A program made the position numbers and the translations under genes. From Fragilaria crotonensis (taxonomy: Eukaryota; Bacillariophyta; Fragilariophyceae; Fragilariales; Fragilariaceae), in the NCBI GenBank assembly GCA_022925895.1, contig JAKSYS010000023.1, forward strand, positions 153,630 through 217,629: a stretch of 64,000 bases of DNA, in the 5' to 3' direction. Within the stretch, counting starts at the first letter, position 1. Each line of letters begins with the position of its first letter. The notes under the pieces were generated by a model, which saw only the letters and a program-made list of their open reading frames with translations, had not been told where the DNA came from and did no database searches. Below, piece by piece: positions 1-64,000 of the stretch.

Positions 1-573
1 CCTATCATTTTGGCTGACGATGCCAAGTGGCAAGATGCACTTCAGACAGCAGTACTATTTCTCGCACTTGCACCGTATTCGAACGAACAACAAGATTTGA
101 TGCAAAGAATCAAGGCCGATCACAACCTTGAAAGGCTTGCTGCCAGTCATGCAACAATTGCGTTGCTCTTGCAGAATGAAATTATTTCCTATCCATTGCA
201 GCACCAAGCGGAGCTGGAAAGTCTCGCCGTTTTTCAAAAGAACGACCTTGCTGAATTCTGGAAGGAAACCTTCCAGCGTCGCATTGTGCAGCACAACATA
301 CGTGTCATCTCCAAATATTACAAACGAATTCACGGACGACGCTTGGCACAACTTCTGGGACTCACCCGAGACCAATTGGAACGAGAAGTATCGAATATGG
401 TTTCTGCCGGGGATTTGTATGCCAAAATGGACAGACCGGCCGACATCATACGATTCGCTCAGAACCAGACGCCAGAGTCTATCTTGTCGGAATGGGCGTC
501 AGATATTGACAAGCTTCTGGGGTTGGTGCAGAAGACGACGCACTTGATTCAAAAGGAAAACATGACTCAATAA
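1..573 (+). CDS. RPN5: 26S proteasome regulatory subunit RPN5/PSMD12, C-terminal part
   Basis: The 5' end lies outside the window; the frame is already open at base 1. The about 190 residues match the C-terminal half of RPN5 (PSMD12), a PCI-domain subunit of the 19S lid that scaffolds the RPN11 deubiquitinase region of the 26S proteasome. Visible landmarks are TAVLFLALAPYSNEQQDL, a helical-repeat segment, and the PCI winged helix with QHNIRVISKYYKRI, RLAQLLGL and YAKMDRPADIIRF, followed by a helical tail ending in a TAA stop at 571-573. No intron or break is seen in this portion. The family assignment is firm because the RIVQHNIRVISKYY and KMDRPA stretches are characteristic of RPN5 rather than of the paralogous CSN4. 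The gene converges on the minus-strand F-box gene with about 130 bp between stops. Confidence 0.93.
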   Translation, partial: PIILADDAKWQDALQTAVLFLALAPYSNEQQDLMQRIKADHNLERLAASHATIALLLQNEIISYPLQHQAELESLAVFQKNDLAEFWKETFQRRIVQHNIRVISKYYKRIHGRRLAQLLGLTRDQLEREVSNMVSAGDLYAKMDRPADIIRFAQNQTPESILSEWASDIDKLLGLVQKTTHLIQKENMTQ

Positions 574-706
574 GCACAAACTATAGTATCATAACCTTAG
601 TCGGGTAGAGGCTTTCCAATTGCGTACGAGTTCTATACTCCAACTACGGCATCTTGATAACTCCACAATAACCTCACACAAGCACGTGGTCGGCAATAAT
701 TTATCA

Positions 707-1863
707 TCAATCCAAAACCTCCACTGTGGGTGCGTTAACCAAGTTTAATCCTGGTAAGCAATCCCAGGGCTCCTGACCGCCGCTGATCAAAAGGGAAGTT
801 TGAGCAGGATAGCTAACTAAGTCCAGGGGCCCCGTCGACAAGAGTGGAGAATAATACGAATAGACTTCGCAAATTTCCGGCATCCCCCCTGGTGAACGGA
901 CTGATTCCACTTCTTTGCTCATGTACCAATAGAGAGTCTGAGGGAGCGATGAGTGATGGACGCACGCACCGCCAAAGTCTCACAGACATACACATGACGT
1001 ACCGCATCGGAATACTTCTTGGAAATTGTACATCGCAGCAATCCACCTGCCTCGGTCGGTCTGTCAACATTCCCAGGGCCTGGTCCCTTGTCGTCTCGAA
1101 ATCCCTCTGTATGGTTCTCCATGAGTTGCTCCAGCATACTCATGTCCTCCATAGCTTGCAGCGGTGTCGTCGCGGCGTTTGTTGCTGGTGCCCTCGACTC
1201 TCGATTCCTAGGCTTGGTGAAGAAAAAGCCATTGCTATTGCACCCTGTACAGTAATAGACACCGTTGTACTCTGGATCGTCGGCACCTGTAACAACCACA
1301 CGCTTTTCAAGACCCAAGATAGGGACAGGAACATGGCAAGTGTTTATTTCGTCAAGAATACTGCCAGGCGAGGAAGAACCGTCAATTTCTTCCTGGGCGC
1401 GAAGTAGCTTCATAATGTGATTGAGTTGTCGATCCTTTGCCATGTGGTAGGTCCTTTGCTTCGCACTCCGGTGCGACAATTCCTTAAAGCGAGAGCAGGT
1501 TTCTGACGTTCGAATCAATGATTGACAATCCAACAATTCCAAAACTCGTAATAACACGTCATCGACTGCCATGTGTTGAAGGAACGAGAAGCCATCGGGT
1601 ATTGACTTGTCGAGCTCGGTGTCAGCCATGGCCAAGACACGACGATGTGCTTGTCCCAGCTTTTCAAAGGCTTTCAGAAAATCAGCGTACTCGGGGGTAT
1701 GACACAAATCGGCACAGTCGTCACGAGGAATGGACAACAACCAATGGCCACATTTCTCCAATTGTTCTCGATCCGCATGCAATGATGGGGACGCATCAGC
1801 TTCCATCACCATTTCATGTACATCGAAAAATTCCTCCTCATCCTGATTTACAACGTTGCTCAT
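707..1863 (-). CDS. F-box protein (two exons)
   Basis: Exon 1 is 1863-1003 and exon 2 is 937-707; a 65-nt GT-AG intron (1002-938) joins KKYSDA to TLYWYMSKEVE in frame, giving about 363 aa. Without splicing the frame ends early at 919. A canonical F-box sits near residues 90-130 (FLQHMAVDDVLLRVLELLDC, SLIRTSETCSRFKEL), which would bind SKP1 in an SCF ubiquitin ligase. The C-terminal half has a pattern I associate with a diatom F-box family: VVVTGADDPEYNGVYYCTG, then WYMSKEVE, then YPAQTSLLISGG and a TVEVLD tail. These may form the substrate-recognition part; that is inference. The acidic N-terminus has no signal peptide. The gene is divergent from the MATE gene at 2386, sharing about 520 bp of upstream DNA. 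Confidence 0.82.
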
Positions 1864-2385
1864 GATGTATTTGTTGTCGGGAGTTCCAGTTCGAAAAAGG
1901 ATTCGAGAACGTCAAGGGTGTATAGTTGTAGTTCTTGCACTGCGGCCAGCGGCGACACGGGACGTGATCTGGAATCTGGAGCCGACGCCCTGGAGCATGT
2001 ACTGTACAATGTACAATGTACAGTGTATCATAGCATGATCACATGAACACTCTCAACTCTCCAGCTTTTCTACATATGCATCTACGTTCTAGTTATGATA
2101 TATGTATGTGCATAACATATATGCACATACATAGAAGATGCACATCCAGTCCAGTGAAGGTCCGGCAGAATGGAAATTTAGCTCACTTCGCTCCAGTTTG
2201 AAATCGTGATTCGCCGTACATTCTGCTGTGAGCAGATGTATGTATGATGTACATACGCATACCAAGTACTCTATGGACTACTGATGAACACATGCATATA
2301 TCATAGCTTACCGTACGTCTCCGTTCCACATCCTCACTCAGAGCATAGTTCAATTTTCTTTGAGTCGCCCCTTGAATCCGCCACC
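1864..2385. promoter_or_regulatory. Divergent intergenic region between F-box and MATE genes
   Basis: About 520 bp between two start codons facing away from each other, so it probably holds both promoters. It contains two clear palindromes: ACTGTACA/TGTACAGT arms around an 8-nt centre near 1998-2021, and a 13-bp perfect inverted repeat at 2101-2133. No TATA box can be defended. Promoter function is inferred from layout only. Confidence 0.4.
2101..2133. repeat. 13-bp perfect inverted repeat with 7-nt loop
   Basis: Left arm TATGTATGTGCAT (2101-2113), loop AACATAT, right arm ATGCACATACATA (2121-2133). The arms are exact reverse complements. It lies in the divergent promoter region about 250 bp upstream of the MATE start. 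It could be a protein-binding palindrome or a hairpin in a 5' UTR. Confidence 0.75.
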
Positions 2386-5144
2386 ATGGTTTCGGACGAC
2401 TATTTCGACGACGATGGGTTTATTCACTACGTCCCCACCACAGTGGATGCTGACTATCTCCTTCTCGTCGTAACGACTCTTTTCTGTATTCTCTCGAACG
2501 CAATTCTTCCCTGCCTGGTGTCGCTGGGTAGTAGATATGAGAAGCGTAAACTGGCACGAGGTTCGAGTGAGCTCAAAGACGAATCAGTCGATGCTACGAG
2601 TGAACAGCCACAACCAGTCAAGGACAGGACGCATGGTGCTCTTGAAATAATTGATAATAGCAGAAAGAGTGAGGCTGATCAAAACACAGATTCGCATGGC
2701 GGTGGCACTAGCTCTAGAGGGGGCGTAGGTACCGATGTGGCTGGGAATACAACTTGGAGATCGCTACTCGATCAGGTAAGATTGAACAATAAATGGATCT
2801 CCTCGTATGAAATATTTGTCGGATGTTGTTGTCTGTTGCAATACCGGCAAATCACCCTAATCCGGCATTTGCATTTCGTTCAATAGATCATGACGCCGCC
2901 TTATCCAGATGAGGGTAAATCCGCAATTGGTGGCTCCGCGTTTGTTGGAGAACGTAAACCTCTAGTATCTGAAGCTGCCGTAGCTGAGGATACTCGCTCA
3001 GCTTTGACTCACGCTACCGGGGTTAGTGTTGCATCAAGCAACTTTTGGAGCACCAACGTTCTGGATGCAGGACTTGGTGCCCGGAATCGAACGAGAGGGA
3101 TGCGACGACAGAGGCGCGTTCTAGGCGACAAAGAATTGCGTCGTCAAGACCAAAAGGCGGAACTAGAAGCGGATCGCAAGGAATATGGCCTCATTATCAC
3201 TGACGCGGATGGCGTAGACCACCATGGTATGAGTGCAAGCCAGCTGGTTGGAATCGAAGCCAAACATGGTAGCAGTGAAGTCGCATCTAAAGTCAGTTCC
3301 CATTATGGATTCAGTCTACCTTCCGGAATACGAGGTCGTCGAGGAAAACGTGAGGGTAGCGCCATCTCTGGGCAGTCCAGAAAACGAGGCGAAGGCAGCA
3401 CTCTCTCAGGCATGTCCCGAAAACGAGGCCATTCGCCGGCGCCTTCGATGTTGTCCGGACTGGAAGATCATGTTATATCCCCAAACGATGCCGCGGATGC
3501 TGACGATCCTGGGTACTATATCCTCCCAAAGCAAAATGCCGACGAGGACCAAGATATTGATCTATGTTGCGGAAAGCGCGCGTGGTGGAAACCGTCGATT
3601 CTCCGGAAGCCTTCAATCGCCTTGTGGATCTAGCCGAGTATGACCATGAGATGAAGCGCATTGTGAAGCTCTGCATCCCATTTTCGATTACGGCACTTCT
3701 TGGCGGTGTAGTTGACAGTGCGAATGTTGCCCTTGTATCTCAATTCATTGGAACTTCAGCGGTCGCTGCCTTCACGCTGGTCCACCTTATCTTAGGGCTC
3801 ACAAGCGAGTTTCTAGGCGGAATTCTTGCCTCCGAGGCGACGTTGTGTTCGCACGCTGTCGGTGCGGGGAACTGCAATCTGGCAGGACAATACGTGCAAA
3901 TATGTGCACTCATCTTCACGTTGTTGATGATTCCCAACATTACCCTCTGGATTTACTTTGTTGACGATGTCATCGTGCTATTCGGTTTTTCAGAAGAACT
4001 CGCTCAGCTTGGGTTCGAGTATGCTCGCATTTATGCCTTTCATCAATGGCTAATAGGTTTGCAAATCGCCTACTCAGGCCTTTTGAACGTCATTGGATAC
4101 GAAAACTTCGCAACGACAATGGTTGTATTGGAAGGTATTGCTGGTGTTGTTGGCACTGCCTTGCTTGTAATTTTCCGTGAGACGACGTTACAAGAAGTAG
4201 CACTGGTGCATCTGTCTGTAGGCGCGGTGTTCTTTCTCCTCACGGTCTGCATTTCAATCTGCCACGGGCGGATGGGCCGGTACTTGTCAGGCATGGTTGG
4301 AAGTGCAGCATTCCTCGTAAGTTTTCGTGCGTCTTGTGATTACGATTCCTCAACGTTTTTTTCGTTTGCATCGTCTCATCCCTGCTTGCAGAACAAATCT
4401 GCTGTGCGCTGCGTGGTTGGAACGGCCTTGCCAATCGCGTTTGGATGCCTCTTCGAGTACAGCGAGTGGGAGATCTTGACAATTTTCACTGCCCACCTCG
4501 GTACCGCTGAAGTTGCCGCCTGGGGTATACTTGGAAGTCTATGGGAAACGTTTGAGACTCTTTCCAAGGGTATTGGTGACGGAGGAGAAGTTCGATGTGC
4601 CTATCACTTGGGTAATGCAAATCCAGGATTGGCTCGAACATCGGCCAACAAAACAATCCTGCTGAGCGTCTGCGCTTCGGTCTTCTTTACATCGATTCTC
4701 TTCATCGTTGGGGAGAACCTTGTGTTGATCTTTACATCAGATCCCACCCTGCAGAACATGATTGCGGAGTTGCTTCCTCTTCTAGGTGTTGGTAATATCT
4801 TCCTCACAGCAGGGTGTGTTGCATGGGCACTTGTCGGTGCGCAAGGTCGTTATCGCTTAGCAACGCTTATCGCTCTCATTTCTAGCTGGGGTATTACGAT
4901 CCCTTTGGCGGCAGTCATGACCTACGGGTTTAACTTGAATCTTCAAGGCATCACATCGGCGGTAGTCATTGGATACTCGGTCACCTGTACTGCTCTCTTT
5001 TACGTTATCCTACGATCAGATTGGGAGCGTATCTCGAAGCACGTTGTAGAACTCAACGAGGATTCGGATGACGAATCATCAGTGGAATCAGCTGATGAGA
5101 TGACCGAAGTGGCAGCTCCGCCGAATCCTGGGATGCTCCATTAG
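2386..5144 (+). CDS. MATE-family efflux transporter, copy 1 (one frame break)
   Basis: The start at 2386 has a CCACCATGG context. Exon 1 is 2386-2775, intron 1 is 2776-2886 (111 nt), and intron 2 is 4317-4391 (75 nt, GTAAGT...TTGCAG, phase 0, no stop, so it reads through as a spurious insert). The product is a polytopic membrane protein of the MATE/DinF family, which exports drugs or metabolites using H+ or Na+ gradients. Seen: an N-terminal membrane segment (DYLLLVVTTLFCILSNAILP), a hydrophilic 250-residue linker, then about ten hydrophobic helices with IPFSITALLGGVVDSANVALV, GAQGRYRLATLIALISSWGI and GFNLNLQGITSAVVIGY. The acidic tail DEDSDDESSVES follows SDWERISKHV. Between 3564 and 3633 the frame shifts: the upstream frame ends at 3633 while the conserved FNRLVDLAEYDHEMKRI continues one frame away. 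Restoring one missing base near 3605 gives exact length agreement with the paralogue at 12505-15288. Confidence 0.82.
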
Positions 5145-6190
5145 ATTTCGAAGGCGAGTTGCATTTGGTTCATTTGCATGGGAGCTGGTACAACCATGTA
5201 AATACTAAGTGCTTCTTGGTTTGGAATCCCTGCGTGGAGGTGCATTGTCGCCTTGTGCCCCCCTGCTATGGTACCTGTTTACCCAGTTTGGGTTGCACAT
5301 TGATCCTGTTCTTATTAGGCAACCACGGGAAGCTGGAACACGCAAATTCGAAGGGACGCATGGGTTCGATAGTAGCATTAGATTTATCCTTTCCAGGACT
5401 CGATAGAAATGCATTATTGGTAGCTAGTTGATTGCAACAATTTTGATTACATGGTTCCAGGAAATGTGACTCAACATCGAATCGCGCTCTCGATGTTTCC
5501 CGCGTCTCTCAGATGACGAACGGTGAACCGTACTCCGAGTAGACTACAAGGACCCACTCCGAGTACGTGCTGCGCATTAGGGTCGAGGGATTAAAGTCAG
5601 AGTAGTCTATGCAGATAGGAATTAGTGAAGCTGTTGGAAAGTAATGTGAATGGTGAATCCTATAAGATGCAGGTACAGTGAGGGTGACCGTCGTCCACAT
5701 GCTTGAAATTTGTCCAGGTCCAGGTCCCACGGCGTTTTTTGAGGTTACTCCATTTGTACCGGAGTATCCATACGTGGTAATGGCAATCTGCTCTGGGCTC
5801 AGCACTGTACAATCCGGTAAGCTAAGCTAGAGAGACATCAATGCCTGTATGTCATAGGTTTTGTATGGGACAAGGATTGTTGCTTAATGTGCATATGTAC
5901 CTCCGTCGTGACTCGAAAGGAAAATCATCGTCAGACCTGTCGTTTAAGGCTCGGTTATTGTTTCTGAACTCCACTCTTCGTATGATAGTAGTACTCAATA
6001 TTACTACAGTGAGTACGACGTACTCCCTCTAGCTACCGGTAGGCACGAGGCCCGAGCCCCGAGGCGTTCGAGGTGTGAGGAGTGAGGATACGAAGAGTAG
6101 GACGTACGACGTAGGTACTATATGTACGGAGTACGGAGTACTACGAGCTAAGGTACTGGATTGAAGTAGTGTATGCATACCGGTAAGCAG
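5145..6190. other. Intergenic region without a supportable gene
   Basis: About 1.05 kb. It holds repeated short palindromes built on GTAC, such as GTACTCCGAGTAG-like and GGAGTACGGAGTAC-like strings near 5530-5570 and 6120-6150. Open frames here are short and show no protein-like composition. Nothing else is supported. Confidence 0.6.
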
Positions 6191-6366
6191 TATGGGGTAA
6201 GGGGTATGGGGTATGGGGTATGGGCCCCATACCTATGGGGTATGGGGTATGGGGTATGGGGTATGGGCCCCATACCTATGGGGTATGGGGTATGGGGTAT
6301 GGGGTATGGGGTATGGGGTATGGGGTATGGGGTATGGGGTATGGGGTATGGGGTATGGGGTATGGG
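6191..6366. repeat. (GGGGTAT)n minisatellite-like array
   Basis: About 176 bp of near-perfect GGGGTAT heptamers, interrupted twice by GGGCCCCATACCTAT, which reverses the unit for one copy. The run of four-G tracts at 7-nt spacing is a textbook G-quadruplex-capable pattern on the plus strand. It ends about 200 bp before the WDR59-like start codon at 6566. Open frames through it (YGVWGMG repeats) are artefacts of the repeat. Confidence 0.95.
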
Positions 6367-6565
6367 CAATTTGTACGTGTACCTGTATGCTCGCATTAAA
6401 ACGTTTTATAACAGACGCATATGATTGCCATTGTTGCTCTTTTAAGGATCTGCCGACTGCTTTGAAGTACTACAATGCACGCCATTCAGAAAGCTGGAGC
6501 CTTCAAATTCATTTTCAATCTGTAAACAGAGAGTGCGCTGTCGTGAGTTGTTCAGCGAGGCGACA

Positions 6566-9500
6566 ATGCAGTCGTTAGGACGACCGCAACTTTCTGGCCT
6601 TCGGGCAGCGTCGTTCACGCAGTTACCTCCATCACCGGAGACATCATCTCAGGGATCGGCTTCAGCTAGTATTCCGCAGCCCACAACGTTGTCGCTTGGG
6701 AGTGGTCGTACAACTATGATGGAAGAAGCTGCTTCGTCGCGTCTTCGATCGGTCGCCACCTATGCGAAGTTTCATCCTCAAGCACTGGCATGTTCTCCTC
6801 CAACTTTTCGGCGTGATGGGCAGTCGGCACAAACATCATCAGAAGACAACTATTCCTCTTTGGGAGCCGTTTCTGGAGAAGGCGGTATTGCGCTCTTCCG
6901 CACCTCTCGTCCTGATGCCCCATTACTAATGCTGAGTCATTCGTCCATGGTAGGGAACTTGCAGACCGGAGGAATTCAGAATCTAGCCTTTGAACCAACT
7001 TTGACTGATTCGGTGTTGCTCGCTGCGTCTCGTGGGAACGGACTGTTGATTTGGGATGCGAGTGGACATAGCTTAAGTCCACTCTTGGGACGACTTTCAG
7101 TGGATCTTGATGAAAGATCGTCGACATCGAATGATATTTGTAGCATGGCTTGGAAAGCAACAGACGGTGCTCAATCTATGATTGCCACCACGACGTCTTC
7201 CTGCACGTGCCTTTGGGACCTTCGAGTCTCCTTGGGGGCCAAATCAAGTAAGCCCAGTCTTCGGTTTGGCTCACTCAGTCATAATGCTCCCCTCATTCAG
7301 GTTGCATGCTCCCATAAGGATGAATGTGCCACAATGGATAGCACGGGTGTCGTACGAGTGTACGACCTGCGAATGCTAGGAGGAGCCAAGCCGAGAATGA
7401 AGTGCATCTTCCCTTCATTTCATTTCGCTGGTGTTGGATTGGCAGCTTTTCGCACTAGTTCGGACGACTCATATTGGATGGCATGGGGCCTCGACTCTCC
7501 GAAAGCTGATGCGGTTGTGAAGGTATGGTCAACTGTTGAGAACAACGGGAAAAACGACGAGGGTGATGTAGATTCTGATACCTATTGGCACATGGATGGG
7601 TCTCCTGGTCGCGCTCTGCAGCTTCCATTGCCTGAATCTTCTGCCTCACTTCAAACGGGTGTCCAAGTGGCGCAATTTACGATGCCATATCTTGCATGCG
7701 CTCGCATTTGCCCTGCGCCCTTGGACAACTCGATAGTGACGGTAGGTCTGCCCAAGGGCGGAGGCCCTGGATGGAAGGCAGAATTATGGAAGCTACGCAA
7801 AGAGATCGGGAATTCATCGATATCGACTGACAAGTTTGGAATCGAAAAGGTGGTTTCCTTCTCAGAGGATCGGAGTTTTGAATACTGGAAGTTAAATCCT
7901 GTCGGGCCTTTGCGCTGCGCCGAATTGGCGGTGAGTCCAGCCCCATTTCCCACCAGCCGTGCGCATGAGCAAGAAGGCAACGTGGCATATGACGATTGGG
8001 AGCTCTTGTTGTGCTGTATGACCAAGGATGGGCTGCTAACTACCAGTGTTGTTACCGAAGCGCCTAAAGCTGGCTACTTGCAGTCTTCCCCAGAAACTGG
8101 CAGGCGCCGCGTTGCAAGTCGATCACTTCGATATGTTCCCAATGAAAGGCGTGGGAACTCAATTGTGGATGCTGCTTTCGCACTCAAATCATTCGACGAC
8201 TCTGTACAGGGTCGCAATGACCTGGATGCATCTCGTCACGCCTATGCACATCGCCACGACTCTCGCGCAACCTCTCCAATCCCAGGCAAGAATATGGATA
8301 AGCCTGTCGACAAGTCTACAGGCACCGAGCTTAACCAAGGTTTTGAGCTCACTCAGAGGAGAAGGAAGTTTAATGCCATTTGACATGGATGTCGGATTTG
8401 TCCCAATCATCATTGAAGATGCAAGCACTGGACCAGCATCCGTTGCCAGTGGCGACGAAGGTGGTGGTGTCGAATTGAGCCTTCAACAATCCAGAGTATC
8501 TATGCGTGTCTCAACAGACCGAGTTCCTTGTCCTCGTTTATGCGGCGCCACGTTCAGTCCGGGTCTAGGAGGCTTGGTCGGCTTCAACAACGGGCAGATA
8601 AACAAAATGTGGTCGTGGTACACGAAAAATGAATTGCGCCGAAAGTCGTCAGGGTTGAAATATTCTAGTACGATGAAAGAAAATTCGAGCTACCCCAGAC
8701 TCAAGAAAGACCTCGACGACATGATCACAGCAGCGAAAGATGCACAGTGGGGAGAGAACCAGGAAGACCATGGAACAGCTGATAACGAGAGCGAAGACTC
8801 CAACGACGATCCGTTTGATGATCTTAGCTCAGAGGACGAAGGCGAGGTGGATTCGATCGCACCTGGCGGGCAAGAAGGTGCTGATAAATCAGAAAGCGTT
8901 TACCAACCCTATTTTGGTGGTGGTCAGAATCCCACCGCAAACCCATCAATCAGCAGTTCGAACAACACTACTGGCGACGGAGTGATCGATTCGAAGGGAG
9001 TGCCTACAACGGACAAACTCGGTGTGGAGGTGGTCAATGATTTGGCTGTGATCGGACTGCATACCTTGCGTCAGATCTCATCATTCGATGGACCTACGTC
9101 CGACGTACTGGCTCCCGTTGTAAGCATTTGTTTTGACACGGACTTAAGCATGTTCAACGGACAAACTGCGGAACTTGCGGCGAATCTGCTCTTGGGCGAC
9201 TGGGATGTTTTTGATCCAATTAGTGCTTTAGACGAGCATGCAAGCGAAGGTGATCTCGACACTAGCTTAACAACAGGATGGTCCGAGCGTCGAATTCCAA
9301 ATTATCGTCCTGAAAGGGGAACGCCCTTGCTAGCACATTCGTCGTTTGAGAAATCTTCTGGAAGACTGCATTCTATCCAATCTGACCCAACAGTGCACTT
9401 GACAAACAAGTTTATCCAGTCATATAATCCGCCCTCATTAAGGGATGACGAACCTGTTCATGGAGGCGAATACGCTGTGAGACCACGAGGAGGAGTCGAT

Positions 9501-10620
9501 GGTCTTTCTTCGCAAGTTGTTGCCCAGTCCATATCAGCCTTCATGTCGCCTCCCGACTCCCATTTGCTACCTAACAAACTGCAACCCGCGTCTGCGATGA
9601 AGAGATCCTCGTCGTCCGGTGCACTGCTCCAGACTGTCCGGAGCTTGTTCAAGACAGTTGCGGTGGATACCCAGGGGACCTTGGTCTGCTCATGGCGACG
9701 AAAAGACGAACATCGGTGTCTTTACTTTGCCTACTCAGCATGCAGCTGCGTTGCCTTCCTTGTCAGGTTCATTGCTGAAACTCATCTGCGTCTATAATTC
9801 AAATGTTTGTGCTGAGTACGGGCAACCTGCCAAGGCCGATACCTGGTCCATTCTCGCGCATGCTGTGGAGAATCATCTCCTCGATGAAGGCTGCAACGAT
9901 TCCTTCAGTGGGTGGGATGGTGCTGAAATCGGGCGAGAGCTTGTGGGAAGCATCTTGCGATTTTACGAAACAGAGGGAGACATCCAGATGGTGGCTTCTA
10001 TTATCTGTGTTTTGAACACTGGCCATCGGGTCGATGGCACTCATTCGCGATCTGCCTCCCTATTGCCTCCGGACCAAGACGACAAGCACGACTTGTACAT
10101 TCAAAGATATGCCGAACTCGTCTTTCGATGGGGATTGCTCACGAAGCGCGTTGAACTATTGAAGCACCTCTCTCGTCGAGTGCCCTCTACAGATGGTTTG
10201 CAAATGGTACCTACCGGTAGTTCTCTGGTCAGCAACAGCGACTTGGAAAAGATGGGGACTGACCGATCCCCAAAGTACGGAATCTCATTTGGGGGTACCT
10301 GCCATCGTTGTAGCGCTGCTATTTCCACATCGGATAGCAACGTTTGCAGCAATTGCCGGGACTACGCCGTTCGTTGCAGCCTGTGTGACAACGCGGTCCG
10401 CGGTCTCTTCACAGTATGCGCGCGCTGCGGTCATGGCGGTCACTTGAACCATGTCATGAGCTGGTTCATGGCAGAAACCAAGTGTCCAACCGGTTGTGGG
10501 TGTGACTGTGTCTTTTCGTCCTTGGATCCCAGGGATTCGCCATCCGCCTTGGTGGTGTCAGAGGAACCGGAGCTTGCGGCAGTGCAGAGACGGATGCATC
10601 CTTACGATGAAGTGATGTAG
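6566..10620 (+). CDS. WDR59-like GATOR2/SEACAT complex subunit
   Basis: The start is the first ATG, at 6566. The N-terminal about 500 residues are WD40-like blades (IQNLAFEPTL, LLIWDASG, TTSSCTCLWDLRV, STGVVRVYDLR, DAVVKVWSTVE, SFEYWKL). The middle has VPCPRLCGATFSPGLGGLVGF, and the C-terminus is a cysteine-rich zinc-ribbon/RING-like module (CHRCSAAI, CSNCRDYAVRCSLCDNAVRGL, CARCGHGGHLNHVMSWF, CPTGCGCDCVF). This order and the GHGGH...CPTGCGC ending are typical of WDR59 (Sea3/Mtc5), a GATOR2 subunit that regulates TORC1 in response to amino acids at the lysosome/vacuole. The reading frame changes twice: near 8320-8380 and near 9660-9740. The second fits an intron ending in the pyrimidine-rich acceptor TTTGCCTACTCAG at 9738, with donor probably at 9663 (76 nt). 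The first has no convincing intron; a one-base indel is as likely. Confidence 0.85.
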
Positions 10621-11069
10621 ATGACTTGGTAAACCGATTTTGATCTCGATGTGCCCTATGATGAGCAAATGAGCACCCACCTACAGTTAGGTTTGGTTGA
10701 TGTACGATATCAGCATATTTCGATCGGTTGCATTAGTTCATCGTTCACAGTACCTGGTATGATTGTGCATGTACTGTCTACAGAGTTCTCATTACTACAT
10801 GCACTGGAGTACAACAGTGCCTGCATTCCCGGTACTAGTACCCATTTCGGTCGCGCCATACTGTACCCACTAGTAGACTTGTCGTTAAAAATCCACCATT
10901 GAAGTGAACAGAACAGAAACATCGATTGATGCAATCTCGCTGCCGATACCTGGTCTTTGGAGGCGCTGTCACTTAGCATTGCTACTGCTCCATTTCAATT
11001 GCAACGATTCAGTCACAACGGCATCAACAACATCAATCCGCAGCGCACAACGACATTGTGATACAAGAG
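10621..11069. other. Intergenic region
   Basis: About 450 bp between two plus-strand genes, with several GTAC palindromes (for example GGTACTAGTACC near 10833). Nothing gene-like is seen. It presumably carries the promoter of the ZGRF1-like gene. Confidence 0.5.
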
Positions 11070-12413
11070 ATGAATCATGAACAACTTCTCGAGCAGAACC
11101 ATAACGAGTCTCAACCTCAATCTCTTCAGCAACCATCGCGGCAACAATTCAGCTGTGTCTACACCAAACATGTGACCCAGAAGCGAAAAATATGGCACGA
11201 TGGACGCTTGTTAGTCAGCCAGGGTCGGGCCATCCTCCATGCCGCCAATCCTGCTGTGGGCGCCGGTGATCCCGTGCTGGATGACATTGAAATGTCTACA
11301 CATCAATGCCAAAGAATTCTCAATCAACAGGAGACGCATCTTCAATCAGAAAAGCACATAATCGAGATTCAAGGTATTTGGATATCAACATCTACACAAA
11401 CGTTTACTGCTCCTGCTGCTAGTGGATCAGCATTGAAACCTCGTATTTCGAGTGGGATGAAAAAGGTTCTCGGAAAAAAGTTCCGGAAAGTTACGGTTGG
11501 CGCATGTGTACCGCCCCAGCGATACGATTCCCAACAACTGCAGCCTGCTTGGCGCAAGCGCAGTCGACCATTGCAGCCTGGTGAGTTGCACCAACTTCAC
11601 TATGGAACTCAACAACAGCCGCCGCAGCCAGAATGGAGCAATACTTCAGCTCCGGTGTACAGTCGACCTCCGCTTGTAACAACGCCAAATGTTGCTGACC
11701 GGCATCCGCCTCAGCCAATTCGGAACCCAAGTCCAACGCGATATCGTCAAGCGCAGAATGCTCGTCAATCGCTGTCACAATCGTCAGGAGGAATCCAACC
11801 GCAGCCCGCCTTTTTGCCAATGCCTAAAAGTACCCCAAATGAAGCGTGTCATGATGCTTCCTTGAATCCTGCGGATCATCCTCATTGTCAGAAATACAAT
11901 GAATTCGCTGATCCGGCACTGGCTCCACGGAACTCCGATCAACATCAACCTGGGTGTGTTGAAGAAAAAGAAAACGGCAACCCCTTTGCTGCCAACGCAT
12001 TCAATGCCAATAGTTTCTACGGTGAGGAAGCCGACGATGACGTCGACAACGCGCAAGATGGAGCACCGGACCCATTTCGTTGGGACGACACCAGCCAAGC
12101 ACCTGAGGAAGCAGACGATCCAACGCGCCATTGGCCCGTCGCGAATGGCCACGAAGAAACACTGGCCGCCACCCAGACCTTGAACGCTCCGTCTCCTTCC
12201 ACATGCGCCGGCAGTAGATCATTGTCCACACGGGAATTGCTTCAACTCTTTGGTGCGAGGAGCAGCAGTGTCATCACATCATCGGATGGCAAGGAAACGG
12301 GCCAAGGCGCCTCCCCTCCAGAAGACGACGTCTCCGAACCAGATGCACCAACTCGCGGTTTCCAGTTTGCCTTGCCTCCAGCATCAGATTCCTCGTCTGA
12401 CGAAGACCAATAG
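11070..12413 (+). CDS. ZGRF1/Mte1/Dbl2-type N-terminal domain protein
   Basis: Single-exon, about 447 aa, using the ATG at 11070. The N-terminal block around residues 25-80 (FSCVYTKHVTQKRKIWHDG, then GRAILHAANPAVGAGDPVLDDIEM) matches the DUF2439/ZGRF1 N-terminal domain: a Y-T-K-x-x-T-Q-K-x-K-x-W-x-D-G signature followed by a small beta-rich stretch. Members such as yeast Mte1, fission yeast Dbl2 and human ZGRF1 bind D-loop or recombination intermediates and partner with helicases Mph1/Fbh1. A second basic block lies near residue 130 (SGMKKVLGKKFRKVTVG). The rest is Gln/Pro-rich low complexity and the end is acidic (SDSSSDEDQ). No helicase domain is present, so it resembles Mte1/Dbl2 rather than full ZGRF1. 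It converges with the MATE gene on the other strand, with about 90 bp between stops. Confidence 0.72.
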   Translation: MNHEQLLEQNHNESQPQSLQQPSRQQFSCVYTKHVTQKRKIWHDGRLLVSQGRAILHAANPAVGAGDPVLDDIEMSTHQCQRILNQQETHLQSEKHIIEIQGIWISTSTQTFTAPAASGSALKPRISSGMKKVLGKKFRKVTVGACVPPQRYDSQQLQPAWRKRSRPLQPGELHQLHYGTQQQPPQPEWSNTSAPVYSRPPLVTTPNVADRHPPQPIRNPSPTRYRQAQNARQSLSQSSGGIQPQPAFLPMPKSTPNEACHDASLNPADHPHCQKYNEFADPALAPRNSDQHQPGCVEEKENGNPFAANAFNANSFYGEEADDDVDNAQDGAPDPFRWDDTSQAPEEADDPTRHWPVANGHEETLAATQTLNAPSPSTCAGSRSLSTRELLQLFGARSSSVITSSDGKETGQGASPPEDDVSEPDAPTRGFQFALPPASDSSSDEDQ

Positions 12414-12504
12414 CGAAATCGAAGAGGTAGCGTATGCAAATAAACAATTCAGCATTTTTGTCAGGGGAACTACTCTAGTCGCCTAGCGAAAGACATGCCG
12501 CGTG

Positions 12505-15288
12505 CTATACTGGATCAGTAGGGAGCGCGAGCTCGCGGTCAGCAGCCCCATCACCGGATCTTTCTTCATGGTCCTCTGAATCCGAATCATCCTCATCGTC
12601 ATCGCTGTCGTCATCGGAGTCAGAATCCACTTCTAACATGGCGTTCAATTCCCGCATTACCCGCGAAAGTCGCTCCCAATCACTTCGGAAGAATATATAG
12701 GACAGAGCCCATACCGAAGTGGCAAAGCCTGTAGTGACGGCTCCCATGATGCTGTTGAGGTCCAAATTGAACCCGTAGATGCACATCAGAGCCACTGGCA
12801 TGGTGACGAACCATCGTGTCAGCAAAATCACGACAGTCGCCAATCGATAGCGACCTTGAGCTCCGAGCAAGCTCCAGACATTCATGGCAAAGTTCATGAC
12901 CAAACTTCCCAGTGCAACGTTGACTATCAGCGAGCTCAACAATGTTTGAAGCACCGGGTCTGGCGTTAGCACCTTGGCCATGTTCTTGCCAGCCATGAGA
13001 AGTATCGACGTGATGAACAAGGATTGCGCAGTTGCAACTAATAGAGCCTTATGCGAGGCGTGCTGCGCCAATACCGCATTTCCAGAACCCAAATGATAGG
13101 CAACTCGAATCGCAGCTGCTTCCCCGAAACCTTCCGTAGACGATTCCAACAACTGCCAAAGGACACCAACAACAGCCCAAGTTGCAACTTAAAGGATAAC
13201 AAACAGAGTGAGATCTTGCAATAAATGAAGAGGGGGAGTACAGTCATTGTGCGCCTACCTTCGGCCGGGCCTAATGTTGAGATGAAGAACAAGAGAATCT
13301 CCCATTCGCCGTATTCGAGAAAGGCACCGATGAGAAGTGGAACAGTCGTCGACAGCAGCGTCGCAACCGCATCGAGATTCTACAGAGGAAATGCGGGCAT
13401 GTGTGTAAGACACAATCAATCTCAATCATGCATGTTCTATCGTCATCATACTCACCCGCACCGCACAGGAACGAAGCAGGCCCTTGAGAAAGACTCCAAG
13501 CCAACCACGTAGCAGAGCATAAGCAACTTTTGCGACGAAGCAGGCGCTGCCGATGATCAATTGGATGCAACCCACATCGCGCAATGTCGCTTCCTTCGCA
13601 AAGGCGGCGGTAAAACATGTAGCCAATGCCATGACAATACTTTCTCCGAAAGCAATGCGAGACTCGAATTTTTCGTGCCCCGACAGGTGAATGAGAACCG
13701 TCAGTGCCCTTGACACACCCTGTAGCAGCTGATACGCAAGAATTACGATTGTATAACCTTGGGCAATGTCTGCAATATCCTGCGAAGCAACCAACCACAG
13801 CACCAAATCATCCATCACAGTCGCCCACATGAACATGATCGGGACATTGACCAAGAGAACTGCTAGAACAGCAATTTGGCCGTATTGCCCTGCCAAAAGC
13901 CAACACCCCATCGATAAAGCGTGCGCGCATAAAGTGCTTTCAGCATCCGAAATCGCTCCGATTAATTCATTGGTGAAGCCCAACATGAGATGAACGATGA
14001 CATAGGCCACCATGGCATCAGTGGATATACAATTGGCAATCACAGACATTGTCACGAGGTGAAGAAAAGAGTGAGACACCGCGGCCAAGGTCAGAGGAAT
14101 CCCCATCTCAAGAATTCGCCTCATTTCCAAATCAGGCTCTGCCAATTCAACTAGACAATCCATCGCTGTTGCGATTGTCCTAGGTCTCCAAAGCGCTCCA
14201 GGCCCGCAGCAAACTGCTAATTCAAGCTGTTCGACTTGGTCGAAAGAATTGTGGCGTCCCGGATCTGCGGCGTCGGCTGCATCATTCGGAGATATATCGT
14301 CCACAACTTCATAAAATAGGAACGAAGGGTCACTACTGTTGGTAGAGTTCTCCCGTCGATGTCGCCGTTGAGAATAAATCGTTACTCGCTGTTGGAGGAA
14401 CGGCGGACCCTCCAAATCATCTGTTAAAATGGAGCTCGCAACATCACTCATGCCATGGGACTTGGTGTGGGCGGAGTCAAAGCGACTTCGACGCAAGGAC
14501 TTTCGTTGCGATCGATGCGATGAACCACCCATGCTTCCGCCTCCTTGAAGCCTGGTGCACCACTTCTGGGCGACCAATGGGTCGTCGTGACTTCCACCTT
14601 CTAGCTCGTACATCCCACACTTGAGTCTTTGGGGTCGACGAGGGACGAGCGTAGAGTCGAGACGTAGTTGCCGCACTCGGAACATTGGAGGGCAGGGACG
14701 CAGTGGTAGGTTGAATCGCAACTTGATTTGGAGTCTGAGATGCACTCGGAGGTCGATTTTGCGATCCTGATAGAATAGATATGTAGTCAGGATCTTCGTC
14801 AGGGTAGGAAGTTGTCGCGACCTTTGAAAGGAAAAGGAGCGGTTCAGTCGTTGTTCTGAGTACGATATTCTCGAAGACCAGGGAACGAAAACTGTTAGAC
14901 TTACCCTGTCAATTCCTCGAAAGATACTCCTTACAGCCACAGCTCGCGCTCCCAGAGGTGCGTGAATAGGTTGCTGAACTCTTGGATCTCGAAAGGGGCT
15001 TCCTGACTGAATTTGGCTGGGATGCAAGTGCTGATGATGTGGGTGCTCTTCTTGTGGCTGGGGTGAGAAAGTGTGCTCAGTCGCAGCAAACTCATTTTGA
15101 TGGCTGTAAAAGGCCACCCTCGATAAAGCAGCGTCGCGCTCTCGTTGGTATTTTCTACCCCATATCACGAGCGGAGCAATGATCAGAAAGGAGAGTGTCG
15201 TATAAAGAACGACAAAGACATAGAAACCGTCTCCCGTTTCATCAGTATCAGGCTCATAGTGGGGAAAGCTCTCGGTTTCTGACGACAT
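12505..15288 (-). CDS. MATE-family efflux transporter, copy 2 (multi-exon)
   Basis: This is a paralogue of the transporter at 2386-5144. The start is the ATG at 15288 (MSSETESF). Introns: 14904-14822 (83 nt), 13455-13380 (76 nt) and 13258-13188 (71 nt). The first acceptor (CCTTTCAAAG) restores VATTSYPDED, which aligns with PPYPDEG after the first intron of copy 1. From there the frame must shift once, near 14560-14700, to reach the conserved ISPNDAADAADPG and AVCCGPGALWRP blocks. The later introns join LLRSCAVR to NLDAVATLL and ISTLGPAE to VATWAVVGVLW. Membrane helices follow the MATE pattern, with GAQGRYRLATVVILLTRW and GFNLDLNSIMGAV in the C-lobe, SDWERLSRVMRELN, and a long Asp/Ser acidic tail. 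The N-terminal single helix (GFYVFVVLYTTLSFLII) plus long hydrophilic linker is shared by both copies. Substrate cannot be told. Confidence 0.8.
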
Positions 15289-15693
15289 GTTCCCAACAAC
15301 AGATTGTTGGCGCATTGCAGGCACTTCTGATTGCTGATGATATCACCCAAAAATTCACAACCTCGTTGCTCCACTCGCGTGCATTGAGTGAAAATGTTAT
15401 CACAAGTCGAAGCAGTGGTAGGTTGGACGAATTGTTCTTGGTCGTCTCTTTGAGATACAGCTTGGCGATGGGGAGAACAGTGCAACGAGAAACGAGACAC
15501 TACTACTGTGTAGATGGAGTACTGGTACCTACTGTAGTATAGTGATGCTTGTGCTGTAGTACCTGGTACATGGTACTCCAGTACAGCATGTTAATCCGAG
15601 TACTAGCTAGGTACTACAGTAAAGTAGAATTTTTACATAACTTTTTTAATCGTACCCGTGTTACAGGACCTGGGATCTTATAACCCACGGGTT

Positions 15694-16655
15694 TTGTCAG
15701 ATGCTATCTGACAACACAGAAACCACCTATACAGTGCACTGTAGTAGAGTAGCCTACTATCTTTGAAGGTACGGGAACGCACGTCTACATATGCATATCG
15801 CATCCACCGCTTGCTCATGTTTCTGAGTAATCTAGTACTAGTACCAGGTACATGTAGACTGAAGTATGATACGTATGCATACCTGACACAGGCTTGATAC
15901 TGCCCTATACACGCAATACTTAAATGCTGCAAGATTTTACCATTTGTAGATCGTCGCCATAGTTTGGCCAATTAAATACTCAGAGTACATTTCAGGAAGG
16001 ACATCGGCAGTTTTCCTTCAAGTACCGGTAATTTACTTAGGGATTCCGAAATCAAAAGGCAGTACTCAAAGTACTCCACATTGATTCATTGTATTTATTT
16101 GGCCAATCAAATATCAATCTGAACCTGAAAGGCAGAATATCATTTTTAATTAGATCGATTTGCTAAATCAAATATATGCTATCATAGTACAAAAGGCATT
16201 ATATTAGAATAACGAATAATATCAAATTCAGATACATACACACTGAATCTATTAAGTAAGCAATTTGATTCGACCAAATGGGTTGTCCGAAACAAGAAGG
16301 CAGTGCATCATTCTTACTTACATTGATTTGGCCAATCGTATGATCTTCTGGAACAAAAGTCATTAAATCAATTATTATAGTTTGATGGGCAATTGCAATA
16401 CTTAAAGACTGGCTTCTTAAGTATCCAACCGATTAGCCCGCTCGGGCAATTTTCTTACCGTAAACAGAAGTTGTCATACAAAATCTGACAAACCGGTAAA
16501 GATCAGAGATCCGCAGCAACACTCCTGTACCTGGTCATACATTATCTACAGAGGTACAAGAACCATGATCAACTGGATCCCAAGGTTTTGTCAGAATTCA
16601 TCTGACAACCATCTGACAGACCGCTAGAAAACCCCGCATGCTATCTGACAAACCC
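15694..16655. repeat. Family of TTGTCAGAT/ATCTGACAA palindromes
   Basis: The perfect hairpin TTGTCAGAT-GCT-ATCTGACAA is at 15694-15714. A second, TTGTCAGA-ATTCA-TCTGACAA, is at 16588-16608. Further half-sites occur near 16470-16500 (TTGTCATACAAAATCTGACAA) and 16640-16655 (GCTATCTGACAAACCC). The outer two carry matching flanks in opposite orientation (GGGTTTTGTCAGAT on the left; its complement ATCTGACAAACCC on the right). This suggests ends of an old inverted-repeat element of about 1 kb. Confidence 0.6.
16050..16420. repeat. Degenerate repeats with AAAGGCA and TTTGGCCAATC phrases
   Basis: The phrase AAGGCA recurs near 16055, 16130, 16194 and 16300, about 60-105 nt apart. TTTGGCCAAT recurs near 15964, 16098 and 16328. 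The copies are too diverged to define a unit exactly. The segment lies inside the possible element bounded by the TTGTCAGAT palindromes. Confidence 0.4.
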
Positions 16656-17285
16656 TGGGGATCTCGGATGTCGTAATAAGCATTTGCCCTTTATGTATCG
16701 TACAAGCACCAGCACGGCGAGTACAGAGAACAGTGAATGGAGGACTCACGACACACTACGTATTGTACTAGAGAGTATCATAAAGTCTACAGGTAGCGTA
16801 AGATGATATACTCTGCTATGCATGGGACTGCGTACAGTACTGCGGACATCAGAGTACAATACGAATGGGAGTAAACAGTGAACTGGTGAAACGGATGCGT
16901 TAAATAAGAAATGTGTATGACGTTCCATGGCACCAAAAACAAAGACGAATCAATGCGTTGTCTAATAACGGCACTGTCCGAAACAACACTCTGCGTCCTA
17001 TGAAATTATCGTGAACAATAAATACACAAAACTCTGAGCCCAATGGATGCTCGTGTCTCGTGTAGGACTCAGGTTGACGTTTCCGTTCGATTTTTGCCAT
17101 CTTGGAGCATGTGTCCATGTGTCATTCCCAAACGCAGCTAAATTTTATAAAATGTCATATGTAAAAAATGTACGCAGATATATACGTATCGGATATGTAC
17201 TGTACGAAAATCATGCGTGCTCTGTACCGAGTAGTACGGAATATACAGCTGTTTGCAACATGTTATTAGCATTATCCATATATGT

Positions 17286-17534
17286 CAGGGAGGCCGTGTA
17301 TGTCCCCTAATCGAGCCGATCGAGCTTTTCTAAATAAATGGACTCCATAAATTATATCGCAAATCAAGTTGCACATCAACTTACCTATGAACATATGCAT
17401 AAAAAACTCAGACTGCTCCTCTGAGGACAGAAATACCGTACATTGTACCAGTAGTCAGTTGCCTCAGTACTCCCGTACACTATATTGCAGGTGAATGGCC
17501 GGCTCGATTAGGGGACATACACGGGCTCCCTACT
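17286..17534. mobile_element. 249-bp inverted-repeat (MITE-like) element
   Basis: Left arm 17286-17318 reads CAGGGAGGCCGTG then TATGTCCCCTAATCGAGCCG. The right arm at 17500-17534 is its reverse complement apart from a few bases near the outer end (CAGTAGGGAGCCCGTG). The inner 23 bases match exactly. The roughly 180-bp interior has no coding frame. Size, inverted ends and a non-coding centre fit a non-autonomous DNA transposon. I could not identify a convincing target-site duplication, so the superfamily is open. Confidence 0.6.
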
Positions 17535-17813
17535 GTCATACTACACGTACGACGTAGTACATGTTCTTGCCATACCTGAGTGTTGGTTAGATTAGTGTAT
17601 GATAGCAGAGAGAGCTACTGTACCGGTGGACGCTCTATCGTACTTGTAGGCCACGTTCGATACATTGACCGAATCCCACGAACCTCGACACACCTGCACT
17701 CCGAGGACGATGCACGATTACAGACGCACCCATTAGTCGTTGGATCGTGGTGCCATCGACAGGAAAAACCTGTTTCATATATAAACAAATAAGAAATCAA
17801 AAACTCCCGCATC

Positions 17814-18284
17814 ATGATGAAGCTCGTCCAGTTGATTGCAAACAAGGCATTGCCAAAGCATGTTGACGGATTTTCCGCAGACGCTAATGGCTCAATACAA
17901 ACCGTCGCGGCAGCAGCCGCGAGCATGGAAGAAATAGTGCGAACCTATTTGCTCAATTTCCACAAACGTTTCCACGACTACCTTGACCGTTCTGACGTGG
18001 ACACTCGTTGGGACGAAGTATGGGTTGTCGAAGTGGCTCTTTTGGAAGCCAACCATGTGGCAGCACTCTCAGCGGCAACGACGGACCGAACGAAAAGGTA
18101 CCTCACACGACGTAAGGAACGGATACTCGACTTCGTGTGGTGCATGTGCCGCGACTCACCTCATCGCGAATGTCGGGAAATGAGAGAATCAATTGAGGCG
18201 TTTTCTCGAAACGAAGAGCGAATATTAGAGTTATACGTGGTGAGCTACATTAAATGTATACACCCCTCAAGTCAACCCATCTAA
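17814..18284 (+). CDS. Hypothetical protein, 156 aa
   Basis: I do not recognise this protein. It begins with two Met codons, has an Ala-rich stretch near residue 30, and then a helical, charged body (YLLNFHKRFHDYLDRSDVDTRWDEVW, TKRYLTRRKERILDFVWCMC, ECREMRESIEAF). No membrane segment or known motif is seen. It lies 100 bp from the stop of the minus-strand membrane-protein gene, with which it converges. The composition is protein-like and the frame is clean for 470 bp, but a chance frame cannot be excluded. Confidence 0.4.
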   Translation: MMKLVQLIANKALPKHVDGFSADANGSIQTVAAAAASMEEIVRTYLLNFHKRFHDYLDRSDVDTRWDEVWVVEVALLEANHVAALSAATTDRTKRYLTRRKERILDFVWCMCRDSPHRECREMRESIEAFSRNEERILELYVVSYIKCIHPSSQPI

Positions 18285-18383
18285 ATACAGTAATGCGACT
18301 CGACTTGTAGTACTACACTAATCTACATCTGCTACAACTTTCTTTATTCATCCAATATTATAGGCATCCGCCAAAAGTCAACC

Positions 18384-19502
18384 TCAATCCCACTGATACC
18401 CCAATGCACGTAGCACAAATATGCCAACAGAAATCGAGATCAACGCTAGCACCCTTGTGGCAAAAGGAGTTGCAGCGTGTGCTCCTGCATAGCCCATAAT
18501 ACCCACAAACGAGGTGATGGAGACCTGGGAATACAGATATTTTTCATCCTCACGAGTCAATTCATCCAACAGTGAGCACGCTTGATCCACTTCACCTCGA
18601 CATTCAGGATACAAAAGTCGTCTTTTCAAAGATGCCGCCACCGCTGTTTCTACATTGTGCGTTCGGCTTGGCAACTTATCCAAAATCCAAGCACGGTCCT
18701 CGAATAATGGGCCAAAGAGCCTATAGTGAAAATGACTTATCGCAACCAAACAAACGTAGATTGCAACGTAGTCAACAACAAGCCTTGCAACGCGACGGCG
18801 GCGGAACCACAAGTGGAGTTTTGCATCCAAGTATCCAACCCGGAAGCGACGTCGCAATTCGACTTTGGCCACTTCATGCCGTTTCAAACTTACCCAATCC
18901 CAGATCCCGCCAGTGAGCCTGATCACCAACAAAGAGACAACAAAGCTCACAAAATAGTACTTGTCCTCGTTCTGAAAGGCTCGACTTCCCTCCATGACGA
19001 TCGACTCGATCAAAAGGTAGAGCGCTAAATGTGTGAAGCAATAGAAGACAACAGCGAGAAGTCCCGGCAGAGATAGTCGCGCCTCGAAGAGCAGGCATCG
19101 TTTGCACATGGCCGTGAAAGACGCTTCGTTGTTGGAAAATGAAATGATGTAGCTCTCAACCCCTTTGATCTCGGTCCCGTTCTGGAGCTTCTCCACATCC
19201 GCCTGCCACTTCATGGCTTCATCTCTGATCAAGGACTCATGCCTCATAATCATTTCAGTGTACGCCTCATCCTTCCCCTGAGCCATTCTCTTCAGCAGAA
19301 CGTCCCTGAAGGCGAACTTATTCTGAAGGTGTTGCAATTTACTGTCGTCATTGCTTTCGTTCCAATCGCTCAACAAGCTTTCAACGGAGTCTTCGTCACT
19401 CAAAGCGGTGGAGGTCTGTGACATCGGCATAGCGTCGGAGCAGCTCGTCATTTCGTTCATCAAATGAAGGGCATTCCCCAAATTTGAATTGTTAAGATCC
19501 AT
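18384..19502 (-). CDS. Membrane protein of unknown family, 372 aa
   Basis: The start is the ATG at 19502 (MDLNNSNLGN); an upstream in-frame extension is less protein-like. The first 130 residues are hydrophilic and Ser/acidic-rich (SDEDSVESLLSDWNES), without a signal peptide. Four to five membrane segments follow: LPGLLAVVFYCFTHLALYLLI, YYFVSFVVSLLVIRL, VVDYVAIYVCLVAISHF, SITSFVGIMGYAGAH and VLALISISVGIFVLRAL. Between the second and third is a basic stretch (LRRRFRVGYLDAKLHLWFRRRRVARL), so positive-inside orientation would place that loop in the cytosol. I do not recognise a family. Single open frame, no intron seen. Confidence 0.6.
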   Translation of the reverse strand: MDLNNSNLGNALHLMNEMTSCSDAMPMSQTSTALSDEDSVESLLSDWNESNDDSKLQHLQNKFAFRDVLLKRMAQGKDEAYTEMIMRHESLIRDEAMKWQADVEKLQNGTEIKGVESYIISFSNNEASFTAMCKRCLLFEARLSLPGLLAVVFYCFTHLALYLLIESIVMEGSRAFQNEDKYYFVSFVVSLLVIRLTGGIWDWVSLKRHEVAKVELRRRFRVGYLDAKLHLWFRRRRVARLVVDYVAIYVCLVAISHFHYRLFGPLFEDRAWILDKLPSRTHNVETAVAASLKRRLLYPECRGEVDQACSLLDELTREDEKYLYSQVSITSFVGIMGYAGAHAATPFATRVLALISISVGIFVLRALGYQWD

Positions 19503-20547
19503 CGCTATGCATGGAATTGTGGACGATTTTGCTTTATTTGTTCGTATGTGGTGTGTGTATGTCATACACGTGTGCTCGAATGGAAGCAGTCGGTGACTGT
19601 CAACTCTTGTGAAGGGGACTCGTGCCCAGCGTGTGATTCATCGTATGTACGTCATTTCACGGTACTCGTCTTCCCACCCGGTATTAGTTTCCAGTGTAGG
19701 AGGACGACCGCGTAGAGTCTATAATTTTTGAATCAGATTCGTACTACGTCGTTATGCCACCAGGACCCAGTTCGGTGTGCTCAAAGAAAAAATCCAACGT
19801 CTATTTAACGTACTATCGCTAGCCCGTCCCTGACCAGTTCGGTGTGCTCAGTGCTCAGTGCTCAGTGCTCAGTTGTCAAAGTTCACAGGGAGCACACCAT
19901 CAATACGTAAGAAGGTTACGACTAGCATATGTGTTAGCCTACTATGTCACAGTACAAAACCAAGGTCTATGCGTTTGTATGTAGTCCTTCTATGCATACG
20001 GTCTTGCTTGTCCTCCCCAACCTCCAATCCACCGCCCCTCATACCATCACACATGGGCACACGTACTCACGGTTTTGTCGTGGATTCCATACGTACCCCT
20101 AAATCTATTGCGCGCGCGCTCACTTTTCAGTCACGAAATTCGTATCATGGATATTCCCATCAGGAGCGTTGCAAGTTGCAAGATACAAGTTAAAACATGT
20201 ATTGCCTCACGAGCTTTTTCGGATAAAAAGAGACGTTTCTCAATTAACAAAGTCATGTGGAACGACGGACAAAAAGGAGCGCGATTAGACGTCCACGGTG
20301 CGCTCGTGCGGAATTTACGATTGCAAGCCTCCAATTTGATTGGACGATTCGTCAATAGATACCAGTAAAAATGTAAAAATACGCAAGTAAAAAAGTACTT
20401 CGAGTACTTCATTGACAATACAGATGTACTCTTCGTACTGAAGAGTGGAGACAGCACATGTTCTCTGGAGCGTTGAGCTGTACTAGAGGAGAGTTTATCG
20501 CATTCATACAATTATCACAACGACGAGTCATTCACCGTTGCGGCCCA
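19503..20547. other. Intergenic region with short repeats
   Basis: About 1 kb between divergent genes. It contains GTGCTCA in four tandem copies near 19842-19872 and a duplicated CAGTTCGGTGTGCTCA (19769 and 19831). A 220-bp plus-strand frame from 20148 is open but shows no recognisable product. Otherwise nothing is seen. Confidence 0.5.
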
Positions 20548-23500
20548 ATGGACGCAGCTGAGGATCTTGACAAGGCCGCCGTTGTTGCCTTGGGAGAAAG
20601 TATGATGCCTGAGAAGACAATATCAGCAAATCTGGAGACTGATAGCGGTATCGATCCTACGGCACAGGGTGAGGTCGAAAATGTTTGCATTCCTGCTGTC
20701 AAGGTTGTCGAAGTTGTTGCCTTGATCGATGACGAAGGCCGAGAAGGAAAGACTGAAGAATCGTTGGATTGTGACGAAGAAGCAGTATTTGATTCGGAGG
20801 AAGTACATCCTGCGAAAGCTGAAAGGTTGGAGCGAACAAAACGTGAACCAGCGCAGCACATTTGTGCAACCCTCGATTTACAACAAGTGCACTCTGACAA
20901 TCCCAACGCGAAGATCGATGTTGCCACAATGGCAAGGTCACGAAGATTCAACCGAACTTGAAAGAAACTGACGCGCCTCTCACTTTACTCAATCTACCAA
21001 TCGATTCTCTTCATTGCATTGCTTCATTCGTGACAGCCTCGGATTGGGCAAGGTTTGGACTAACGAACACCATCGCGACCCCCATATGTCGGGATGTCTT
21101 TCAGAGAGTTAGGATGCATGGATTTCGTTGCGCTACTGAAGTGGTCACTGCGTGGGTAAGTGAACCAATAGAACTACCAGTCATACATGGATGCTGACCA
21201 ATCACAGAAATCTCAATTTGATTTTCCTTGCCGCAGAAATTCGGCCAGCAATCCGACGCTCGAGAGCTTGCGGCTCTTTACATCCAGACAGGCGTGCCAA
21301 TCTATCCACTATCCTTGGGGCATTCCTACCATACTCTTGTTTGGAAAATGGGAGTCGAAGCTCGTGAAATGGACCAAAACCAGCCCCAAAACGAAGGAAA
21401 CGTGAGTAGCCAAGGTGAACAAAATGGCCAGCAAAGCCAAGTTGATCAGTTCTTCATGGAGCGATATGCGAATCGTACTCAAGACGGTGACACCGCCTCG
21501 GATACAACTTACCTCGAGGAAAAATGCTTATTCTGCTATAATAAGGCAGCTGAAACTGACAATCGCTTGGTGGCGGCAAGAGTGTCTATGATTTCACGCT
21601 CGCGTTTCGCACCGCCAGCACCAATTTTTGGTCCAGGAATGCAAGGAGCTTGGGATGGTCGCACTCGTTTTCCAGACTTTCGACCTGCCGATACCAGTCT
21701 CGAAGTAGGTCCTTCACGACAGGAGACTACACCGTCTCAGTCGTTGGCCTTCACAGACGCATCGCGAATTCCACCGAAGGTTAAAGTGAAGGTGCATCGC
21801 CATCTGGTCGATCAATATTTGCGTGAGCGCCGTGCAGTTAACGATGACAATGGGGCTATGGCATCCTCCCCTATTTGCCTTGCCGCCGATTATTTCCACC
21901 CGATTGCGAGAGCTAAACGAGGCCTCGGTGGTTTCCCGATACCAATATTGTGGGCAAGGGCGTTTTCGTTGAGGGAACGACACAACGAGACACTTCTCGT
22001 CCTGTTGATATGACGAGACCGCCTTGATGCCTAGTGGTCCCAATTTTGAAATTTCTTCTACCAGTGGTACTCAGAGCGAATTGTCCCTTGGACCCTGATT
22101 GGATGACCCGATCACAGATGTTGGTAACAACAGGGTCGATGAAGTCGATGAAGTAACGACGTTTGTTGATTCTCACCCAGGGTCGCATAATTCCCTTCCC
22201 TCTGATTATGCGTTACATTCGGACACCTTTGCGAATACTCCAGGCTCTAGTTTTGGGACTCCACGTCATTTAGTGAGCACCACTATTCCTCCGTCCCCAC
22301 CACCACCTCCCCCTGTCCCGACTCCCGACGACTTGAGCTCTGACGACGCTTCCTCACACAACGAACCCGCATTCCTATCCAGCATTGATCTTGAAGTATA
22401 CGACTCGGCTTCGACCAACGCGCCGACCTTGTCAGATCTCAACGACGGCACCGCCGAGCTCAAGAGTCACCTTAAAACTAGGTTCGGCGTATATCAGCGA
22501 CGGCTTGAGACGCTTCTTGCTCAAAACGACAGTCCGGCATTCGAGGAATGCCTCCTTGACTTCTGGGATGAGTTTCTGCCTGCATCTGCAAACATCCATT
22601 TCTATGATCAGAACACCGCAGTGCCCCGAACATCGCGGTTGCAGAATTTTTTGTCCAAGCCGTGCCCCAAAGCCTTTGGCATTGTTCAGTGCGAAATTGA
22701 GAGAATTAAGATCAATTCCAAGAGGAAAGGGGTGAATATGAAGGGACGGTTGTTCCCCACTTACGAGTATCGGTTGTTCATCCGCGATCGCAGACATGAC
22801 CCCTCCACGGCAGAAAGCTCATTGGATCACGACTTAAATCGCCCTCCGCGACGGGACACAGTCTTGATGATGGCAAAAAACCGAGGTCGTAAGCATCAGG
22901 AATCGACAGTGGTAGTCCCAGCGCCTGGATCATCCAAGAAAGGTGTCAACAACTATTACTTGTATATGCCACAGCAGGTGGACGTGGATACTCACTATCG
23001 GGCCGTAAACCGCGTCCATTATGCCGAGCTGATGCCCAACGGGGCAAGCTGTGAGATACCCACAAGGACTGGCGATACCAATGCTCCTGTGCTATTAGGA
23101 CGGCTGCAGAGCAACTTCATTGGCACTGAATTTCAGATTTTCACACCGACTCTCCAGAAGCTTTCTGATTCCAGTAGCAAACCAAACACGCCGCGTTCGA
23201 TTAATGCCTTTTCATCGGACAGTGAGAGCGATTATGAGGTGTCAAGTGACAATGCCAATTTGCCTCTCCTGAGACGAAACCGATTTCAGCGAAGCAGGTC
23301 AACAGTTCGCCGACTAACTAGCCGCGAGGACACGAATGAACCAAACCTTCCTGAGCCAATTTCAGAAGAAGAATCCGTTGGATCGCCATCATCTCCCTCT
23401 GGCCGTAAGCATAAGCGAGCTTATTCGCTTCCCAATTTCTCTTATCGCATGCCGACTCGCAATAGCCGTCGGGCCGTTGCGCATTCTGTCGACTCCCCCA

Positions 23501-24075
23501 CGGATACCGCGGTCCAAGCGCAGCCTGTGTTGTGCGAAGAAGAAGATGGTGCGATTACGTACACTGCCAATTTGCTGGGCAACAGACCCCGAATTATGGA
23601 TGTTTGCGTTCCGAAGGTGTCAAGCGATGGTGTTGCAGGTGCCGATTGGAAAAAGCATCTCAGTTCTATCGAAGCTTCTTCTGATTCAGTGGCAAACAGT
23701 ATGTTGAGTCACTTTAAGCAGTTGCAGCAACGTCTCGAGAACCCCGACCAGAATAACAACAACAACAACAACAACAATGAAGATGGTAACTTGGATGACA
23801 ATGGCGACTTCGGTCTATTAGCGCTCCAAAATCGACCTCCCTGGTGGAATGTCGAGCTGGGTGCGTTTGTGCTGAACTTTGGAGGCCGCGTCAGTGTGGC
23901 ATCTGTCAAGAACTTTCAGCTATGCGATCGGACCGACCACGAGCATATTATGCTCCAATTCGGAAGGATCCAAGGTCGTCACTCGTTCACTATGGACTTT
24001 CAACATCCCTTGACAGCTGTTCAGGCCTTTGCGATTGCGATCTCCTCGCTTCAATCAAGGATATCGTTTGGTTAA
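20548..24075 (+). CDS. Tubby-like protein with N-terminal F-box
   Basis: The start chosen is the ATG at 20548 (MDAAEDLDK); an in-frame ATG lies at 20458. After an acidic leader comes an F-box (LTLLNLPIDSLHCIASFVTASDWARFGLTN). An 81-nt intron at 21156-21236 (GTAAGT...CCGCAG) then joins VVTAW to KFGQQSDARELAAL. The C-terminal half, 22600-24075, is a tubby domain: FGIVQCEIERIKI, FPTYEYRLFI, NNYYLYMP, LGRLQSNFIGTEFQIF and the signature VLNFGGRVSVASVKNFQL, IMLQFGRI, FTMDFQHPLTAVQAFAIAISSL. Tubby domains bind phosphoinositides at membranes; plant TLPs also combine F-box and Tubby. A long Ser-rich insert with a poly-Asn run near 23751-23780 splits the Tubby domain before its last block. Frame problems: a shift near 20930-20955, and breaks at 21930-22100 with an in-frame TGA near 22096. 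These may be an unresolved intron or sequence errors. Confidence 0.82.
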
Positions 24076-27000
24076 CCGCAGAAAAAGTTTATGAAGAAAA
24101 GTGTCAGGTCGTGAGATGTTGAATGCTTGCAGCTATTCCATGCCACCCAATGCTTGCTGTTCGGTGCAGATAGGAGTGTTGGCTATTAACTAATTAATGC
24201 AAATTCTGTTGTGAAAGAGATGCTAAGCGGACAATACGTTGGTGTGCAGCGTACTCCCTGGACTTCGGAGTACAGCATCCTCCGAGTGTATCTGACAGAC
24301 CATGGTTCTTAGGAGTTTAAAAGTAGTGTTGCATACTGGGAAGGGTCCGATACTTAAGTCTGTTCAAGCACCATTTCTTGGTATTCTTCGTTGGTGTGGA
24401 AGCGACCAGGAGAAATCTTTGTTTAGTGAAAACTACCGCACCTCCTCCGACTTTAGATTCAAAACCAAGCTAATTTACAAGAGAGTAGGATACTTTGCAA
24501 CCCTCGGTTCAGGAAAGATAGCAAATTAGCGTTAGGGTGCTGGCCTTCGAAACATGAAACTAACTACAGATTAAGCCTGTGAGCGAAGGTGTCAGATTTC
24601 AACATTCTGTTACCTTCCACGTTGCTGATAATGATGGTAATGATAGAGCAATATTTTAGAATTGTTTTCATGAGTGCTAAAAATGCACATGGGTGTCCAT
24701 GTTTCAAGATAATCACAACGTTGTTGTCAAATGAAGATGATCATCACCTTGTCTGATGATTAATAATATGAGTTGTGCATTGCATGATTTAGTAATGCTG
24801 GGGAATCTTTATGTTGAGTTTGGCTGACCTTCATTCAACTGAATACCATTACACAATTTCTTGCCACGAGCATTTAAAGCGTATTCTGGCTGTCCGTCCG
24901 GTTTTACTTTACTTGCTGCGCGAGGTTTGTTGTCGTGCATTTGGCTTCACCACCATGGTGAATCGTTTCATTCTTGGAGCAGGGGATGTGTCACTTGTTG
25001 CAGCCTCCTCTTGCTCATAGACCTTCGCGAGTGCAGCTATCCACCCTTCGCTTGGCCGCAAAGTGGCCAATTCCTTGTTCCCCTTCGTCTGCTGTTGTTG
25101 CAACACACACAGCACAGCACACAGACTGACACTCCACCTGTCCACCACCTGTCCAATTGGCACGACCTCCATCCTTTCATGGGTGATTCAAGAAGGAACT
25201 ACAATTGCAGTTCTCATCATTCATGAGCGAGCGACACTATGATGTTCCCATTCATACCTCCTCCACCAGCCATCCTATGAAGTTGCACAGGAACATGACA
25301 TTCAATTTTTTTATCCCAGCAACTTGGATAACTGACATCACAAGTGTTTCACTGCTCCGTCAGTGTCTCATGATAATTTCTCTAGACAAAATCCTATGTC
25401 TAGAGCGATACAAGCAACTGGCTCTGTCGCCATTTCTCGCTTCTTCACTGTTTCATAAAGTTGAGGAAACCCACCTCGTTTTGGTGGTCCCAACTTTGTT
25501 GCCTACAGCCGACGCCTCTTCTCATCTATTGGCACAACTTATGGCTGTGCCTTCTCAGAGAACTTCATCTGCTCTAGTATTGCTCAAAGTCCATATGGCA
25601 ATGCTGCATTGCCTTTTTTCTTTCCTCTGCCTTGTGTTGCTTGAGGAACATTAACTTCAGCCTTCGGTCCCTTGATCTTTGGCATCCGATGTCATTTCTA
25701 TTCCATTGATCAGCCATTTCAGTGTCTCTCTACAAATACTTTGGTATTATTGTTTCTCTTCTTCATGACAATGCACTAGTATCCACAATCAGTGTTTTCA
25801 AACACAATTCACAGCCCTTGCCTAGTATAATCAGAGTGTTAGGGTACATTGAATACCATTCGGTTTTAATGCATATGATGAAAACCTTGCCATCATGCTG
25901 AGTACATCATTGTAACTCCACCACTATAGTTTATCTATTCTTTTCACCAGTGTGTATGTTGTGCACCATTTCATCCATTTCCTGGGCAAATCTGTCTTCA
26001 GCTTTTGTAGAGGGGGGACTCCCTTATGTAATGTCATCCTGATTTTGAGTATTATTACACACATTCTGGTGAGCAAATCATATTTGTTGGCTTGCATTTT
26101 GGTGCTTGTTGTAAAATTGACATTAGGAACTTTGTAGCTGTTTCTTTTCTTATTGTCACGCTGCTTATGAGCACAATCATTGTCAAGAATACACAGTGCA
26201 TATCCTCAGATCTTTGTAATAAGAACTTCCACCACAGGATTTGACCCGCTACTCGTGCCACAGAGGTGAAGAAGTGTTAGCCGCCAGCCTACTACGCACC
26301 AATCTCCAGCTGTTGAATAGTAATACTCAATCAAGGGACATGATTGTCTTGACATCAAGCAAGAAATGTTACTCTCTCTTTTTCATGCAAACAGTATCAT
26401 GGTGGGCAAAGAATTTGATGCATCATTCAACTTGACTTGGCCTTGTTGATACTTCGTACTTGTCACCAAGGGGTAGTCTGTCAAAAGCCCCGAACTCTAA
26501 TGCTTCCACACCTTGCTTCCTCTTCTCATTTCTCATTGTACTCCAGTACAAGTACCTGAATTATTTATTGATATTTGAGGATGTACTATGAAATACAACT
26601 ACCGGTTGTGGTGTATTCATTGACTTCGTCCAGTGCGTACGAAAGGGGCTATTTGTTTCGTGCAGTACTCCTCCGGGAAGTATGTATGCATACAAAGTTT
26701 TAATGTCTACTGGTTACCGGTACTGTATTCCCATGGAGTATCGTGTGCTATGATCGCGATCTTGTTGACTACTGTCGTACTCGGCTTCTCGGAGTTCGGA
26801 GAACCGTAGTTGTTATCATATAAACATGTTTATACATGTGTATGAACTTGAAGCCCATGCACAATTGTACCAGGTCTGCGTACGAAACAAATGTATCTCG
26901 TACCCAGTGCAATATAGTATGTACAGTACAGGGATTCGCAGTTCTCTTGCAATCGTGGGAATCGCCGACCGGACGCCTGCAGGCGTCAAGCACGAGCGTG

Positions 27001-27607
27001 CTGACAGCAAACGTCCGTTCTAATGAGTATCTCAGAACCGTCTTCTGTTGAAGTTGACAAACTACACATTTAGTTCGGGAAGGAAGGAGATACCCGGAGG
27101 TCGGGGCATTAGATTTTTCCAGATGCTTCGCAGTTGACTCCAATAATTGAAGGAAAGGACGTTATTTGGCCAGCATTTGTTGATCGTATATAAATACTGC
27201 AAAGCTACGGTGATGAGAATTTTTCGAGAAAGATCTCGAGAGTTGTCGTCCCCACCATAATCGATATTCTTCGTTTTCCCTGCGACCACTCCAAGTATAT
27301 ACGACTGAATCGAAAGTGAGACAACGATTGACCGCGGAAATCTGTGATACCTCCTCCGTTGAAGGCAGTCGGTGTTCACCAAGGCATCATCAAAATCTGA
27401 AATAAATCTTGATCAACAAAGAGTCTCCTTGGATAGGTTGCGAGTTGTTGCGTGTCTGCATTGGTAACAACTGCCAGCAGTACCTGGGTTTACTACGGAC
27501 TGGCTACACATCTACCACATTCCAGTTGCAGAACGCGTATCTTAGATTTCTTTGAGAGTTCACAACGCTGAAGATCGGACCGCGACTGCAAACGAGCTAC
27601 AGGCATC
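24076..27607. other. 3.5 kb region without a supportable gene
   Basis: Low GC between about 24.2 and 26.6 kb. The longest open frames (minus strand 24909-25172, plus strand 25205-25654) have no recognisable domain. Frames on the minus strand between 25.2 and 26.4 kb contain short protein-like pieces separated by stops. This would fit a decayed transposon, but I cannot name one. 26.6-27.5 kb has GTAC palindromes. Confidence 0.45.
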
Positions 27608-29435
27608 ATGGCTTCTCCGTTCTCATTCCACTGCATCATATGCATTGAGGAATTCGATCCGAAGGATAGATATCCTGTAGTCCTTCCTTGTGGTCATACG
27701 TATGTATGCAATCACTGTACGTCAATAGCGTGCACATAGCGTGACACGGCAATGCTGCGCGCAAAAATTATTCACTGACTCTTGTCTCTTATATCCTTTT
27801 TCCTCGTTGTTATTTTGCGTTTATACTTTTTCAGGTGCCGAACGGTTGACCAAATGCATGGAATGTCGAGAGCCCCTTTTGATTTCGGATCCATCGTCGA
27901 TTCAGCCTGTCTTGAGTTATCGTCCAACAGCAGCAGGTCCGGCGCCATCTCCGGACTGGTCGCGAGGCCGGCCAGCTCAGAATCGCGGGCCCGTTGCTCG
28001 CGGACAAGCCCGGCACCTTCTTCCCAACAACCTCCAAGAAGCGATTGCCTCCCCAAGAACGTGGTACTCATGTCCTTGATGGAGGCAACCGATGTTTTAA
28101 CAGCACCTCCGGCACCAGATCCAGGATCGCCGTCGGCCATGCATCCAGATGTACACAGTGCGGTAAGCGAAGAAGATGAGGAAAATGAAAAGATTCGCTG
28201 GAGCACATTGCTGGCAACTAGTGGCTGTGGTACATATGTTGTCACAGACCCGGAAGGCGTACAAGTCTACCCAAGTAAACCGAGTTCAGAAGATGATTCT
28301 TCGGTTAGTCCCCGCGCGAGTAGTCCCCGTTCCTCGGAAAATGATGATGTGGATGCCATGGTGCGATTCTTTTACTTGGAGAGCAAAATGCCTGTGTTGG
28401 GTCGAAGTCCGGACGATACATCGATCTCCGAACTTCCAGCAGTGAGGCTTTCGAGGGGGGATCGGATTCAAATCGTGTGCATGGAAGATGGATGGGCCAA
28501 GTTAGCTCGAGGGTATGGTTATATTCGAGCGGGGAAGGGACAAATTGCAAAAGGTGAGTTTGCCATGAAACTTCTTTGATTCTTTGTGTTCATTTTCATT
28601 TTTATTCACCTTGGTATCTGGTCCTTTAGTTGGTGGATCTGTTGACAGGGCTTGCAAACTAGAAGCTTTGCTGCGCTCCGTTACTTTGCGAAGGAAGGAA
28701 CTCCGTATTCAACAAAGAAAGACCGATAGTCAGCTGGTTACCATGATGCAAGATTTGCAAACATCGCTCCTGAACGACGAGGATTTGACAGTTATTGGCG
28801 CCGATACTTTCTCTGAAGTCGACATGAAAGTTCGCTTCAACAATTTTATGGATGAGCAGGAGGATCGAAAGATTGCTGCACACGATTCAGATAGTGACAA
28901 TTCCATCGCAGAAGGAAAAGGCGCTTTGGTCTATAAAAGGGCTGACTCTCCGCCCAGCATCGTCCCTCAAAGCAGTTTTGGTTGTTTTCCTGAAGGAATG
29001 TTTGGAGACTTTGGCGGGTTATCGTCGCGAAGACAAGAATCGTCCTCGGGTTCACAGAGCGAAGTAGTGGCTGGTGTGATGAGAGCACTGTCCTTTTCAG
29101 ACGATCGCTCTACATCGGATGCCCAACGTGCCTCACGTCGAGTTCTGCAGCAAGCCTCGTCGCATCCATCTCCCCGCGCCATGTCGGCAGGCGCACAAGC
29201 CTGGCGAGACCGCAACAACCGACCCGCCTCTCGCGGGATTGACTTTCGAACCGGCATGAGCGGTCACATGGCATTGCTCAGTACTCAGGTGCATCGTGAC
29301 CCTCACAGTTATCTGCGTACTAATGCCTCCATGCTGGGCAAAATGAGTGCCCATACAGGACTCACACTGACTCGGAAACCAGCGTCGCCGAACAATCAGA
29401 AGAGGGATGACTACGACGACAGCCGCACGATTTAA
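27608..29435 (+). CDS. RING-finger protein, three exons
   Basis: Exon 1 is 27608-27716 and is too short for a long open frame. Intron 1 is 27717-27834 (118 nt, donor GTACGT, acceptor TTTTTCAG), and intron 2 is 28554-28629 (76 nt, GTGAGT...TTTAG). Splicing forms a C3HC4 RING at the N-terminus: CIIC, then PCGHTYVCNHC, then CMEC. RING proteins of this type are usually E3 ubiquitin ligases. Downstream is a Ser/Pro-rich linker, then LPKNVVLMSLMEATDVL, an SH3-like stretch (RGDRIQIVCMEDGWAKLARGYGYIRAG) and a coiled-coil-like segment (RACKLEALLRSVTLRRKELRIQQRKTD as two short runs). The frame shifts once between about 27985 and 28050, between SPDWSRGRPAQNRG and the LPKNVVL block; no intron fits, so an indel is likely. 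The SH3-like call is inference from pattern alone. Confidence 0.75.
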
Positions 29436-29955
29436 GAATGTACCAAGGTGTTGATTATCTACATATTCATAGAATCCATGTAATACTAGCCTTTACTGCC
29501 CTCAGAAACAGCGTCTTGAAATCAAAGATTGCTAGTGTGTGAAGACGGTTCTTTTATGTGTTCTGTGCATACTAGGCATGGAAATGATGCACTCAAGAGT
29601 CATGAACTATTAATCGTTCTTGTCTTGAGAAGTTGACAACACACGTGTAGAGGATATTGCCCATCCATACTACGACAACAGATGCGGAGATGTGTCAGCA
29701 TACTTGTATGAATAATGAAATTACGGGCTTCATCCAGAGTGACTAGCTAGATGCCCATTTATGATGGCGAATTGAAGTTCCATGTCAAGCGCGATTGACC
29801 TTAACGAGAGACGACCCCTTGTGCTCGGAGGACGTAATCGAAAATATTCTAATGGAAAGAGTGTTTCCTTGCCACTACTACTGAGTGTATGAGCTATCGC
29901 AGTTATGCAGTTCTGGCTTTGCTACTAAACTGCCAAATTATGAAATCTTTAAATC
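29436..29955. other. Intergenic region between convergent genes
   Basis: About 520 bp between the stops of the RING gene and SEC13. No open frame or repeat of note is seen. It presumably holds both 3' UTRs and polyadenylation signals. Confidence 0.5.
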
Positions 29956-31022
29956 CTACTGCTGATTTGGTGGTTCGACGGAGTCATCTGAGACCGAGCT
30001 CATTTGAGACCAAACTCCATCCAGACCAGATTTCCATAGGGACACATCGTTGTCACCACTGCTAACCGCCAACATCTGTGCCGTCAATGACCAACTGACC
30101 CTCCAGACTGGTGCCTCAAACTCATTAAGCAAGGTTGGCGTCCATTCATTCCCAGCACCACCTGTCTGAGTCCAAATGATCACCTTTTTGTCCTCCGAGC
30201 AGGATGCAACAACATTTACATTTGGCAAGAGCGGTGGAGCCCAAGCCACATCGAGGACCCAGTCCGAATGAGACAGGGAAGTTCCAATGGCAGCCGACTT
30301 ATCTTCCTCCCATTTGTTGATTTCTAGATTCTTGACCCAGAATCGGATGCGATTGTCGCATCCGCCAGTGACCAAACGTGGGGGCGCGGATTCCTCCGAG
30401 TACCCTCCCGCTGGAGCCCAACTAACGGCATTGACGCCCAATGGATTGTCGTGAATGTACTCGACCGACCAGGAATTGTCCGGTTGGTGTGTCAAGATGC
30501 TGACCTTGCCATCGGAACTGGCCGCCGCGAGTACGAGACCAAACTCGTGGGGGCAAAAGGCAAGTCCATTGACGGATGACTCGTGCAAGACTTTGTTGCT
30601 GTACAACACACTCCAATCCCGCGGGCGAGTTTCACGATGAATCAGGACGGAACCGTCAAAGGAACAACTGGCGAGCAAGACGCCAAATTTAGGGTGTGCC
30701 CACGAGACTTGCCAAACAGGACCCTCGTGCCCCTGTAACGTAGCAGTGTGCTCGTACGTCGAACCCGTGACATTGTAAATCTTGATAGTGCGGTCTAGAA
30801 ATGAGAATGAGTTCGTAAGAAGGCGCTGCATCTAACAGAGTGGCTAAAATGACGGAGTGCTTTAGGTGTCCACCTACCGGATGAAGATGTTGCAAGCTTG
30901 CAGCCGTAGTAATCCAATTGAGCATCATGAACCATGTCATCATGCTGTGTATCAATGTACAGTGGTCCTGGAGGAGCATCTGCGGATGGAGCAGCCATGG
31001 TATTTGACGCTGTAGTCGCCAT
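29956..31022 (-). CDS. SEC13: SEC13-type WD40 protein
   Basis: Exon 1 is 31022-30878 and exon 2 is 30794-29956; an 83-nt intron (30877-30795) joins CKLATSSS to DRTIKIYNV, the first WD blade. The product is about 327 aa, the usual size. The six-blade order is clear: LQGHEGPVWQVSWAHPKFG, LASCSFDGSVLIH, VNGLAFCPHEFGLVLAAASSDGKVSI, VNAVSWAP, LVTGGCDNRIRFW, WVLDVAWAP, VVASCSEDKKVIIWTQ and APVWRVSWSLTAQMLAVSSGDNDVSLWK. SEC13 is a COPII outer-coat subunit with SEC31, and also sits in the nuclear pore Y-complex and the SEACAT/GATOR2 complex. The last role links it functionally, not by position, to the WDR59-like gene at 6566. The frame is intact apart from the intron. Confidence 0.95.
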
Positions 31023-31939
31023 GGTCGCCGGTGTGTTGCGCTGTTTAGGGTTTAGGCAACCGCTCCCGCCAAGCGCCAAATTGAGAGTGTATTATAATCA
31101 TGTGCACCGGTCCTTGTACTCCAGTAGTGGTGAAGTGTGATCTGTTCAGTACCCAGTGCCTTGTACAGTACGCTGCGGACTGCCTGCTCCAATTTTATAG
31201 TACCTGCTACGTAACTGTACGCTTATGGTGTTATGACGGAGATTTTACTGTACGGTCATCTACCGGTAGTTTCAGGATGTCTACTACAACTCTGGAGTGG
31301 AGGAGCGAGAGGCAGAGTACCCGGTACCTTGTACCCGGTACTGTACTCGTACAAGTACGCCACTCGCGTTTCCAATACTGGTACTACTAGTACCAGGTAC
31401 CATTGCTCAAGCAACAGTATGTGCGTGTAGCGAGTGTTGCGTACGACTAGTAGCTAGTATTCCAATACGATTGGATTGTGCTTTCTGTGCACGAATTTCT
31501 TCGACGATACCAGGTACAGCCAGCTGTACAAGTACCTTGTACTGTAATATCATACAGGTTGCATCAGAGGTGATGTCTTGCTGTCTGTCTGGATGAATGT
31601 TTCGTTTTCGACAGAGTCAAAAATCCAAAATTCAAAATTTCCGCGCAACGGCAACCAAACCGGCGTTCGGTAGTGGTTTAGGTAGATTTGTACGTGACAT
31701 ACTCTCGCCAAGAAATTCAAATCTCGGGAGCCGTTGATGGTGATCTTGCCAAGTTCCACACGCCTATGAAAGTGGAGTCACCTTGGGATCTCGTCACATC
31801 TTGCTCTCTTTTGTTGCGCATCTGCTACACTACGTCGATTCGCATCGTCCTTCTTCGAGTGAGCTTGCACTCATACCTTTGCGTTGGAAATACTTGGAGT
31901 ACCTTTGCTATTGATTGTGCAAGAGTTACGGCATCCAAT
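31023..31939. promoter_or_regulatory. Divergent intergenic region between SEC13 and MYB genes
   Basis: 917 bp between two divergent start codons. It is dense in GTACC/GGTAC palindromes between about 31140 and 31530 (GGTACCTTGTACCC, GTACTAGTACCAGGTACC). No TATA box or other element can be defended. Promoter role is inferred from layout. Confidence 0.4.
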
Positions 31940-34264
31940 ATGGCCCGACCAGCTGCCCTGCCACCATACCCCTACAATCACATAAGTCGTCTGCCTGGAC
32001 CGCCTTCACTTCTGTACGGAAATGCTCCACCCCCGCTGGGAAAACGACAGCAATGGATGGATTCAGAGGTGAGTACTTTCTCGGTTTTCCTCATAAACTG
32101 AATGATTGTTCGATTGAACTGACTCGTGTTTGTTGGCATCAACAGGACCGCCATCTCATGGCCATCGTCTCTGAACTCACACCAGCCGAAAGCGATGACG
32201 ACGATGATGAGGATGAGTGCAATGACGAGAAACCTCGCCATGCTCCCAATTCGGCGCGTGATATCCCGTGGCCTATTGTCTCACAACGATTGGGAACGTT
32301 CAGGACCTCAGCCGAATGTATGAAGCGATACACAAAACTTACTGGTCAGAGACAGTCAGAAAAGACAGCAGCACTCAAGGGACCCTGGACTGCAGAGGAA
32401 GATAGAAAGATTACGACACTTGTTATGGCACATGGGGCAAAGCGGTGGAGTCAAATCGCAGCAGAGCTGCCAGGTGAGTTCCTGAAGTCAGTCCCCATAG
32501 GAAGCCGACAAGGTTTCAGGCACTCACCCGATGAACAACACTAGGTCGTATCGGCAAGCAGTGCCGTGAAAGGTGGCACAACCACCTCAACCCAAATATA
32601 AACAAATCTCCGTGGACGGAAGCAGAGGATCGCATCATTCTGCAAACGCATCACACTCTTGGCAATAAGTGGGCTGAGATAGCAAAATGCATGCCGGGAA
32701 GAACTGATAATGCCATCAAGAATCACTGGAATTCGTCCATGAAGCGAAAGATCGAAAAATATCTCAAGTCGAAGCTGTCTCCTGGTGAACCCCTGCGAGA
32801 TTCCAAAGGGAAGTACAAAATTGGTGGCGACGTTGAGGAGTGCCTCTCGTTTGTCCGCCAGCCAGTATCCCAGATCAAAGAGGTAGCTAAAAAGTCGAGA
32901 AAGAGACCTGCGAACAACATCAAGACGCCAATTGACAAAGAAAATCGAGAGCAAAATGATCAATTTCTGGAGTATTCGTCTGCGACTCCTTCGTTCAACC
33001 ATGTTAAGCGACCAAGAAGGATGGACGACAGGCCCTGCGAATCTGACATCCGAGATTTGCATGAATTCCTCTCTCGTCTCAAGGGAGGTGTTGTCAATGG
33101 CGTATATATCTCTGCCCTGGAGCGTCGAAGGCTTGCAGAGAGTCCTTGGGTGGGAGAACTGGGCTCAGGGCATCCCTAGAAGCTTTGGATTTAAACAGTG
33201 AGGAAATTGCTCGTCTACCTTTTTCCAAGCTTCACTGAGGGCTAGAGAATGCTTTCCACCATCTGCGCTAAGGCGATCGTCGAGAGATCCGCATTGCTCG
33301 CGGCCGAGAAACCCAAGTCAATCGAGCTGGACGATGCCATCTCCCCTCAGGTCGATGCCTGAAAAGAATTTCTTCGACAAAACTCCTTCAAAATCCATGG
33401 CTTTCGATCCATGGATCAGCTCCCGCTCCATACAACCATCGCCTTTGGCCTCGAGAAAGCACTATCAGTCGTCGCTGCAAGCATTCACCCGTAAGTACTT
33501 GTATACTGTTAACTAGAATGCTCGTCCACTCTCTGACCAGCCAGTTCGATCGTTGTTTAGCATCGACGCCGTTTACTCCCTTCTCTGCAACGCGGAATTC
33601 CCCGTTTTGCAACTTTGACGCCACTTTAGAAAGCATGTCGTTGCTTCCACACCAATCCTCGACGCACATGAGTCCCTTCTCTCCTTACGGTGGTCGCGAT
33701 TTCTCTGAATGTGTTGACAGTGCCATGGGGACCCCTCCGTGGGAAAAGGATGTCGGCATCCACTTCGCAGCCACGGGAATGAGTCCTCCGTTCGCTCGCC
33801 AACAGCCAGAAGTGACTCCACCTGACCTGAGCTATCCTATTTCCAATAACACGCTTGATGACAATGTAAGCACCTCTGATGGTTTTGAGGACAAGCAGAG
33901 GCTTCGATATTCTCTTGCTCGAGGAGACGTGGATATGCAGGGCGCTTTACCGAAGGGCATTGCAACTCCATTCGCTTCGTGTGATGTATCTGATGCTGAT
34001 GATACGAGGACAGTAGTTACTGGGTCTGGTCCCAACCGAGGAAGAGTGATGCCTGGACAAGACAACAGTAAGTAATCGCAGTTGGTGGATTTTGGTGCAT
34101 GAAGTGCCGTCTAACACAATTGGATCGCAGATTTGTCTCTCACAACTGATGAGACGCCTATGAGCTGTCTCAGGGGTGCCAGCGCCCGGACTTCCAAAGC
34201 AGATCTTTCACTGCATCATATCGATTCAATCACTGTCAAATTTGGAAGTCCTGTGTTGCCATAG
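31940..34264 (+). CDS. Three-repeat (3R) MYB transcription factor
   Basis: The start is ATG 31940. Introns: 32069-32145 (77 nt), 32474-32544 (71 nt, donor GTGAGT) and 34068-34130 (63 nt, GTAAGT...ATCGCAG). The last exon ends at TAG 34262-34264. R1-like repeat: [11 protein letters not shown] with [22 protein letters not shown]2: [41 protein letters not shown], with the second intron inside the recognition region. R3: [41 protein letters not shown]. This is the c-Myb/plant 3R-MYB arrangement; such factors drive G2/M genes in plants and act in the nucleus. The Ser/Pro-rich C-terminal part ([21 protein letters not shown]) has many SP/TP sites that kinases could use. Between about 33165 and 33500 the frame breaks more than once ([20 protein letters not shown] is one frame away), and the intron before QFDRCLAS is not resolved. 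Confidence 0.85.
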
Positions 34265-34992
34265 TCAATTTTCCTTTAGAAGTGTGATATAAACTCGAGT
34301 AGGGTAGAGTAGTGCACCGACTACGCATGTGTAATTTGGATCAATCTTAACGAGTGTTATACGTCCTACAAGTCGCATGTGAAACATGTCTTTCAATTCC
34401 ATCCGTACTCTTTATCCTGAGGACTGACTTTGTGGTCACATTCCTGATCTTCTTCTGCGCTACAGTAGTACCTGTTGGAAAAGGTGGGAAGAAACAGCAT
34501 ACTCTAGTAATCTACATCATTTCGTCCACCTCTCACCATAGTAACTGTATGGGCAGCTTGTATGCATACTTCTCGGAGTACACGACCGACTATAACTTCA
34601 CGGCTATGGTCGTGAAAAAGGGACTGTCTACCGTTCCACAGTGCTACCAGTAGTTACAGTCCGAACCACATTACTGTAGTACCAGCTTACCAGCTTCAAC
34701 GTTCGAAAAAGAACGACTGTATGCATAGAGACGTATATAGTACTCCTTCACTGCATGTCCCGACAGTATGAAAAGTAAGGAGGGAAAGCGAAAAAGAAAT
34801 GAGGTGATAAATGTTTCGTCCTCTTGACACAATCGAACATCGAAGTCATATCCAATATCTCTCTCTACAATAGTAGAGTAGGCGTACTCTAAACTTCATT
34901 TGTATTGAGTGGTAGAATACCTTACCTCCAGTTCCCATTTCGTTTTATCATGCCAGCTAACCATGTCTCAATCCAGGATACGACGAGCAAGA
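34265..34992. other. Intergenic region
   Basis: About 730 bp with GTACTCC-type palindromes and no convincing open frame. It presumably carries the MYB 3' UTR and the promoter of the next gene. Confidence 0.45.
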
Positions 34993-35978
34993 ATGAACTT
35001 CACAGTGTACGTGGTTGCGACGATGTTGCTTCGTTTCAGTGTGGGCTTGGTGACACCTCCAAAAGCGACACCCTTTATATTTGGAACATCCGATTATTCT
35101 AATATTCTGTTCGGAAAGACTCAACGAGCTGCATCATTATTCGGAACCAATCTTCGCCAGCCCCATACCATTCTCTCGGAAGGAGATTCTGTGCAGGACT
35201 TGGAGCATTGCTTGTGGCACAAGTTCTGTATGGCCACCAGCGGGTCGATTGGTACCTCAAAGGAAACTGATATCCTCTGCTCCACGAGTCCGTGGATTTC
35301 TCGTGGAGATCTGACCGACTCGCTCATTTTTATTGATGTAGCCTCCCTGGAGAACGTCAAGAATTTCAAACCAAATCCCTTGGAGCAAGCGTTGGCATCG
35401 TTTCAGAATAATGTGAAACAGGAGATGCATTCGATCCCCATCCAGCCGCGGACAAGAACGATCAACCAGGAGCTACTGAAACTGGTCGTTGATCGAAAGT
35501 GTGCACATGTTTATGTTCTATCAGACCATGCATCGCATCAACCACAATTTCGATCCTGACCCAACATTGCGTCGCTAATAATGTTGCATGTACTATTCTG
35601 ACCCTCGGACCGAGGCGTTTGACCCCAACTAATGGTTGGGTTTGCAGTCGACCACAGGATCTCAAGGGAAACTCACGGGTCCGTAGAGTTGGTCTCCTGG
35701 AAGAAGCACAGTCGCCCGACAATACACTTCAGCCCAACGGCGTTCCCGTTGAGGATGCCGCAGAGGTTATGCTGCAGGTGGCACTTCGCGCAGATCGCTC
35801 TCCAAAGACCTTGCTGCGAGTCGTTTGTCTCCTGGCACCTACTACGACGCGTACCATGCAGGTCGCCACAGGCAGGGAAAGGCACAGTTGTCTTGGACGT
35901 CGCTACTGTCTCCCTCCTTTGGACCTGTCATACGTTCCCTGGGAAAGCGTCCTGACACTTAATTCTGAAGTATTGTAG
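34993..35978 (+). pseudogene. Tandem paralogue, copy 1, with two frame breaks
   Basis: The start is set at ATG 34993, where a hydrophobic leader (MNFTVYVVATMLLRFSVG) mirrors that of copy 2 at 37455. The first about 180 residues align well with copy 2: IFGTSDYSNILFGKTQRAASLFG, LRQPHTILSEGDS, LWHKFCMATSGS, CAHVYVLSDHAS. At about 35535-35560 the frame shifts (CIASTTISILTQHCVANNVACTI continues in another frame), and again near 35830, after EDAAEVMLQVALRADRSPKTLLRVV. A third frame then carries LLSPSFGPVIRSLG, matching the end of copy 2. So the whole protein is represented but broken twice. Either it is a decaying duplicate or the breaks are sequence errors. The function is as for copy 2. Confidence 0.65.
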
Positions 35979-36427
35979 ACAACGTGACTCTCTCTTAATT
36001 TAGAACCATAGTAGGATGTTTAGGATAGACGTGAAAAGAGCCGCAGGTACCTTGGTGGAAACATAGTACTCTCCTCCACTACTTCGACTTCTCCAGACCG
36101 AAAACTGTGAGCACTATGACATACTTATTCTGTCACGTCGAGTTTTAGACCGTACGCCTACCGTAGATCCGATGGACAAGTAACAAGTAGTACCGGTTAC
36201 GTATGACGTTTACTGCTCCTACTTGATGCATGGGTACTGTCGTACGAAGTTGAAGGGGATCCCATTCGCATAAGACGTTCTTCTCCCGTAGTAGTACTGT
36301 AATACTGCGAGTACGTTGTACATTGTACGCATTACGCATACTACATACACGCCTATCAACGTATGTCATATTGATGACAGATACTACCTGGTAGATACTT
36401 GTACCTTGTACTCTAGTAGAGTCTAGA
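35979..36427. other. Intergenic region
   Basis: About 450 bp with several GTAC palindromes (near 36380-36425) and no convincing gene. It is bounded on the right by the inverted-repeat element. Confidence 0.45.
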
Positions 36428-37359
36428 GTACAAGCATAAACATAGTACCTGGACTAGTAAAATTATTCGTTGTGTCGGGACACTTCATGCACAACTTCTA
36501 ACGGCACCAAATTGTAGATCTCATAAAAGGCTTTCTTTTCAGCTACTCAAAGCCGCGATACAATATGTATTGATGGAGTTATGAGTGGTCTAATTTTATT
36601 TTTTGAGATTTTTTTAAACATAGTACCTGGACTTTCAGTCACTAGTGTAGCAAATTGAGTCCCTTTTGACAATGTCAAGTTGGAACAAGTTTTTTTTCAC
36701 GTTACAAATATATCACAAGGGCCTATTCTACAATTCTGCCATCTTGAAATTTATGTATTCAGCAATAAATACACTCGGATTGGCATTGAGATGGACAGCA
36801 GTAAAATTTCGAAGTTCGTAATGAAACTCTTGCTTTGTATGCGATTAAATTAGTAGCATGCAATTTTTTGTATGAAACATATGGAAAGTGCCGTAGGATT
36901 AAAAAATTGCGACGTTGACGCACTTCAATGTTCAAAATTGACTTTGACCATGTTGATTTTGCAGTGGCCGTCAGAAATGCAAAAGTAAGTTATGTGACTG
37001 CAAATTTGACCGGACATTAGAATACCGGCATACTAACAAGTAATAACAGTGTCAAAGAAGCACTACTGTCGTTCTTTGCATCTGTTGACATGATACAAAA
37101 ATGTGCAATTAAATTACGAAGCAAAACTTTACATTCGCCAAAAAAATCCAAAATTTTAACTCGCCACATCTTTTGAACTGTCCCACCTCACCACAAACAA
37201 GCTACAGTAACCCCATATGTTTGAGGGCATAGGACAATTCTCTAGTAGTTACTCAAATGCACAATCTTCGTGCATGAATGTGATGAAATGAGTGGTTTTA
37301 AAATCCGTCCAGCTACTCTCGTAATTTTGGTCGTCCAGATACTATGTTTATGCTTGTAC
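36428..37359. mobile_element. 932-bp terminal-inverted-repeat element, non-autonomous
   Basis: The left end (36428) reads GTACAAGCATAAACATAG, TACCTGGAC, TAGTAAAATTA; the right end (37359, complement) reads GTACAAGCATAAACATAG, TATCTGGAC, GACCAAAATTA. That is about 38 bp of inverted repeat with few mismatches. A further internal copy of AAACATAGTACCTGGAC lies near 36615. The interior is very AT-rich, with poly-T and poly-A runs, and has no coding frame. If the ends are CAAGC...GCTTG, the element is flanked by TA on each side, which would fit a Tc1/mariner-type target; this is uncertain because GTAC itself is palindromic. It sits exactly between the two tandem paralogues. Confidence 0.65.
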
Positions 37360-37454
37360 CCCCGTTGATGAGAGTTGGTCCCATGTGCGCATCGAAGATA
37401 GCTCAAGAACGATGACGCGCATAAACAACGCGTAATTCGAGCAGCGCAAGAGTA

Positions 37455-38492
37455 ATGATGACGGGTTTAACTCTCAAGCTCATCGGAGCCTCGGCGTTAA
37501 TCTCAGTTGGAGGAGGCTTGGCCCCTGTGTTGCCTCCGAAGGCAAAACCTGTAATCATCGGGACTTCGGATTATTCCAATATCTTGTTTGGCAAGGTCCA
37601 ACGAGCGGCCTCACTTTTTGGTCCAAATCTCAGACAACCCTTCACTATATTATCAAAGGGCGACTCTCAACGAAAGCTTGACAACTGTTTGTGGAATAAG
37701 TTTAGCATGGCAAATAGTGGATCAGCTGGGATTGAGGAAGAAAACGATATCCTACTGCCCTTGACAGGTTGGATACCTCAAGGAAACTTGAAGGATTGCA
37801 TTATCTTTGCTGATGCTGCATCGCCGTCGAATCCGAGTGGCAACAAGCTAGTGAGCCCTTTTTTGTTTCAGCGAAATAGTAACAGCGCTTCGAATGATTT
37901 GTGTTCGGAAATTCGAGAGCTCAATACTGCGCTATTGAAAGTTGCCGTCCAACGAGGATGTGCACATATCTATGTTTTATCGAACGATGCGTCTCTCTCG
38001 TCATGTATTGCTACTTTGCAAGAGACATGTGTTGCACAAGGAACGCAGTGTACCATCCTAGCTTTGGAACCAAACACAATTTTGGAAACCACGCCCGGCT
38101 GGACAAGCAGCCGACCTCAGGATATGCGGGGCGAGCTCAGTGTTCCTATCGAGCTCCAATTATACTGTGACGAAATGAATCCAGCACCTCAGGGTGAGAC
38201 ACGCATATTTCCAGCCGAAGATGCGGCGGAAGTCATGCTTCAAGTGTCGCTTCGAGCCAACCGATCGCCGGAGTCCTTGTTGAGAATAGTTCGATTGAGA
38301 ATCGGTGGAGAACTCGAAGGTCGGGCGAATGCCGACTACTTTACACTGGTAGGGGGAAAGAAGGCTCGCGCCAGAGCTGGTTCGGTCCTCTCGGTTGCCT
38401 CATGGGAGACGGTGTTGTCCCCATCCTTTGGACCAGTCATTGCCTCCCTTGGTCAAGAGTTGAATACTCCGAATATGGGTTCATCAGCTTAA
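37455..38492 (+). CDS. Tandem paralogue, copy 2: putative NAD(P)-binding-like protein with hydrophobic leader
   Basis: An intact single exon of 345 aa. The first about 25 residues (MMTGLTLKLIGASALISVGGG) form a hydrophobic leader, possibly a signal peptide. The body has alternating strand/helix patterning: PVIIGTSDYSNILFGKVQRAASLF, CIIFADAASP, LNTALLKVAVQRGCAHIYVLSNDAS, CTILALEP, then FPAEDAAEVMLQVSLRANRSPESLLRIV. The last is reminiscent of the late substrate-site helix of atypical short-chain dehydrogenases (NmrA-like, 'EDAAEA.L..AL'). A classical GxxGxxG is not visible, so the cofactor assignment is weak inference. I do not recognise an orthologue with a known job. It is duplicated as a damaged copy 2.4 kb upstream. 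Confidence 0.7.
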   Translation: MMTGLTLKLIGASALISVGGGLAPVLPPKAKPVIIGTSDYSNILFGKVQRAASLFGPNLRQPFTILSKGDSQRKLDNCLWNKFSMANSGSAGIEEENDILLPLTGWIPQGNLKDCIIFADAASPSNPSGNKLVSPFLFQRNSNSASNDLCSEIRELNTALLKVAVQRGCAHIYVLSNDASLSSCIATLQETCVAQGTQCTILALEPNTILETTPGWTSSRPQDMRGELSVPIELQLYCDEMNPAPQGETRIFPAEDAAEVMLQVSLRANRSPESLLRIVRLRIGGELEGRANADYFTLVGGKKARARAGSVLSVASWETVLSPSFGPVIASLGQELNTPNMGSSA

Positions 38493-38973
38493 CCATTTCA
38501 AAGGTATGATATCAAACCGTGCTCCTTGTTCCGGTATGGTCCTGCGCCAAAAATGCTGTATAGTGCTCGCCGTTGGTGGGCCACATTCCACACATCATCT
38601 TTTCCTTTGTACTCCACCACACGTTTGGGTGATAAGCAAAGGGTTGAGGACGAGCCTCGAAGGTTTGGTAATAACGGAGTCTACAGTTTGTTGTCGATGT
38701 AGTGTACTGCCGTACTGATTACTGTAGTAGTGGACGTTTGAACGGAACATACCATTGTTCGCATATTTCGTATTCATATATGTATATGGAAGCAGATATA
38801 TATTCTGCGCAAACGCGTGTCATGACTGCTCACCACGATCTTCAGTCAAAAGACAACACGCAACTTCTGATGTACTACGATCACACAAATTGACCCGAAG
38901 ACTTCGATCAGCGAGGCTGTGATTGACGTTCTTCTCGGCTCCTGCCTTGTTGACGTTTAGTGTAAAAAAGGAA
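38493..38973. other. Intergenic region
   Basis: 480 bp between two plus-strand genes, with no gene or notable repeat seen. Confidence 0.4.
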
Positions 38974-40265
38974 ATGGATGAATTACAGTTCATTCCACTG
39001 CGGCCCCCGGCGTTTGATCTTAAGAAATCAAAATCGCGTCTTGCAGAGGTGTCTCCCGACGCGTCGCTCGAATACAGATGCCGCGTCGTCGTTGCGATGC
39101 ATCTCGAGCGATATCCTCCTGAAGCGATAGGGATGCTGGGTGAGCATGCCTGGGGCTCAGTCATCAAGTTGAAATATGAACGGACAGCTCCGGACAAGGG
39201 CAAACGTCGAACTCCGGCTATTACTGAACGATTTCTTGCAGCAGTTGAAAATGAAAACCCGCATCTTGCAGAATCATCCGTTGCCGACAAACTCGTTTGG
39301 AAGGATATTGTGGAATCTAAGTTCCCGTCCAATGGGTTGGCGCGTCCTCGGGATTGCTTTATCCGTGGCCTATCCTAGTGCAACGCGTTGTGAAAGCTTC
39401 GAATGACCTGTTAGAACTATTTGACACTGACGAGGTGGGAGACAAGGACAGGCACAACCTGGAACGAGCCATTCAGGTCCTCTTTGACACTCCTATGTCT
39501 GTTGCGCTACTGCAAGAGACAGAGGTCGGTAAGGCAATAAAGAAGTTCATCAAGCTCTCAAGGAAGAATCCCAAGGCGCAGGAGTTGGACATTTTCACTG
39601 CTCGACCACTTACATCATGCACGAAATCAAACGGAAAATCCATGTCGCCTCTGCAACAGCTCGAGCTGTTGCTGCAGTCATGGAAAGACATTGCGGCAAA
39701 GAGCGGCGTCGAAATACACTATTCAAATCGAGATCTGCGAAATCCTGTCGCAGAGGACGAGCACAAGCGCGATCTCAAGGCCGCCGAGTCCTGTCAGTCA
39801 TGGCGACAATTATTTCATTTGCTACAGGAGCGGGAGACAAACCGACGAGTCAGCCAAGGCGCCAGAATGCGTGAAAGCAGGGAAAGAATCGCTCAAAATC
39901 AACCCAAGATTGTCAAAGTCAGACCTGCAAAAGCGAAGCACGATGCAATTTTGAATCGACCAGTGGGAAAAATGTACAGTTCCAGCAGCGTTGCTAGTCT
40001 GCCGCCAACCAAAAATAAAATGCAAATGCTCAAGGACGAATCCAAGGTAGCATGTGCGTGGCAGAAGTCTTCTGCGGGCCCAAAAGTGTCAGCCAATTCT
40101 TTCGGCAACGCCGTCGCATATGCTGGCATCGGAAAGAGCGCGAAGAAACTGAAGGTGACCCCCACGACGACGGTTCCTGTCGCAAGTGGGAGGCGCCTGG
40201 TTGTGCCTACCAAGATACCGGCCAGTACGCTCAGAAAGAAGCTCTCGAGATCGTTCGGAAAATAA
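38974..40265 (+). CDS. TFIIS N-terminal (TND) domain protein, one frame break
   Basis: The start is ATG 38974 (MDELQFIPLRPP). The first 130 residues are charged and unassigned (ITERFLAAVENENPHLAESSVADKL as two short runs). After the break comes a TFIIS-N/LEDGF-type helical bundle: VVKASNDLLELFDTDEVGD, LERAIQVLFDTPMSVALLQ, TEVGKAIKKFIKLSRKN. Such domains bind short disordered motifs in transcription-elongation factors. The C-terminal half is basic (RRVSQGARMRESRERIAQN, STLRKKLSRSFGK), fitting a nuclear protein. No zinc ribbon is seen, so it is not TFIIS itself; IWS1, Elongin A or Med26-like relatives are the alternatives. The frame shifts by one base near 39340-39355 (upstream frame ends at 39378, downstream frame opens by 39354), with no room for an intron. 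Confidence 0.72.
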
Positions 40266-40395
40266 AGGACAGGTTTCTGTAGACAAAATAGGGAATATTT
40301 GGCCTATACAATCATTATCGTCTACCAAACTCCTACGTAGTCTTTCTCAACAATTGCTGAAAAGCACATGCAAAATGAATGAACGCCAAGAAAAC

Positions 40396-43226
<2,831 letters not shown>

Positions 43227-43905
43227 GGCTTGAAAAGAATTGAACTGTTCTGTTCTAAATTGAGAGAGAAACAGGTTGTTGCTGAGTGATTTCAACGACA
43301 AATGACTGATCGATTTTCACCCAGAGTAAAGGTAAAAGAGGTTCTAAGTTCTGGGGGGCAATCGCGAAGAAAACTGAATTTCGGGAGGTGGCAGGCGTTT
43401 GGGTTGGTGGCAGCGAAAACACGTCTGTCGCCACTCTAGTAGAGGGTCGAGGCGTTTCGCATGCCGAGTGGAATCGGAATTCATCCAATCGACATTATTC
43501 AAGATTCTGTTCGACTGTGATTCCACTGTCAGCAGAGGGTGCCAAACAGTGGGTGTTTCATAATCGGTACAATACTGGAGGATAGTAGTTGCAATACTAC
43601 TACTACCGTACATGTAGACGAACTGGGAATGGAAACTGACCCCGCCCCCAAATTCAAAGCTGATGAACTTGACTGGAGTGCCTGAACCTGCTCGATCCAG
43701 AATGTATGTGAACGACGTATGTTTGCTATTACATGTAGCCTAATGGTACAGTAGAATAGAGTATATCATGTAGTCGTGGACCTACAGCATACCTTTTGAC
43801 GCATATTAGCCAGAGCTCTAATCATTATCCTAGTTGTAATTGGGAAGATTCGTGTGCGCAGAGTGTGTGAGTAACACATCCCAATCTACCATTATGTATC
43901 AGCTT
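43227..43905. other. Intergenic region
   Basis: About 680 bp between the helicase start and the LHC stop, both on the minus strand. It presumably holds the helicase promoter. Nothing gene-like is seen. Confidence 0.4.
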
Positions 43906-44829
43906 TTAAAATCCAAAGTAAGAGAATTGTCCCTCGAATGGAATCATTGGGTTTCCAGAGTATGAGATAGCAAAGTCATTCAGGGCTGGAACTGATCCAG
44001 GGATGGTATCAGCGCACAAGAAACCAAAGATACCGAGCTGAGCCAATCGTCCGTTGTTGATCTCTGAGATCAAACGTCTCTCCTTGGTCTCCGCTGACAT
44101 GTTCTTGTTGAAACCAAACGGATCTGGAGATGGAGGGCAAGGCATACTGTTTAGAACTCAGGTGTATAATAATGACGCCTCGTTGCGAGTAGGACGAAGC
44201 AAACCACGTACCATAAAGATCAAAGACTGGGTGGACGGCATCACGGAAAGGCTGGAAGCTTGGGTATTTTCCAGGCTGACGTCCCTTGGTGTAGTGAGGA
44301 AGGACTCCTCCACCACCGCATTCGTCCCAAAGTTCGAGCAAGGAAATGACAGCAAAGATTTGCCACTTGGCGCCAACGGGAACTGCGTCCCATTGGGCCT
44401 CTGGGGAGAGGTCAACCGATGGATGGGCAGCACCTGCGAGCGTTTCGGGCCATGGGAACACAAAGTTTGACTGAACACAGTATCCAACGAAGGCGAACAT
44501 GGCAATGCGGCCATGCTTGATTTCGGATTGGCGCAGCCATCCGATGGTGGCTTCGTTACCCTTTGCCCAGAAGTCCGCATCGGCAAGGTTCTTTCCGATA
44601 AATGAAGTCAAATGACAAGTTAGCATACTTCGAACACGGCAAAAGCAGGAAGTAATTCTATATCGTGGTACTCACAAGCGGGTCGTAGAACTTGAGGGTT
44701 GGGTTAAGTTTTGTGGCAAGGGCCTCGAGATCGGCCTTTGACTCAGACAACGCAGTCTTACTCGACCCAATCTTGGCTGGAGCAAAGGCCGATGCACCAG
44801 CGAGGGCGGAAACGAAAAGAGAGCTTCAT
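43906..44829 (-). CDS. Light-harvesting chlorophyll a/c-binding protein (LHC superfamily)
   Basis: Start ATG 44829. Introns: 44675-44591 (85 nt) and 44211-44124 (88 nt). Two LHC membrane helices are clear: SEIKHGRIAMFAFVGYCVQ (helix 1, with E and R/H chlorophyll ligands) and ISEINNGRLAQLGIFGFLCAD (helix 3, E-x-x-N-G-R); helix 2 is WQIFAVISLLELWDEC. The leader should read as a signal peptide followed by ASAFAP, the diatom motif for import across the complex plastid membranes; a TTTT run at 44815-44818 shifts the frame after MKLS, and one fewer T restores VSALAGASAFAPAKIG. The product harvests light in the thylakoid, binding chlorophylls a/c and fucoxanthin. The TLKFYDPL start and the long stretch between helices 1 and 2 with WPETLAGAAHP differ from typical Lhcf and Lhcx proteins. 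It is closer to the Lhcr/Lhcq-like groups; subgroup is uncertain. Confidence 0.9.
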
Positions 44830-45952
44830 TTTAGCCTGAATAATTGCAGATACGAGCGTGAGCAAAGAAGCGTGTCTAGACGAAAAGAGGAGTCAACACG
44901 ACATCGCGTTTCAATCTCAATTGGACAGACCCAAAGGCACCCTTTTGTGTTCTGAATTTTGTGAGCAGAGGAGGTGCGAAAGATCATCGATTACACTAGC
45001 ACCTCATGTCCGTACGCCGAAGCTGGCGTGAAGGATGCCAATCATTCCCATCGTTTATCGATCACTTACTAATAAATTAAGAAATTGAGGCAATAGCGTT
45101 ATGTTGCTTGAGATTTGGCAGACGGTTGATGGCAGAAGCAGTTGTCAAAGGTGAAGCCCTTCACCTACGGGTTTTCGATCGCCACGTCGTATTGAACTCA
45201 TGATGGAAAGATACGGTGGAATCTTCAGATCTTCAGTGAAGAGTTTTGAATTTGGTATTCTTGACATGACAAGAATTTGGATGGGGCATGACCAAGGACC
45301 AAGTTCTGTATTCTGTATTCTTGATTCCTTTCAAGAAAACGGCGGGATCCATCCAGACGACGGATTGTGACGCCCCACTCTACTTTTCTGTAGGAAGGAG
45401 GATCAGGCAAATTTTGAAACACCGACCATTATTTCAATGTCTTACGAGTATGTATACATATATACTCTTAAATAACTCGTAATGCAAATTGAAAAAGCAT
45501 TGTAGTACTCCTATGATACTGGATTATGTAGGCCCTCACATATTTGGCGCCAATCTGGAAAGGAAGGACCAACAAAAACTGCAGCAGTGTAGTAGAGCAT
45601 TGATATTCATTGCCAGACCCTTCAATCAGGTATCATACAGTACAGCCTGAACGATTTCAAGCTTTGTCTGAGAGCAATCAAAGAGGATATACAACGACCG
45701 AATAAAGCGGTGCCTTCCAGAACACCAAAACCTTCCCTTGTCCAGGCCTCGGACTCGTTGGCGCTTTCTCCACCACGAGTCTTGTTTTTGTCCTAAACAG
45801 CGATTTGAATCTCTGCTCCCATCGTTTATCGTCTGACGGACCAATGCCAGCTGGTAGACTCTGAAAAAGGAGTGCAATTGAGAACTGTATCCACGAAAGT
45901 CAGAAATTATTGCGCGCACCTCATTTAGCATCAAGGGTTCGATTTTGGCAAG
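44830..45952. other. Intergenic region, 1.1 kb
   Basis: Lies between the LHC gene start and the next plus-strand gene, so it should contain the LHC promoter. No open frame with protein-like content and no notable repeat were found. Confidence 0.4.
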
Positions 45953-48569
45953 ATGGATGACCCAGCGGGAGAACAGTCAGTGACCGATCAAAGTAACGCA
46001 GGACGAGCTCCTGTCTCAGATGCCAGATTATCTGAAGAGTTAGATATTGATCCTCAGCCTCAATTAGTCCAAGAAGCTGAAGTATCCAGGGATGCATTGG
46101 GCGGTGAGATTGAATCTGATGCTCTTGAGGGCGAGGGAACTCTTGACAAGTGATGTTGAGGCTTTGCCCCTGTACTGTCATCGACGATGCCTTCCAGTCA
46201 ACTAGATGTTATTGACAGCGGGGTTCTTCTCAGTTTGCAAGGTTGGTTCGAGGATGGGAAACATATGTCCATCACGGTGCTCGAAATGTGCAACTGGGGC
46301 TCCAGAACCTGAATCTATGCGGGGAAGGATTGGCCAGACTGGGTGGTCCCTCAGGTCCTGGCACAGGTATTGACGACGAAGACCTTTTTGCGCCGATAGT
46401 ATTACGGCACACTCACTCGTCTCCGCTCAACTATTCAAGAATGTTCGACGATAACAACGACCCTCCTCCAGCAGCTGGTTTCGATCATATGCGTCGATCG
46501 AGTTCTACACCATCAACGTCAGTCTTTCGTCAACGAAGTGCCGGCAGTGCCTTTGTTGCAAATTTGCGAACCGTACCCAATCTGTCAGGGCCTGACGATC
46601 GAAGCGCCTTTACTTTGCCGATGCAGCGAACTTCATATGCATCCACAAGCGATTCTGGGGTTCGATTTAATTCTGCTTTCAACCCGATTAACTTCAAAGT
46701 CCCCACCGATGACACTGAGAATACGTCGATTGAGGTGTTGGATATGGGGCCTGCAGAAGATAAAAAGCAGCAGAAAATCCCCCAAAGTGGCACGCGGCGA
46801 TCAAGGCGAAAAAGTTTTACAGAAAAATGTGCTCCTACGGCATAGAAGAAGGCAAGGTGGCCAAGCCGACCCTGCTGGTCCATCGTCTGCGTCGTCGAAG
46901 GCGACGACGAGAGGAGAGGTGGAGGCGATGACGATAATGATTCCTCGAAGCCTGTGAGTAGGGAAGTGCAGGTCATAGCAACCGTGCAGAGCATTGAGGA
47001 GGACGTGCATGATTTGATTGAAAGCCAGAATACTGTGTTTCCGTTACTCCGAGAAGAGGAAGAGGACATAATCTTATCACCACAAACCAGTTCGCAATAC
47101 CATCATCTTGACTCTGACCCCGACGAAGAATACACACACTACCAGAGGATCGAAGCAATCCACGAATCTCCCGGAACTGTACCTTCTCCATCATATCAAC
47201 CATTCGTGGACAGGGGAGAGACCCCTCCGACCACAGGAGTCCGAGTTCAGGTTTCTGTTAGGTCTCCTATTCAGCATGTCCAGTCCTCTCTCTTGAACAG
47301 CATGGAAAGCTCTCAGGTGGTTATTGGGAGGACAATGTCACAGGATTCCGGTGCTGAATCTCCAGGTACAGCTATGTCAACGTTGACATCGAACACATCT
47401 GGCCACGCGACGCTTGGAACGTCAACATCTGGAACTGTGAGCAGTGGAAGACTGACGATCCTTTCAACTGTCTCTGAAACCGACCGAGAAGTAATGGAAA
47501 CAAACAAAGCTGGAAGGGGATTAAGATTACGACAAGCGTCGCAAGGTAATCCAAAAACCGACGAAGGTGGCGACGCCACGGTTGATTCTTCGTCGACAGC
47601 CAGCGCAACGACAAATGGATACTTGGCCCTGGACAGTCCTGGGCCTCTACGTGATGGTGCAAGCCTATTGACTGATCGGTTTTTCAAGGCTTCTACAATC
47701 CCGGTCGCTCACTCTTCAAGCGTGTTTTCTGGTAGCACCAACTCTGGGTCGACTTCAAGCGGAACGAGCGGAGGTAGTGCGGCCTCAACTACTAGAGTTG
47801 GCACTGGCACTGAACCTATGCAACGACTCGTATCTCACCTTACCGCTTCTTCTGTCAATCCTTTTGGCGAGACAGCTTCTACTATGGGGAACACTACATC
47901 ATCGAGCTCTACCCAACGTGAAGATCCGCCCAAATTTGTGTCATACCTTGATCAAATTACCTCAGGCACAGCCACGACGATTGTTCGAGGCGACACCCGA
48001 AGTTCCCCGCCTGTGCTTGTGCGCGCAAGGCGCGATTCGACGGAAGGACGGGAGTCACCGGCTCAAATTGTCGATTACTCTTCGCAATTAGTTTTTGAAG
48101 CAGCGAAGCCTGAGTCTCAGAATGTATTCCGACCTGTGAAGCGGGATCGTAAGCAACCGTTGTCACGACCACCGTTGAGCCCTATCAAAGGGCTGAGGAC
48201 CCTCCTCCGCATCAACGTCCTGTTTCAACTTCTCCTGCCTATCAGCAGCTGTCGCCTCCCAACATTGTTGATCACAGGGTCCAAAGTTCTGACGTGTCGA
48301 AACCCTACGTGCTTCGCAGCGCTCCACCTCCGCAAGGCGGTATTGTGTTGATCACTCCGGAACGGGGAGGCGCGTCGAATCCTGCTGTTCCGTCGGACGG
48401 TCGCGAATCGAGCGAGGATTACCTTATCTCCTCATTATCTATGGACCCCAGCATCGAACGCAGCCGCACTTACAGAGAGACCAGTATCGAAGTGGAGAAG
48501 GACGAATCAGCGAAGGAGAACCCATCCGCGGCGTTGGTGACCCCTGAAGCATCGAAACGCAAATCGTAA
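45953..48569 (+). CDS. Ser/Thr-rich hypothetical protein, several frame breaks
   Basis: I do not recognise this protein. A chain of open segments in changing frames runs from ATG 45953 to TAA at 48567-48569: acidic MDDPAGEQSVTDQSNAG; a middle part with SPLNYSRMFDDNNDPPPAAG and RTVPNLSGPDDRSAFTLPM; a long Ser/Thr/Gly-rich part (VFSGSTNSGSTSSGTSGG, DPPKFVSYLDQITSGTAT); and a tail with KPYVLRSAPPPQGGIVLI. Breaks fall near 46150-46240, 46830 (a five-A run), 46930 and 48180. Composition is constant across the breaks, which argues for one gene rather than four. No membrane segment, zinc finger or catalytic motif is seen. Such low-complexity proteins are often scaffolds or regulators, but that is only a guess. 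Confidence 0.5.
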
Positions 48570-48810
48570 ATCATGCTGTAGTGCTTTTAGGATTCATTTT
48601 ATTGCCCTAGTCTTTCTGCAATCATTTATCGGGTTGTGGCAATGCAATGGAATGGGTTACTCAAGCATGTAACATAGGGATGCTACTAGAGGTCACGAAA
48701 ATGGCATCAAGTCGACAATAAAACGTAATGTACGCACTCCTTTAAATAATCCGAACTACTTCGTATTATGGCCCGGCGATTTCCGATACGATGAAGGCTC
48801 CACAATCTGT

Positions 48811-49002
48811 TCAGCATAAACATCTCTCCTGAAGTAGCCATGCAGCGAAACCAATAAGGAACATGACAACAACGATCGGTTGATCTTGAAGGTTTCCGAT
48901 CACGTCCATTTCCGCTCCTCCATCTTGCCTTGGATCAGCCTTCCCTTGACTTTGCCCATTATTGACATTGCGGTTTGGGTCATTAGGAGGGAGAGGATCC
49001 AT
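48811..49002 (-). CDS. Small putative tail-anchored membrane protein, 63 aa
   Basis: Start ATG 49002 (MDPLPPNDPNRN), stop 48811-48813. The first about 40 residues are hydrophilic (NGQSQGKADPRQDGGAEMD), followed by one C-terminal membrane helix (PIVVVMFLIGFAAWLLQ) and a short ERCLC end. This is the layout of a tail-anchored protein. The bases just before the ATG resemble a splice acceptor (TTTGTCAG), so a 5' UTR intron is possible. Not recognised; could be a chance frame. Confidence 0.4.
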   Translation of the reverse strand: MDPLPPNDPNRNVNNGQSQGKADPRQDGGAEMDVIGNLQDQPIVVVMFLIGFAAWLLQERCLC

Positions 49003-50020
49003 CGTGACGAATTTCTGACAAACAAGGGGAGAAACAAGATTATTAGAATGGCCGCAGGGTAGGTCTCTTACTTTGGAGTACAAGGAACGAAGGCGACACA
49101 GAGGAGACAAACATAGCAGTAGTATCGCATGTGGAGAACATTATGACAAAACTGAGGTAGAACTGCGTACGACAAGCGCGTGTACCAAACGGAGCCGAAG
49201 ACCTTCAGGAATGGATCAACCGTTTTCTCTTCACTAGCTTACACCATTCCTTCGCTGCGCTATAGCGCTCTTAGGGCATCGCTACATTGTCTCTCACCTC
49301 AAATGGCAGCGTGCTTCTGATCCGGTGATCGCCGTCCTCAATTATAGCATCTGCTTGAAAGTACTATGAACTATGAACGTCAGCAATGGTATTGGTTGCA
49401 CGGAAATCTCGCCTCGGGATGTCAGGCTCGCTGTTTAGTTGACAATTTTTGCACCCGTGAAAAATTTAGTACTGGTACTTGCCGTCAGTACAACCGTAGT
49501 TCGACGAAGACTATTCATATGTACAATGTATGACATACAGTACAAATACGCAGTTGAACCCGGAGTTAGCTAAAGCGAGTACCGAGTACGGAATACTCCG
49601 AGTACCATTCTACGTGTAGTACAGTACCCGGTACTTCACAGTCCACAGTCCCCACTCCCCACATGATGTGAGATGTGAGACTGGATGCAATGTACTCGTA
49701 GTATGTGGATGCCGCACGCCGCACGGAGTACAAGTACCGGACATGTTACATCGTCTACCACATGCAGTATGATACCGGCTAGAGTTGTACATACTCGGAG
49801 TACTCCTACCTCCTCTACCGGTAGAGTAGTAGTGAAGATCTGAATCGTATGGGAATGGTAGCCAGTAGCTAGTAGCCATTTGGCACCCTTTATGAGATGC
49901 CGGCGTAGTCCCATCGTGGCTTCGCCCATACAATGAACCCATGATTGGCTTTGAAGCGGTAAAGAGGGAAGCAAGCGATTTCAAGACCCTGTCAAGGATT
50001 GCGAACCGTGCGATAAACAC
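49003..50020. other. Intergenic region with GTAC palindromes
   Basis: About 1 kb. GTAC-centred short palindromes are dense from about 49500 to 49830 (GAGTACCGAGTACGGAATACTCC-like strings, shown here only in part). No supportable gene. Confidence 0.45.
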
Positions 50021-53000
50021 TTATTCTACATCGGCTTCAACCACTTCGGCATCTTCCACGTCGTCCACATCATCAACTTCTTCGACTTCGATCTCCTCAT
50101 CATCAGCCATGGCATGTGATGCGTCTCCTGCCTCAGCATCGCCCTCCTCGTCATGATCCGATGTATCTGCCTCGACAGCTCCTCCATCCTCCACGACGAC
50201 TTCCACAACTTGGCCATCGTTTTCATCGCCATCCACGACTGTGCCCTCGAGCAAGGCCCCGCCAGACTTGGGCTCGGCCTTGACCACTGGCTTCTTCTTT
50301 AGCGCTCGGCTCATTACTTGCTTTTTGGCCGCGATTTCTTGAGCAAGAATTTCTTCCTCAATTCGGTGCCTCTGCTCAATCGCCAACTGAGTCATCTCCC
50401 TTCGCCTAGCGGCAAACTCCTTAACTTCCTCGACCTTTTTAAGAATGATATCCAGCTGCATCTCAAGATTTTTCGTTCGCTCGGCAGACGTCTTGGGGCC
50501 TTCTACATCGATGTGCTGCCAAGGTTTGAACCGAGTATCAGCGTCATCTGGCATGGGGATCTCACCAGCTGCTGCGCGGAAGGCTAGCGCCATGCCAAGC
50601 AACCCAGACGAGTCCACCACAGACGCTGGAATATTCAGAACACCTGCCAGGCACAAATTCTTCATCTCTTCTTTTTTCAGTGTGCGAGTCAAGTAGCCGT
50701 TCACAATTGCCGTTGCTCGACCACGCTTATCTGTCAACTTTCCTCGGGGATCAATCCTCGTATCAATCCTGCGTTTCTTCTTGCTCTTGACAGTTTGCTC
50801 TTTTGCTGCCTTTCGCTTCTTTGGTCGACGATCTTCTTTATTTTCCTCCTTTCGCGGCTTTGCTTCCTTCTTCTTACGGTCCGGGGCTTCTTTTTGGTTT
50901 TGGATTTCTTGTCCTTGGCCTTTTGGCCTGCTCAGTCTTCTCTCTTCGCTGCGGCCTTGTCAGCATTGACCTTTTCTTTCTTCCGCGCGAGGCTCCGCTT
51001 CCGAGCGTTCTTACGGCCTTCGATTGAGTAGTCGATAAGACCGTCGGATGCTAGCATTTCGTTAGCCTCTTCGATATCTGACGCTGTCATTTGCTGATCA
51101 TCTTTCTGTTCTTCTTCTTCCTCCTCCGCTTCATCGTCCGATTGACTCAAAATAGCATAGCTGTAATTCATTTCTTGCTCGTCATCAGCATCCTCCTCGT
51201 CGGTCTGGTCTCCGCAAGCATCACTGAGTTGCAATTCAAACTCTTCCAGCGCCCAGCGACCTTCCTCGATTGCCGTCAAAAATGTTTTCGAATCTGTAAT
51301 GTTTCGAGACGATCGCTTCTTCTTCGTCACACTACCAGCAGCACTTGCTGTATTTGGGTCTTCGTCTGGATCGAAGGTTTCAATGATATCACCTTCTTTA
51401 ACCCATATAAATTCATGGGTTCCCATGAACTCCACCAAAAAGTAACTCAATTGTTGCGGACCTAGCTTGGTGTCGCGCTTCAGAGATTGTTCGGCCTTGC
51501 GCTTCCCTGCTTGCAATTCGGCCAAGAGTTTCTCTGGAAATCGCGCTTCATTGCGCGCAGTCAGTTCCGAATGCCAGGTCTCGCGTTGACAATCCGGTGC
51601 CATGATGCCCAGCACGAGGGCCGGCCAGTATGGTTTTTTGCTGCTCTCGCGTGCCCAGATGGCAGCTGCCATACAACCCCATATTGACGATTGATTGACG
51701 CCACGACAAGAGGTTTCGTATATTGGAACAATAATCTTTCCTATCATTCGATCCAGGCGGTTGCCAATACGAACACGAATGGAAGGGCGATTATCAAACA
51801 CGTCGACGCTGTAGCAGCGATTAATGTCGCGCACCATTTCGTCAACTGTATATTCCACGTCCCCGGACGCGAGGTCTTGCAAGCGTTTTCGCAATTGTTC
51901 GACGTTACTGGCAAATATTTCCAAATGCCCTTCATCGTCGTCGTCATCGGCATACTCGCCAATCACTGGGTCAACGTCCAATGAATCCACGCGCCCACCA
52001 CAGACAAGAAAGCGATGAAGGCTGAGACTCAACTTCTCAATGCACTTTTTGCTGAGAATTGTAGTACCTGTTCCAGTCAATCTTTGAATTCGATCCGTTT
52101 CACGTTGGTCGAACGCCGCCCTGGTGAGGCCGCGGGGCTGCTTGCCCCCGGCGCCGCTGCTGGGCGGGTCGGATGGCAGCATGTATTCCTGCCAGAGTGC
52201 GTTGAAGTAGTCACGAAGGTGCAAGGATATCGAGATAAAGGCAGGGACCGCATTCTCTCGGTTGCTGGGGTGCGTGTGGTATTTGATGCAGTTGGAGAAG
52301 ATGCGCCACATGTCCATGCGTATCGCTCGCGTATCGCGGTAGCTTCGACGACGAATGTCACGGCAGACGCGACCCAAGTCCATGGGATGTTTGACAATTT
52401 TTGTGTAGACACCCATTAACTGGTACCCCAAGAATGTTAGTCAGAATAAAATGTAAAAAACGCGGAATCGTGTCTGCAACACTTACCTCAGGATGCAATA
52501 GCGAGACAGGTCTACTAAATTCAGCCAACAGCGGAACGCGGCAAAATTGCATCATGAGCTTCTCCACATTTTCGTATTCCTCGCGGGTAATGCGAGGAAA
52601 CGGATCTTCGATAGAGGGCCCTGGAGCCTTGGGAGGAGATTTCTTTGGTTTGATAGCACTTGGCCGGGGTTTCTTGGGCGTAGGCCTTTTCTTTTTCGGA
52701 GGAGGAGCTTCTTCAACAATGAAAACTTCAGCTTCTTCATCGGCTTCCGCTTCTGGGGGTGCTGGAGCAATGGGAAGTTCCTCGACTGACTCGTGGTGAT
52801 GTGACACAGGAGATTGTTCGTCATGGTCTTCTTCATCCTCTTCCGATGACGACGATGCCCTTAGTTCTTTTGACGCAACCATGGGAGAATACGTTCTGCC
52901 GGATTCGTCGTGTGTGCGATGATCGTTACGATGATGAGAAGCGGATGCTGAATAATTGTGTGCCGCTGCTTGTTGCATTGCCATGTATGCTTGCTGACGT

Positions 53001-53212
53001 CTAATTTCGTCCTGTCGTCGCAAAGCCTCCATTGCTTGGGCTTGGTAGATAACTTGTGAAGGGAAGTTCACGTAGCCTGTGTCCACGGGGTGAGGAACTC
53101 CAGTAGTGTAGGCAGCCAATGCTGTGGCGGCCAAGGCCAACTTTGCGGGATCGGATCCATTCGATGAGTCCGGTAGCGGGTGATGATGATTTGGAGGTCC
53201 TCCGTTCCACAT
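50021..53212 (-). CDS. Bromodomain plus PWWP-like chromatin protein
   Basis: Start ATG 53212 (MWNGGPPNHHHP). A 67-nt intron (52486-52420) joins LLHPE to LMGVYTKIVKHPMDLG inside the bromodomain, which spans roughly residues 212-325 and ends at YFNALWQEYM. The middle has a PWWP-like block: SIWGCMAAAIWARES, PYWPALVLGIM, YFLVEFMGTHEFIWVKEGDI. The N-terminal third is low complexity with an acidic patch and a KKKRPTPKKPRPSAIKPKK basic run, which fits nuclear import. At about 50930 the frame stops at AAKRED, but a Lys-rich sequence continues in neighbouring frames (RRIDTRIDPRGKLTDKRGR) into VNGYLTRTLKKEEMKNLCLAGVLNIP and an acidic tail ending at 50021. I treat all of it as one gene with one or two indels; two genes is the alternative. 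The usual acetyl-lysine-binding Asn appears replaced: NCIKYH instead of NxxxYN. Confidence 0.75.
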
Positions 53213-53919
53213 GATCGGAATCGATTACTGACAGGGATGCTTTATGCTGTATGCTGTATGTTTATTCAGTAACGATACTGAACACTTGAACGAGAGCAAC
53301 AGGTGAGAGATGTGTGTTGTTGTTGATTTGGTTGTGTCTCTACTCCAGTACGTGTGTCCTGGTAGCGTTTGCACACCAATTCTCAGGTGATTTAATAGAT
53401 TGATTCCATTCGTTGGCTCTGTGCTCTGTGTCGGGCTGGTCTCGTGACTTGAGTACTCCAGAATCCAGTAGATGAGCCAATTACCGGATTCGTCGCCGCT
53501 CGTTGGCACTTCTCGCACCACCAGCCCCCTGTTCCGATCTGTGCTGAGATGCTCGCCTTCACTGGGATTTCCATCCGCTTAAGTCAGACGAGTCGTGTTC
53601 AAACTTGATTTCAATCGGTTACTAATTCGGAGATAGCGCTGCCACAGTGATTCGTTTTCAGCACTTCGAGCTTTTCGTACACATGTACGGTATCTTCCGT
53701 ACTCCAGTAGCCTAAACTCCTACGCTGTACTCCGAGCCCAGAATCTCGCTACGGTACAAGTACAGTACAAGTACTTGTACCAGGAAGGTCCGGCACATAG
53801 GTACTGAATCGTGAATGAAGAAGAAACGCGCCGGCCGGAGGAGAAATCGGTTCCGTTCAATGTCTGGCTGGTGTAAAACTGGATATGCCGGCGTGATTAT
53901 AGTGCAGCTGGCGTCTGCA
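53213..53919. other. Intergenic region
   Basis: About 700 bp upstream of the bromodomain gene, with GTAC palindromes near 53690-53790. Nothing else is seen. Confidence 0.4.
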
Positions 53920-54323
53920 AAAAAATTTGCTTACAGGAAGACAAATTTGCTGACAGAATAAAATTGCTTAAACAATTTGCTTACGAAAAGCAAATTTTCT
54001 CAATCAGCAAAAATATTGCTTACGGAGAATCGAATTTGCTGATTCAGCAAAAAAATTGCTTAGGGTGAATCGAATTTGCTTCGTCAGCAAAAATAATTGT
54101 TTAGAGAATTGGCTTTCATAGTAGAACATTAGTCTATGTCGCCGTGGACATGGGAATCCAAGACTCACGTTTTTCTTTTAAGGAGCATTTTGCTGAATTG
54201 CTGATACAATTTGCTTACGACAATCAAATTTGCTGATTTGCTTACACAATTTGCTTACGACAATCTGATTTGCTGACAGCAAAAATTTGCTGACAAAATT
54301 TGCTGACACTAAGAATTTGCTTA
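53920..54323. repeat. Array of TTTGCTGA/TTTGCTTA repeats
   Basis: About 20 copies of a 7-10-bp core, AATTTGCTKAC, mostly on the plus strand with several inverted copies (TCAGCAAA), irregularly spaced at 10-35 nt. A short continuation lies at 55106-55142, on the far side of the MITE at 54324-55102. The array has no coding potential. Confidence 0.8.
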
Positions 54324-55102
54324 GGCCGGTGCTTGCAGTGAACGAAACGTTTTCGGCAGAACGGACGTCCCGTTCTGTTCTGTGAAAACGTGAAATATGG
54401 TCCTTCCAGGCGTACTCCCTAGAAATAACCACAAAACCGCAGAATCGGAGAGCATTTTATATATACTATACTGACATGAATAAGTGTAAAAGAAATCAGG
54501 CGTTGAATGTAGTTGCGTTAAAAATGTACTAAAGGTATCATGTGTATCAGTCGTCTCGTTTGTCGCTTGTCACTTCGTTCGTCGAACAAATTTGCCGCCA
54601 TGAGCAAATGGGCCAAAAACCGCAAAAGCACTCGACGGACATGCCGCGCGGCTCGTGAAAGAAAGGCAGGCGCTCGTTTCGTTCGGATGCTACGATTCGC
54701 CGTCTCCGGATCAAACGACGAGCTTATCTATCGGATGCGGTTATCGGTGACAATCAGATGAGTTCCGAAGACAAGAATAGCCGCCTGCCCGCGCACCGCA
54801 ACTCGCATTGTACTCCATTGGCACAGCATACTGTAGTACCACACCGTCCCATGTCTGGTCCCATTTAGTCCGAGTTCTAATTACGTAGCACTTCATACAC
54901 AAACTCGGTTGTTGCGTTTCGTGCGAACCCGGCTTTCACACAGAACGCCCGCGGCGTTCTGTGGTTTCGATCAAAATTACCCGGATTCCCGAAACGCGCG
55001 CGCCATTCGGGGGCAGTTTTGGGGGCTGTAAGGACCATTTTTCCCCGGAATAGACGCGGCGTTCTGTTTTGCGGGACGTTTCGTTCGCTGTAAGCACCGG
55101 CC
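54324..55102. mobile_element. 779-bp MITE with TTA duplication, PIF/Harbinger-like
   Basis: The left end at 54324 reads GGCCGGTGCTT-GCAGTGAACGAAACGT. The right end at 55102, complemented, reads GGCCGGTGCTT-ACAGCGAACGAAACGT, so 27 bp of terminal inverted repeat with two mismatches, and weaker matches further in (AGAACGG/AGAACGCC). Both ends are flanked by TTA (54321-54323 and 55103-55105), the TWA-type 3-bp target duplication of PIF/Harbinger transposons. Removing the element and one TTA rejoins the surrounding TTTGCTTAC array without a seam. The 220-bp open frame at 54540-54761 is Arg-rich and shows no transposase motif. Confidence 0.8.
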
Positions 55103-55451
55103 TTACAGAATTTGCTGACAGACTGAAAAAATTGCTGACAAAGAAAGACCTTGCCGGCTCGGTTGGATCAACAAGATGGCTAAAATTGTCGCATCACGCC
55201 AATCGGAGGACGGCTGGCGTCAGCGCTCATCGATGTCACAAATAACGGCTGGAACGTGCTTGGGCCGGACCTTCCAGGTACAGTTGTTTTTATACCAACA
55301 ATTATATGACATATCGACATATCCAATTACCTGGTACCACGCTCTCTGCTCTCTGCCATCGGATGGGTTTAGTCGAAAGTCGAAAGGTTATGCCCAAGCT
55401 CCGACAAGTTTGTCTGTCTCCTATCGATTACAATTGAACTGCACTATTGCA

Positions 55452-57359
55452 ATGAGCTCCTTAACACGGCGGTTGCTGAGTATCAAACAGAGATGCGCAA
55501 GCAACAGCAGCCCTGCTGTGTTTCAGCACATGCCAACGCCGAATGAAGGGCTTCGGGAAGCTAAAACAAATTCTGCAAGAGCACTCCCGGTAGTGCCAAT
55601 GCAAGTTCCTCAATTATCCCGAAGGATCGACATGCATCGATCCTTCGGAACATTGTCAACCTCTCCTGACAATACCGGTCAACAAAATGAGTTGATACAA
55701 CAACCGCAATCAATTGGTGTTGATCATGAAAATCTGGATGCTCAAGCCCGCTCGGATGTACTGTTCGCTTGGTTGGATTCAGCGCAAGACGAAAACGATG
55801 ATTCTATCTACCAAGCTGCCGACCGAGCCACTGAAACATTATTTCGATGGCGACACGATGCCTTATCAAGCCCTTCTCCCATTTCTCCTCCCACAATAAA
55901 AGAGTACAATGCCATCTTGCTGACATGGGCCAAGATTCCTCATGTTCGCGGTGTTCCGCAGCGTGCTCAGCGTCTTCTCGAAATCATGGAGGGGAACGAC
56001 GAGCAGGTACCTTCCACCGATTCTTACAACCACGTCCTGTACACCTGGGCTCATTGTCACGAGCACATGCGAGGGACAATGGCTCAGAATCTCTTCCAAA
56101 AACTAGTCGACAACTCTGCCGGAAAGAAGTCCGCTAAACCCAACGGAGAGTCGTATCGCATCATGATGTACGCATGGGCTCACAGCGGAGAGGCGAAAGC
56201 AGCCTTTCGAGCGACGGGCCATCTGATGAAGCTCTTGCACCTGTTGGAAGAATCTGGCGGTAGTGTGGACCTGCAACCTCAAATGGAAGATTATTATCTG
56301 ATTTTTGATGCTTGGACTAGTGCCCGCGACAAGCAAGCTGCGGAAAAATCGTTGAACGTCTTGCGACTCATGGAAAATTCTTACATTGATCGATTTTCCG
56401 AGTTGAGAGCTGATGTTCGCATCTTTCGATCCATCCTTCAGGCGTATGCTCGATCAGAATCATCGCCAAATCTAGGGCCTGATGTTGACCAACTGTTGAC
56501 AAAGATTTGGGACCGCAACTTGGTACCTGATACTGATTGCTTTTCATTTGCCATTAAAACATACGCGAATTGCGCCCTGCACAAGGAGCTGAAAGAGGAT
56601 CCCGAGCCTCTCGCAAATCGAGCACATCAGCTACTGCAAGAAATGATTCGTGCCGTTCAAAAGAGTGAAACTGTTCAAGTTTCGACCGAGAATTATAATG
56701 CTGTCCTCACCGCCTTCACAGCGTCAAGAGGCAATGCGAGCGAGCAAGCTCTCATGTTGCTCGACAGTATGGAAGACGAGACATCCATGGCGCGACCCAA
56801 CGCCGCAACCTATGCGTTGGTAGTCAACATCTTGGCCAAGTCGCCTACGATAAAAGACAGAGTGACGAAGAGTCAACAACTGATTGAGCGAGCGCAGCAA
56901 GAGTACGCACGGGGGAATGAGACGGCGAAGCCAGACATTTTCCTCTTTAATGCCATGATTCGAGCATGTGCTGCCTCGACTGGCGGTACTATATCCCAGC
57001 GAGAGGCCACCTTTCGGCTCGCACTGCAAACCCTGTCACGAGATATTCGTGGAAATAAACTGGATCCCGATCCAGAAACTTTCTTGTGTCTGCTTGAAGC
57101 AAGTTCGTCGCTTCTCTCTTCAGGGGCCATGCAAGAGAAGGCTATGGAACAAATTTTTACGATTTGCTGTCAGTATGGTTTGATGGACCGCATCATGCTG
57201 AAGCGCTTTCGCGAGTTGGCATCCCCTGATCTATACTCCAGTCTAGTAGTTGAAAATTCGGTTTTCGATAATGATGGCACTCGCGTTATTCCACAATCGT
57301 GGACCGCGAATGTGACGACCACTGGCCTTATTGTCGATCGAAAAAGGCTCCCGCATTAG
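55452..57359 (+). CDS. Pentatricopeptide-repeat (PPR) protein, organelle RNA-binding type
   Basis: The ATG at 55452 is chosen over an upstream in-frame start because it opens with MSSLTRRLLSIKQRCASNSS, an Arg/Ser-rich, acid-free leader typical of mitochondrial import. The product is about 635 aa in one exon. Helical-pair repeats of about 35 residues recur: IKEYNAILLTWAKIP, TDSYNHVLYTWAHC, GESYRIMMYAWAHSGE, MEDYYLIFDAWTSARD, VRIFRSILQAYARSE, TDCFSFAIKTYANC, TENYNAVLTAFTASRG, NAATYALVVNILAKS and IFLFNAMIRACAAS. The Y/F-N-x-[ML]-[LI] starts are the PPR signature. PPR proteins bind organellar RNA in processing, editing or translation; no C-terminal catalytic domain is seen. A 12-bp perfect inverted repeat lies inside the coding sequence at 55619-55648. 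Confidence 0.88.
   Translation: MSSLTRRLLSIKQRCASNSSPAVFQHMPTPNEGLREAKTNSARALPVVPMQVPQLSRRIDMHRSFGTLSTSPDNTGQQNELIQQPQSIGVDHENLDAQARSDVLFAWLDSAQDENDDSIYQAADRATETLFRWRHDALSSPSPISPPTIKEYNAILLTWAKIPHVRGVPQRAQRLLEIMEGNDEQVPSTDSYNHVLYTWAHCHEHMRGTMAQNLFQKLVDNSAGKKSAKPNGESYRIMMYAWAHSGEAKAAFRATGHLMKLLHLLEESGGSVDLQPQMEDYYLIFDAWTSARDKQAAEKSLNVLRLMENSYIDRFSELRADVRIFRSILQAYARSESSPNLGPDVDQLLTKIWDRNLVPDTDCFSFAIKTYANCALHKELKEDPEPLANRAHQLLQEMIRAVQKSETVQVSTENYNAVLTAFTASRGNASEQALMLLDSMEDETSMARPNAATYALVVNILAKSPTIKDRVTKSQQLIERAQQEYARGNETAKPDIFLFNAMIRACAASTGGTISQREATFRLALQTLSRDIRGNKLDPDPETFLCLLEASSSLLSSGAMQEKAMEQIFTICCQYGLMDRIMLKRFRELASPDLYSSLVVENSVFDNDGTRVIPQSWTANVTTTGLIVDRKRLPH
55619..55648. repeat. 12-bp perfect inverted repeat inside the PPR coding region
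   Basis: Arms CCGAAGGATCGA (55619-55630) and TCGATCCTTCGG (55637-55648) around the loop CATGCA. It could form a strong hairpin in the mRNA shortly after the targeting leader. Confidence 0.8.
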
Positions 57360-57617
57360 ACGTGGCAGGTAATTTCTTTGTGACAACCACGATGAAGGAT
57401 CAACGCATGAGAACATTGCGTCAACGACGAAATCAAAGCTACTGCGCGGCGGACGGCTTGTTGTAACGAATGTGGAAAAGCCTGATGCACGCGCAAGCGC
57501 AGCAAATTAATCGTGAAATTGTGCATCAAGTGTTCCGCTTCTTCCCTAATTGTTTGAGTCCTTGTATCGACTCCTACTAGCTAGTGAGTCCTGAAACAGA
57601 ATCTCGTATCAACGTAC
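57360..57617. other. Short intergenic region between convergent PPR and CacyBP genes
   Basis: About 260 bp holding two 3' ends. Nothing else is seen. Confidence 0.4.
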
Positions 57618-58430
57618 CTACAAGTCATCCATCCCAGTAGGGCCCTTACCCAGCTCCCCTTTCCTCTGCTTTTCCATTGTTTCTCCAATGATCTTGCGCA
57701 TATTATCATCGCCAGATTCGTACAAATCCTTCATCATGTCCATTATGGATGACTGCGGATCGTCTACCTTGTCCGCTTTACGTGGTTTCTTGGCAACCAA
57801 ATCGGTCCATGAATCGTAGCCGTATTTACCTTTAACTTTGCCCAGCTTAATCACCAAGCGATCTTGCTTGACCAACAATTTTGAATTTGCTGGATCAATA
57901 TCATGTGCCAAATTGTCCTTGACGAGGCGATACGACTTCCCATTGAGATCTCGCACAACAAGGTCCACTTTGGTCTTGGTAAAGTCACACGTAATGTTCT
58001 CTCTAGGGATTCCCTTGACACCATCCAACGTAACATAAATGGTGATTGTTGGAGAGTTGTACCCGCCATTGTCAAAGGCAAAGGTGGTGATAGGAATGTA
58101 CTTGGCGTTCGACAAAGGGGCTGGTGGTGCCGTACGTTGCTGTGGAGCCTTCACTTCGCATTTCGGAGGTAAGGTCGACGCAGGTGACGAGTCCTCAGTG
58201 ATATCCTCTACAATCACCATCTCCTCATCTTCATTCGTTTGGGCTTGTTGTGATGCCTCGAGCCGTTTCAAAGCTTCGGACTCCTTTCGCAATTTCTTGG
58301 CGAGAGACTCGAGTTGCATTCTGGCGGTCGGTCTCGATAGACTAGCCGCTGCTGCCTCGATTTCTTGTGCATCAAGCAAGCGTTCTTCCGAAGGAGGTGC
58401 ATGGTCACAAATTTCAGTAATGTCCACCAT
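57618..58430 (-). CDS. CACYBP: CacyBP/SIP-type CS-domain protein
   Basis: Start ATG 58430 (MVDITEICD). About 270 aa, intact, one exon. An N-terminal helical region (AAAASLSRPTARMQLESL, KKLRKESEALKRLEAS) is followed by an acidic linker. The central CS (p23-like) domain reads FAFDNGGYNSPTITIYVTL, GVKGIPRENITCDFTKTKVDLVV, DLNGKSYRLV, and LLVKQDRLVIKLGKVK. The C-terminal part, WTDLVAKKP with SSIMDMMKDLYESGDDNMRKII and TMEKQRKGE, matches the SGS-like end of calcyclin-binding protein. In animals CacyBP links SIAH1 and SKP1 in ubiquitin ligation and binds S100 proteins; the diatom role is not known. The LNGKSY and YESGDDNMR motifs make the family call firm. Confidence 0.93.
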   Translation of the reverse strand: MVDITEICDHAPPSEERLLDAQEIEAAAASLSRPTARMQLESLAKKLRKESEALKRLEASQQAQTNEDEEMVIVEDITEDSSPASTLPPKCEVKAPQQRTAPPAPLSNAKYIPITTFAFDNGGYNSPTITIYVTLDGVKGIPRENITCDFTKTKVDLVVRDLNGKSYRLVKDNLAHDIDPANSKLLVKQDRLVIKLGKVKGKYGYDSWTDLVAKKPRKADKVDDPQSSIMDMMKDLYESGDDNMRKIIGETMEKQRKGELGKGPTGMDDL

Positions 58431-58719
58431 GGCAGCGCTAATTGTTACTCTGTAATGTATTCGACTCCAAAGCAAGGTTAACTTTAATTGGCGGAGGAGA
58501 AATGTTGCACTCTTGGTTGGAGAAATGAGAAATGTCGAGAAATAGGATTTTCGAAGAAATCACCGTCGACCGTCGAGCCATCCAGAGTCCAGGGAGCTGC
58601 GGGAAAGTAGCGTAAGAGCATGCGCACCGGTAGCGCTATTTTGTAGCGTCTTTAGAAACTTAAGGTGTCTTTAGAAACCTATTTTGGATATTTCGGAAAT
58701 GTCCTGTGTGGGTCCTATC

Positions 58720-59017
58720 CCACGAAATAAATTCCGAGTCTTGTCCAAATTTCTCTAAGTCCGTTTAGTCGGATGAGTCGTCTGCTTCGTGGTTTCGTCG
58801 TACCGTTGTCTCGCGCACTGTCGCGTCGATTCGTGTGTTGTCTGTGGTCATTCTCGTTTCTCTTTTGTGCTCGTGAGACTAGTAGAAATAAATAGATGGC
58901 ATCGGAATCTGGTCCTAATAGTTTGTCTCTCTCTCCTGGTTCGTCTCGCGGTGTCGGTCCCGTGATAGTTATCTAGCGGGGTCCGTCGCGCGATTGTGAG
59001 TCGACCTGGTTTCCGCC
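58720..59017. repeat. Direct repeat B2 of the YR retroelement
   Basis: 298 bp, nearly identical to 59259-59556. Differences are small indels, mostly in homopolymers (TTTG versus TTTTG, GGGG versus GGGGG) and a CG after ATTC. It starts CCACGAAATAAATTC and ends GTTTCCGCC. In element orientation (minus strand) it is the distal 3' repeat. Confidence 0.9.
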
Positions 59018-59258
59018 CCATGCAGAGCATGGCCAGGAGGTAACCGGCGCCAGGGCGCCGATGAACCTAGGCATCGGGCCAGGAGAGGAGGTGTGGGTGG
59101 GTGGGATTAACTAGAGTAGTGTCTTTGTCGATTCGAGTTCGTTCGGATTGTGAGCAATTCGTATCTTGTGTTGTGTTGTGTCGTGGTGTTCGTCTGTCTG
59201 TGTCTCGTGTTCGTCTGTCTGATGGCGACTGCCCGTCCTTTCCCGATCTTCGGACATG
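59018..59258. repeat. Spacer between direct repeats, candidate A2 repeat
   Basis: 241 bp between the two 298-bp copies, GC-rich at its start, with GGCGCCAGGGCGCCGATG near 59045. In PAT/Ngaro-type elements the segment here (A2) repeats the 5' terminal A1 sequence, which would lie beyond the right edge of the window. Confidence 0.55.
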
Positions 59259-59556
59259 CCACGAAATAAATTCAGTCTTGTCCAAATTTCTCTAAGTCCG
59301 TTTAGTCGGATGAGTCGTCTGCTTCGTGGTTTCGTCGTACCGTTGTCTCGCGCACTGTCGCGTCGATTCGTGTGTTGTCTGTGGTCATTCTCGTTTCTCT
59401 TTTGTGCTCGTGAGACTAGTAGAAATAAATAGATGGCATCGGAATCTGGTCCTAATAGTTTTGTCTCTCTCTCCTGGTTCGTCTCGCGGTGTCGGTCCCG
59501 TGATAGTTATCTAGCGGGGGTCCGTCGCGCGATTGTGAGTCGACCTGGTTTCCGCC
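59259..59556. repeat. Direct repeat B1 of the YR retroelement
   Basis: Second copy of the 298-bp repeat. The end of the tyrosine-recombinase reading frame (stop near 59507) lies inside it, so the coding region overlaps the internal repeat. Confidence 0.9.
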
Positions 59557-60656
59557 ATTTTCCGGTTGTCGTTCGTCCGCAGAATCTGGGGCGATCGTGT
59601 AGAAAGATTGTCGACTCGTCATGCGTGCGGCTACTCAGTGTCGAGTCCGGCACTTGAATTGGAGGTCTCATGAACGTCTGGCTTCGCCACCTCCCCACCA
59701 TCTGAATCGTCTCACTTGGAACTCCGGCGAGGTGCATGGCCATCGCGGCGCCTGATCTGATCGAGTGAGTGCCGATGCCACTCGCCTGGAGGCCAAGCCT
59801 CTCCTCCCTGCGAGTCGTCGCCATCCTGAGCTGCCTCAGTATGGACTTGGAAGAGATGTGTTGGGGTTCGAGTCCTGCGTCCTGACGGCGTTAATCTTCG
59901 GGTTCGTCCGTGAATGGCAATCGTAACTCCGTACCCTCGTCGTCAGGTCCGCTAGCACGCGGACGGGGCAGATGTCCGTTTGTCCCTGCCTGTCGTTTCG
60001 ATGCTGAGTCACTGTCGCGCCTTTGTCCCCGTTCTTTTGTCGCCGGAAGGTGATCGACACGTGTCGGCATTCTCCAGTTGTCCTCGGTCGATTGTCTGCA
60101 GGTCCTGTCCCTTCTGTCGGAAACGAACGTCGTCCACTCTGATCACTGATGTCGTCCGTCGGCTTCCGACATCGGAATATTCGCACGACCTCATGGCGAA
60201 AAAGAACGCGACCACCACAAGTTGTCCAATAGCGATGTCCGTCTCGTTTCTTGCCCAGGATCGAACCTTTCGAATCACCTCTAACGGCAGCGCCTGCTGT
60301 GGGGTAGGTCCTGGGTCCTCGTCGGCGTAACGTTTCAGTTGTAAAGCCAGAAGGGGGTCGAGTCGTCCGGCGGCGTCGTGGATTGGGCTCTCAAATTTGT
60401 TAAGCCTGAAGGCCTGAGCCACACCGTCGAGGGTGGCACGAATGGAACCGGACAAGGGTCCATTGCCAGCTTCCTGAGGTTGTCGGGGCGAAGCCGTCCG
60501 TCCCGAAGGGCGGCGGCGAAGCAGGCGAACGTTTCTGCTTTCGCTTCTCGTCCGAGTCCTTGGAAAAAGGCTCCCTCCCGACTCCGTCGATTCGTCCGAG
60601 GAATCTTTCGTAACAGCGCCAGCTGCTATCGCGCTTGGCACGGGTTGAGTCGGCAA
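59507..60656 (-). CDS. Tyrosine recombinase of the YR retroelement (frame-shifted)
   Basis: Three segments in different frames cover one recombinase. The first (60656-60009) has LKRYADEDPGPTPQQALPLE and the box I region FFFAMRSCEYSDV, with the catalytic Arg at 60191-60189. The second (about 60085-59836) has VSITFRRQKNGDKGATVTQH and CPVRVLADLTTRVRSY. The third (59824-59507) has GIGTHSIRSGAAMAMHLAGV, giving the catalytic His and Arg of H-x-x-R (59767 and 59758), then MVGRWRSQTFM. Such enzymes integrate a circular DNA copy without duplicating the target. At the place where relatives have the nucleophilic Tyr (FLRYI) this copy reads FMRPP, so it may be inactive unless an indel hides the Tyr. Confidence 0.82.
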
Positions 60657-62200
60657 GAGCTGCGTTTTGGGCAGCAGCTGCAGCCAGCCTCAATCTGCGA
60701 AATAAGGGCTGGCCGCAAAGGGATGATCCTGAAGTTCTGTGGAACAAACGGTGAGCAGTTTTTCGTGATCAAGTCTGTCAGTGCCGCGTCGTCTAGAGCG
60801 AAATCTCGGGAGAGCATGTCCGCCACCTTGTTCTCTTTCCCGGGAACCACTGCGTGTAGTGGTCTATCTCGTGCGTGAGGCAGAAATCAGCGAACGCTCG
60901 GGCTATCGTCAGGTGAAGCGGACAATCGTCGTTGAAGTTCGACTTAGCAAGCCATCCCGCTGCTGAGGTGCTGTCTCCTGACTGAGCAGAACGTCTTCGT
61001 CCGTCCACGCGGCCCCTTCGTGGAATTCCACGATCATCCCCACAAAGGCAGCAAGGAACTCGAGAGTGTTAGGGTCGCCCGCCCCAGCAGGTGCTCTGGT
61101 AGCTGATATCGCCACGCCAGGCCGCTCTTGAGGCAGTAGCCTCCGATGCCTTGTGGGCATCGTCCACCCTCACTATGCGCGTCGGCCACCGGCAAACCAG
61201 CCTGTTGATCGAGATACCTCGCGACGCCTTCTGAAGGAAAGCCTTCCACAGAATCAGGTCGTCCAGTTGGGGTTTGGTCAGTCTGCCTTCCCGGCCTGCT
61301 TCGAACGCTCGCAGGCCTTGTATAGCCTTCCCATAAAGTGTCTTGCGTGGGGATGACGTAGGCGGCGTGGCTAAAACGTCGAGGTCGTCTCTAGGTCTCT
61401 CGTCGTCACGAAGGCATGTCTGTGCGTCAGCATCCTGTCAACGGCTTGCGTCCAGCTCATGTGCTTATCGTGAGGCAGTGCGACGACGAAGCGGCGTGTG
61501 TCCACGATCCATCCGAGATCATCTTCCTCTCGGATGGTTTGGCCTCGGCCAGGAACTTTGGGATCGCAAAGGATATCGTCTCTGGGAAAAGTCTCCTTAA
61601 CCTCGGGGTCGCAAGGCCTCCCGACCAGGTGGAGCGCCAGCGGGATCGCGGCAGCGCTCTTTTCTGCGTCGCGGGGGTTGAAGGCCCCAAAATGTCGTCC
61701 AGGTAGCAGTCGAAGCGGGGAGGTCGTCGTAGGGTGGATAGTTCACTGCGAGTAGTCCGCCTTGCCGAAAACACTCATTTGTCGACCGACCCTTTGTCAT
61801 TGTCCACTGCCCCTTCGGTGTCCAGGAGGTGCTGGTGCGGCGAGTGGTAGACGCTCGGATCCCAGTCGTCCCTGCGGACAAGGTCGTTTGCCAAGTCCGT
61901 GATCATCTCCGACACGTCGCTCCATTCGCGATGGGTTTGGCGCTCCACCAGAACGTCATCCTCAGCGCCACTAACAGCAGGTCGTCGATACTCGTGCAGG
62001 ACTTCATGGCTGTGGCTGCTTTGAGATGGATTCGTCTGTAGGCGGATTTGCAGTCGACCTTCGTCATCCAGATAGGCTCGTCTGGCCATAGTTGGCGCAG
62101 GGCGAGATGTGGTACATGAGTCTGCTGAATGCTTTTCGAAGCGTGCTTCTGTCAGTTGGGATGTGTCCACGCGTTCATTTACGCTTCGTCCTGCCACTCG
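60626..62200 (-). CDS. Reverse transcriptase-RNase H of the YR retroelement (frame-shifted)
   Basis: RT landmarks in order on the minus strand: VDCKSAYRRIHLKAAT near 62070-62020, the catalytic YLDD in FDCYLDDI at 61705-61694, then a short connection. RNase H-like features follow: NTLEFLAAFVGMIVEFHEG near 61070-61010, DSTSAAGWLAKSNF near 60980-60940, LHLTIARAFADFCLTHEI and WFPGK near 60920-60860, and KVADMLSRDF near 60830-60800. The order RT then RH then recombinase is that of DIRS-order elements. At least four frame changes occur, so no intact product is encoded in the sequence as given. The enzyme would copy element RNA into DNA. Confidence 0.82.
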
Positions 62201-62437
62201 CTCGGGCTGAATGACTGGTCATGTGTGTCGGTCAGGTTTCTCTATTGAATTTCTTTCTCGTCGATCGACGTCTGCGCGACCATCCCCAGAGGCGCGACCT
62301 CGCATCCCTTGATCTCTAAGGCGGCTTCTCGCGGCGGTGGTAGCTGCCAACCTTGAGGCTTCGTCCTTCAGCATGGATATCAACTTTGCCTCGTGGCCTC
62401 AGGCCGATTTGTGATTGCCGCGAGCTAAGTTGGCGCG

Positions 62438-63690
62438 TCACGAGGCGGTCAGAATCCGAGATCTCGCGAAGCGGAACTCAGCCTTCGGAGATGCGCTCCT
62501 GAAAACGCGGCCAGAGGGTGGGCGGACAGGAGCGGGGCGAGAAGTTCGGTGGGGCGAAACTCGGATCCCGGCGTCAGGGCGCTGAACGGCTGGGCCCGAA
62601 GGGCGGCGTCGAGGTCGAGGGCGTACCGTTTGAGCACCGCGAGGTTGTGGCGGGCGGCGTCGTGCGTCCAGTCGAAGCGAAACTCCGTCGCGTGGGTGCG
62701 CGGTTGGCCGGAGTGCAAAATAGTGGCAAGGGCATCGGCCAGGCGTGGTTCGGGGAGTCGTGGGAACGGCGAGTCGACGTTCGGAGCAGGATCGTCGGCA
62801 ATGGCACCAGCGATGGGAACTTACCGGGAAGCGGGCGTGGCGTGTCTGCGAGGGCTGATGTCGGCGCGTCGTGGGCGTCTCCGGGCGACAATGCGCGCGC
62901 CACGGGTGGTCGGTCGGTGGCGAGTCGAGGGCGGGAGCGTAGCGCTCAGGCCCGACTTCGTTTCGTGACAGGTCGTCGCGGGCTGGCGAGAGATGCAGGG
63001 CGTCGGCGACATGGCGGGGCGAGAAGGTTCGTGCGCGTGGGTTCCCGCGGGACTGTCTCGAGCGGCAGATTCCGATAAAGTCGGGGCGTCCTACGTGGCG
63101 TCTGTTGTGGAACTCGGCCGTCGACCGTTCCTGGTCGAACGCCCATTGCGACGGCTGTGCGACGAAGGCGGGCTGGAAGTAAGCAGATGCAGAGGGTCCT
63201 AATTTTGTTTTCTTGCTGGGCGGCGTCGCGTCGGACGAGGGGCGCGCATGCGCGCCCGGCACTGCTCTATCCACGCTCGTACGGCGGTCGTCTGTTCGGT
63301 CGTGAGGGCGACGTCGGCGCTCAGAAACAGCTCTTGACGCACTTCCGTTTAGGTGCCACCTGCAGCACATGTTCGGGATCGGTCACTTCGGACGTGATCG
63401 AGGAACACCTGCCAAGTGTCGTTCGCGTCTCTCGGGAAAGGTCCTGCTGTGGGTTTGTGACTGCGTCCGCGGGTTGCCCGCGACGTCCGGCTCGAGCGCT
63501 CCCCGGCGGCTACAGGCTGCGAGTCGCCCTTTGGTCGACTCCGTCCCAGCCGCTCCTTGAGGAAGTCGCAGGCCGGGAAGACAAAGGCGCCGTCCTCCAA
63601 CTGCTGCCGGGTGGACCTGAATTCTAGGAGTGCTGGGTTGATCTCGTCCTCGTGTTCGACTCCAGCGCAGAGAACTAGGTATTGTTGCAT
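62438..63690 (-). CDS. gag-like and RT N-terminal region of the YR retroelement
   Basis: The most convincing segment is 62718-62449: DAARHNLAVLKRYALDLD, then SALTPGSEFRPTELLAPLL and SAHPL. This is the conserved region just upstream of the RT in this element family. Further out, 63690-63349 (HEDEINPALLEFRSTRQQLED, VFPACDFLKERLGR) and a KKTKLGPSASAYFQPAF segment may be gag. The 310-codon frame that covers 62438-63370 is mostly Arg/Pro-rich and reads like a shadow of the real frames. Assignment of gag is by position only. Confidence 0.5.
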
Positions 63691-64000
63691 GCGTTTTGAT
63701 GAACCAACCTAACCTGCACGCGGCTGAGGGTCAGCGTGCGCTAGCTGGCGGGCAATCGCCAGTGTGGGCCGACCGCCCTGGTCAGGAAACGGCTCCACTC
63801 GTCCAGCATATGTGTGAGGCGGGAATTGGCTCGAAAAGGGAGCTCAGCACTCGGCTCATGTTCTCGATCGCCGCGCGAGTTCGTGAAAATCTTTACGGCA
63901 CCGTAAAGTTGAGTTTGTCATGCTCTTGATGTCCTTCTCCGAGAAGCCCGTGGTCGTGTCGGTCGTCTTGAGTTGCATTTACCAGGGTGCTGGCGTGATC

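Follow-up and report, generated by a model that had tools for sequence, protein, structure and literature searches.

This locus raises the question of what kind of mobile element lies at the end of a contig of the diatom Fragilaria crotonensis, and whether its paired direct repeats form the terminus of a retrotransposon that uses a tyrosine recombinase (YR). The window, by which we mean the whole stretch of 64,000 nucleotides that was analysed (C164:153630–217629), ends on the last base of its contig, and the element copy is therefore truncated; ∼1.6 kb of its 5′ side, including the repeat A1, lies beyond the contig end.

The element copy in the window

The initial annotation placed a reverse transcriptase (RT, with YLDD), an RNase H and a recombinase in this order on the minus strand, followed by two nearly identical direct repeats. 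The order holds, but every coding frame of this copy is broken, as in most of the other copies listed, and of the three domains only the recombinase finds a match in the profile libraries, a weak one. Both repeats are present, at 58723–59017 and 59262–59556; they share blocks of 188, 60 and 40 nt with 100% identity at spacings of 537, 538 and 539, are identical apart from single-base indels and are not a product of chance. The spacer between them (59018–59258) had been read as A2, which is correct for 59105–59261, a sequence that recurs as A1, and incorrect for the 87 nt at 59018–59104, which do not recur there. The GC content is 0.56–0.63 per kb over 59001–64000 compared with 0.39–0.54 over 1–59000, in agreement with the higher GC relative to the flanking genes that had been pointed out. 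Two structure predictions from frames of the window had mean pLDDT values of 51.1 and 42.7 and were not used. The features of this copy, all on the minus strand, are as follows.

58723–64000, minus strand: YR retrotransposon, cut off at the contig end; complete copies elsewhere measure 6816–6945 bp
58723–59017, minus strand: B2, the outer 3′ repeat; element end CGAAATAAATTC on the plus strand
59018–59104, minus strand: putative hairpin-forming stretch of 87 nt between A2 and B2; no counterpart in A1; best conserved part between subfamilies
59105–59261, minus strand: A2; the same sequence forms A1 at the far end of complete copies
59262–59556, minus strand: B1, the internal counterpart of B2; its junction with A2 (59261/59262) is identical to both outer ends joined
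59648–60562, minus strand: tyrosine recombinase, spread over several broken frames; in copies L024 and L031 a single frame contains the complete catalytic boxes
60776–61159, minus strand: putative RNase H-like domain, from motifs only
61302–62251, minus strand: putative reverse transcriptase with CYLDD; 73-residue stretch between motifs B and C
62252–64000, minus strand: gag-like region, truncated in this copy; a CCCH-type motif is present in L034

Complete copies and repeat architecture

The assembly (62.1 Mb in 881 contigs) was searched with positions 58720–59560 and the best 40 of 146 candidates were scored. Among the matches listed, 30 are 97–100% identical over nearly the full length, the window included, seven are 89–90% identical and three are partial at 98–99%; the further copies that the initial annotation had proposed to look for thus number dozens of near-identical ones elsewhere in the same genome. 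Two matches (C322:30405 and C667:6579) start at query base 294, which is the B2 boundary, as if B2 were absent.

We examined 20 copy-bearing stretches of up to 10 kb each for A1. In 17 of them, the A2 sequence occurs again on the far side of the gag-like region, ∼6.4 kb upstream, where the match covers 153–154 nt of the 241-nt query; the exception is L021, an internally deleted copy of 5.05 kb in total, in which the match spans 144 nt and lies 4.5 kb upstream. The three stretches that lack A1 are L036 and L038, which end short of that place, and L028, which breaks off early, at the equivalent of window position ∼60476. Complete copies, 13 of which were measured, are 6816–6945 bp long. One of them, L026, contains two pairs of direct repeats of at least 25 nt (298 and 138 nt, both 100% identical) and no inverted pair of at least 25 nt, so that DIRS1-like inverted termini with an internal complementary region are not seen. 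It also lacks LTRs: the outer ends are A1 and B2 and not one direct repeat accompanied by a target duplication. The order of the element is A1, gag-like region, RT, RNase H, YR, B1, A2, the 87-nt stretch and B2, and the A1–ORFs–B1–A2–B2 architecture that had been predicted from the truncated copy is thereby found in 17 of the 20 stretches as well as in L026.

Termini, target preference and empty sites

The termini are sharp. On the plus strand, the element starts with CGAAATAAATTC and ends with GGACATGCCA, and the internal A2/B1 junction reads GGACATGCCACGAAATAAATTC, i.e. GGACATGCCA^CGAAATAAATTC on the same strand, which is the two outer ends joined. A low end was obtained for 48 of 52 loci (L011, L018, L031 and L070 were filtered out) and a high end for 35 of 40 (L028, L030, L036, L038 and L057 filtered out); once shared sites were collapsed, 28 low-end and 32 high-end flanks were distinct. 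Position -1 is occupied by A or T in 22 of the 28, position +2 by G or T in 29 of the 32 and position +3 by C or G in 27 of the 32. Binomial p values, which are uncorrected for the 24 positions and assume a background, amount to ∼0.0001 for both G at +2 and C at +3, and to 0.0055 for A at -1. The target is weakly preferred, in the form [A/T]^N[G/T][C/G].

Empty counterparts were sought by joining the flanks of 13 of 14 sites and scoring the best 40 candidates for each. Gapless matches spanning the junction with at least 96% identity were found for four of the 13. For L022, these are on C95 (240/240, 100%) and C214 (236/236, 100%); for L031, on C360 (242/242, 99%), with further matches on C98 at 92 and 88%; and for L027, on C135 (240/240, 96%), with another on C447 at 78%. 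L027 has A at -1 and its empty site has G, a difference that is unassignable at 96% identity. The fourth, L024, has nine matching places (233/233, 97%) among 38 overall at 88–97%, its element being inserted within another repeat. As these counterparts are gapless and 96–100% identical, insertion at the four sites took place without target duplication. The best match for L034 (92%) is one base longer than the query and the site is diverged; L029 and L039 gave only matches of 74–79%; and L021, L023, L026, L032, L033 and L040 gave no spanning match among the best 40 candidates scored, which says little.

Tyrosine recombinase

The recombinase is found in a single frame in L024 (417 residues) and L031 (430 residues), with AMRSCEY, HSIRSG, VGRW and RYLRIQ present, which we take to be the catalytic boxes of a tyrosine recombinase. 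The corresponding piece of the window matches PF00589 with E = 0.031, below the curated cut-off, and the values of 0.0019 (L024) and 0.0021 likewise fall under that cut-off; the recombinase also matches the PHROG 1 integrase with E = 0.0014. Genome-wide, PF00589 gives three matches, all under the cut-off. Two of these, on C40 and C722, adjoin B1–A2–B2 matches of the 90% subfamily described below, and the third is on C22. No DDE integrase family was matched in the element pieces scanned.

Putative reverse transcriptase and RNase H

The RT contains KVDCKSAYRRI, FGGAPNPSQW and CYLDD, presumably motifs A, B and C. Both it and the RNase H are putative assignments based on motifs recognized by eye, to which one indirect link is added for the RT. 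For either domain, Pfam gave no match at E = 10 and the comparison with solved structures returned nothing credible; the 111 RVT_1 matches found genome-wide all fall outside the element copies, as judged by comparing positions by eye, and three scans of the viral_contigs collection showed no relatives. The link runs through locus L089 (C82:89502–90248). The element RT matches L089 with 39.7 bits, whereas of 2000 shuffles 450 gave any match, the best at 27.3 bits, and L089 itself matches RVT_1 with 28.3 bits, or 31.8 bits together with its frame neighbours (cut-off 29.6). Evidence against it comes from hhalign, in which the element RT has a probability of 62.8% with L089 and 1.1% with an alignment built from three further RTs of the genome. 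Motifs B and C are separated by 73 residues in the element RT and 68 in L089 against 16 (counted by hand) in the gypsy-like L083, so that the element RT has about 57 extra residues before YLDD. In fungal YR elements, RT domains were detected by Pfam and CDD profiles only half as often as RNase H domains, according to the available text of PMC3783388; an RT that escapes Pfam is therefore not remarkable by itself.

L089 belongs to an RT family for which 125 matches were obtained at E ≤ 0.001; these are ∼26–82% identical to the query, the shortest pieces aside, and many have open frames of 500–1000 residues. The copies of this family are diverse and not near-identical, and like the element RT they have additional residues between motifs B and C. 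Eight loci with weak RVT_1 matches and long frames (L075–L082, on C153, C30, C168, C5, C224, C72, C125 and C114) were considered as relatives and rejected: their RTs belong to another type, without significant similarity to that of the element, and have GTGQGSA/GNSP...FVDD in most and FVDDTN in L080. Contig C880 carries more than ten RVT_1 matches within ∼90 kb, the strongest of the genome among them, and is possibly an organelle genome with group II introns.

Copy number, age and assembly quality

A probe of 1000 nt from the 5′ end, for which the best 40 of 124 candidates were scored, matches at least 32 places over 999–1000 nt at 98–100%, and a further 12 of the matches listed are partial or diverged. 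Distinct insertions number 32 or more. Across 105 pairs of near-complete copies, the median number of mismatches is nine (0–80) and that of gap openings 41 (18–107) over ∼6.9 kb; with L031 and L034 left out (91 pairs), the median is eight mismatches. The substitution level between copies is ∼0.13%. Because the copies differ by a median of only nine substitutions in 6.9 kb, the spread of the element is recent. Within 15 copies, B1 and B2 differ by 0–2 mismatches, and A1 and A2 by 0–3 (L021 excluded). The family comprises two subfamilies, the second of which (the 90% subfamily, e.g. L040) is 80% identical in the RT–RNase H protein.

The broken frames of the window copy probably reflect indels of the assembly. 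Real decay is unlikely to be their main cause, as gap openings (41) far exceed mismatches (9), also between contigs that hold one locus: L027 and L035, compared with host flank included, show nine mismatches and 78 gap openings over 9.8 kb. Contigs C208 (L027/L028), C641 (L035/L036) and C74 (L037/L038) represent this one locus, with two insertions 12.7 kb apart, and the assembly is therefore redundant. A tandem array, which the 12.7-kb spacing might suggest, was rejected since the flanks of the two copies differ and all three contigs represent a single locus. L028 lacks most of its element, which is present in L036 at the same locus.

The silicon transporter family PF03842 has 19 matches in this assembly, while one of 14 control genomes was matched, under the cut-off, and this marks the host as a diatom. 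Three of the matches follow one another in a single open frame of 1456 residues at C97:29749–33762, and a two-fold version is located on C771.

The 87-nt stretch between A2 and B2

The stretch is conserved between the subfamilies. Between L026 and L040 it is 96.6% identical, whereas the A and B repeats reach 88–90% and the coding part 72%. Sliding windows of 87 columns along these two copies number 6923, of which 131 reach the level of the one that starts the stretch; the best conserved are located in its second half and in A2 next to it. A hairpin pattern derived from it occurs at 35 places, 26 with the first-subfamily loop, which varies in length, and nine with the second-subfamily loop; the reversed control pattern occurs at none. 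When two sequences were compared for compensatory changes in the stems, the differences were seen to sit in the hairpin loops, and the structure is neither proved nor disproved by this. Folding is not exceptional (z = -1.41 for the 87 nt and -0.11 for 839 nt), and a known RNA was rejected, as the B1–A2–B2 region gave no Rfam match up to E = 5. The stretch probably acts in RNA, our guess being 3′ processing, priming or packaging.

Classification and proposed replication

We conclude, with a probability of roughly 0.9, that the element is a split-direct-repeat YR retrotransposon with a Ngaro-like structure and recent activity in this diatom. Among the features by which such elements are grouped in the available text of PMC4157794, PMC6681497 and PMC9210276, insertion without target duplication (four of the 13 sites searched) and a tyrosine recombinase in place of a DDE integrase are those of YR retrotransposons, while split direct repeats with the internal ones downstream of the recombinase and the lack of a methyltransferase match in the frames scanned are those of Ngaro-like elements. 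A PAT-like element of the DIRS group would carry the same split repeats, an RT related to that of DIRS and a methyltransferase. The repeats are indeed common to PAT-, Ngaro- and VIPER-like elements, as far as PMC6681497 could be consulted, and PAT-like families are present in the brown alga Ectocarpus (PMC12477816, in excerpt); however, no methyltransferase was matched in the frames scanned, and the RNase H and recombinase matches are only ∼210 nt apart, too little to accommodate one between them. The choice between PAT and Ngaro had been left open in the initial annotation; we favour the Ngaro/VIPER side and regard a PAT-like element as unlikely.

A VIPER-like element would agree with the missing methyltransferase and has the same described repeat order, but the accessible portion of PMC6681497 describes such elements from kinetoplastids, and we consider this assignment very improbable. 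It is hardly credible that the end of an LTR retrotransposon or a Crypton was misread as B1–A2–B2. Direct repeats near one end are what the window offers, and Cryptons are reported from a diatom in the text available of PMC3212892; unless they are assembly artefacts, the complete copies contradict both, the LTR reading through outer ends that are A1 and B2, the absence of target duplication at four sites and of a DDE integrase match in the pieces scanned, and the Crypton reading through the RT and RNase H motifs. The split-direct-repeat YR reading might be extended to a distinct diatom lineage, with an RT that would belong to a large, diverse family of RTs in this genome (sharing ∼50–60 extra residues before Y-x-D-D) and a conserved hairpin module between A2 and B2 needed for making the ends or for RNA processing, a proposal that we put forward only tentatively and think rather doubtful.

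For the Ngaro-like element, we envisage a transcript that would start in A1 and end in B2 and would thus lack the outermost ends. The RT and RNase H would copy it, and the internal B1–A2 junction could serve as the template that restores the ends, a step in line with the type of model published for such repeats. The YR may then recombine the end-joined DNA into the weakly preferred target.

Comparison with known systems

In the available text of PMC4157794, YR retrotransposons are called rare and poorly understood. Annotations of two diatoms, as excerpted, include YR-type retroelements, with 14 'DIRS' entries in Phaeodactylum tricornutum (PMC5859163) and Gypsy/DIRS1 in Chaetoceros tenuissimus (PMC8613185), but these are counts or genome shares without termini or architecture in the portions seen. 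In the titles and openings of abstracts that were searched, a scope outside which most subscription journals fall, no diatom YR element with described termini was found. YR elements have thus already been reported from diatoms and other stramenopiles, and the element described here is a well-defined addition. In this algal family, exact termini, empty sites and the end-joined junction are readable, a weak target preference and two subfamilies are recognized, and the spread is recent; models for the formation of split direct repeats are thereby directly testable.

The Ngaro-like element of Cafeteria burkhardae (PMC8547959, available text) is alike in its A1-[ORFs]-B1A2B2 arrangement, its length of ∼6–7 kb, its GC richness relative to the host and its order of gag-like region, RT–RNase H and YR, with no methyltransferase mentioned in that text. 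Its RT and RNase H match Pfam families, whereas those described here do not, and the present element differs from it in the extra RT residues between motifs B and C and in the 87 nt between A2 and B2 that are absent from A1. By description, the Ngaro and PAT-like families of Ectocarpus (PMC12477816 and PMC3145265, in part) are comparable as many-copy YR retrotransposons of a photosynthetic stramenopile, and the kinetoplastid VIPER-like elements (PMC6681497, in part) share the A1/B1–A2–B2 split repeats but differ in host group. The A1/B1–A2–B2 scheme, as set out in the literature text available, contains no hairpin module between A2 and B2, whereas the element described here has a putative one, and its conserved 87-nt stretch is a concrete and testable addition to that scheme.
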